From the NCBI GenBank assembly GCA_016875405.1, contig VGRJ01000039.1:1-36829 (forward strand): a DNA stretch of 36,829 bases, given 5' to 3'. The position numbers were made by a program, and so were the translations under genes. This stretch comes from Deltaproteobacteria bacterium (GTDB taxonomy: Bacteria > Myxococcota_A > Polyangia > Polyangiales > Polyangiaceae). The notes beneath the pieces are model-generated. The model had not been told where the DNA came from. It saw only the letters and a list, made by a program, of their open reading frames with translations, and ran no database searches. Of this stretch, positions 1 through 36,829 are shown piece after piece. Within the stretch, counting starts at the first letter, position 1. Every line of letters starts with the position of its first letter.

Positions 1-741
1 GCCCGACAGACGCGCCGCACGCCGGCGTGGATCGCCTCGCAGGGGATCGCGCGCACCTTCCAGAACATTCGCCTCTTCCAGGAGATGACCGTCCTCGAGA
101 ACGTGCTCGTCGGGATGAGCCGCCACATCGGCTCGGCGGGAGAGGGCGCACTTCCCGAGCGCACCGTCGCCGCGGCTCCGCTGCTCGCGCCGCTCGGCCT
201 GCTCGCCGCCGGCGTCGCGGTGAGGTGCGGCAGCCCCGACTCGCCCATGGCGGCGGCGCTCCTCCTCCTAAGCCTCGCCGGCGTCGCGCTCTATGTAGCG
301 CGCATCGGGCGACTCGGCGCATTCACGCCGCAGGCCCTCGAGGCCGACACCGCGGCCCGCGCGAAGGGGCGTCTGCTCCTCGCGTTCGTCGGGCTCGAGG
401 GCAAGGCGGAGCTCACCTCGAAGAACCTGCCCTACGGGGACCAGCGACGCCTCGAGATCGCGCGCGCGCTCGCCACCGAGCCGCGCCTGCTCCTCCTCGA
501 CGAGCCGGCAGCGGGGATGAACCCCGGCGAGACCGTGTCGCTCATGAAGCTGATTCGCGCGATCCGCGAGCGAGGCGTCACCGTGCTGCTCATCGAGCAT
601 CACATGCGCGTCGTCATGGGGATCAGCGATCGGATCGCCGTCTTGCAGTACGGCAAGAAGATCGCGGACGGGACGCCCGACGAGGTTCGGAGCGACCCAA
701 AGGTGATCGAGGCCTACCTCGGAAAAGAGGAGCTCGGCTGA
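1..741 (+). CDS. livG: Branched-chain amino-acid-type ABC transporter ATPase LivG (5' partial)
   Basis: Cytoplasmic ATPase of a LivFGHM-type high-affinity amide/branched-chain amino acid importer. The frame is open from base 1, so the N-terminus with Walker A lies outside the window. Visible landmarks are the family Q-loop GIARTFQNIRLF, the LivG-type signature YGDQRRLEIARAL, Walker B LLLLDEP and the H-loop LLIEHHM, ending in the usual IEAYLGKEE tail. Between the Q-loop and the signature, where LivG normally has a short polar helical insert, this copy has about 85 residues. They include two strongly hydrophobic stretches (nt about 175-222 and 247-306) that look like short membrane segments, which is odd for a soluble subunit. 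The stop overlaps the livF start by one base (TGATG), so the pair is translationally coupled. Family assignment is secure; the substrate is not determined by sequence. Confidence 0.9.
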   Translation, partial: ARQTRRTPAWIASQGIARTFQNIRLFQEMTVLENVLVGMSRHIGSAGEGALPERTVAAAPLLAPLGLLAAGVAVRCGSPDSPMAAALLLLSLAGVALYVARIGRLGAFTPQALEADTAARAKGRLLLAFVGLEGKAELTSKNLPYGDQRRLEIARALATEPRLLLLDEPAAGMNPGETVSLMKLIRAIRERGVTVLLIEHHMRVVMGISDRIAVLQYGKKIADGTPDEVRSDPKVIEAYLGKEELG

Positions 742-1451
742 TGGCGCTGCTCGAAGTCGAAGACGTGTCCACCTCGTACGGCGCGATCGAGGCGCTCTCG
801 GGGATCTCGCTCCGGGTCGAGGCGGGTGAGATCGTGACGCTCGTCGGCGCGAACGGCGCCGGCAAGACCACCACGCTGATGACCATCTCCGGCGTGCTGA
901 AGCCGCGCGCGGGCTCAGTCCGCTTCGAGGGCCAGGAGGTCGTCGGGGTCCCTGCACATGAGCTGGTCGGTCGCGGGCTCGCACACTCGCCTGAGGGGCG
1001 GCGGATCTTCTCGCGCATGACCGTCCTCGAGAACCTCGAGCTGGGCGCCTTCGGGCGCGACGATCGAGACGGCATCCAGAAGGACCTCGACCACGTATTC
1101 GAGCTCTTCCCGATCCTCGGAGAGCGCCGCAGCCAGACTGGCGGGACGCTCTCGGGCGGCGAGCAGCAGATGCTCGCGCTCGGGCGCGCGATGATGTCGC
1201 GACCGAAGCTCCTGCTCCTCGACGAGCCCTCCCTCGGCCTCGCGCCGCTCATCGTGCAGAAGATCTTCGAGGTGATCCGCACCCTCAACTCGGAGGGCGT
1301 GACGGTGTTGCTGGTCGAGCAGAACGCGCGCACCGCGCTCAAGCTCGCGCACCGCGGCTACGTCCTCGAGACCGGCCGCATCACGCTGACCGACACCGGC
1401 GCGAACCTGCTCGCGAACCCCGAGGTCCAGAGCGCCTACCTCGGCGAGTGA
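741..1451 (+). CDS. livF: Branched-chain amino-acid-type ABC transporter ATPase LivF
   Basis: Second ATPase of the Liv-type importer, 236 residues, which is the usual LivF length. It has Walker A GANGAGKT (about residue 35), the LivF hallmark GLAHSPEGRRIF, signature LSGGEQQMLALGRAM, Walker B LLLLDEPSLGLAP and H-loop LLVEQN, ending QSAYLGE. The ATG overlaps the livG stop by one nucleotide, as expected for the last genes of a livKHMGF operon; the permease and binding-protein genes must lie upstream of the window. A GC hairpin directly follows the stop and separates it from the convergent speD. The LivF family call is secure, but the transported solute (Leu/Ile/Val, amides, urea or other) cannot be told from the ATPase. 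Confidence 0.95.
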   Translation: MALLEVEDVSTSYGAIEALSGISLRVEAGEIVTLVGANGAGKTTTLMTISGVLKPRAGSVRFEGQEVVGVPAHELVGRGLAHSPEGRRIFSRMTVLENLELGAFGRDDRDGIQKDLDHVFELFPILGERRSQTGGTLSGGEQQMLALGRAMMSRPKLLLLDEPSLGLAPLIVQKIFEVIRTLNSEGVTVLLVEQNARTALKLAHRGYVLETGRITLTDTGANLLANPEVQSAYLGE

Positions 1452-1474
1452 CGGCGCTCAGGCGACGAGCGCCG
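1452..1474. terminator. Hairpin between convergent livF and speD
   Basis: Perfect 8-bp inverted repeat CGGCGCTC / GAGCGCCG with a 7-nt loop, starting on the base after the livF stop and 46 bp beyond the speD stop. There is no T-run, so it is at best a non-canonical or bidirectional terminator. Its position between convergent genes is the main support. Confidence 0.45.
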
Positions 1475-1520
1475 CGTGAGCCCACGAGAGTCGGCCGAGG
1501 CGAACGCGGCTTGCCCCTTG

Positions 1521-1952
1521 TCAACTCGACTCGCGCCGAGAGCCGGCGACGGGAGCGCCAAGGATCACCACGTCTTCGGGCAAGAGCGCGCGCCCCCCGG
1601 CGACGTGCTCGGGCAGCCCGCGGACGATCTCCTGGTAGCGCGACGCACGCGATGCGAGGCGAGCCTCCAGCAGGGTGAAACCGGGCCTCGGATCGAGCCC
1701 GCCGCATGTGAAGATGTCGACCGCCGCGTAGCCGTGCTCGGGCCAGGTGTGGATCGAGAGGTGGGACTCGGCGATGAGCAGCGTGCCGCTGACGCCGTGC
1801 GGCGCGTACCGATGAAACGCCTCCGAGACGACCGTCGCCCCGATGGCGTCCGCGGCGTCGTGGAGCAGGCGCGCGACGTCGTCGGGCGCGTCGAGCAGCG
1901 CCGCGTCGCAACCGAAGTACTCCGCGACGAGGTGGCGTCCGAGGGTCTTCAC
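1521..1952 (-). CDS. speD: S-adenosylmethionine decarboxylase proenzyme (class 1B)
   Basis: Pyruvoyl enzyme that makes decarboxylated SAM, the aminopropyl donor for spermidine synthesis. The self-cleavage site is in SESHLSIHTWPE: the backbone is cut before the second Ser, which becomes the pyruvoyl group. The processing His lies five residues on, and the catalytic Cys (FTCGG) 20 residues after the Ser. This is the spacing of the Thermotoga enzyme (S63/H68/C83); here it is S64/H69/C84 from the chosen start. I chose the GTG at 1952, giving N-terminus MKTLGRHLVAEYFGCD, because family similarity begins there. A longer TTG start at 1991 is possible, and neither has a good Shine-Dalgarno. The gene is 72 bp (33 bp for the longer form) downstream of glgB on the same strand and may be co-transcribed. 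No spermidine synthase is in the window. Confidence 0.93.
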   Translation of the reverse strand: MKTLGRHLVAEYFGCDAALLDAPDDVARLLHDAADAIGATVVSEAFHRYAPHGVSGTLLIAESHLSIHTWPEHGYAAVDIFTCGGLDPRPGFTLLEARLASRASRYQEIVRGLPEHVAGGRALLPEDVVILGAPVAGSRRESS

Positions 1953-2024
1953 CGAGCGGCGAGTTTCGGCACCGCGCGCGCGAGCCGTCAACGGCGGCGA
2001 CGTGGGCCCCTGCCCGTACCGAAG

Positions 2025-4043
2025 CTAGCGGCGCTTGCGGCGCTTCGCCTTCGACCGCCTGGGCGAGCTCGAGCGGCTCCCCGAGGCCGTCGCCCCCTCG
2101 GCCGACGGAGCCGGGAGCGTCACCTGCTCGGACGCCGCCGGCGCCTCGAGGTAGAGCGCGCTTAGCGGAGGCAAGGTGAGGGTGAGCGCGCACGGGCGCT
2201 GATGCGTCGGCACGGGATAGGCCTCGCGGCCGCCGAGGTTCCCAACCCCGCTCCCGCCGTACTGCGCCGCGTCCGTGTTCAAAATCTCACGCCAAAAGCC
2301 GCGCTCCTCGACGCCGACGACGAAATCCGCGCGCGGAAGCGGCGTCAGGTTCAACACGACGAGGACGCGACGACCGTGCGAATCTCGTCGAAAGAACGCA
2401 TAGACGCAGAGCTCAGAGTCGGCGAGCCCCCACTCGTAGCCTTCGCGGTCGAAGTCGAGCTCGTAGAGCGCCGGGGTGGTGTGATGGAGCTCGTTCAAGC
2501 GCGAGACGAGGTCGAGGAGCCCGCGATGACGCTCGTCGTCGAGCAGACCCCAGTCGAGCACGCCGTCGTGGTTCCACTCGCGGCGCTGCCCGAGCTCTCC
2601 GCCCATGAAGAGCAGCTTCTTGCCCGGCATCGCCCACTGGTAGGCGAAGAGCAGGCGAAGGTTCGCGCGCTGCTGCCATTCATCCCCCGCCATCTTGCCG
2701 AGGAGCGAGCCTTTTCCGTGGACCACCTCGTCGTGCGAGAGCGGCAGCACGAAGTCCTCGCTGAACTGGTACATCGAGCGGAAGGTCAGCTCGTCGAGGT
2801 GCCACCTGCGATGGATCGGATCGCGACCGAGGAACTTCAGCGTGTCGTGCATCCAGCCGAGATCCCACTTCATGCCGAAGCCGAGGCCCCCGTCGGAGAC
2901 CGGGCGCGACACGCGGGGGAACGAGGTCGACTCCTCGGCGATGGTGGGGACGCCGACGTGCTCCTCGACGACCGCTGCGTTCAGCTGCTTGAGGAGAGCG
3001 ATCGCGCCGAGGTTCTCGCGGCCACCGTGCTCGTTGGGCAGCCACTCGCCCGACGCGCGTGAGTAGTCGAGGTAGAGCATCGAGGCGACGCCATCCACTC
3101 GAAGCGCGTCCGCATGGTAGACGTCGAGCCAGAACAGCGCGCTCGACACGAGGAACGAGCGCACCTCGTTGCGATCGTAGTTGAAGATCAGGCTGTTCCA
3201 GTCGGGGTGAAAGCCCTTCCGCGGATCGGCGTGCTCGTAGAGGTGCGTGCCATCGAAGAAGCCGAGCGCGTGACGGTCGCTCGGGAAGTGCGCCGGGACC
3301 CAGTCGAGGATGACCCCGATCCCCTGCCGGTGCAGGTGATCGACGAGGAACATGAAATCTTCGGGGGTCCCGTAGCGGCTCGTCGGCGCGAAGTAGCCCG
3401 TCACCTGGTAGCCCCACGAGCCAAAGAATGGGTGCTCCATCACGGGCATGAGCTCGACGTGCGTGCAGCCGAGGCGCTTGACGTGCTTGGCGAGCGGCTC
3501 CGCGATCTCGCGATAGCCGAGCGAGCGACCGCCCTCGTCGGCGCGACGCATCCACGAGCCGAGGTGCACCTCGTAGATCGACATCGGAGCCCTGCGCCCC
3601 TGCCTCGCCGCGCGGGTCGCGAGCCATTCGGCGTCGCCCCAGGCGTAGTCGAGCCCCCACACGATCGCAGCTGTCGCAGGCGCCTCCTCGAAGCGGCGAC
3701 CGAACGGATCCGTCTTCAGGACGGTGTAGCCGAGCTCGCGCGAGACGAGGTGAAACTTGTACTTGTGACCGTGCGCCGCACCCGGGACGAAGCCCTCCCA
3801 GACACCGGAGTCGCCGCGCGGCGTCAGCGCGTCGCGAGTGGGCTGCCAGCCGTTCCAGTCGCCGACGACCGAGACCTCGGCCGCGTTCGGCGCCCAGACC
3901 CCGAAGCGCACGCCGGCAACGCCGTCTTCGATGCACGGATGGGCTCCGAGCTTCTCGTAAGCTCGTCGGTACGTGCCCTCGTTGAACCAGTGAAGATCCT
4001 GGTCGCCGAGGCGCGACGACGGGGGCCGTACGACGGTGCTCAT
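2025..4043 (-). CDS. glgB: 1,4-alpha-glucan branching enzyme GlgB
   Basis: Cytoplasmic enzyme that introduces alpha-1,6 branches during glycogen synthesis; 672 residues. An N-terminal CBM48 domain (VWAPNAAEVSVVGDWNGW) precedes the GH13 barrel. The nucleophile is D317 in LRVDGV, the acid/base E370 in AEES, and the transition-state Asp about D438 in SHDEVVHGKGS. The 53- and 68-residue spacings equal those of E. coli GlgB (D405/E458/D526). A C-terminal beta domain ends in PPLSALYLEAP, followed by an extra Ser/Ala-rich, Arg/Lys-rich tail of about 40 residues ending SKAKRRKRR, which is not part of the fold. The ATG at 4043 has GGAGCAGGG just upstream and overlaps the stop of the hibernation-factor-like gene (ATGA). 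A longer upstream reading from 4103 would lack family similarity. The neighbourhood suggests a carbon-storage/stationary-phase operon. Confidence 0.96.
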   Translation of the reverse strand: MSTVVRPPSSRLGDQDLHWFNEGTYRRAYEKLGAHPCIEDGVAGVRFGVWAPNAAEVSVVGDWNGWQPTRDALTPRGDSGVWEGFVPGAAHGHKYKFHLVSRELGYTVLKTDPFGRRFEEAPATAAIVWGLDYAWGDAEWLATRAARQGRRAPMSIYEVHLGSWMRRADEGGRSLGYREIAEPLAKHVKRLGCTHVELMPVMEHPFFGSWGYQVTGYFAPTSRYGTPEDFMFLVDHLHRQGIGVILDWVPAHFPSDRHALGFFDGTHLYEHADPRKGFHPDWNSLIFNYDRNEVRSFLVSSALFWLDVYHADALRVDGVASMLYLDYSRASGEWLPNEHGGRENLGAIALLKQLNAAVVEEHVGVPTIAEESTSFPRVSRPVSDGGLGFGMKWDLGWMHDTLKFLGRDPIHRRWHLDELTFRSMYQFSEDFVLPLSHDEVVHGKGSLLGKMAGDEWQQRANLRLLFAYQWAMPGKKLLFMGGELGQRREWNHDGVLDWGLLDDERHRGLLDLVSRLNELHHTTPALYELDFDREGYEWGLADSELCVYAFFRRDSHGRRVLVVLNLTPLPRADFVVGVEERGFWREILNTDAAQYGGSGVGNLGGREAYPVPTHQRPCALTLTLPPLSALYLEAPAASEQVTLPAPSAEGATASGSRSSSPRRSKAKRRKRR

Positions 4044-4494
4044 CCCTGCTCCACCCGGCTCCACCGCTCCTGCGCTTGGGGCCCGCCGAGGAAGTAGCAC
4101 CAACCCGGGCCGGTGTCGCGGGTCAGGAGCGGTAGGCTGGGCACGCGCGGGTTGGGGGGCTTCACCTCGTCGAGGCGGCGCTCCATGAACTCGGCGAGCT
4201 GCCGCTCCATCGCATCGAACACCTGCTGCGCGACCTCATGCGCCGACGCGGCGGGGTCGAGCGGCTGATGAGTGACGACGAGGCGCGTAGACGGCGCGAC
4301 GGTGACGCGAATACGGACACGATACGGGCTGTGGCTATGGTGCCCCCGCTGCGGACGCTCGACGACGACCCGGCACCGATGATGTCCGCCGCGTGGCGCA
4401 GGAGGCGCTCGACGCGCCGCTGCAACATGGGCTCGAGCTGCGCGAGGCGACCCGGATCGAGATGACGAGAGGTGAGTTCGAGCGACGTCTGCAT
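4040..4494 (-). pseudogene. HPF/RaiA-family ribosome hibernation factor-like gene, frameshifted
   Basis: Two reading frames together make one small ribosome-associated-inhibitor-like protein. The first frame begins at the ATG at 4494 (MQTSLELTSRHLDP, then about 27 residues to HAADIIGA). The second continues RVVVERPQRGHHSHSPYRVRIRVTVAP and AHEVAQQVFDAMERQLAEF, followed by a tail to the stop at 4040-4042. The VxVERPxRxH, YxVRIxVTV and AxxxxFDAxxRQLxxF pattern is that of short HPF-like proteins that dimerise or silence ribosomes. The frames join if one base is added near 4369-4373, a CCCGG run, so the lesion is a single-base deletion or a base-call error. The stop overlaps the glgB ATG (ATGA), showing that the downstream frame was the genuine one and that the two genes were coupled. 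As written, the product would lose its second half. The family call is from motif recognition only. Confidence 0.6.
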
Positions 4495-5119
4495 GCGTCG
4501 CTTCGAAGCTGCAACCGCCGTGCCTCGCGCGCCCGTGACGTCTACAGACGACCGTAGTCGTCATCGCCCTCGTCGATGCGCTCGTGGATGTCGCGGATGA
4601 GGCGGCTTATCGCCGCGTGATGGAGCTGGAGCCTCGACAGGACGCCGTGGTTTGCCCTGGTAAAGACTCGGAGAGAATTCTTGCCTCCGTCGGGCTGCAG
4701 CGGACGTACCAGGGGACCGCCTCGTGGCACGCGGCTCGCAGCTTCGCCTCGTCGATGAACCTTCATGCGAGGCGAGACGGACCGTAGCTCGCGTGTCTCT
4801 CCTGCGTGATGCTGACGGCGCGCGCACTCACGCCGGCGGAGCACAGCGGGTCGGAGCGCGAACGAGCGAACGTGGCCACGCGACCCGAGGGCGAAGGCCT
4901 CGCGCCTGACGAGCCGCTCGATCCGTACGTCGTCCCCTGGACCTTCGATGAGCGCGGTCATCTTCGAAACCTCCCCGCGGTGTGCGAGGCCACCTCGGTC
5001 GCACTGTGGGACCCCGTGGAGCGCGAGCACGAATCGCGGCGCGGCCGCCCAGACGAGCATGCGCCCGATACCCCGGACCTCCACGACGAGGGCTCGCCGC
5101 TCGACGGCGCTGCTCCGCT
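4495..5119. other. About 620 bp without a confidently supported gene; possible decayed coding DNA
   Basis: Open frames exist on both strands: minus 5123 to 4542, ending IHERIDEGDDDYGRL, and plus 4806 to 5132. Neither has a recognisable domain, a good ribosome-binding site or clean codon bias throughout. A second minus-strand frame around 4625-4775 reads as a plausible protein fragment (FIDEAKLRAACHEAVPW then YVRCSPTEARILSESL). It is preceded by an in-frame TGA that an ATGA-to-ATG correction would remove. With broken genes on both sides, I read this as a probable decayed minus-strand gene of unknown identity. I cannot name it. Confidence 0.3.
4725..4740 (+). promoter_or_regulatory. Sigma-54-like -24/-12 sequence (weak candidate)
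   Basis: TGGCACG-CGGC-TCGCA matches the sigma-54 consensus TGGCACG-N4-TTGCA with one mismatch and has the required GG-N10-GC spacing. The only downstream plus-strand frame (4806-5132) is unsupported, so this may be a chance match inside decayed DNA. Confidence 0.2.
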
Positions 5120-5671
5120 TCAACGCCCGTAGGTGAGGCGATACACGACGTCGCGCGGAAGCCTCGGCGAGTGGATCCTCACCTGAAGTCGCAGGCCGCG
5201 CCTACGACATGCGTGGCGATTCTCACGGCCCCCCTCTCGGCCATCGAGGTGCTGGCCGAGCACGACGCCTTCGAGCCGAGAGCGGAGCTCTACCTTCTCG
5301 CCGGTGGCAGCGGTGGTGGCGACCGGCTCGTCGTCACGGAGCGTGGTTCAGCGAAATCCATCGAGGGTGACGCTGGTACGCGTACCCGCGCGATCGACAC
5401 CGAGCCGCTCGACGATCCGTGTCGAGCGCTCGAGGCGTGCGCGCGCGATCAACCGAGCGAACTCCTTCATCTCGCCGACCATGTCCTCGATGGCACGGAG
5501 CCTCGCCGCTCGCGCGGCCTCGTCACCTGCGTAGCGAAACTCCCCGTCGCGCACCGAAGGAGGCGCCGCTTCGAGGGTCGCCTCGTCGGACCCCGACGTC
5601 GACCGCGGGGACGCGGTAATCGACGCGCCGACAATCGCGAGTGCCGCGGTGCGCCTCGACCGAGCGCTCAT
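5120..5671 (-). pseudogene. Exported protein of unknown function, interrupted by an in-frame TGA
   Basis: The ATG at 5671 opens a signal-peptide-like start (MSARSRRTAALAIVGASITAS). It is followed by EFRYAGDEAARAARLRAIED, and then EMKEFARLIARARLERSTR. The frame meets TGA at 5348-5350 and then continues in the same frame with TTLRDDEPVATTAATGEKVEL, ending VRIHSPRLPRDVVYRLTYGR at a stop at 5120-5122. The downstream half has coding character and a natural beta-rich C-terminus, so the TGA looks like a nonsense lesion rather than a true end. Around 5185-5225 another frame (IATHVVGAACDF) reads better, hinting at extra compensating indels. It resembles small periplasmic proteins of myxobacteria in overall shape, but I do not recognise a named family. 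It is divergent from the broken ATP-grasp gene. Confidence 0.5.
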
Positions 5672-5766
5672 CGGTGAGCGGAGGTAGGCCCTCTCACCTG
5701 CTCTGCCATGGAGCGAGCGCGAAGGCGTTCGGAACGCTCCTTGCTGCATCGCACCGAGGACCTTCG

Positions 5767-6813
5767 ATGCGCCTCCTCGTCACCGGTTCGGGCACGCCCT
5801 ATGCCCTCGAGCTCATCCGAAAGCTCGGTCGCGAGCGTCATGCACTCTTCGCGGCGGATGCTCGGCGCCGGGCGGTAGGCAGTCGCTCGCGCTTCACGCG
5901 TCGCGCCTTCGTCACCCCTCCGCACCGCAAGAGCCCGTCCGACTTCGTGGCGCGCGTCGTGCGGATCTGTCGGGCTCACCAGATCGAGACGATCCTCCCG
6001 ACCTTCGACGAGTCGCAGGTCCTCGCGGCTCACCTCGAAGAGCTGCCATGTCCGCTCTTTGCGCCGAGCGTCGCGCTGTCCCGTTCTTTGGCCGATCGGT
6101 GCGACCTCGCCGAGCGAGCGCGAACGCTGGGGCTGCGCGTGCCCGCGACGAGAGTGGTCACGTCGCGCGACGAGCTTCTAGCCGCGGCGACGAACGTTGG
6201 TGACTGTGTCGCGCGTCATGCGACGGGCTGGACGCGCGCGCACGGCGTCACGCGGCGCGCCGGCGAGCGCGAGGTCGAGACCTTCGATCGCGCGACGCCC
6301 ACCGCGGAGGAGCGGTGGGTCGTCCAGGCGTACATCTCGGGGCTCGACGTCCACACCTACAGCGTGGCGCGTGAGGGACGCGTCTCAGCGCACGCGACCT
6401 TCATGCACACTTCGCCTCGTAGGAGACGGGCGCGGCGTGGTCTTCGAGTCGGTGATGGTGCCCGCCACGCTCGAGGTCGCGCGAGCGCTCGTGGAAGCGA
6501 CCGGTTACGACGGGCAACTGTCGCTCGACCTTTGGCTCGGTGGTGACGGCTTCACGCTCCTCGCGTGTCGACCTGGTCCGAGCGCCGGCCTCTTCTTGCT
6601 CGAGGCAGAGGAGGTCGCGAGTGCCCTCTTCGGCGCTCTCCTGGCCTCCCCGCGCGTCGCTCCCGCGGAGCGGTCGCGCTCGCGCGCGACATGCTCGCCC
6701 ACCGGCGAGAAGCGGCGTGCGACCTTCCCCCCCTCTTCTCGAGTGCGTGGGACGTCTTTGCCGCTCGAGCGGAGCCCGCGCCGCTCCTGTTTCACGAACG
6801 CCTCGCACTCTAG
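5767..6813 (+). pseudogene. ATP-grasp family ligase-like gene with two frameshifts
   Basis: The ATG at 5767 has GAGGA six bases upstream. The start MRLLVTGSGTPYALELIRKLG is a PreATP-grasp/Rossmann-like opening, as in carbamoyl-phosphate-synthase-like and biotin-carboxylase-like ATP-grasp proteins. It is followed by TILPTFDESQVLAAHL and DRCDLAERARTLGLRVPATR, the usual 'disk lid/helix' before the ATP lobe. The frame is lost near 6405-6425; the +1 frame carries on with GVVFESVMVPATLEVARAL, then GYDGQLSLDLWL. Near 6640-6665 the original frame resumes and ends at TAG 6811-6813. Net length is about 348 codons, normal for stand-alone ATP-grasp enzymes. The usual Lys/Arg-Gly-rich ATP loop is poorly preserved. 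The two shifts compensate, so either the middle segment is mistranslated in the living cell or the sequence has two indel errors. The substrate cannot be inferred. Confidence 0.55.
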
Positions 6814-6838
6814 CGCGCCACGTCTCCGACCCGAGCGG

Positions 6839-6859
6839 CTCGCGCGACCTTGCCGCGAG
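6839..6859. terminator. Small hairpin between convergent genes
   Basis: CTCGCG / CGCGAG, a 6-bp stem with a 9-nt loop, between the end of the ATP-grasp remnant (6813) and the convergent Cys-rich gene (stop at 6872). Weak: there is no T-run, and such short GC stems are common here. Confidence 0.25.
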
Positions 6860-6871
6860 ACCCGCCAAGGG

Positions 6872-7090
6872 TCATTGGTCGTGGCACTGGCAGTCATCGA
6901 GGACATACGTCCCGCCGTTGCGACCGGCCGCTTTGCAACACTCCTGGCACTCGTCGGCCGTCGCTGCCTGGATGCAGGCGGCGGCGGCGCGTTCAGAGTT
7001 GCACGCGCTTGAGGCGGTGGCGAGCCAAGCGCACACGAGAGCCGCCGCCGAGAGTCGCTCGACCGAGGAGGTGCCGGTTCCGCACATCAT
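6872..7090 (-). CDS. Small exported cysteine-rich protein
   Basis: Product of 72 residues. An N-terminal hydrophobic segment (SAAALVCAWLATASSAC, about residues 14-30) serves as a signal peptide, possibly a lipoprotein one, although the residues before the Cys (SSAC) fit the lipobox only loosely. The mature part has paired and clustered cysteines (ECQECCKAAG and DDCQCHDQ), suggesting a disulfide-bonded knot or metal site. The ATG at 7090 shares its A with the stop of the DUF2330 gene (TGATG), so it is translationally coupled to it and probably works with it at the envelope. A second ATG follows immediately at 7087. I recognise no family. Confidence 0.7.
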   Translation of the reverse strand: MMCGTGTSSVERLSAAALVCAWLATASSACNSERAAAACIQAATADECQECCKAAGRNGGTYVLDDCQCHDQ

Positions 7091-8583
7091 CAGAGTGCCT
7101 GAGTTGCGCGCGGGCGGCGACGGGCCAGCCAACTGAGCGTCGCGAGGCCGAGGCCGACCCCGACAAGACCACCAGGGAGCGTGGGTCCCTTCGGGCGCGG
7201 GACAATCGCGGCGACGCCCTCGGCCGACGGGCATGGCGAGTTGATCGAACGGGCGAGCGCGTGGCGATGCTCCACGACGTCCTGCTTGGTCGCCGCCTCG
7301 AGGACGAGGTCGTCCGCGAGCGCCGCGCGCGGCAGCGACGCCTCGAGGCGCGTCACCCACACGTCGTCCGGGTGAAGCCCCGCCAGCGCGACGCGGAGGT
7401 CGTCGAGATCACCGCACTGGAGCACCTCGGCCGCGACCTCGCCCTGACCGAGCGCGTCGCAGTTCGCGCCTTCCGGGTCGCACGCCTCGACGACTCGGCT
7501 GCCCGACGACGCCACGCTCGCGAGCCGGTCGAGGCACGCGTTGACGTTGCCGACCTTCTCGCCGTTCGCGTCGCCCTGAAAGAAGTACGCTTGCGCAATC
7601 GAGGATGCCTGGCGGCTGTAGGAGAAGTCCTGCGACTGCACGTTGTAGGTAAGTGGCCCGACGGCATCGACCGACGCTGAGAGGAGGCTCCCGCTGCGCG
7701 CGTACGAGGTGAGGAACGCCTTGCCTTTGTTCTGCTTCAACTGGCTCGCGCGCACCGACGAGAAGTTCGACGAGTTGGTATCGAAGTCCCAGACGAGCTC
7801 GTCGACCGGAAGCACCCGGTTCTCGAAGCCCTTCGCCTGGTAGCGGCCCTCGCCGATCACGAACAGCTTGATGGCCGTCTCGGCGCCCGTCCCCGCAGCG
7901 ACCATGCGCAGCGGCAACCCGAGCACGGCGCCCGGCGTCACGACACGCACCGGTCGCATCGCCTGCACGTCCTTGCCCGGGATGAGCCGAAGCGCGATGA
8001 AGTCGAAGCCTTCCTTCACGTAGGCGTCGACGGTGGGCTTCACGTCGACGGGGAGGTCGTAGCCGTGATCGTCGAGCCACTTCTCGAGCGCGGCGGGGTC
8101 TTCGGTCGAGAGGGTCACCGTCTCGTACGGACCCACCGTCCCTTGGTGCACGACGGTCACCGCCGGCGGGTCGCCGCCACGCCCATCCTCTGCACTCAGC
8201 GCGATATCCGCCGAAGCACCGCAGCCGAAGAGCGGGCCTCCATCGTCACCGATGAAGCCGCCGCCGCAGTTCAAGATCGGGCCCTGCACCACCGTGCTCG
8301 TGGCGGCATCGAGCGCCTCGAACCACGCGTCGTTCGCGAGCTCGACGCGCGCGCCAGGCTTCACCGGCAACACCCACGAGAAGTCCTCGGGCGCGCCCGC
8401 ATACTGGATCTGGTCCCACAAGACGCTCTGGGTCGGTGAGATCGAGAGCGCCATCCGGTGGCCCGTCACCACGGTATTTTCGCTGGGCGCGACGAAGCAG
8501 CCTCCACAGGCTTTCGCGGGGTCGGCGATCGTCGCGAGCGCGCCCGTGATCGCGAGAGCCGCAAGGGAAGTCCGGATCGTCAT
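7090..8583 (-). CDS. DUF2330 domain envelope protein with C-terminal membrane/arginine tail
   Basis: Product of 497 residues. The Sec signal peptide (MTIRTSLAALAITGALATIA) is followed directly by the DUF2330 hallmark ACGGCF (about residues 25-30). Other family-like segments are RMALSISPTQSVLWDQIQYAG, GAPEDFSWVLPVKPG and NCGGGFIGDDGG. The C-terminus has a Pro/Gly linker, one hydrophobic helix (GGLVGVGLGLATLSWLA) and an Arg cluster, the architecture of MYXO-CTERM-type sorting tails although the typical Cys is not obvious. The ATG at 8583 has GAGGAG seven bases upstream; longer frames starting upstream lack the signal peptide. The downstream Cys-rich gene is coupled through TGATG. DUF2330 proteins are envelope proteins with no known reaction. 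Family call is confident. Confidence 0.9.
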   Translation of the reverse strand: MTIRTSLAALAITGALATIADPAKACGGCFVAPSENTVVTGHRMALSISPTQSVLWDQIQYAGAPEDFSWVLPVKPGARVELANDAWFEALDAATSTVVQGPILNCGGGFIGDDGGPLFGCGASADIALSAEDGRGGDPPAVTVVHQGTVGPYETVTLSTEDPAALEKWLDDHGYDLPVDVKPTVDAYVKEGFDFIALRLIPGKDVQAMRPVRVVTPGAVLGLPLRMVAAGTGAETAIKLFVIGEGRYQAKGFENRVLPVDELVWDFDTNSSNFSSVRASQLKQNKGKAFLTSYARSGSLLSASVDAVGPLTYNVQSQDFSYSRQASSIAQAYFFQGDANGEKVGNVNACLDRLASVASSGSRVVEACDPEGANCDALGQGEVAAEVLQCGDLDDLRVALAGLHPDDVWVTRLEASLPRAALADDLVLEAATKQDVVEHRHALARSINSPCPSAEGVAAIVPRPKGPTLPGGLVGVGLGLATLSWLARRRPRATQAL

Positions 8584-8894
8584 AGGTGGTCTCCTCAAGG
8601 TCGAAGGTCGCAACCACGACATCGCGGTCGCGGTCGCGGAGGGGTTGTCCTGGATTGGCGCGCTATCGCGGGCCAGCGCCACGACAGCGGCACTTAGCGT
8701 GCCACGGGGCGTCGGCGCACGAGAAGATCTCGACGGGTCGCGAACACGACGCGCTCTGGCTCGGCGAGCGACGCACGCGGGGACGCCGGCGCGGGCGCTC
8801 CCGCCGTCGTTGCCGAGCGCCAAATGCAGCAGACCCGACGCTCCAACGGAGCATCGGGGCATGGACTAGCCCCCGTCGGGGCCGCGGCTCAGGG
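8584..8894. other. 311-bp intergenic region upstream of the DUF2330 gene
   Basis: Lies between the stop of the minus-strand Crp/Fnr gene and the DUF2330 start, and presumably holds the promoter of the DUF2330/Cys-rich pair. No convincing ORF, RNA gene or -35/-10 pair was seen. The only structure noted is the hairpin at 8869-8882. Confidence 0.4.
8869..8882 (-). terminator. Hairpin after the Crp/Fnr gene
   Basis: GCCCC-CGTC-GGGGC, a 5-bp stem with a tetraloop, 12 bp beyond the stop of the minus-strand Crp/Fnr regulator. It has no T-run, so the support is only positional. Confidence 0.3.
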
Positions 8895-9596
8895 TCACTC
8901 GCTGGCGCGCGACTCGACGACCTCGGCCAGACGGCGAGCGTCGAGGACTTTGATCTTCGGCGAGACGGTGACCGCGCCGGATTCCTCGAGCTTGCGGAGC
9001 ACGCGCGACATCGTCTCGGCGCGCATGTGCAGCAGCCGCGCGAGGACGTTCTTCGGGAGCGTGAGCATGGCGTTGGCGGAGCCCTTCCGCGAGGCGTCCC
9101 CCTCGACGGCGTTGAGCAAGAGCCGCGCGAGGCGCACGATCGCCGAGCCGTGGAGCGCCATCTGTTCGTTCAGGCTCAGCCGCAGCGCGCCGAGCGACGC
9201 CCGCACGAGCGCCTGGGTGCCCTGGCTCTGACCGCGCAGCCAGTCGCGCGCCTGCCCGGCGGGCGCCACCGCGAGTTCGACCTCGCTGACGGTCCACAGG
9301 TAGTAGGGAAGGACCGCGCCGTCGATGGCCTCGAGTCCGAGCACCGAGCCCGCCTCGCGCAGAACGCAGAGCGTCTCCTGGCCCGCATGGTCGACCGTCG
9401 TCGCGAGGACGCGGCCCTTGCGAACCAGGATGATCACGCCGTCCGGAGCGTCGAGCTCGATGAGCCGCCCAGCTTCGTACCGCTCGTCCTGGAACCGCAG
9501 CAGGCGGCTGAGTGCCTCTTCATCGCGTGCGCGCCCGTGGTCGTTCGACTTCGCCATGTTCTTGTTGCGTTTCCTAGGGTTCGCGACAGCCGCCAT
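8895..9596 (-). CDS. Crp/Fnr-family transcriptional regulator
   Basis: Product of 233 residues. The N-terminal cyclic-nucleotide-binding-type beta-roll (about residues 30-150) includes RYEAGRLIELDAPDGVIILVR, then GRVLATTVDHAGQETLCVLREAG. A dimerisation helix follows (SLNEQMALHGSAIVRLARLLL). The C-terminal winged helix of the Crp type is at about 170-230 (MLTLPKNVLARLLHMRAETM then SRVLRKLEESG). The phosphate-binding cassette residues of true cAMP-binding CRP (RPRAA-type) are not evident. There is a single Cys, so an Fnr-type 4Fe-4S cluster is excluded and the input signal is unknown. The ATG at 9596 gives the full roll; Met14 is an alternative start. It is divergent from a broken paralogue at 9776, and the intergenic region has an FNR-type box close to its start, suggesting autoregulation. 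Confidence 0.9.
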   Translation of the reverse strand: MAAVANPRKRNKNMAKSNDHGRARDEEALSRLLRFQDERYEAGRLIELDAPDGVIILVRKGRVLATTVDHAGQETLCVLREAGSVLGLEAIDGAVLPYYLWTVSEVELAVAPAGQARDWLRGQSQGTQALVRASLGALRLSLNEQMALHGSAIVRLARLLLNAVEGDASRKGSANAMLTLPKNVLARLLHMRAETMSRVLRKLEESGAVTVSPKIKVLDARRLAEVVESRASE

Positions 9597-9611
9597 TGCG
9601 CACCTCGGTCG

Positions 9612-9625
9612 TTGACAGAGATCAA
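9612..9625. promoter_or_regulatory. FNR/Anr-type box between divergent Crp/Fnr genes
   Basis: TTGAC-AGAG-ATCAA fits the Crp/Fnr-superfamily operator TTGAY-N4-RTCAA exactly (consensus TTGAT-N4-ATCAA with one change). It sits 15 bp upstream of the minus-strand regulator's ATG and 150 bp upstream of the plus-strand paralogue, the expected place for auto- or cross-regulation. Confidence 0.55.
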
Positions 9626-9640
9626 GCTACACGAATCGCG

Positions 9641-9656
9641 GACCGTTGACACGGTC
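9641..9656. promoter_or_regulatory. 16-bp perfect palindrome, possible activator site
   Basis: GACCGT-TGAC-ACGGTC has perfect 6-bp arms around a 4-bp centre. It is about 60-85 bp upstream of the sigma-54-type promoter at 9709-9724, the usual distance for an enhancer-binding-protein site. The binding protein is unknown. Confidence 0.4.
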
Positions 9657-9708
9657 GATTTCTGAACCCGGGGCGGTTCGGGCCTCCCGCGGGTAACCCC
9701 AGACGGCA

Positions 9709-9724
9709 CGGCACGACGCTTGCG
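9709..9724 (+). promoter_or_regulatory. Sigma-54-type (-24/-12) promoter
   Basis: CGGCACG-ACGC-TTGCG matches consensus TGGCACG-N4-TTGCW at all core positions (GGCACG and TTGC) with exact GG-N10-GC spacing. The predicted start of transcription is about 9735, 40 bp upstream of the plus-strand Crp/Fnr ATG at 9776, and an AT-rich patch (AAATTTTTT) follows the -12. This is the best sigma-54 match noticed in the window. Confidence 0.5.
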
Positions 9725-9775
9725 AAATTTTTTGGCGCGAGCGCTGGCAGGTCGCCGGGCCGCGACGAGCACACC

Positions 9776-10431
9776 ATGTCGACCGAACGCTGGGCACCAA
9801 CCACCGAGACACTCGTCACGCCTCGCACCCCGGACCGACGGCCCGAGTGGCTGCGCCTGCAGCCGTCGAGCGCGCACGAGCTGACCGCGGGGACCTCGCG
9901 CGAGCTGGGAGACGACCGCGAGCTTGTCTACGTCGCAGACGGGCGGTTGCTCGTCTCGGCCGCGGACGACAAGGGACACGAGATCGTCTCCTACCTGCGG
10001 GGGCCGGGGGGATCGTCGGGCTCGAGCGGCTGCTCGACCTCGTCGTCCCGTACCGGCTCTGGGCCCTCACCGACGTCCGTTACGAGACTGTGTCGACCGA
10101 CCACATCAAGCATTGGATGGGCGAGGCGGTGACCGAACCTGCAAAGAGCCTGGTGAGGTCTGCCCTCGAGGCGACGGGCTCCGCGGTGCGAGAGCGCTCC
10201 ACGTAACACGGCCGCGTCATCACGCGCGTCTCGAAGCTCCTCACCGAGACACAAACCGGTGACGGCACGCTACGCCTCCCGCGCTCCGTGATGGCGCGGA
10301 TCCTCTCGATGCGCCCCGAGACGCTGTCGCGCGCGCTGAAGGAGCTCGAGGAGCGAGGCGCCCACACCCTGAAGCCGCGCCTCAAGATCGTCAATCACGA
10401 CCTCTTGCGGCAGGCAATCACGGCTCACTGA
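9776..10431 (+). pseudogene. Crp/Fnr-family regulator, broken by a frameshift and a TAA
   Basis: The ATG at 9776 opens a Crp/Fnr beta-roll (ELTAGTSRELGDDRELVYVA, then DGRLLVSAADDKGHEIVSYL). The frame is lost in the G-runs at 9999-10011; adding one G restores RGAGGIVGLERLLDLVVPYR. The frame then meets TAA at 10204-10206. In the same frame beyond it is a perfect winged-helix C-terminus (LRLPRSVMARILSMRPETLS then RALKELEERG), ending at TGA 10429-10431. It is clearly a paralogue of the divergent intact regulator (RILSMRPETLSR against RLLHMRAETMSR). Two independent lesions make a pseudogene likely, although the G-run indel alone could be a base-call error. A sigma-54-type promoter and an FNR-type box lie upstream. 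Confidence 0.75.
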
Positions 10432-10440
10432 GGCGGGCGC

Positions 10441-12675
10441 TCACTCGAGGGGTGCGAACAGATCGTCGACGTCGGCCTCGGTCAACGCGGTCGAGGCGAC
10501 CCCTCCACCGAGGATCGCGTCCGCGAGGGCCTGCTTACGCTGCTGCAAGCCGAGCATGCGCTCCTCGACGCTCCCGGCAACGATCAGTCGGTAGACGAAC
10601 ACCGGCTTCGTCTGCCCGATCCGGTACGCGCGGTCGGTGGCCTGGGACTGCGCGGCTGGGTTCCACCAGGGATCGTAGTGGATCACCGTGTCGGCGGCGG
10701 TGAGCGTGAGGCCGGTCCCGCCCGCCTTGAGGCTGATCAAGAACACGTCCGCTCGCCCCTCCTGGAAGGCATCGATCTTCGCCTGGCGATCGGTCGTCGC
10801 GCCGGTGAGCGTGACGTGACGGATCCCCTCGGCGAGGAGTGCCTCCGAGACGAGCGTCAGCATTCGGGTGAACTGCGAGAACACGAGCACGCGTCGCCCC
10901 TCGGCGACGAGCGTCCGGCAGAGCTCGAGCAACGTGTCGAACTTGGCGGCGTGAGGAACCTCGGCCGCGGCCGGCACCTTCACGAGGCGCGGGTGGCAGC
11001 AGACCTGACGCAACTTCATGAGCGCGTCGAGGACCGGCACCGTGGAGGCCGCGAGGCCCTTTTTGCGGATCGCAGAGCGCACCTCGGCGTGCGCGGCGAT
11101 ACGGATGCTCTCGTAAAGCTCGCGCTCCTCCTCGGACAGATCGATCGGTCGGACGAGCTCGGTCTTCGGCGGCAAGTCCCGCGCGACGTCTCGCTTCAGA
11201 CGGCGCAGGATGAACGGCGCAACGCGGCGGCGAAGCAGCTCGAGCCGCTCCTCGTCACCAGCCTCGATCGGCTGACGGAAGCCGATCTGAAAGGCCTCGC
11301 GGCTGCCGAGGAGGCCCGGGAGGAGGAAGTCGAACATCGCGTGGAGCTCGCCGAGGTTGTTTTCGAGCGGCGTCCCCGACAGGCAGAGTCGAAGGTCGGC
11401 GCGGAGGGCGCGAACCGCACTCGCCGCCTTGCCGTGGAGGTTCTTGATGGCCTGCGCCTCATCGAGCACGACGATGTGAAACTCGTGCTCCTCGAACATC
11501 TCGATGTCGCGCCAGAGGAGCGGATAGCTCGTCACCACCACGTCCGCCTCGCCGACCTCGACGAAGCGCTCGCGCCGGCGCGAGCCCTGGAGCTCGAGGA
11601 CCTCGAGGCGGGGCGCGAACTTCGCGATCTCGCGGGCCCAGCCTGGGACGAGGCTCGTCGGCGCCACGAGCAACGCGGGCCGACGCAGACGCCCCGACTC
11701 CTTCTCGATCAAGAGATGCGCGATTGTCTGCAGCGTCTTGCCGAGCCCCATGTCGTCAGCGAGCACGCCGCCGAGCCCATGCGTCGCGAGGTGCTGGAGC
11801 CAGGCGACGCCCTCTCGCTGATAGGGCCGAAGCTCTGCCTGCAGGCCACGAGCACGCACCGCGTCGGTCGGGGGCGGAGACGAGAGCGCCTCCCCTAGCT
11901 CGCGGAGCTCGGTCGCACCCGTCCACGCGACGGCTCGTCCGCCCTCCTCGAGCACCGCGCCGAGCTCGAATGCCGTCGCCGCGAGCCGCGCGTCGAGCCG
12001 GAGCACGGGGACGCCCGCGCGGGTCGTGATGCCGACGCCTTCGTAGAGGTCGCGGACGATCGCGAGCACGCGCCGCAGGCGATCGGGCGGGACCGGTAGG
12101 TAACGACCGTCACCGAGCGGCAACGCGGCGAGCCGCGTCGCCATGCGGAGCAGGCCCGCGAGATCTCCCTCTTCGGGGAGTCTGTCGAGCAGCGCGAGGA
12201 GCGCGGGGAGCAGGCTCACGCGGACGCCGTCGAGGGCGATGCCGAGCTCGAGGTTGAACCAATCGGGGCGCTCGGTGTCGGCGGAGACGTCGACGTACCA
12301 AGGGACATCGGCCTCCACGACGCGGTAGGGGTAATCGGCATCGACCTCGACCTGCCAGCCGAGCGAGCGGAGCTGCGGTAAGGCGTAGGCCGAAAATGCG
12401 CAGTAGCCGTGAGCGCTGCCGTCGACGTCGACCACGTACTCGGCGTTCGAGCCGTAGGGCACCTCGAGGTACTCGAGGCACGCGATCTCGACGGCGCCGA
12501 AACGCTCGAGCAGCCGGCGCGCCTCGGCCTCGGCCGTCGGCTCGAAGACCCCGCCCGTGAAGGACAGCGCGAGCACCGGCGTCGACACCTCGTCTCCCGA
12601 CGCGACGTCGATGAGCTCCTCGAGGCGCACATAAAGCAACGGCGCAGAAGAGCGAGAGGAGACGAAGGATTGCAC
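10441..12675 (-). CDS. SNF2-family DEAD/DEAH-like ATPase (no SWIM domain)
   Basis: About 744 residues. An unusual roughly 280-residue N-terminal region (VRLEELIDVASGDEVSTPVL, then CLEYLEVPYGSNAEYVVDVDG) precedes a complete SNF2 motor. Motif I is ADDMGLGKT (about residue 307), motif II DEAQ in VVLDEAQAIKN (about 403), motif III SGTPLENNL, the helicase C-lobe VLVFSQFTRML, and motif VI ATDRAYRIGQTKPV. These are ATP-driven DNA translocases/remodellers, not true helicases. The frame extends upstream to 12873 but would overlap the divergent gene at 12767 and is AT-richer there. I placed the start at GTG 12675; GTG 12630 is an alternative, and neither has a good Shine-Dalgarno. It is convergent with the broken Crp/Fnr gene (9-bp gap) and pairs with a second SNF2 gene across the HTH-like gene. 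The role is unknown. Confidence 0.9.
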   Translation of the reverse strand: MQSFVSSRSSAPLLYVRLEELIDVASGDEVSTPVLALSFTGGVFEPTAEAEARRLLERFGAVEIACLEYLEVPYGSNAEYVVDVDGSAHGYCAFSAYALPQLRSLGWQVEVDADYPYRVVEADVPWYVDVSADTERPDWFNLELGIALDGVRVSLLPALLALLDRLPEEGDLAGLLRMATRLAALPLGDGRYLPVPPDRLRRVLAIVRDLYEGVGITTRAGVPVLRLDARLAATAFELGAVLEEGGRAVAWTGATELRELGEALSSPPPTDAVRARGLQAELRPYQREGVAWLQHLATHGLGGVLADDMGLGKTLQTIAHLLIEKESGRLRRPALLVAPTSLVPGWAREIAKFAPRLEVLELQGSRRRERFVEVGEADVVVTSYPLLWRDIEMFEEHEFHIVVLDEAQAIKNLHGKAASAVRALRADLRLCLSGTPLENNLGELHAMFDFLLPGLLGSREAFQIGFRQPIEAGDEERLELLRRRVAPFILRRLKRDVARDLPPKTELVRPIDLSEEERELYESIRIAAHAEVRSAIRKKGLAASTVPVLDALMKLRQVCCHPRLVKVPAAAEVPHAAKFDTLLELCRTLVAEGRRVLVFSQFTRMLTLVSEALLAEGIRHVTLTGATTDRQAKIDAFQEGRADVFLISLKAGGTGLTLTAADTVIHYDPWWNPAAQSQATDRAYRIGQTKPVFVYRLIVAGSVEERMLGLQQRKQALADAILGGGVASTALTEADVDDLFAPLE

Positions 12676-12766
12676 GGACGTCCAGCGGTCTCGGGGAAAA
12701 GCGAGCCAAATGTATAGGTGAATGGATCGTAGATGGAAAGCTCCTCTCGCATTAGCGTGCGCCGCG

Positions 12767-13447
12767 ATGAGCGAATCCGGCGTGCAGAGGCTCGGCGAGC
12801 GCGCACGAGAGCTCGAGGCCGAGGGCGCAGAGCCGCTACGCCTCGAGGCGATCCAGCGCGCGCGTAAGTTCAAGCGCTCGTGGCTCGAGATGGCCGAGAC
12901 GTTGACCGAAATCAGGCGCCGACATCGCTTCGAGGCGTGGGGGTACGCCGACCTGCACGCCTACGCCGCCGAGGAGCTCGGGATGAAGCGGGCGACCGTC
13001 GACAAGCTGACCGGCTCGTACCACACCGTGGAGCGCTACGCCCCCGAGCTCCTCAAGCGCGACGCGGACGAGGCTCGGCTGCCTCCGCTCGACAGCGTCG
13101 ATTACCTTGCGCGGGCGCTCGGGGAACGCGGCGCGAAGCGCGCCGAGGCGGCCCCTCCCGAGGTCCTCGACCAACTGAAGGACGCGGTCTTCGAAGAGGT
13201 GCGACCGCTCACCTCGATCCGGCGCGAGTTCCACGCCACGCTGTTTCCGAAGAGCGAGACCGAGCGCGCGAACGAGCTCGCCGAGCGAACGCGCGCGCAG
13301 GTGAGGAGACTCCTCGACGCGCTCACCTCGGTCGATGGGCTCGACCCGAACCTCACCGACGAGTCCCGCCGCGTACTCGAGCGGCTCGAGGTCGAGCTGA
13401 CGAGCCTTGCGAGCCCGCTTCCCGAGGACGCCGCTCTCCGCGCGTGA
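12767..13447 (+). CDS. Conserved-looking protein with HTH-like N-terminal region, function unknown
   Basis: Product of 226 residues. The start MSESGVQRLGERARELEAEG is helical. Residues about 30-95 (SWLEMAETLTEIRRRHRF, WGYADLHAYAAEELGMKRAT, VDKLTGSYHTVERYAP) look like a helix-turn-helix of the type that reads 'grows on X-shaped loci as a DNA-recognition helix', with a Lys/Arg-rich recognition helix. The remainder is predicted helical and highly charged (RTRAQVRRLLDALTSVDGLD). The ATG at 12767 is chosen because the extension to 12722 is not coding-like. It lies between two minus-strand SNF2 ATPase genes: divergent from the first (91 bp) and convergent with the second (27 bp). Context suggests a DNA-binding partner or regulator of the SNF2 proteins. 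I do not recognise a named family. Confidence 0.75.
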   Translation: MSESGVQRLGERARELEAEGAEPLRLEAIQRARKFKRSWLEMAETLTEIRRRHRFEAWGYADLHAYAAEELGMKRATVDKLTGSYHTVERYAPELLKRDADEARLPPLDSVDYLARALGERGAKRAEAAPPEVLDQLKDAVFEEVRPLTSIRREFHATLFPKSETERANELAERTRAQVRRLLDALTSVDGLDPNLTDESRRVLERLEVELTSLASPLPEDAALRA

Positions 13448-13474
13448 CGCGAACGAAAAACCCGGTCGTCCGCC

Positions 13475-16408
13475 TCACTGCACGAGCGCCAGCAAGTCGT
13501 CTCGCGTGAGCGCGAGGGCGGTCGCAGCCTCATCGAGCGCCGCCTCCGCAAGGCCGCGCTTTCTTCGCTGCAGGTCGAGGATGCGCTCCTCGACCGTGTC
13601 ACGCGCGATCAACCGATGCACGAGCACCGAGCGGGTCTGCCCGATGCGATGCGCGCGATCGGCCGCCTGATCTTCGACCGCCGGGTTCCACCAGGGATCG
13701 AGTAGGAAGACGTGATCGGCGGCGGTGAGGTTCAAGCCGGTCCCGCCGGCCTTTAAGGACAGCAGCATGACCGGAGGCCCGTCGTCGGCCTGGAACGCCT
13801 TGACGACGCCCTCGCGATCCGAGGTCGACCCGTCGAGGCGCAGGAACGCGAGACCGGCGTCTTTGAGCTCGGGCTCGACGCGATTGAGCAACGAGGTCCA
13901 CTGCGAGAACACGAGCGCGCGGTGCCCACCGCCAGCCGCTTCCTCGAGCGCGGCGCGAAGGCGTTGAAGCTTCGAAGACGGCTCGGGGCGGGCCGCCTGC
14001 CCCGGCAAGAGCGTGACGTCGCAAGCCGCCTGCCGGAGCCGGAGGAGCGCCTCGAGCGCGCGCATCACGTTGCCCCCCTCGCCGAGCTCCTTCATGACCG
14101 AGGCTCGTGTCGCGAGCAGCACCGCGTCGTAGACAGCCCGCTCGTCGTCGTCGAGCTCACACGACAGGACGGAGTCGAGGCGCGGCGGCAGATCCGAGGC
14201 GACCTCGCGCTTCGTGCGCCTGAGGACGAAGGGTCGAATGCGCTCGCGCAGGCGCAGGGCCGCGTCCGCCGCACCATCGCCGACCGGACGCTCGATCTCG
14301 TCACGGAACGCGGTGCGCCCGCCGAGCAGCCCCGGGTTCAAGAAGTGCATCAAGCTCCACAGCTCCTCGAGTCGGTTCTCGACCGGCGTGCCGCTCAGCG
14401 CGACGCGGAAGCCCGCGCGCAACCGTCGCGCGGCCTCGGCGACCTGACTGTCCGGATTCTTCACGGCCTGGGCCTCATCGAGCACGACGGTGTCCCACGT
14501 GACGCTCGCGAAGAGCTCGACCTCACGCCGCAAGAGCGCGTAGGTGGTGACGACGACGCCGCGGTCGGGGAGCTCGCGGCTCGCCCCGTGGTACGCGACC
14601 GCCGGCACGTCGGGGCGGAAGCGGGCGAGCTCGTCGAGCCAGTTGTGCACCACGCTCCGCGGGCACACGACGAGCGCGCGACCGGCCAGCACCGTGAGCG
14701 TCTGCAAGGTCTTGCCGAGGCCCATGTCGTCGGCAAGCAGCGCGCCGAGCCCTGCGTCTCGGAGGAAGCTCAGCCAGTCGACGCCGCGGCGCTGATACGG
14801 CCGGAGCTCCGCGTGAAGCACCGCGGGCAACGTGGCCTCGGGAATCCCCGAGAAATCACGAGCGAGGGGCGCGAGGCGGGCGAGCTCGGGTGGCGTCGGG
14901 TGCTCGAGGTCCGAGCAGAGCCTCGCGAGCGACGGACGCGCATGCGCGGGCACTCGACCGTTCGCGTCGCGCGCCGCGAGGAGCTGACGCAGGCGATCGC
15001 CGTGACGGGCGAGCCACTCCTCGGGGAGCGGCGCGAAGCCACCGCCGAGGAGCGGTACCGCGCCGAGGCCCTCGCGCCATGCCTCGACCACCGCGGTCGC
15101 GTCGACGACGAGCGACGGCCCGGGGCCTTCGGTTGCGAACGCGACGTCGAAGGCCTCGTCGGTGACGCGGAGCTCCGCCGCGAGTGACCTCGGGTAGTTC
15201 ACCTCGTGCGCGTCACCGAGCACGGCGACGTCGACGAGCCCGCGCAAGGTGGCCGCGAGCGCGACCGCCTCCCGCCCGGTGACATCGAGCGCCCGCCCAG
15301 GCACGAGGTCCACGAGCTGACGGAGGCGCTCGGCAGCCAAGCGCTCGGCGCGAGGATCGCGCGCGAAAACGGGCACCCGCGCACCGCGCAGCGGCTCGAT
15401 GCGATCGCCGACGAGGCGTGCCACCGGCGGGTCGCCGTAGCCGATCGACGCCACGACGTGCAGGCGCGAGCCGCGCTGCACCACGTCGAGCATCGGGACC
15501 GCCGACAAGGCGCCGTCGGCTCTCGGCAACGGCGAGCGCTCGACGACCTCGGTGCGCTCCCGCCACGCGGGCAGGACGCGCGTGACGAGCTCGGCGACTC
15601 GCTCGCCGTCGTAGCGCAGTTCGAGCGGAAGCCGCTCGAGGCGAAGGCCAACGAGCTCAGGCTCTCCGATCGGCCTGAGCGTCCGGCCCTCGACGAGCAC
15701 GAGACCCGGCACGAACGGCTCGACGCGCGCCCCCTCGGTCGGAAGCGCGAGCGACAGCACGAAGCCCTTGCCCCGACGCTCGACCGCGACCTCGGGCCAG
15801 AACGGCTCGACCGCCACCGAGACGGGCGCGCCATCGAGCCGCACATCGCGCGCCTGCGCGAGCAGATTGACCAGCGTCAAGAAGCGGTCCGCTGGCAGGC
15901 TCCGCATCCGGCTCTGTTGGAGGAACTGGTCGATGGTGAGGTCGACCGCGGTCAGCTCGAGCGCAGGGCCCTTCTCGCGCCCCGAGAGCTGACCGGCGAG
16001 CGTGCCCTCGATCACGACCTCGGCCGCTCCCGCCTCGACGGCGACGCGCGCGACGAGCACGCGCTCGCCGTCTCGCGACAGCCGATAGCCGACGTCCGCG
16101 CCCGCTTTGCGAGACGTCCCGAGGGCTCGCCCCTCCTTCTTTGCTTGACGAATCGCAAGAACAGCCGCGACCACGTGCTCGCACGGGTCGTCCCCGTCGC
16201 AGGTGCAGCTCCACTCTGCGTCAGCGATGTGCAGAGTCGCCTGAGGGGCGATGGTCTTTCCCGGAACACGTACGCGCAGCTCGACGGGATCGCCGTCCTG
16301 GATCAGGTCGACGGCGTCGGCGCGCTGCAGCTCGACCCCGCGCGACCAGGTGCGAGGCGGAGCGGCCTCACGGGCCGCGGCGAAGAGGGCTTGCAGGGGA
16401 TCGCTCAC
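13475..16408 (-). CDS. SWIM zinc-finger SNF2-family ATPase
   Basis: Product of 977 residues. The N-terminal SWIM zinc finger is CxC-x5-CxH (C68, C70, C76, H78). A long middle region (about 100-530) without recognisable domain carries the specificity. The SNF2 motor follows: motif I ADDMGLGKT (about residue 556), DEAQ in VVLDEAQAVKN (about 643), SGTPVENRLEELWSL, ALVFSQWTSLLNRVEPELK and motif VI AADRAHRIGQTRSVLVHRL. It ends in RDDLLALVQ. SWIM-SNF2 proteins are widespread bacterial DNA translocases of undefined role. The ATG at 16408 faces the divergent FKBP gene only 17 bp away, so the two promoters must overlap neighbouring coding DNA. Intact over 2.9 kb. Confidence 0.94.
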   Translation of the reverse strand: MSDPLQALFAAAREAAPPRTWSRGVELQRADAVDLIQDGDPVELRVRVPGKTIAPQATLHIADAEWSCTCDGDDPCEHVVAAVLAIRQAKKEGRALGTSRKAGADVGYRLSRDGERVLVARVAVEAGAAEVVIEGTLAGQLSGREKGPALELTAVDLTIDQFLQQSRMRSLPADRFLTLVNLLAQARDVRLDGAPVSVAVEPFWPEVAVERRGKGFVLSLALPTEGARVEPFVPGLVLVEGRTLRPIGEPELVGLRLERLPLELRYDGERVAELVTRVLPAWRERTEVVERSPLPRADGALSAVPMLDVVQRGSRLHVVASIGYGDPPVARLVGDRIEPLRGARVPVFARDPRAERLAAERLRQLVDLVPGRALDVTGREAVALAATLRGLVDVAVLGDAHEVNYPRSLAAELRVTDEAFDVAFATEGPGPSLVVDATAVVEAWREGLGAVPLLGGGFAPLPEEWLARHGDRLRQLLAARDANGRVPAHARPSLARLCSDLEHPTPPELARLAPLARDFSGIPEATLPAVLHAELRPYQRRGVDWLSFLRDAGLGALLADDMGLGKTLQTLTVLAGRALVVCPRSVVHNWLDELARFRPDVPAVAYHGASRELPDRGVVVTTYALLRREVELFASVTWDTVVLDEAQAVKNPDSQVAEAARRLRAGFRVALSGTPVENRLEELWSLMHFLNPGLLGGRTAFRDEIERPVGDGAADAALRLRERIRPFVLRRTKREVASDLPPRLDSVLSCELDDDERAVYDAVLLATRASVMKELGEGGNVMRALEALLRLRQAACDVTLLPGQAARPEPSSKLQRLRAALEEAAGGGHRALVFSQWTSLLNRVEPELKDAGLAFLRLDGSTSDREGVVKAFQADDGPPVMLLSLKAGGTGLNLTAADHVFLLDPWWNPAVEDQAADRAHRIGQTRSVLVHRLIARDTVEERILDLQRRKRGLAEAALDEAATALALTRDDLLALVQ

Positions 16409-16425
16409 GTGCGTACGCGTTCTGC

Positions 16426-16872
16426 ATGGCTCAGTCCGACCACGTCATCAAGACCGGCGCGACGGTCGAGCTCCGCTACACGCTTCGGGACTCGGCCGGG
16501 CGGGTCCTCGAGTCTTCGGGCGACGGCACCGAGCGCTACCTCCACGGCGCAGGCCACATCGCGCGCGGGCTCGAGCGGGCGCTCGAGGGACGACGAGCCG
16601 GGGAGTCGTTCGAGATCACGCTTGAGCCTTCCGACGGCTACGGCGCGCGTCGCAAGGGGCCTGGGCCCCAGCCCATCCCGCGAGGCACGTTCCCCGCCGA
16701 CGCCGAGCTGCGCGTGGGCATGAAGTTTCAGGCGGAGTCGCCGGACGGGCGCCCCGTCGATCTCTACATCGCACGGGTCGATGCGCGCGAGGTGCACGTC
16801 GATACGAGCCACCCGTACGCCGGCTTGACGCTGCGCTACGCGATCGAGATCGTCGCCGTCTCGGAGCGCTGA
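16426..16872 (+). CDS. FKBP-type peptidyl-prolyl isomerase, SlyD-like
   Basis: Product of 148 residues. Peptidyl-prolyl cis-trans isomerase/chaperone. It starts VIKTGATVELRYTLRDSAG, with LESS... and HGAGHIARGLERALEGRRAG, which is the SlyD 'GxGxLIxGLExAL' motif. EPSDGYGARR follows, then an insert-in-flap region (ELRVGMKFQAESPDGRP), and it ends NPLAG-equivalent DTSHPYAGLTLRYAIEIVAV. It has no His/Cys-rich metal-binding tail, unlike E. coli SlyD, and no signal peptide, so it is cytoplasmic. It is divergent from the SWIM-SNF2 gene with only 17 bp between the start codons. Family call is secure. Confidence 0.93.
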   Translation: MAQSDHVIKTGATVELRYTLRDSAGRVLESSGDGTERYLHGAGHIARGLERALEGRRAGESFEITLEPSDGYGARRKGPGPQPIPRGTFPADAELRVGMKFQAESPDGRPVDLYIARVDAREVHVDTSHPYAGLTLRYAIEIVAVSER

Positions 16873-16943
16873 CGCGGCGGACGAGAACTCCCGCGGATGC
16901 GAGACCACCCGGAGTCGCTCATCCGTTGTAGAGTCTTGTTGCC

Positions 16944-18224
16944 ATGCGTGGCCGGGCACCGCTCTTTGCCGTCGTCGCCCTGGGTTGTGCCAGCGCGCCG
17001 CCGGCCGTGCATGGCCCGCTGACCCTGCCCGGGATTCCGGCGCCGCCCCCTGAGCGAGTCGCCGCCAGCGACGGCGGGATTCGTCCTTGCCCGAGCGCCA
17101 ATGCCGCCGCGGCGCCTCCGCTGACACCCACCGCCGCACGAGCACCCGCGCCATCCGACGCGCTCGACGACGACGACTCACTCGCCGACTCGGAGGAGGC
17201 GCCCTACGAGAACGGCGGGATCGACGATGGAGAGCCCGACGCGCCGCGCGACGACGGCGCCGCCCACGGTTCGCTGCCGCTCGCGCCGGCCGATCCGCGC
17301 TTGTCGCTGTCGGACGAGGAGCTCCGACGCCGCGTGAAGCTCGACCTCGCGAGCCTCGGCTCGTTGTCGCTCGGGACGCCTGCCGCAGGCGGCCTCGTGA
17401 ACCCCGTCGCGCTCCGATCCTCGGCAGAGCTCACGATCGTGGACGCGGCGGCGAGCTGGGGGACGGAGGAGACCGTCGCGTACCTCACGCGCGCGGTCGC
17501 GAAGGTCTACGAGCGCCACCCCAACACCCCGCCACTCCAGGTCGGCCACCTAAGCTCGCGGCGCGGCGGACCGCTGAGCCCGCACCGCAGCCACCAGTCG
17601 GGACGCGACGTCGACCTCGGCTACTACTACCGCGACGACAAAGGCACCTGGTACCGCCGCGCGACGGCCGCGAACCTCGACCTCGAGCGAACCTGGGCCC
17701 TCGTGCGCGCGCTCGTGACGGAGACCGACGCCGAATACATCTTCATCAATACGTCGGTACAGAAGCTCTTGAAGGACCACGCTCAGCGCATCGGCGAAGA
17801 CCCGACGTGGCTCGACGGGCTCTTCCAGGTCGGGTCACGCAGCACGAACGCCATCGTCCGCCACGTGCACGGGCACGACACCCACATGCACGTGCGCTTC
17901 TACAACCCGATCGCGGCCGAGCTCGGGCGGCGCACGTTGCCCTACCTGCCGGACCGGCGGCAGGTGGAGCGGCGCGAGGAGGAGGGCCTCGTGCCGTACC
18001 GAATCCACAAGGGCGAGACGCTGGCCGTCCTCGCGAAGAAGTTCGGGACCAGCGTCGCGGCGATCCAGAAAGCGAACCGACTGCGCAACCTGAAGGTCGT
18101 CGCGGGTCGGACCTACCTCATGCCACAGAAGGTCGTGGTCGAGCGCACGAAGCGCATGCAGTCCGCGCCGCGCGTGACGGTCCCCGCGCGACGCCTGCCG
18201 CCGCGCCCGCCCGCGACCGGCTGA
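16944..18224 (+). CDS. MepA-like (peptidase M74) murein endopeptidase lipoprotein with LysM domain
   Basis: Product of 426 residues. The lipoprotein signal has lipobox VALGC (C15). A Pro/Ala/Asp-rich linker runs to about residue 110. The penicillin-insensitive murein endopeptidase domain spans about 150-330. Its zinc ligands are expected at H217 and D224 in SHQSGRDVDLGY, spaced seven apart as in MepA (H113/D120), and in the HxH of GHDTHMHVRF (about 314-316). A single LysM peptidoglycan-binding domain follows (YRIHKGETLAVLAKKFGTS, then AAIQKANRLRNLKVVAGRTY, about 352-392). A basic/Pro-rich tail ends the protein. It should cleave D-Ala-mDAP cross-links from the inner face of the outer membrane or periplasm. 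The next gene, a kinase, starts 46 bp downstream on the same strand. Confidence 0.92.
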   Translation: MRGRAPLFAVVALGCASAPPAVHGPLTLPGIPAPPPERVAASDGGIRPCPSANAAAAPPLTPTAARAPAPSDALDDDDSLADSEEAPYENGGIDDGEPDAPRDDGAAHGSLPLAPADPRLSLSDEELRRRVKLDLASLGSLSLGTPAAGGLVNPVALRSSAELTIVDAAASWGTEETVAYLTRAVAKVYERHPNTPPLQVGHLSSRRGGPLSPHRSHQSGRDVDLGYYYRDDKGTWYRRATAANLDLERTWALVRALVTETDAEYIFINTSVQKLLKDHAQRIGEDPTWLDGLFQVGSRSTNAIVRHVHGHDTHMHVRFYNPIAAELGRRTLPYLPDRRQVERREEEGLVPYRIHKGETLAVLAKKFGTSVAAIQKANRLRNLKVVAGRTYLMPQKVVVERTKRMQSAPRVTVPARRLPPRPPATG

Positions 18225-18270
18225 GCACACACGCCCCGAGCCAGCGCACGAAAGCTGCTAGGCTCGAGCG

Positions 18271-19650
18271 ATGACGACGACGAGGGAGAGGCGCGTGAGC
18301 CAGCACGTCCGGCTCCTTCGGCCCCTCGGGAGCGGCGCGATGGGCACGGTGTGGCTCGCTCATCACGAGCGCCTCGACGCCGAGGTCGCGGTCAAGCTGA
18401 TCGACGGAGTCCTCGACGCGCGCGACCCGCACGCGCGCGAACGATTTCGCCGCGAAGCGACGCTGGGCGCCCAACTGCATAGCCCCCACGCGGTTCGCAT
18501 CTTCGACCACGGCGAGCTCGAGGACGGCAGGCCCTACCTGGTGATGGAGCGGCTCGTCGGCGAGACGCTCGGCACCTACCTCGCGCGCTCCGAGACACTC
18601 TCCCCCCCGCTCGTCCTCGCGCTCGCGACGCAGCTCGCGGCCGTGCTCGAAGAGGCGCACGCGCTCGGGGTCGTGCACCGTGACGTGAAGCCCGAGAACC
18701 TGTTCCTCGTCGATGCGGGCGGCGAGCCCTTCGTGAAGCTCCTCGACTTTGGCGTCGCCAAGCGCGCCGCGGGCGACGCGCGCACCGACACGACCCTGAC
18801 CGGCGCCCTCGTCGGGACGCCGGAGTACATGAGCCCCGAGCAACTCTTGGCGCGAGATCCGGCGGATCCGAGCGCCGATCGCTGGGCGCTCGCCGTCGTG
18901 ATTTACCGTTGCCTCACCGGGCGCGCGCCCTTCTCGGGCGAGACGCTGCCCTCTCTGACGCTTGCGATCTGTCAAGGCGACCATGAGCCGCCGAGCGAGC
19001 TTGCCGCGCTCCCCGAGAGCGTCGACGCGTGGTGCGCGAGGGCCTTCGCCCCCGAGCGCTCGGCACGGTTCGAGAGCGCGACGGCCATGGTCGAAGCGCT
19101 GGCCGAGGCGCTCCGCCTCGAAGGGCCGACCACGGCGGCCAAGCTCACGCCGCGACCTCGCGTCGACGAGCCTCCGGCTGCCACCTCGACGATCTCGGGG
19201 ACGACGGCCGATGCGATCTCGCCGGTGTCGACCTTCTCGCGACGTTCGCTCGCGGGGGCACTCGCGGCGCTCGCGCTGGCCGTAGGCGTCGCTTACATCG
19301 GCATGTCCGCTTGGCAAAGCGCACTCCCGGTGAGCCCCGCGGCCTCCCTTCAGGAGCACTCGAATGCGACGCCCGCGGAGCCGTCGACCGCGCCGCGGCC
19401 GCGCCTCGCGCAACCTCCCGCGCCGCCTATCCCCGAGGGAGGAGCCGATCTCGACACGCGCGCGGCGGCAACCTCGGCGCTCGCCTCCACGAGTGCACGC
19501 GTCCCGGCCGTCGGCTCTCCGCCGACCGCCACGCCGGCGTGGGCGCTCCCGACGCCGGCTCCGCGTACGAGCGCGACGAAGCCCGGCTGCGAGAATCCGT
19601 TCGAGCTCGACACCGAGGGGGATCTGGTCCCGCGCCCCGGCTGCATGTAA
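18271..19650 (+). CDS. Membrane-anchored Ser/Thr protein kinase (Hanks type)
   Basis: Product of 459 residues. A full kinase domain spans about 13-282: glycine loop LGSGAMGTVWLA, VAVK (K42), catalytic loop HRDVKPEN (H136-R137-D138) and DFGVAK (D159). The activation segment TDTTLTGALVGTPEYMSPEQ has several Thr available for autophosphorylation. A Pro/Thr-rich juxtamembrane stretch follows, then one transmembrane helix (about 326-348, SLAGALAALALAVGVAYIGM) and an extracytoplasmic low-complexity Pro/Ala/Thr region ending in a two-Cys tail (PGCENPFEL and PRPGCM). All catalytic residues are present. The next gene starts 10 bp later and the third overlaps by a base, forming a kinase/PEGA-like/propeller-lipoprotein operon, so the outer part may sense envelope state together with these. 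Confidence 0.95.
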   Translation: MTTTRERRVSQHVRLLRPLGSGAMGTVWLAHHERLDAEVAVKLIDGVLDARDPHARERFRREATLGAQLHSPHAVRIFDHGELEDGRPYLVMERLVGETLGTYLARSETLSPPLVLALATQLAAVLEEAHALGVVHRDVKPENLFLVDAGGEPFVKLLDFGVAKRAAGDARTDTTLTGALVGTPEYMSPEQLLARDPADPSADRWALAVVIYRCLTGRAPFSGETLPSLTLAICQGDHEPPSELAALPESVDAWCARAFAPERSARFESATAMVEALAEALRLEGPTTAAKLTPRPRVDEPPAATSTISGTTADAISPVSTFSRRSLAGALAALALAVGVAYIGMSAWQSALPVSPAASLQEHSNATPAEPSTAPRPRLAQPPAPPIPEGGADLDTRAAATSALASTSARVPAVGSPPTATPAWALPTPAPRTSATKPGCENPFELDTEGDLVPRPGCM

Positions 19651-19660
19651 ACGTCGAACG

Positions 19661-20566
19661 ATGAGCGTCCGGCGCTTTCGCGATCCGAGCCGCGTCGTGT
19701 CGATGGCGACCGCCGCTGCGCTGTGCGTCGCCCTGTGGCCGACCGACGCGTGGCCTGCGCCCCCCGACACGACGCCGACCGACGACGCCTCGCAAGAGTC
19801 GCGCGCGGGAGCCGACCTCGGCAAGCCCGGCGATCGACAGGGCTGCGTCGACTCGTTCAAGCGAGCCCAGCGCCTGCGACGCCGAGGCGAGCTCTTGTCG
19901 TCGCGCGCCGAGCTCGTCGTCTGTGGGCAGCCGAGCTGCCCAGACGCCATCGAATCGAAGTGCCTCACGTGGTTCGAGGAGGTCCGGGCCGAGGTGCCGA
20001 CGGTGGTGGTGAGCGTGCGCGACCATCTCAAACGCGACGTCGTCGATGCGTCGATCCTGATCGACGGCGAGGTGCTCGCGGCCTCCGTCGATGGCCTGCC
20101 GCTCGAGGTCGATCCCGGGCCGCGCGAGGTCGAGGTGCGCTCGGGCAAACTCCGCGCGAAGGTGCGAATCGTCGCGGTCCAGGGGGAGAGGAACCGCGCC
20201 GTGCTCGTGGAACTCCCCGCACCCGTGAGGCCGCCTCCGCCGCGCGGGTTCGAAATGCCCGCGCTCGGGTGGGTCGGCTTCGGCGTCGGTGCCGCGGGTC
20301 TCGTCGCCGGCTCGGCGACCGGGCTCGCGGCGCTCCTCGCGCGAGGGAACCTCGAGTGCCCGGGCGACAACTGCTTCCTCTACGAAGAGCAAGCTCTCAC
20401 GAAGGGTCGTGCGCTCGCCCACGCATCGACCGCGAGCTTTGGGCTCGCCGCCGCTGGCCTGCTTACGGGCGTCCTCGCGTTGACGTGGCGCCGCCCAGAG
20501 CCCGCGGGCCCACGCGCCTCCGTCCTCCTTCGTCCGAGCGGCGTCGCCGCCGAGGTCACGTTCTGA
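19661..20566 (+). CDS. Exported PEGA-like membrane protein, kinase-linked
   Basis: Product of 301 residues. The signal peptide covers about residues 1-33 (MATAAALCVALWPTDAWPA). A Cys-containing segment (CVDSFKRAQRLRRRGEL, then VVCGQPSCPDAIESKC) follows. It matches the short helical/TPR-like 'amount of substrate, C...P..C' module that often precedes PEGA in myxobacterial kinase operons. A beta domain of PEGA type lies at about 113-185 (VVVSVRDHLKRDVVDASILI, then GLPLEVDPGPREVEV). A Pro-rich joint leads to two hydrophobic helices (about 202-227 and 256-276) separated by a short loop with two Cys. It starts 10 bp after the kinase stop and its own stop overlaps the next ATG (TGATG). Likely an envelope partner of the kinase; the exact role is unknown. 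Confidence 0.85.
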   Translation: MSVRRFRDPSRVVSMATAAALCVALWPTDAWPAPPDTTPTDDASQESRAGADLGKPGDRQGCVDSFKRAQRLRRRGELLSSRAELVVCGQPSCPDAIESKCLTWFEEVRAEVPTVVVSVRDHLKRDVVDASILIDGEVLAASVDGLPLEVDPGPREVEVRSGKLRAKVRIVAVQGERNRAVLVELPAPVRPPPPRGFEMPALGWVGFGVGAAGLVAGSATGLAALLARGNLECPGDNCFLYEEQALTKGRALAHASTASFGLAAAGLLTGVLALTWRRPEPAGPRASVLLRPSGVAAEVTF

Positions 20567-22017
20567 TGCCCGGTCGAGCTCGACCGTGCGGCCTCGCCCT
20601 CGTCGCCCTCGCCGGAGGCTGTCACCTCGTCGGCGGTTACGAGGCTCTCTCCCTGCGGACAAGCGCACAGCTCGCCTGGATCACCGATGGTAGCGGCCCG
20701 GGCGACGCGGAGGTACGCGCGATTGGAGCCCTGCCGAACGCGCGCGCGATCGTCGCGGGCTCGTTCGCGGATGCCATTGTTTTTCCGGAGACAGAGCTCT
20801 CGTCCGAGAGCGAGGCCGCGGCGTTCGTCGCGATCGCAGAGCCCGACGGTCGGATCGTGCGCTCCCTCGCGCTCGAAGCGACCCAGGCCGTCCGCCCGCT
20901 CGCCGCCAGTGGCTCAACCCTCCTCGGAACCTTCGACGGTACGCTCCGAATCGGCGCGAGCACCCTACCGACATCGAGCGCGCCATCGTCCCTCTTCCTC
21001 GTGGACTTCGACGAGGTGTCCGGGAACGTCGTCCAGAGCCTCGCACTCGGGGGTGACGCCTCCGTCGCGACCGATGACCGACTCGACGTCGCGCACGACT
21101 CGCAAGGCAACGTGCTCATCGGCGGGAGCTACACCGGCGCGCTCGCGCTCGAGGGATGCGCGCCGCTCCCCACGAAATCCAAGCCGAACCTCTTTCTCGC
21201 GAAGCTCGCCGACGCGGATCGTCGATGCCTGTGGGCGCTGACGAGCAACGATGAGGCCCCCCAACGCGTCGAGTCCGTGGCCGTCGACCCTTCAAACGAC
21301 TTCGTGGTCGCGGCCGGCGTCTTCGTTGGGAGGCTCGCGCTCGACCCCGACGCTCCGCTTCAGAACAGCGGGGGGACGGATCTCTTCGTCGCGCGGCTCG
21401 ACGGCGCCGGGCGGCCGCGCTGGGTGAAGAGCCTGGGCAACGGTGGCCATCAAGGCAGCCCTCGTGTGGCAGCGGCAGCGGGCGGCTACACCGCGCTCGC
21501 GGCGTTTTTCGAGGGAACCCTCGAGGTGGAGGGCGACACCGTGTCGTCGACCCAAGGGCACGACATTCTCCTCGCCACCTACCGCCCTGACGGCTCGCTC
21601 GCGTGGCGACGACGGCTGCGCGTCGCCCGACCGCCCTGCGAGCCGACGAGCTGTGACCTCGACGACCTCGAGCTCGCGTTCGACGCGGAAGGGAACGTGG
21701 TGCTCGCCGGTCCCTTCGAGGGCAGCCTCGAGATGGATGAGTACGGGATCTCGGCGGAGGGCGCCGCCACCTTCGTGCTGAAGGTGGATCGCAACGGAAA
21801 CCCTCTATGGCTCGGTCATTTCGGCGCTGCGACCGACGCCTGCGAGGCTCGCGGCAGGTGCACGCTCGCGCTCGCCGTCGACTCGAATCGCGACGTGCTC
21901 ATCGGCGGCTCGTTCACGGGCGCGCTGCGATTCGACGGCGCGGAGGCGCCAACCACGCTGAGCCCCTTCGAGAGCGACGTCGGGCGCGACGCATTCATCG
22001 CGAAGTTCGCGCGCTGA
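20566..22017 (+). CDS. Lipoprotein with SBBP-type beta-propeller repeats
   Basis: Product of 483 residues. The lipoprotein-type signal MPGRARPCGLALVALAGGC has its Cys at 19 (the residues before it, AGG, are acceptable but not ideal). The rest is made of repeated units of roughly 50 residues with a recurring beta pattern such as DSQGNVLIGGSYTGALAL, DPSNDFVVAAGVFVGRLAL, DAEGNVVLAGPFEGSLEM and DSNRDVLIGGSFTGALRF. Each is followed by FLAKL/FVARL/FIAKF-type strands, which is the SBBP/Kelch-like beta-propeller found in many myxobacterial surface proteins. It is translationally coupled to the PEGA-like gene by TGATG and closes the kinase operon. The binding partner is unknown. Confidence 0.88.
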   Translation: MPGRARPCGLALVALAGGCHLVGGYEALSLRTSAQLAWITDGSGPGDAEVRAIGALPNARAIVAGSFADAIVFPETELSSESEAAAFVAIAEPDGRIVRSLALEATQAVRPLAASGSTLLGTFDGTLRIGASTLPTSSAPSSLFLVDFDEVSGNVVQSLALGGDASVATDDRLDVAHDSQGNVLIGGSYTGALALEGCAPLPTKSKPNLFLAKLADADRRCLWALTSNDEAPQRVESVAVDPSNDFVVAAGVFVGRLALDPDAPLQNSGGTDLFVARLDGAGRPRWVKSLGNGGHQGSPRVAAAAGGYTALAAFFEGTLEVEGDTVSSTQGHDILLATYRPDGSLAWRRRLRVARPPCEPTSCDLDDLELAFDAEGNVVLAGPFEGSLEMDEYGISAEGAATFVLKVDRNGNPLWLGHFGAATDACEARGRCTLALAVDSNRDVLIGGSFTGALRFDGAEAPTTLSPFESDVGRDAFIAKFAR

Positions 22018-22037
22018 GCTCAACGATAGGAAGCGCA

Positions 22038-22064
22038 GGCCGGTCGTGGACGAACCAGACCGGC
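22038..22064. terminator. Hairpin between convergent lipoprotein genes
   Basis: GCCGGTC (22039-22045) pairs with GACCGGC (22058-22064) around a 12-nt loop, 21 bp past the propeller-lipoprotein stop. It faces the convergent gene that stops at 22105. A second small hairpin (GGCAT/ATGCC) follows. There is no T-tract; a bidirectional terminator is inferred from position. Confidence 0.4.
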
Positions 22065-22104
22065 GCTCAACCCGAGGGGCATCGGCGCAATGCCGCGGGG
22101 CTCG

Positions 22105-22695
22105 TCAGTTGACGGTGATGCACGAGCCATTCGACGGCGCGACCGCAGGCGCGTCGCACGCGGCCTTGCCCGTGTTCATCGCGTCGAGACACACGCCGAC
22201 CCCGATCCCACCCCAGAGCGGCCCGTCCTGGCCCTCCTTGACGCACTTCCCGCTGCCGCAATCGCCATCGTCGCAGCAGTACTTCGCGCAGCCATTCGAC
22301 GCCGAGCAGCCGTAGCCCCCCTGGCAAAACGGGCCCGACTCGTTGTCGCACGCGACGCAAAGCCCGGAATCGTTCGGCGCCGGGAAGCAAACGAACTTGT
22401 TGTCCTTGCTCGCGTCGCACGCTTCACCGGTCTTGCAGCCCGCGTTCGTGACGGGGTTGCACTCCGCCGTCCAAGCTCCGCCGCCGGAGCCCGAGCTCGC
22501 GGACGTGGAGGTCGACGTGCTCGTCGAGGTCGCGGACGAGGACGCCGAAGACGCCTGCGCGCCCGTGCTCACCTGCGAAGACGAGCTCGCCTGGCCGCTC
22601 CCGCCCGAACCGTTGTCGCCTGCACCTTTGCCGCTGCACCCCGCCGCCGCAACGATGACTGCGGCCACACCGAACTCGAGCACACTCATTTTCAT
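22105..22695 (-). CDS. Cysteine-rich lipoprotein with Ser/Thr linker
   Basis: Product of 196 residues. Lipobox VAAAGC has its Cys at 20 in MKMSVLEFGVAAVIVAAAGC. A Gly/Ser/Thr low-complexity linker (about 21-75, with SATSTSTSTSTSASSGSGGG) follows. Then comes a compact domain with about 15 cysteines (ECNPVTNAGCKTGEACDAS, LCVACDNESGPFCQGGYGC, CAKYCCDDGDCGSGKCV). This Cys spacing is the 'tryptophan-free, disulfide-knot' style common in myxobacterial surface lipoproteins annotated as hypothetical. The ATG at 22695 is preferred over the longer frame from 22722 because it starts the signal peptide. Function unknown; the neighbouring propeller lipoprotein is convergent. Confidence 0.82.
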   Translation of the reverse strand: MKMSVLEFGVAAVIVAAAGCSGKGAGDNGSGGSGQASSSSQVSTGAQASSASSSATSTSTSTSTSASSGSGGGAWTAECNPVTNAGCKTGEACDASKDNKFVCFPAPNDSGLCVACDNESGPFCQGGYGCSASNGCAKYCCDDGDCGSGKCVKEGQDGPLWGGIGVGVCLDAMNTGKAACDAPAVAPSNGSCITVN

Positions 22696-22864
22696 GGCTG
22701 TCAACTCCCAACGCCACGTCACGGCGCTGTCCTCTTAGAACTACCGAGTTCGTCCGCGTGACACAAGCCGCGTCGCCTCGTGATCCCTCGGTCTGGTCAC
22801 CCACGGATCGCCCTCATCGCGTCTGACGACGCGTCGTCACGCGACCCGAGCGGCGAGGCAGCGT

Positions 22865-24257
22865 TCAGCCCCCAAAGCGCTGCTGGACGAGGGCCAGCCG
22901 GCGCTCCATCTCCGCGTCGGCGAGCCCGAGCTTGCCGATCAGCTCCAAACGCCCGCGCGCAGCGACGCCGGTATAAAACGAGGAGTAAGCCGACAGCCGC
23001 TCGAGCTCTGCGAGCACGCTGCCCATCAGCCAGTTGGCCGCGCGGCCGTCGGACGCGAGTCGCTCGTACCGAGCCGAGGGCGGCAGGAAGGGCTCGCTTG
23101 CGTCGGCGCGACCCTGTTGCGAGAGAGCGTTGGCGACAGCCGAGAGGCTCTTGACCGCGAGGTCACGAGCACCGAAGTCCGCGCGACACGGGCGAGGCTC
23201 ACCAGGCGAACGCCAGGGACAGGGCCCACACACAACGTGCGTAGCTGACGAAGGGCGGCGGCCAGCGCGCGAACGCGCTCCGGCGCACCCAGCGTCACGT
23301 CACGACTCATGGCGTGCCACGCGAGCGCCACGGTCAGCGCTGCTCCGTGAGGCCGGGTGTCCACGTCCCGCCAGGTCGCCGCGAAGGCCCCAGCGAAAGG
23401 CTGAGAGGCAAGCGTTGCTCGCCAGCCATGCTGGGCCACCGGCACCGGCGCATCGGGCGATGGCGCGCTCTCCACGAGGAGGCCTTCGCCCGCGAGCTCT
23501 CGCGCCCGATCGGGCTTGCAGCAGAACAGGTTGAGGAGGTACGGATCGGCCGCATCGCCAGCCGAGAACGGGACGAGCACACCCGGTCCAGGCACCAGGC
23601 GATACGAGCGGTAGCCGAGGGCTTCGAACGCTGCGACGAGCTCCAGGTGGAGCGCCCGACCGGCCTTGACCTCGTACAGGACGAGCGGGGACTGGCTCTC
23701 GAAGAAGCGCCGCCCGCCCTGAAGGATGTTCGCCTCCTCGCCCTCCGCGTCGATCTTGAGAACGGCGATGTCCTGCCAGCCGCAACGCTCGAGGCACGCG
23801 TCGAGCGTCGTGACCGGCACGGTCTCGGTCGCGTCTGCGCGAGCGTCCTCGCGCACGAGCTCGTTGAGCTCGGAGTTCGGATGCAGGCTGAGGCGAGCCG
23901 TGCCGGATGCGCTGGACACGGCTAGCCTCTCCACCGCCACGTGCTCGAACCCATTGGCCGCGAGGCTCTGTTCTAGGAAGGATGCCGTGCTCGAGGCGGG
24001 CTCAAAAGCCCACACGCGGCCGCTCGAACCCACGGCACGGGCCATCGACAAGGCATAGCCCCGTAGTTCGCGCCAAGGTCGATCTCTTGCTACCCAGGCT
24101 TCAAGCTCCCGCGCAAGAAGCGCAGCTCCTCTTCGAACCAATCGAGCTGTTCGCGCAGCACGGAAGGAGTGATGAGGTCGAGCGAATCAGGAACGATGAC
24201 CTGGACTCCGTCGACGAGCGGGAGGGCGACTGGCTTCACGGGGCGTTGCCTGAACAC
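22865..24257 (-). pseudogene. FkbM-family methyltransferase pseudogene
   Basis: Three frames together give one FkbM-type SAM-dependent methyltransferase. The 5' part, from a GTG start at 24257 or 24239, reads KPVALPLVDGVQVIVPDSLDL and LREQLDWFEEELRFLRGSLK, then TAG at 24090-24092 followed by EIDLGANYG (the SAM-binding motif I). A one-base loss near 24056-24062 shifts into ALSMARAVGSSGRVWAFEPA, then ERLAVSSASGTARLSLHPNS and IAVLKIDAEGEEANILQGG, which is the diagnostic FkbM stretch. A second shift near 23176-23195 leads to DFGARDLAVKSLSAVANALS and the stop at 22865. One nonsense change (CAG to TAG fits the family) plus two indels make this a genuine pseudogene rather than a single base-call error. 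The original substrate (a polyketide, sugar or lipid hydroxyl in other FkbM enzymes) is unknown. Confidence 0.8.
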
Positions 24258-24458
24258 ACGAGTTGGCGCGAGACGTGCCGTGCGCCTCGAACCTCCATTT
24301 TAAGCGAAATACCGGTTAGGACGCGTTCTTTGGGCTTGGGGAGCGAGCAACCCTCGCGGCTTCACACTTCTTCATGAACTTCGGCGTAGTTCCTTCACAC
24401 GGCCGCCCCACGTTGCTCCTCGAACGGCGCAAGGTCGCGCCGAGGAGGACGAACGAAG

Positions 24459-24653
24459 ATGATCGGTGTTGCCATTGGGACAGCGTGTTTGGTCGGTCTC
24501 GTCTCGATGCGTCGACGTTGCCACGGCTGCGGACGACGCGCGCGAGGGGCCCCGACGAGGTGCGGCGGCGGCGCTCGTCGCTGTCACGGGAAGGCTCCGA
24601 CCGACGGAGCTCCGCAGGGTCAGGACAACTCCAGGGAAGGAGGGCAACCATGA
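24459..24653 (+). CDS. Small membrane protein, possibly the remnant of a periplasmic heavy-metal sensor
   Basis: Product of 64 residues. The ATG has GAGGAGG about 11 bases upstream. The start MIGVAIGTACLVGLVSMRRR is one membrane helix followed by a Cys/Arg/Gly-rich stretch (CHGCGRR). In related deltaproteobacterial two-component loci a longer Spy/CpxP-like sensor begins the same way and later has an ERLDTTPGQExVI-type motif. Here a similar fragment (RRVRTTPGKEGN) appears in another frame near 24620-24645, so this gene may be a frameshifted remnant. Its stop overlaps the next ATG (ATGA). Homology is from memory only and uncertain. Confidence 0.4.
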   Translation: MIGVAIGTACLVGLVSMRRRCHGCGRRARGAPTRCGGGARRCHGKAPTDGAPQGQDNSREGGQP

Positions 24654-24778
24654 AGCGGCGAATCGTGAAGGTCTTGCTCGTGCTCGGCGTCATCGGAGGC
24701 TTTGGAATGGAGCTTCGACACGCATGCCGGGATCACCGTGGGGGCCCTTGCAGCCACCCGAACGAGACGAAGGGCTGA
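24650..24778 (+). CDS. Small single-pass membrane protein upstream of the two-component system
   Basis: Product of 42 residues. An excellent Shine-Dalgarno (GGAAGGAGG, seven bases before the ATG at 24650) supports translation. The sequence is MKRRIVKVLLVLGVIGGFGM (basic start plus one membrane helix), then a His/Cys-containing tail (LRHACRDHRGG, CSHPNETKG) that could bind metal. It overlaps the previous gene by four bases, and the response regulator begins 20 bp later. Probably an accessory or sensor peptide of the two-component system; no family recognised. Confidence 0.6.
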   Translation: MKRRIVKVLLVLGVIGGFGMELRHACRDHRGGPCSHPNETKG

Positions 24779-24797
24779 TAGGCTCGGCGAGGTTGCG

Positions 24798-25484
24798 ATG
24801 GGTCACCGCGTGTTGGTCGTAGACGACGATGCTCGATTGCAAGAGCTGCTCGCGACATACCTCTCGCAAAACGGCTTCGAGGTAACGAGTGCGGCCGACG
24901 GCCGTAAAGGCCTCGCCGCACTCCAATCCGACACGTTCGACATCGTGCTGCTCGACGTGATGATGCCTGGCCTCGACGGCATCGAGGTATGCCGCCGAAT
25001 CCGCGCCACGTCGCGCATCCCGATCGTCATGCTGACGGCGAAGGGCGACGAGACCGATCGCGTCGTCGGTCTCGAGCTCGGGGCCGACGACTACGTCGCA
25101 AAGCCATTCAGCCCGCGAGAGCTGCTCGCGCGGTTGCGCGCCCTGCTCCGTCGTGCCCAGCCAACGCCGGAGACCCAGGCGCTCACCATCGGAGACCTTG
25201 CGATCGACGTCGACGGCCGAGTCGTGACGCTTGCCGGACGCCAGGTTGACCTCACGGGCATCGAGTTCGACATCCTCGTCACGCTCGCAAAGCGGGCCGG
25301 ACGCGTCGTCGCTCGCGATGGGATCTTGTCCGCAGCCGGGCGCGATGATGTCACCGTTGGCGAGCGCACGGTCGACGTGCACGTCTCGCACCTTCGACAA
25401 AAGCTGGGAGATGCCCCTCGGTCACCGACGAGGATCAAGACCGTGCGGGGCGTCGGCTACGTCCTCGCCAAGGAGCGAGGGTGA
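24798..25484 (+). CDS. OmpR/PhoB-family response regulator
   Basis: Product of 228 residues. The receiver domain is complete: acidic pocket D10/D11 (VLVVDDDARLQELL), phosphoacceptor D53 (VLLDVMMPGLDG), T80 (IVMLTAKGDE) and K102 (YVAKPFSPRELLARL). The C-terminal OmpR-type winged helix (about 130-228) has VDLTGIEFDILVTLAKRAGR, ERTVDVHVSHLRQKL and RIKTVRGVGYVL. It is very similar in layout to CpxR/RprY-type envelope-stress regulators. The ATG at 24798 gives the natural MGHRVLVVDDD start. The downstream histidine kinase starts with GTGA overlapping the stop, so the pair is coupled. Targets are unknown; the small membrane genes upstream are likely in the operon. Confidence 0.96.
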   Translation: MGHRVLVVDDDARLQELLATYLSQNGFEVTSAADGRKGLAALQSDTFDIVLLDVMMPGLDGIEVCRRIRATSRIPIVMLTAKGDETDRVVGLELGADDYVAKPFSPRELLARLRALLRRAQPTPETQALTIGDLAIDVDGRVVTLAGRQVDLTGIEFDILVTLAKRAGRVVARDGILSAAGRDDVTVGERTVDVHVSHLRQKLGDAPRSPTRIKTVRGVGYVLAKERG

Positions 25485-26515
25485 GACGGCGCCGGATCCG
25501 GCATCGCCTGCAGCGCCGTCTCTTTCGATGGTTCGGCCTCGCGATCGTCGCGTCTGCGCTCGTCGTCCTCATGGCGTTGCGGTTCACTTCGGGAAACAAA
25601 ACGGCGCTCGCGCTCGCTCTCTTGCCGGTCCTTGGCGTCGTCTGGGGTGCGTCTGGAGTCATCGCACGACGACTCGCAAGGCCCGCCGTCGAGCTGGCTC
25701 GCGTAGCGAACGAGCTCGGTGCCGGGAACCTCGCCGCACGCACCGCGCTCGGTCGATGCAGGCCATCGGGCGACGACGAGTTCGACGTGATGCACCGGGC
25801 CTTCGACGGGATGGCCGAGCGCATCGAAGGCCAGCTCCGCGCGCAGAAGGAGCTCCTCGCCGCGGTATCGCACGAGCTCCGCACGCCGCTCTCCCGTATC
25901 CGACTGCTCGTGGAATTGGGCCGTGACGGGGCGGCCTCCTCGACGACCTTCGACGAGCTGGAACGCGAGGTCGTCGAGATCGATGCGCTCGTGGGTGACC
26001 TGCTCGCGAGCTCGCGACTCGACTTCCATGCGCTCACCAAACGGAGCCTCGACGCCGCGGACCTCGGTCGCCGTGCGCTCGACCGCGCGGGGCTCGCGGC
26101 CTCGCGGCTCGTGGTCGACGGCTCGGCCCCCATCGAAGGCGACGAAGGCCTCCTGCTGCGAGCGCTCGCCAATTTGCTGCGAAACGCCGAGGAGCACGGG
26201 GACGGCCTCGTGAGGCTCTCGGTGATGCGCGTCGACGGCGTGGTTCAAATCCTCGCGGAGGACGCTGGTCCTGGCTTCAGCGAAGACGATCCTCGCGTGC
26301 TGTTCGAGCCCTTCGCGCAGGCGGTGCCCGGTTCGACGAATGGGACGCTCGGCCTAGGCCTCGCGCTCGTGAAGCGCATCGCAGAAGCGCACGGGGGCCG
26401 AGTGGTCGCCGAGAGCACGACGCCGCGAGGCGCGCGGGTCGGGTTCGAGCTGCCCTTCCATGACGACGATCGCGGCGAGCGAGGACCCGACGGCACCACG
26501 GACCACTTCGCCTGA
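25481..26515 (+). CDS. Membrane sensor histidine kinase
   Basis: Product of 344 residues, starting at a GTG that overlaps the response regulator stop (GTGA). A short basic N-terminus leads to two transmembrane helices (about 17-34 and 42-62) with almost no periplasmic loop, so it probably senses within the membrane or through a small partner protein. The HAMP-like linker is at about 63-118. HisKA has phospho-His H131 in LAAVSHELRTPLSRIRLL. HATPase_c has N-box LANLLRNAEEHG, G1 EDAGPGFS and G2 GTLGLGLALVKRIAEAHGG. All catalytic motifs are intact. It belongs with the response regulator at 24798. It is convergent with the sterol operon, separated by a hairpin. Confidence 0.95.
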   Translation: MRRRRIRHRLQRRLFRWFGLAIVASALVVLMALRFTSGNKTALALALLPVLGVVWGASGVIARRLARPAVELARVANELGAGNLAARTALGRCRPSGDDEFDVMHRAFDGMAERIEGQLRAQKELLAAVSHELRTPLSRIRLLVELGRDGAASSTTFDELEREVVEIDALVGDLLASSRLDFHALTKRSLDAADLGRRALDRAGLAASRLVVDGSAPIEGDEGLLLRALANLLRNAEEHGDGLVRLSVMRVDGVVQILAEDAGPGFSEDDPRVLFEPFAQAVPGSTNGTLGLGLALVKRIAEAHGGRVVAESTTPRGARVGFELPFHDDDRGERGPDGTTDHFA

Positions 26516-26539
26516 CGCTCCACGAAGCCGCCGGGCACA

Positions 26540-26564
26540 CCGCGCTCGCCCGAGTCCAGCGCGG
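26540..26564. terminator. Hairpin between the histidine kinase and the sterol operon
   Basis: Perfect 7-bp stem CCGCGCT / AGCGCGG with an 11-nt loop in the 114-bp gap between two convergent transcription units. There is no T-run; a bidirectional terminator is inferred. Confidence 0.4.
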
Positions 26565-26629
26565 GGTGATGACGAGCGTCGCACGGCAGCGCCTCGCCGG
26601 GCTCGCGGTCGGCGAAGAAGGGCCCGGAT

Positions 26630-29600
26630 TCAGCCCCGATGCAGCTTCGCGACGCGCGGGCTCCGGCCAACGCGGGCGAGCTCCGCGCGCTCGCCCGCAC
26701 GCGAAACGAAACACCCGAGCGCCCACACCGGGAAGTAAGCCCGGTAGGCGACGTAATCGAGGAGCGCGGTGTGGAAGAACACTCCGACCGGCATCTCTTT
26801 CGGGAAGCTCCCGTCCGGTAGCTGCCGCGCGGCGAGGTAGTGAGCGGCCCTCTCAACCGCGTCCCAGGCGGGATCGCGCGCGTCGAGCAGCGTGCTCATC
26901 GCCCACGCGGTCTGCACGACGTGGCTCGTCGCAGCCTCGTGGTACACGCCTTCGAGGCACGAGCGCGGGTCCTCGCCCCAGCCGCCATCGGGTCGCTGCC
27001 GAGCGAGAAGCCAGCGGCACGCTCGCCGGACGGCCGGATCCTGCGGGCGCACTCCGCCCGCGAGCAGCCCGCGCACGCCGAACATCGTGCCGTAAATGAA
27101 GTGCACACCCCAGTTGCCCGCGAACGAGCCATCAGGTCGTTGCAGCGCCCGAATTCGCGCGACGCCGCGACGAACCGAGGCCTCGACGGCAGCACCCATC
27201 ACGCCGGGGAAGCGCTCGCGGAAGCGTGCGAGCGCCGCGACGCATGACGCCGTGCACTCGACGTAGGAGTGTTCGGTCATCGAGTCGCCGAACATCTCGG
27301 CGGGGTTCAGCCACTCGAGCGGGACGTCGGTGCCCCGCGGCTCGTAACTCCCGAAGCCTCCATCGGAGTTCTGGCACGAGAGAACGAACCGAGCCGCGCG
27401 CGTGAGCTCCTCTTCCGTCGCGTGCGTCGACGGCGCCTCGAGCAGTGCGAGCATGGCCTCGGCCGTGCAGTCACTCACGGGCCATCCGTGCCACGCCCCC
27501 GCGAAACAGAAGCCACCGACCGGATCGATTCGGTCGTTCTCACGGTAGCCGACAGTCGGCGCGACGGCGATCTGCTGGCGACGGAGCGAGGCCGCGCCAC
27601 GTTCGAGCGCGCGGGTCACGTCGAGGTGAGGCGCGGCCGCCGCGAGGGACTGCAGGGCGAAGGCCGTATCCCAGGTCGCGCTGCGAGCGCCAGCGACGCG
27701 GAGTCCGTGAACATCGTCTTCCCAGATCCATCCCTCGAAGGCGGTGAGCTGGCGAGCGAGGTCGACGTCGTTCGGATCGTGACGATGCAAGGCGAGCATG
27801 TCGAGCATGCCGCTCACGGGCGAGATGCAGGTGTACTCGGTCGAGCGGAGCTCGAAGCGGATCCGCTCACGAAGCTCGCCTCGAAGGCGCGCGCGGCGGT
27901 CGGGAGCCGCGCGCTCATCGAACCGCGCGAGGAGCTCGTAGCCAAGCTCGAGGGCGCGGCTCGGCGGCGTGTAGATCTCGGCCTCGCGCAGCGCGCGGCG
28001 AGCCGCACCGAAGTCGACCGCGTCGTATCCCTCGGGGAAGAGCTCGCGCCGAAGCGCAGCGACGAGCGTGTCGTCGCCGAGCGAGAACGTCTCGCCATGG
28101 AGGCAGGCCATCCCCAGGTAAATGAGGCGCGTGTGGCAGTAGTAGCGCGAGGGATGGATCGGCAGCGAGCGCGGCAGCGCCCAGAGCTCGGGCAGGACAG
28201 GATTGACGCCTCGCCACTCGTAGAGTCCAGCGAGCGCGAGCCAGAACTTCCCCCACGTCGGAATGCCGATGACACCACCGGCGCGCTCCAAGAACGCCCG
28301 CGCTCGGACGAGGACCGGAGCATTGGGCTCGAGGCCCAAAATGCGCGCCGCCACGTAGACGAGCGCGGTGACGAACACGTACGGCGGAGACGCTTCGTGC
28401 AGCCCAAAGCCACCGCCCGCGAGCTCCTCGACCTCGAACGCTCGAAGAATCCGAGCGCGTCGCCGCGCGGCGATCGGGACCCCCATAAACCGCATCGCGA
28501 TCGCGTATTGAGCCGCGAGGAGCGGGCACCAAACGTCCTCACCCTCCCACGACCCATCGGCATGCTGGCTGCGCTCGAGGGCCCGGACCGCCCGCTCGAG
28601 CGCGAGCGCAGGAGCGCCCGCCTGCTCGGCGCGGTGCTCGGCATCGCGCACGGCGGCCGGGTGCAGCGCCACGTCCGCCTTGGCGCTCGACGCCTGGAGA
28701 GCCTCTCCGTACGCACGATCCGCGGAGAGCGCGTACGGCCGAGGCTCTGCGAGGCGCATCGTCCCCTCGACGAGCCAGCGCACCCTCGAGGCAAGGCGGC
28801 CCACGACACCTGCGACGTGCCGGTAATGACCACCCGCGAGCGCCTCGCGACCAAAGCCTCGCGCTCCTCCGACGACCGCGCGCACAAACGAGCCGACGAA
28901 GGCGGTTGGGGCGACCTCCTCGCATGCGAGCAAGCCCATCGTTCGCGCGCGCTCGGCGGGATCGCGACGCCACAGGTCGTACACCGCGCGACGAATCGCG
29001 ACGCACTCCTCGCTAGAGTCAGCGAAGACCTCGTAGAGCGCCACCGCGAGCATCTCCGGAACGCGCGCCTCCGAGAGCCTCTGCCGCTCGTAGTCCGCGA
29101 CCGATGCCGCACCGACGAGCGCCAGAGCGTCCTGGAAGCCGAGCGTCATCCCAAGCGCGGTGAGCGGATGATGGTGCCCGGCCGCGTCACCGACCAGCGC
29201 GAGCCCTTCGCGACCGAGGCTCGTTCGTGGCCGCGTCTGGTTCGCGGCCCAGGCGATCTCGCCACGCTGCAGCGTCCGCCAGAAGCCTCGTCGAAAGGGC
29301 TCCGGGAGCACCGCGTGGTAGCCGTCCCAGAGCATCGCCTCACGCCCGCGGCCCGTCGGCGTCGACAGCGGGACGTCGATGCACATGCGGACATGCTGCT
29401 CGCTCACGCGATACGCGAGCACCGGACCCGGACCGCCGAGGAACACGTGCCCGTACCCCTCGTGGGGAAGCGTTGCGTCCTCGACGAGCAAGCCGGCCAT
29501 CCGCGAGTAGGTCGCCGAGGCGACGTCATGCCCCAGCGCCTCGTGCGCCACCGAGCGCCTTCCACCGGCGCCGACCACGAGTCCCGCCGCAACCTCGCTC

Positions 29601-30058
29601 GAGCTGCCGTCGCGCCGCTGGACGTTCACGCGCTGACCGACGATCGACGTAGCCCTCGCGCTGTCCACGTAGTCGATGCCGCTCGTCGAAGAGGCGCGCG
29701 CACGCAGCGCGCCGACGATCCGAGAGTGCTCGCAGCTCATGCCGCGCTTCTCGCCCGCATAGGGGAGCGTGACCGGCGCGCCTTCGTCATCGGGAAACAC
29801 CACGAAACCGCGTCCTCGCCCGAAGAACGTGTCCGTGGCTTGCGAGGCGTCCTCACCCGTGAGCTCGCGCGGGGTCAGCCCCAGCTCGCCGAGGATGCGG
29901 ACCGCTGGAGGGTGCAGCCATTCACCCGCGAAGCGCTCGCCTGCCTTGGGGTTCGCCTCGACGAGGAGGACGCTCGCCCCCCGACGCGCGAAGGCGAGCG
30001 CCGTCACGCACCCCACGGGCCCGGCGCCCGTCACCACGACGTCGTAGCGCGGTCGCAT
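26630..30058 (-). CDS. Natural fusion: squalene epoxidase + oxidosqualene (sterol) cyclase
   Basis: A 1142-residue single ORF with no internal break. Residues about 1-430 are a FAD monooxygenase of the squalene-epoxidase type: dinucleotide fold VVVTGAGPVGCVTALAFARR, and the FAD/substrate motif GDAAGHHHPLTALGMTLGF (about 290-308; eukaryotic enzymes have GDAxNMRHPLTGGGMT). Residues about 485-1130 are a triterpene cyclase with QW repeats (SQHADGSWEGED, SCQNSDGGFGSYE, QRPDGSFAGNWG, RQRPDGGWGED). Its acid motif is VSDCTAE (catalytic D863), not the DxDDTA of squalene-hopene cyclases, so it should use 2,3-oxidosqualene. C935 in YVECTAS and H642 in CHTRLIYLGM match conserved oxidosqualene cyclase residues. 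V861 equals lanosterol synthase V453 (plant cycloartenol synthase has Ile). The ATG at 30058 gives MRPRYDVVVTGAG. It starts 4 nt after squalene synthase. Product probably lanosterol-like. Confidence 0.95.
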   Translation of the reverse strand: MRPRYDVVVTGAGPVGCVTALAFARRGASVLLVEANPKAGERFAGEWLHPPAVRILGELGLTPRELTGEDASQATDTFFGRGRGFVVFPDDEGAPVTLPYAGEKRGMSCEHSRIVGALRARASSTSGIDYVDSARATSIVGQRVNVQRRDGSSSEVAAGLVVGAGGRRSVAHEALGHDVASATYSRMAGLLVEDATLPHEGYGHVFLGGPGPVLAYRVSEQHVRMCIDVPLSTPTGRGREAMLWDGYHAVLPEPFRRGFWRTLQRGEIAWAANQTRPRTSLGREGLALVGDAAGHHHPLTALGMTLGFQDALALVGAASVADYERQRLSEARVPEMLAVALYEVFADSSEECVAIRRAVYDLWRRDPAERARTMGLLACEEVAPTAFVGSFVRAVVGGARGFGREALAGGHYRHVAGVVGRLASRVRWLVEGTMRLAEPRPYALSADRAYGEALQASSAKADVALHPAAVRDAEHRAEQAGAPALALERAVRALERSQHADGSWEGEDVWCPLLAAQYAIAMRFMGVPIAARRRARILRAFEVEELAGGGFGLHEASPPYVFVTALVYVAARILGLEPNAPVLVRARAFLERAGGVIGIPTWGKFWLALAGLYEWRGVNPVLPELWALPRSLPIHPSRYYCHTRLIYLGMACLHGETFSLGDDTLVAALRRELFPEGYDAVDFGAARRALREAEIYTPPSRALELGYELLARFDERAAPDRRARLRGELRERIRFELRSTEYTCISPVSGMLDMLALHRHDPNDVDLARQLTAFEGWIWEDDVHGLRVAGARSATWDTAFALQSLAAAAPHLDVTRALERGAASLRRQQIAVAPTVGYRENDRIDPVGGFCFAGAWHGWPVSDCTAEAMLALLEAPSTHATEEELTRAARFVLSCQNSDGGFGSYEPRGTDVPLEWLNPAEMFGDSMTEHSYVECTASCVAALARFRERFPGVMGAAVEASVRRGVARIRALQRPDGSFAGNWGVHFIYGTMFGVRGLLAGGVRPQDPAVRRACRWLLARQRPDGGWGEDPRSCLEGVYHEAATSHVVQTAWAMSTLLDARDPAWDAVERAAHYLAARQLPDGSFPKEMPVGVFFHTALLDYVAYRAYFPVWALGCFVSRAGERAELARVGRSPRVAKLHRG

Positions 30059-30062
30059 GGCG

Positions 30063-31277
30063 TCAGTCGGAGGCGCGGAGACGGCTCGGCGAGAGCCCGC
30101 GACTCGAGGGGCGCGGCGGCGGGGCGACGACAGGCGCGGCGGCCCCCTGCGCCTCGCAAGCCGCGTCGTCGAACATGCCCGAACCGTAATAGCCGAACAT
30201 CCATCGCAGGTGCGTGTCGTCACCGACCGCGAGCTGCACGTCGGCGAAGGCGCGCCAGACCACCTCGCGGCTCACCTTCGGCTTCACGTCGGCCCGCAGC
30301 GCGTCTCCGCCGTGCTCGACCTCGTGCAGGGTCGCGAGCGCCAGGGCGAGCGGCACCGCGCAGAAGAGGCGCACGTCACGGCCCTCGCGCGCAGGCCAAA
30401 GGGCGGTGTACTCACGCGCGCGTCGCAGGTTGACGCGCGCCTGCGCGCAGACGTCGCCGACCACCGCCAGCGCGGCATCGCGGCGCTCTGGCGCGAGCAG
30501 CTCATCGAGCGAGACGCCATGCGCCTCGGCCCGATCCAGAGGGAGAAAACAGTCGCCTCGCGCGTGATCCTCCGCGACGTCCTTGACGATGTTGACCATC
30601 TGCAACGCGAGCCCGAAGCTCACGGCGCGCGCCCGCGTTTCGGCAAGAGCGTGCGCCGACATCGACGGGACGACCCGTTCGAACAGCGCCGTGAGGAGCT
30701 TTCCGACGGTCCCCGCGACGAAGTAGCAATAGCGCTCGAGATCGGCCATGTCGGCGATGCGGAGCCGCCCTTCTCGCGCGGCGCGCGCCGCGTACTCGCG
30801 CATGCCACGCGACATCTCGAGGATGTGTGGCCTCACCGCGGCGCGCAGCTCCGCTGGCTGCGCACGAAACACCCGAAACACTGCGCCGGCTCGCGTCGCG
30901 AGCTCGTGATCCGCCGCCGACACGTCACCAAGCGCGACGGCGACGCACTCGGACTCGAAACCCTTCGGCAGACGTGCATCGTCACCCATCAGCGCGTCGA
31001 ACTCGTCAAAGAGCGACGACCGAACACGCCACTCGACGCGCGCGTCGTCCTCGACCGTATCGACGATTCGGCACAAGAGGTACGAGACGCGCACGATCTC
31101 GCGCAGAGACTCGGGCAATGTCGCGATCGAGAGCGCGAAGGTCCGCGAGACGCGAGGCAGGACCTCCTCGCAGAACGCAAGGTCCGTCGTGAGGTCATGA
31201 CGCTCGTGCTCGGTTGGCGTGTCTGAGGCGCTGTCCGAGACGGCCCGAAACGAACCCAGGTTCTTCAGCGTGCCCAT
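30063..31277 (-). CDS. Squalene synthase (farnesyl-diphosphate farnesyltransferase)
   Basis: Product of 404 residues. Trans-isoprenyl head-to-head condensing enzyme, eukaryote-like in motif style: SRTFALSIATLPESL, first Asp-rich motif DTVEDD (D73-D78) in YLLCRIVDTVEDD, YCYFVAGTVGKLLTALF and second motif KDVAED (D233, D237) in GLALQMVNIVKDVAEDHARG, then DCFLP. The spacing and the VAGxVG signature fit squalene rather than phytoene synthase, and the neighbours (epoxidase-cyclase, HMGR) agree. There is no C-terminal membrane anchor; a Pro/Ser/Arg-rich tail replaces it. The ATG at 31277 has GAGGGGG just upstream, inside the last codons of the upstream fusion gene (13-nt overlap), so the two are translationally coupled. 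Confidence 0.93.
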   Translation of the reverse strand: MGTLKNLGSFRAVSDSASDTPTEHERHDLTTDLAFCEEVLPRVSRTFALSIATLPESLREIVRVSYLLCRIVDTVEDDARVEWRVRSSLFDEFDALMGDDARLPKGFESECVAVALGDVSAADHELATRAGAVFRVFRAQPAELRAAVRPHILEMSRGMREYAARAAREGRLRIADMADLERYCYFVAGTVGKLLTALFERVVPSMSAHALAETRARAVSFGLALQMVNIVKDVAEDHARGDCFLPLDRAEAHGVSLDELLAPERRDAALAVVGDVCAQARVNLRRAREYTALWPAREGRDVRLFCAVPLALALATLHEVEHGGDALRADVKPKVSREVVWRAFADVQLAVGDDTHLRWMFGYYGSGMFDDAACEAQGAAAPVVAPPPRPSSRGLSPSRLRASD

Positions 31278-33685
31278 GATTCCCCCTCGAAGAGCGGCTG
31301 AATTGGCTCGAGAAACAAATCGCACATGCCGCGCACGAGCCCAGCGAGCTTCGGCTGCGCCGCGACCGCCGGCACCTCGAGCGCGCGAGCCTTGCGCGCG
31401 AGCATTTCGTCGAGGGCGAAGCGGAGCGATCCCGTACGGCGGAGGAGCTCGATCGCGCGGTCGATCTCAGCCTGGCTCGTCCCGGCTCGCTCGCGGTCGA
31501 GAAGCTCGCGTAGCCAGAGTGCATCCTCGCGTGCCGCATGAGTGAGTGCGTGGACGACGAGCGCGCTGCGTTTGCCCTCGGCAATGTCGCTGCCGCGTTG
31601 CTCGCGTCCCTTCTCGCCGTAGAGGTCGAGCGTGTCGTCTTGGACCTGGAACAGCACGCCCATGTGACGCGCCGCCTCTGCGAGCCCGGCACTGACCTCG
31701 TCAGGCGCATCGGAGAGAGTCGCCGCGCCAGCCATCGGGAGCGCGAAGAGCCCGCTGGTCTTGCCCTCGACCATCGCGAAGTAATCGTCGAGCGACACCT
31801 CCGCCATGCCCTTCAGCTGGAACTCGCGCTCCTGTCCATCGATCACTCGGAGCGTCTCCACAAGCAGCGTCTTGGCGGCCTGCTCGCGACGGAGCGCGGG
31901 CGCGTCGAACTCCTGCGCGAGGAGCACGGCGTAGTAGAACATTGCGTCTCCGAGGTTCACGGCCTGAGGCACGCCGTAGCGGTTCCACACGGTCATGCGA
32001 CCGCGTCGAAACATGTCGCCGTCCTGCAAATCGTCGTGGACGAGCGTCGCGTTGTGCAGCATTTCACATGCGGCGCCGAACGGCACCATGCGCTTCGCCT
32101 CGACGCCGAGCGCCTCGCCCACGAGCAGCGGCAGGAGCGCGCGCAGGCGCTTGCCCCCGGTCTCGAGGTGGTAATCGCACATCTCGACGAGGGTCGAGCC
32201 CTCGGGCGTCGTCGTACGGAGGAGGCTCCCGATGAGGGCCTCCATTTCAGGCCAGTAGACGTCGCGAAGCACCCGGAAACGCTCGAGCAGTGCGCCCGTG
32301 CTCGCAGCGTACAGCGGAGGGATGGTGCTCGCCGCTCGTCGCTGGCTCTCGAGCTCAGCGAGGACTTCCTTCGCGGCCGCGAGACTCACGTTGCGGCGCG
32401 CCGCGATCCGCTCCGCCACCTCGTGAACGAGCTCGCCCGACGCGCCCGCCTCGACGGCGACGTTTCGTGCGTGCATGCGCATGTGGCCGCGCTGAATGCC
32501 CTCGGCGACCATCGCGCGAAGCGCGCTCAGGTTCTGCGCGAGGCCGACCGCCGCCGTGACGGCCGCCAACTCCGCGGCAGCGTTCACGTGCGCCACGCGG
32601 CGCGCGACCTTCACCGTGGGATGAATGCGCGCGACACCGCCGACCGTCCCGACGGCGAGCGGCATCTCGAGCTCGCCGACGAGGGACTCGCCGTCGACAC
32701 GCCAGCGAGCGAGCGCGGTGTAGCGACCGCTCCTCGCGGCGAAGGCGTGCGCTCCTGCTTCGACCGCACGCCAGTCCTGCCCGAACGCGAGCAGCACCGA
32801 GTCGACGCCGTTCATGATGCCCTTGTTGTGCGTCGCGGCGCGGTAAGGGTCGCGCTCGGCGAACACCGAGGCCTCCTCGATGCCGCGCGCGAGCTCGGCG
32901 GGGCTGTCGCAGCCGCGGCCCTCGAGCGCGGCGAACGGCACGCGACCGCGCGCTCGGACCATGCGTCGATCGGTCAGGTTCGTGAGGATTTTCAGGCCGT
33001 CGCGTCCACCCGTGAGCTCGAGGATTCGCGGCGCGAGGCGCTCGCACATGGTGTTGATCGCGTTGGCGCCCATCGCGTCTCGGACGTCGACGACGACGTG
33101 CACGATCATCATCGGCCCGCACGGATCCGCGAACCTCCCCTCGGTCTCGGCGAGGGGCGCGAGGTGGTGGACCTCGACGTCGATCGCGCCGCCTCCCGCT
33201 GCGACGAGGCTCGGGTGTCCCTCGTTCGCGAGCGCGAGGAGCTCGGCCTTCGCGTCGAGCACCCGGCCCTCGGCGACCGCGGCGTCGGGCACGTCGAGCA
33301 GCTGGATCTGTCCGACCATATGAGGCGGCGTGACCTCGCACGTGACTCCTCCTCCCGCGCGGAGGAGCTTCGCGGCGAAGCTCGCCGCGGCGACGACGCT
33401 CGGCTCCTCGATCGCCATCGGCACGAGGCAGTCACGGCCGTCGACCCTCAGGTTGACGCAAAGCCCGAGCGGCAGGCTCATGACGCCGAGCACGTTCTCG
33501 ACCATCCGGTTCGCCTGCTCGTCGGTGAGGCCGCCGTCGGCGGACAACACGTCGAGCTCGCGCTCCGACAGCCCGATCACCTTGGCGAGGCGCGCGCGTC
33601 GGTCTTCGAGCGTCAGGCGGTGAAATCCGCTGAGTTCGCTCGTGGCGAGCGTGGGGTTCACGTCGGTGGTTTGCTGGGTCGTCAT
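31265..33685 (-). CDS. Natural fusion: class II HMG-CoA reductase + trans-polyprenyl (farnesyl) diphosphate synthase
   Basis: An 806-residue single ORF. Residues about 15-448 are a soluble class II HMG-CoA reductase: MVENVLGVMSLPLG, PMAIEEPSVVAAAS (catalytic Glu about 93), AMGANAINTM, NKGIMNGVD (K288), GQDWRAVEAGAHA (D304), and RGHMRMHARN with H401/H405. All four Pseudomonas mevalonii catalytic residues are conserved and near-identically spaced. Residues about 455-800 are a trans-prenyltransferase: GGKRLRALLPLLVG, first DDxxD in HDDLQDGDMFRRGRMT (D551-D555), KTSGLFALP, and second DDxxD in FQVQDDTLDLYG (D683-D687). The first motif lacks the two-residue insertion of bacterial IspA-type FPP synthases, so chain length is not certain; the adjacent squalene synthase favours FPP. 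The ATG overlaps the fni stop (ATGA). This joins mevalonate formation to prenyl elongation in one chain. Confidence 0.95.
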   Translation of the reverse strand: MTTQQTTDVNPTLATSELSGFHRLTLEDRRARLAKVIGLSERELDVLSADGGLTDEQANRMVENVLGVMSLPLGLCVNLRVDGRDCLVPMAIEEPSVVAAASFAAKLLRAGGGVTCEVTPPHMVGQIQLLDVPDAAVAEGRVLDAKAELLALANEGHPSLVAAGGGAIDVEVHHLAPLAETEGRFADPCGPMMIVHVVVDVRDAMGANAINTMCERLAPRILELTGGRDGLKILTNLTDRRMVRARGRVPFAALEGRGCDSPAELARGIEEASVFAERDPYRAATHNKGIMNGVDSVLLAFGQDWRAVEAGAHAFAARSGRYTALARWRVDGESLVGELEMPLAVGTVGGVARIHPTVKVARRVAHVNAAAELAAVTAAVGLAQNLSALRAMVAEGIQRGHMRMHARNVAVEAGASGELVHEVAERIAARRNVSLAAAKEVLAELESQRRAASTIPPLYAASTGALLERFRVLRDVYWPEMEALIGSLLRTTTPEGSTLVEMCDYHLETGGKRLRALLPLLVGEALGVEAKRMVPFGAACEMLHNATLVHDDLQDGDMFRRGRMTVWNRYGVPQAVNLGDAMFYYAVLLAQEFDAPALRREQAAKTLLVETLRVIDGQEREFQLKGMAEVSLDDYFAMVEGKTSGLFALPMAGAATLSDAPDEVSAGLAEAARHMGVLFQVQDDTLDLYGEKGREQRGSDIAEGKRSALVVHALTHAAREDALWLRELLDRERAGTSQAEIDRAIELLRRTGSLRFALDEMLARKARALEVPAVAAQPKLAGLVRGMCDLFLEPIQPLFEGESWAR

Positions 33686-34815
33686 GGGGTGCTCGGCAGG
33701 TCGAGGCGAACGGGCGCGCCGCCGCGTCCGAGGAGGCGGGACTGGCGGAGCGCGCGAAGATCCTTCGCGCCCGCGCAGAACGCGATCACGCGCAGCTCGT
33801 GGAGGAGCGTCTCGAGCGCGCGGACGCAGGAGGCCTCGCTGTCCTCGGCGGCCTCGAGCAGAGGTCGCGCGAGGGCGACGAGGTCCGCGCCGAGGGCGAG
33901 CGCGACGGCGACGTCCATGCCGGTGCGGACACCGCCCGACGCGACGACGAGCCGCTCACCGAAGGCTGCGCGGCAGTTGCGGATCGAGGTCGCCGTCGGG
34001 ACGCCGAAGCCGGCGAGGCGGCGCCCGATCTCGGCCTGGATGCTCCCGCTCGGCGCGCGATGGCTCTCGACACGAGCCCACGAAGTCCCCCCGACGCCCG
34101 AGCACTCGATGCCCGCGAAGGGCAGCCGCGAGAGCTTCGCCGCGGCGCGGCCCGAGATCCCGGCGCCGACCTCCTTCGCGAGGACGGGCACCCCGATCAC
34201 GGGGATGAACGCCTCGAGCTTCTCGGCGAGGCCGGAGAAGCGCGTATCGCCCTCGGGCTGAATCGCCTCTTGGAGGGCGTTGAGGTGCACGTTGAGCGCG
34301 TCGGCGCCGACGGCCTCGAGCGCTCGGCGGATCGCGTCTGCGTCGACGCCGTAGTTGAGCTGGACGGCGCCTACATTGCCAAAGAGGAGCGGCAGCTCCG
34401 GCGCGACGTCTCGCACGCGGTACGAGCCGGTAGCGGCGGGGTCGACGATCATCGGTCGCTGCGAGCCGAGGGCCATCGCGACCCCGGCCTGCTGCGCCGC
34501 GCGGGCGAGGCGGCGGTTGAGTTCGCCGGCGCGCGACGTCCCGCCGGTCATCGCACCGACGACGATCGGGGCGGCGAGGCGGCGACCGAACACCGTCACC
34601 GATAGATCCACCTCGTCGAGATCGAGCTCCGGCAGCGCGTCGTACTCGAGCGAGTATGCATCGAGTCCGCTCGCGACCAGCGACCCGACGTCCTCGTCTA
34701 GGCAGACGTCGAGATGGTGGTCCTTACGACGAGCGAGCGCTTCGGCCTGCGCCTCCGAGGCAGCGCCTGGGAGGGTCGGAGTGGGCACAGCCTCGAGCTC
34801 GGATCGCGTCGTCAT
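33682..34815 (-). CDS. fni: Type 2 isopentenyl-diphosphate isomerase (FMN)
   Basis: Product of 377 residues. FMN/NAD(P)H-dependent enzyme interconverting IPP and DMAPP. Family motifs are ARRKDHHLDVCLDEDV, the phosphate/flavin loop VVGAMTGGTSRAGELNRRLA, MALGSQRPMI, LFGNVGAVQLNYG, the catalytic-region NVHLNALQEAIQPEGD, GAGISGRAA, GVGGTSWARVES and the FMN-phosphate site VASGGVRTGMDVA. The first gene of the sterol operon; its stop overlaps the HMGR-fusion ATG. The ATG at 34815 is chosen because the longer frame to 34893 would run through the promoter region; an AGAGACC lies just upstream. It begins with a short Thr/Pro-rich leader not in all homologues. Very secure family. Confidence 0.96.
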   Translation of the reverse strand: MTTRSELEAVPTPTLPGAASEAQAEALARRKDHHLDVCLDEDVGSLVASGLDAYSLEYDALPELDLDEVDLSVTVFGRRLAAPIVVGAMTGGTSRAGELNRRLARAAQQAGVAMALGSQRPMIVDPAATGSYRVRDVAPELPLLFGNVGAVQLNYGVDADAIRRALEAVGADALNVHLNALQEAIQPEGDTRFSGLAEKLEAFIPVIGVPVLAKEVGAGISGRAAAKLSRLPFAGIECSGVGGTSWARVESHRAPSGSIQAEIGRRLAGFGVPTATSIRNCRAAFGERLVVASGGVRTGMDVAVALALGADLVALARPLLEAAEDSEASCVRALETLLHELRVIAFCAGAKDLRALRQSRLLGRGGAPVRLDLPSTP

Positions 34816-34838
34816 GGTCTCTGTGGCTCGTAGCACGG

Positions 34839-34853
34839 CCCCTCTACGAGGGG
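34839..34853 (-). promoter_or_regulatory. Short hairpin in the sterol operon leader
   Basis: CCCCTC-TAC-GAGGGG, a perfect 6-bp stem with a 3-nt loop about 24-38 nt upstream of the fni ATG, inside the predicted 5' leader. It may influence translation or mRNA stability, or be chance; no riboswitch class is recognised. Confidence 0.3.
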
Positions 34854-34874
34854 TCGGGCGCGACGAGGGGGCGG

Positions 34875-34903
34875 ACCCTAGCCGATGCGACACGACCTGT
34901 GAA
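34875..34903 (-). promoter_or_regulatory. Candidate sigma-70-type promoter of the sterol operon
   Basis: On the minus strand, TTCACA (34903-34898) is separated by exactly 17 nt from TAGGGT (34880-34875). This gives one mismatch to the -35 consensus and three matches in the -10. It predicts a start near 34868 and a leader of about 53 nt before fni. The upstream kinase gene stops at 34987, so the operon has its own 171-bp promoter region. The -10 is weak. Confidence 0.4.
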
Positions 34904-34918
34904 CATTGTTCATGAACA
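34900..34918. promoter_or_regulatory. Triple half-site operator overlapping the sterol operon -35
   Basis: TGAACATTGTTCATGAACA contains three half-sites TGAACA, TGTTCA and TGAACA. The first two form TGAACA-T-TGTTCA (13 bp, perfect) and the last two form TGTTCATGAACA (12 bp, perfect). It overlaps the predicted -35 hexamer of the fni promoter, the classical place for a repressor. The binding protein is unknown. Confidence 0.5.
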
Positions 34919-34986
34919 CCGTTTCTCTCGCGCGCGTTCGCGCCGTGCGCCGCGTGCAGGGGGAGAAATTCACGGGGCCCGAGACA

Positions 34987-36510
<1,524 letters not shown>

Positions 36511-36635
36511 GACGATCGAGCAAGGGTAGCGCGAATCGCCCCAAAATAGCGAAGACGGCGACCCTCCCGAGGAGCACCGCCGTCATCACAGAGCGCGCGT
36601 TCAGCGCGCCGTCGAGGGTATTCACGTGGCCGCGC

Positions 36636-36657
36636 GCCTGAGGAGTAGCCCTCAGGC
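36636..36657. terminator. Strong hairpin after the glycine-rich gene
   Basis: Perfect 8-bp stem GCCTGAGG / CCTCAGGC with a 6-nt loop, 29 bp beyond the stop of the minus-strand glycine-rich gene and upstream of the kinase. Other GC stems (GACGGCG/CGCCGTC at 36554-36584) follow. There is no T-tract. Confidence 0.5.
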
Positions 36658-36685
36658 GATGAGCACGCTCACCCCGCGTGGTGGC

Positions 36686-36829
36686 TCACCAGTCGCCGCC
36701 GCCACCACGACCACCACGATCACGACCACCGCGACCGCCGCGATCGCGACCGCCGCGACCACCGCGGTCGCCACCACCCCCACCACCACCGCCACCGTAG
36801 CCGCCGCCGCCGTAGCCGCCGCCGCCAAA
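36686..36829 (-). CDS. C-terminus of a glycine-rich RNA-binding-type protein (5' partial)
   Basis: The frame is open to the right edge. It encodes a Gly/Tyr-rich stretch (FGGGGYGGGGYGG) followed by RGG/DRGGR repeats, ending GGGGDW and TGA at 36686-36688. This is the typical tail of bacterial RRM (RNP-1) glycine-rich RNA-binding proteins, which in cyanobacteria and proteobacteria are cold-inducible. The RRM itself lies outside the window, so the call rests on composition only. A strong hairpin follows the stop. Any other Gly/Arg-rich protein is possible. Confidence 0.6.
   Translation of the reverse strand, partial: FGGGGYGGGGYGGGGGGGGGDRGGRGGRDRGGRGGRDRGGRGGGGDW

Follow-up and report, generated by a model that had tools for sequence, protein, structure and literature searches.

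The window, a stretch of 36,829 nucleotides, contains on its minus strand one gene that encodes a complete class II HMG-CoA reductase (HMGR) domain followed in frame by a complete trans-polyprenyl synthetase (PPS) domain, both with intact catalytic motifs. Its product is probably a bifunctional enzyme of a sterol operon, which would tie mevalonate supply to FPP supply. Full-text literature searches found no published description of an HMGR-PPS fusion, in agreement with the first-pass annotation, which knew of no described example. The gene shows the following features:

31265-33685, minus strand: HMGR-PPS fusion gene, a single open reading frame of 806 aa with an ATG start
32468-33607, minus strand: class II HMG-CoA reductase domain, residues 27-406 (Pfam HMG-CoA_red, Foldseek)
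31445-32191, minus strand: polyprenyl synthetase domain, residues 499-747 (Pfam polyprenyl_synt, Foldseek)
32021-32035, minus strand: first aspartate-rich motif, D551-D-L-Q-D555 (alignment)
31625-31639, minus strand: second aspartate-rich motif, D683-D-T-L-D687 (alignment)
32291-32353, minus strand: variable junction or linker, residues about 445-465 (alignment, AlphaFold2)

No internal stop codon is present in the 806-aa frame. The HMGR half reaches 341.9 bits against Pfam HMG-CoA_red (cut-off 27; profile positions 3-368 of 368) and 361.3 bits against the NCBIfam class II HMGR equivalog TIGR00532, above its curated cut-off of 259.95, and its catalytic residues E93, K288, D304 and H401 are identical in all eight aligned fusions, which confirms the class and residues assigned at first pass. 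The DDxxD/DDxxD trans-prenyltransferase placed behind it is likewise borne out: the PPS half scores 190.4 bits against polyprenyl_synt (PF00348; cut-off 27; profile positions 4-250 of 251), DDLQD (551-555) and DDTLD (683-687) are invariant across the eight aligned fusions, and KT and GGKR are preserved, too, in the window protein and in every close relative. Both halves are under purifying selection (window versus G095, pN/pS 0.17 for HMGR and 0.22 for PPS). In Foldseek comparisons the best matches of the HMGR half are 6dio (50% identity) and the P. mevalonii HMGR 1qax/9dcp (46%), and TMt values of 0.82-0.91 against the solved class II enzymes 6dio and 1qax place it in their fold. The stand-alone enzymes of Delftia (6dio) and P. 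mevalonii (1qax) thus share fold, catalytic residues and 46-50% identity with the window protein, but known stand-alone class II HMGRs finish after the C-terminal flap, whereas the window protein adds a C-terminal PPS. The PPS half matches the GGPP synthase 6kd7 with a TMt of 0.88; it shares with the stand-alone short-chain/GGPP synthases 6kd7 and 5jfq the all-alpha fold, two DDxxD motifs, GGKR and KT, and differs from them by the N-terminal HMGR extension. The full-length AlphaFold2 model (pLDDT 85.4, pTM 0.56) shows two confident domains and a weak junction, where the pLDDT of the linker falls to about 54 at residues 451-460.

The full-length fusion is present as a single open frame in 8 of 108 genomes of the family, the seven besides the window's own showing 65-81% identity to the window protein, and in the MAG L072 as the ninth. 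These nine genomes span at least three genera, and a further full-length fusion is found in G108 (family f2). Since the same one-frame fusion recurs in these family genomes and in L072, it is neither chance nor a frameshift. Substitutions in the junction are biased to third positions, and the gaps are all in frame, so this stretch evolves like coding DNA. Some 30 further HMGR loci from the family and the order served as controls; in these a stop codon lies right after HMGR or PPS is a separate gene. Among distant exceptions, G016 contains a PPS remnant behind HMGR and a stand-alone PPS at another place. The first-pass annotation had named two findings that would speak against a fusion, a frameshift error here and separate genes with a stop codon and ribosome-binding site in relatives. 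The first is ruled out by eight further assemblies that share the frame and differ by in-frame indels only, and the second is found only in the distant relative G208, which has the gene order IDI2-HMGR-PPS with HMGR and PPS as adjacent but separate genes, a TAG stop being followed by the Shine-Dalgarno-like AGGGGATAGG before the ATG. G208 looks like an unfused arrangement of the same operon, not a correction of the window gene. In the tree G208 nests, with weak support, inside the clade of fused genes and may therefore have split secondarily; branch order in this clade is poorly resolved, also as to whether the separate genes of G208 are the ancestral state or a later split.

The operon order is IDI2, HMGR-PPS, squalene synthase (SQS) and squalene epoxidase-oxidosqualene cyclase, the last being the other fusion of the operon, so that the fusion under study is indeed the second one, as described at first pass:

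33682-34893, minus strand: type 2 IPP isomerase (IDI2/fni), first operon gene, likely ATG at 34815 (TIGR02151, 347.9 bits, above the cut-off of 281.3)
30063-31277, minus strand: squalene synthase (PF00494, 166.7 bits)
26630-30223, minus strand: squalene epoxidase-oxidosqualene cyclase fusion, probable ATG at 30058 (PF08491, PF13249 and PF13243 in one open reading frame)

The ATG of the fusion gene overlaps the IDI2 stop codon as ATGA, and the SQS start ATG is inside the 3' end of the fusion gene, with a 13-nt overlap and GAGGGGG upstream. The cyclase neighbour gives 717 bits against TIGR03463 (2,3-oxidosqualene cyclase), by far its best family although under the cut-off of 851, and passes the cut-off of the general TIGR01787. 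In family (profile) searches, on which the genome-wide statements rest, the fused HMGR is the sole HMGR of the genome and no DXP reductoisomerase of the MEP pathway was found, the same search being positive in 10 of 14 control genomes; for these two reasons the HMGR half is probably essential. Contig C67 contains mevalonate kinase, phosphomevalonate kinase-like and decarboxylase genes, and searches with PF08540, TIGR00748 and PF01154 gave no confident gene for HMG-CoA synthase. The genome has four PPS genes: one of long-chain type on contig C100, two near phytoene-synthase-like genes and the fused one, which alone adjoins a squalene synthase. In the congeners G095, G096 and G093 the next downstream gene is on the opposite strand and no SQS is beside the fusion, so the link to sterols does not hold throughout.

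In the bifunctional reading both halves would be active. The HMGR half would make the mevalonate of the cell, being its sole HMGR with no DXP reductoisomerase found, and the PPS half would yield an allylic diphosphate, most likely FPP, to be consumed by the SQS of the next overlapping gene. The fusion gene probably descends from an ancestral IDI2-HMGR-PPS-(SQS) operon in which the stop codon that separated HMGR from PPS was lost. As was recognised at first pass, the fused enzymes catalyse non-consecutive steps, so the gain was probably not the direct transfer of an intermediate but a fixed 1:1 stoichiometry and the joint assembly, as a scaffold or metabolon, of two enzymes that are each homodimeric. 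That the entry and exit steps are functionally coupled, for example by channelling or regulation, is a hypothesis.

The distance between the two steps also suits a neutral or expression-driven fusion whose halves work independently and without functional coupling, an explanation that is plausible but somewhat doubtful. The linker is flexible and variable, adjacent separate genes occur in G208, and the PPS module is absent or swapped in related HMGR fusions. These fusions form a graded series: HMGR-PPS-SQS in L037, HMGR-PPS-SQS-SDR in a 1,579-aa frame of L072, HMGR-SQS-SDR, and HMGR-SDR, which is found in a complete genome matching the cholesterol-making Sandaracinus amylolyticus. In G107 and in the Sandaracinaceae-like family HMGR is followed by the next domain without an intervening PPS module, so the PPS fusion is dispensable. 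The Rieske and SDR genes beside or fused to the HMGR of relatives look to be of the SdmA/SdmB type. Against idle fusion, the HMGRs of the series belong to one clade in the phylogeny, fusions with different pathway partners recur on the same HMGR lineage, and HMGR-PPS fusions occur in two separate HMGR clades, all of which is more than idle stop loss would predict.

It is rather unlikely that the product of the PPS half is GGPP or a longer chain, destined for other isoprenoids, and not FPP. The residue at -5 from the first DDxxD is Ala, not an aromatic one, which we take to point away from FPP and toward GGPP or a longer chain. The nearest structures are GGPP synthases, and two paralogues of the genome with the same motif are near the phytoene-synthase-like genes. 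The top NCBIfam scores are to generic PPS (the encapsulin cargo model), IdsA and GGPP synthase models, all chain-length equivalogs staying below their cut-offs: 138.1 against 500 for the GGPP synthase NF041003, 181.5 against 450 for the family 2 encapsulin cargo polyprenyl transferase NF041169, and 111.7 against 275 and 63.1 against 321 for the FPP synthase models NF045485 and NF007877. With the FPP synthase cut-offs missed, the fused PPS is not assigned to that family and is only argued to act like it. FPP is favoured by the SQS gene that overlaps the fusion, by the PPS-SQS fusions of L037 and L072 and by the separate long-chain type PPS on C100.

A PPS half that serves mainly as a prenyl-diphosphate sensor for feedback on HMGR, or as a dimerisation scaffold, with catalysis secondary, is unlikely for the window protein, which has kept both DDxxD motifs as well as KT and GGKR, as have all close relatives. 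It is suggested by a second, phylogenetically distinct HMGR-PPS set of other Myxococcota families (G362, G392, G516 and G541). In this set the HMGR half is intact, the first PPS motif has decayed to KDaaD, DDaeN or DDlqQ, the second shows DE, YE or DQ, and KT is changed to RT or RI; the PPS half is still under purifying selection (G362 versus G392, pN/pS 0.21; similarly diverged fusions with intact motifs give 0.15-0.22), which hints that the dead yet conserved domain serves as a scaffold or sensor. G106 shows the reverse case, an HMGR half that has lost E, K, D and H yet stays in frame with intact SQS-SDR, but it and the second set belong to different lineages. A single HMGR clade for all fusions is rejected (AU p 2.6e-6, unfused L186 left out), whereas a single clade for the PPS domains of both sets is not (p 0.30), so these may share a source. 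It is conceivable, if improbable, that an HMGR with a built-in PPS sensor or scaffold arose at least twice in Myxococcota, as an active synthase grown into sterol chains of up to four enzymes in one lineage and as a catalytically dead, selectively kept regulator in the other.

Production of the two activities as separate polypeptides, by internal initiation or proteolysis, is very unlikely: the low-confidence linker (451-460) and the possible starts GTG472 and ATG481 would allow it, but inspection of the junction found no Shine-Dalgarno sequence ahead of GTG472, ATG481 or ATG502, and ATG481 is replaced by an Ile or Val codon in some relatives. A sequencing or assembly error that joined two genes can be dismissed, for although the window, like most of its relatives, comes from a draft MAG, the frame recurs in the eight further assemblies and related HMGR-SDR fusions are in the near-complete chromosomes G181 (one contig) and G182 (two contigs).

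Isoprenoid and sterol synthesis is classically controlled at HMGR. Among the HMGR fusions already described, the closest is MvaE of enterococci, a thiolase-HMGR (PMC10070635) and likewise a natural two-domain protein that combines a class II HMGR with another enzyme of the mevalonate route. In MvaE the joined steps are early ones and HMGR is C-terminal, whereas the window protein has HMGR at the N-terminus and a partner several enzymes later; only HMG-CoA_red and polyprenyl_synt were detected in it by Pfam, and no thiolase domain. Fused squalene monooxygenase/oxidosqualene cyclase homologues, a bacterial sterol-enzyme fusion also present in the window operon, are mentioned in PMC10070321; they join consecutive steps and had already been noticed, but HMGR-PPS is not mentioned there. 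The sterol C-4 demethylation enzymes SdmA/SdmB are described as separate proteins in PMC10202945, without mention of an SDR fused to HMGR or SQS as in the relatives. No report of a chain of up to four fused sterol-pathway enzymes was found in the literature. With HMGR joined to PPS, and in relatives also to SQS and a dehydrogenase of sterol type, these bacteria would possess an assembly chain for sterols, which would offer a ready template for terpenoid engineering. The carriers are a group of mostly uncultured myxobacteria, and it has been proposed that eukaryotic sterol synthesis may have come from their phylum, Myxococcota (PMC12004948). The HMGR-SDR gene in the genome matching the cultured, cholesterol-producing S. 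amylolyticus makes parts of the chain testable now, and through the second set, whose PPS half is dead yet conserved, the idea that isoprenoids feed back directly on a soluble HMGR can be put to the test.

Long frames of 833-846 aa at HMGR in Sorangium-sized genomes resemble fusions, but there the frame extends, out of register, across a separate PPS gene upstream. A 2,312-aa frame in L165, which crosses other genes, was left out of the fusion count. The HMGR of L169 shows an unexplained C-terminal extension without a Pfam match.

The 806-aa fusion gene of the Polyangiaceae genome G000, which joins a class II HMGR to a prenyl diphosphate synthase (PPS), lies in a tightly packed operon containing, in this order, genes encoding a type 2 IPP isomerase (IDI2), HMGR-PPS, squalene synthase (SQS) and a squalene epoxidase-oxidosqualene cyclase fusion (SE-OSC):

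31265-33685, - strand, HMGR-PPS fusion, 806 aa, without internal stop
26630-30223, - strand, SE-OSC fusion, one ORF

Both Pfam domains of HMGR-PPS are nearly full-length, HMG-CoA_red at residues 27-406 (341.9 bits) and polyprenyl_synt at residues 499-747 (190.4 bits), and the first half belongs to TIGR00532 (NCBIfam, above the cut-off). IDI2 (TIGR02151, above the cut-off) overlaps the fusion start as ATGA, the SQS start sits within the last 13 nt of the fusion gene, and SE-OSC starts a few bases past SQS. The SE-OSC fusion is also present in G051, G107, the Myxococcota locus L072 and a Sandaracinaceae-like family (L161-L164, L166 and L167); fused SMO/OSC homologues are already mentioned in the literature (PMC10070321).

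The in-frame architecture claimed by the first-pass annotation is real and conserved. A search shows full-length HMGR-PPS in eight of 108 same-family genomes, including G000: g1 (G000, G093, G095 and G096), g35 (G051 and G052) and g15 (G019 and G020), 65-81% identical across the whole length. A scan of named genomes adds L072 (JANQQN010000400.1, MAG IP29b_bin.29; 61%). The HMGR catalytic residues E93, K288, D304 and H401, reported before, are all present and invariant in the aligned family fusions, as are both DDxxD motifs of the PPS half. The junction (about residues 441-470) is variable, with in-frame length changes, and its substitutions retain the third-position bias typical of coding sequence. 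No ribosome-binding site is seen before any internal start codon of the fusion. Of the refutations named earlier, a frameshift error is contradicted by the frame shared among relatives, and separate genes occur in G208, a distant relative from another family of the class. About 30 other family HMGR loci, used as controls, end after HMGR, and the long HMGR frames of Sorangium-sized genomes were rejected as out-of-frame extensions. In the AlphaFold2 model both domains are predicted with confidence (mean pLDDT 85.4, pTM 0.56), with pLDDT falling to about 54 at residues 451-460; in Foldseek the N-terminal domain resembles class II HMGR structures (6dio, 1qax) and the C-terminal one a PPS (6kd7).

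In G000, which is 99% complete, only one HMGR match was seen, DXP reductoisomerase was not found, and mevalonate kinase and diphosphomevalonate decarboxylase genes (both above cut-off) are on contig C67, so the fused HMGR would be the sole entry to isoprenoids. A phosphomevalonate kinase-like gene is likewise on C67. Searches with PF08540, PF01154 and TIGR00748 gave no confident HMG-CoA synthase gene in G000 (best sub-threshold match, C65:23307-23798), although the other steps of the mevalonate route are represented; leucine breakdown or an unrecognised synthase may supply HMG-CoA. Besides the fused PPS, G000 contains three further PPS genes, one of long-chain type on C100 and two on C49 and C60 which share the fused PPS motif LHNATLVHDD and belong to very similar loci:

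L193:2956-6570, + strand, PPS and phytoene-synthase-like genes (C60)
L194:2550-6660, - strand, PPS and phytoene-synthase-like genes (C49)

Since only the fused PPS adjoins SQS, its predicted product is likely FPP. It does not reach the cut-offs of curated FPP synthase models, and longer products are possible because residue -5 before the first DDxxD is Ala. The fusion is most likely a bifunctional enzyme of the sterol operon.

Among relatives, the same HMGR is joined to varying partners:

G019 (L037), HMGR-PPS-SQS; the contig ends past SQS
L072:1017-5753, + strand, HMGR-PPS-SQS-SDR (SDR, dehydrogenase domain), single 1,579-aa open frame, four of four domains confirmed by Pfam
G051 (L035), HMGR-PPS and a separate SQS-SDR fusion
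G107 (L039), HMGR-SQS-SDR without PPS
G106 (L176:1375-5232), - strand, HMGR-SQS-SDR without PPS
Six f12 genomes, G181 included (L161-L164, L166, L167), HMGR-SDR
L161:7433-10135, - strand, HMGR-SDR, near-complete chromosome
L162:7994-11821, + strand, HMGR-SDR, near-complete chromosome
G108, another family, HMGR-PPS without the HMGR C-terminal flap, then an SQS-hopene cyclase fusion
L170:5600-8869, + strand, SQS fused to squalene-hopene cyclase, directly past flap-less HMGR-PPS

In L072 the four-domain ORF is followed by a Rieske oxygenase gene and the SE-OSC fusion, so that, judged by sequence, just three ORFs would cover a large part of the sterol route. The SDR and Rieske proteins are, by context, of SdmB/SdmA type (PMC10202945), with a correspondingly putative function. 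G181, assembled as one contig (10,327,335 bp), is consistent in size with Sandaracinus amylolyticus, which makes cholesterol (PMC12004948). The HMGR-SDR linker of L161 and L162 is Pro/Thr/Ser-rich and, as it contains Met codons, may allow internal initiation. L169:1580-3865 (+ strand) shows an HMGR with about 370 C-terminal residues and no Pfam match to them, possibly a further fusion or a frameshift.

The fused HMGRs of this series form one clade of 22 rows (100/99) in trees from which the long-branched G106 was left out; the unfused HMGRs of G219, G220 and G222 are sister to it, and ordinary myxobacterial HMGRs fall outside. G208 lies inside the clade, but its IDI2, HMGR and PPS are separate genes, three in a row next to a hopene cyclase. 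If a single stop codon were lost from such an arrangement, HMGR-PPS would result; the G208 genes, whose placement is weakly supported, may be either ancestral or a reversion. In G016 (a MAG with 9% contamination) a PPS remnant persists in frame past HMGR, and a different contig carries a stand-alone PPS; this is apparently a fusion undergoing dismantling.

No description of HMGR fused to PPS, SQS or SDR was found across 5.39 million open-access papers, in line with the earlier statement that no described example was known; absence there is not proof. HMGR-PPS is apparently undescribed; the known HMGR fusion is the thiolase-HMGR MvaE (PMC10070635). Joining two pathway enzymes in one protein is nothing new in itself; what appears to be new, as variations on it, is the HMGR-PPS combination, the series of up to four enzymes and a conserved dead PPS half. 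The latter belongs to a second set from a phylum-wide search, in G516 (f71), G362 and G392 (f37) and G541 (f72), with decayed DDxxD motifs:

L200:7057-9813, - strand, HMGR-PPS
L201:7921-10539, - strand, HMGR-PPS
L202:3-1931, + strand, HMGR-PPS, cut at contig start
L203:1-2145, + strand, HMGR-PPS, cut at contig start

These HMGRs form a separate clade (100/100), and grouping every fused HMGR in a single clade is rejected (p 2.6e-6); therefore the pairing had two or more origins, or else repeated losses. For the fused PPS domains, a common clade is compatible with the data (p 0.30). Intact aspartate-rich motifs are missing from the PPS half in all four: the first reads KDaaD, DDaeN or DDlqQ, the second DE, YE or DQ, and KT is replaced by RT or RI. 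The HMGR residues are kept wherever the contig covers them. In the one comparable pair of the second set, G362 and G392, the PPS half is under purifying selection, with a pN/pS of 0.21 versus 0.15-0.22 in motif-intact fusions. G106 is the mirror case: its HMGR half is without any catalytic residues, yet still read in the frame of SQS-SDR, and the genome has another HMGR elsewhere. Because non-catalytic halves are kept in both cases, the physical link itself would seem to matter, as scaffold or sensor, in these few genomes.
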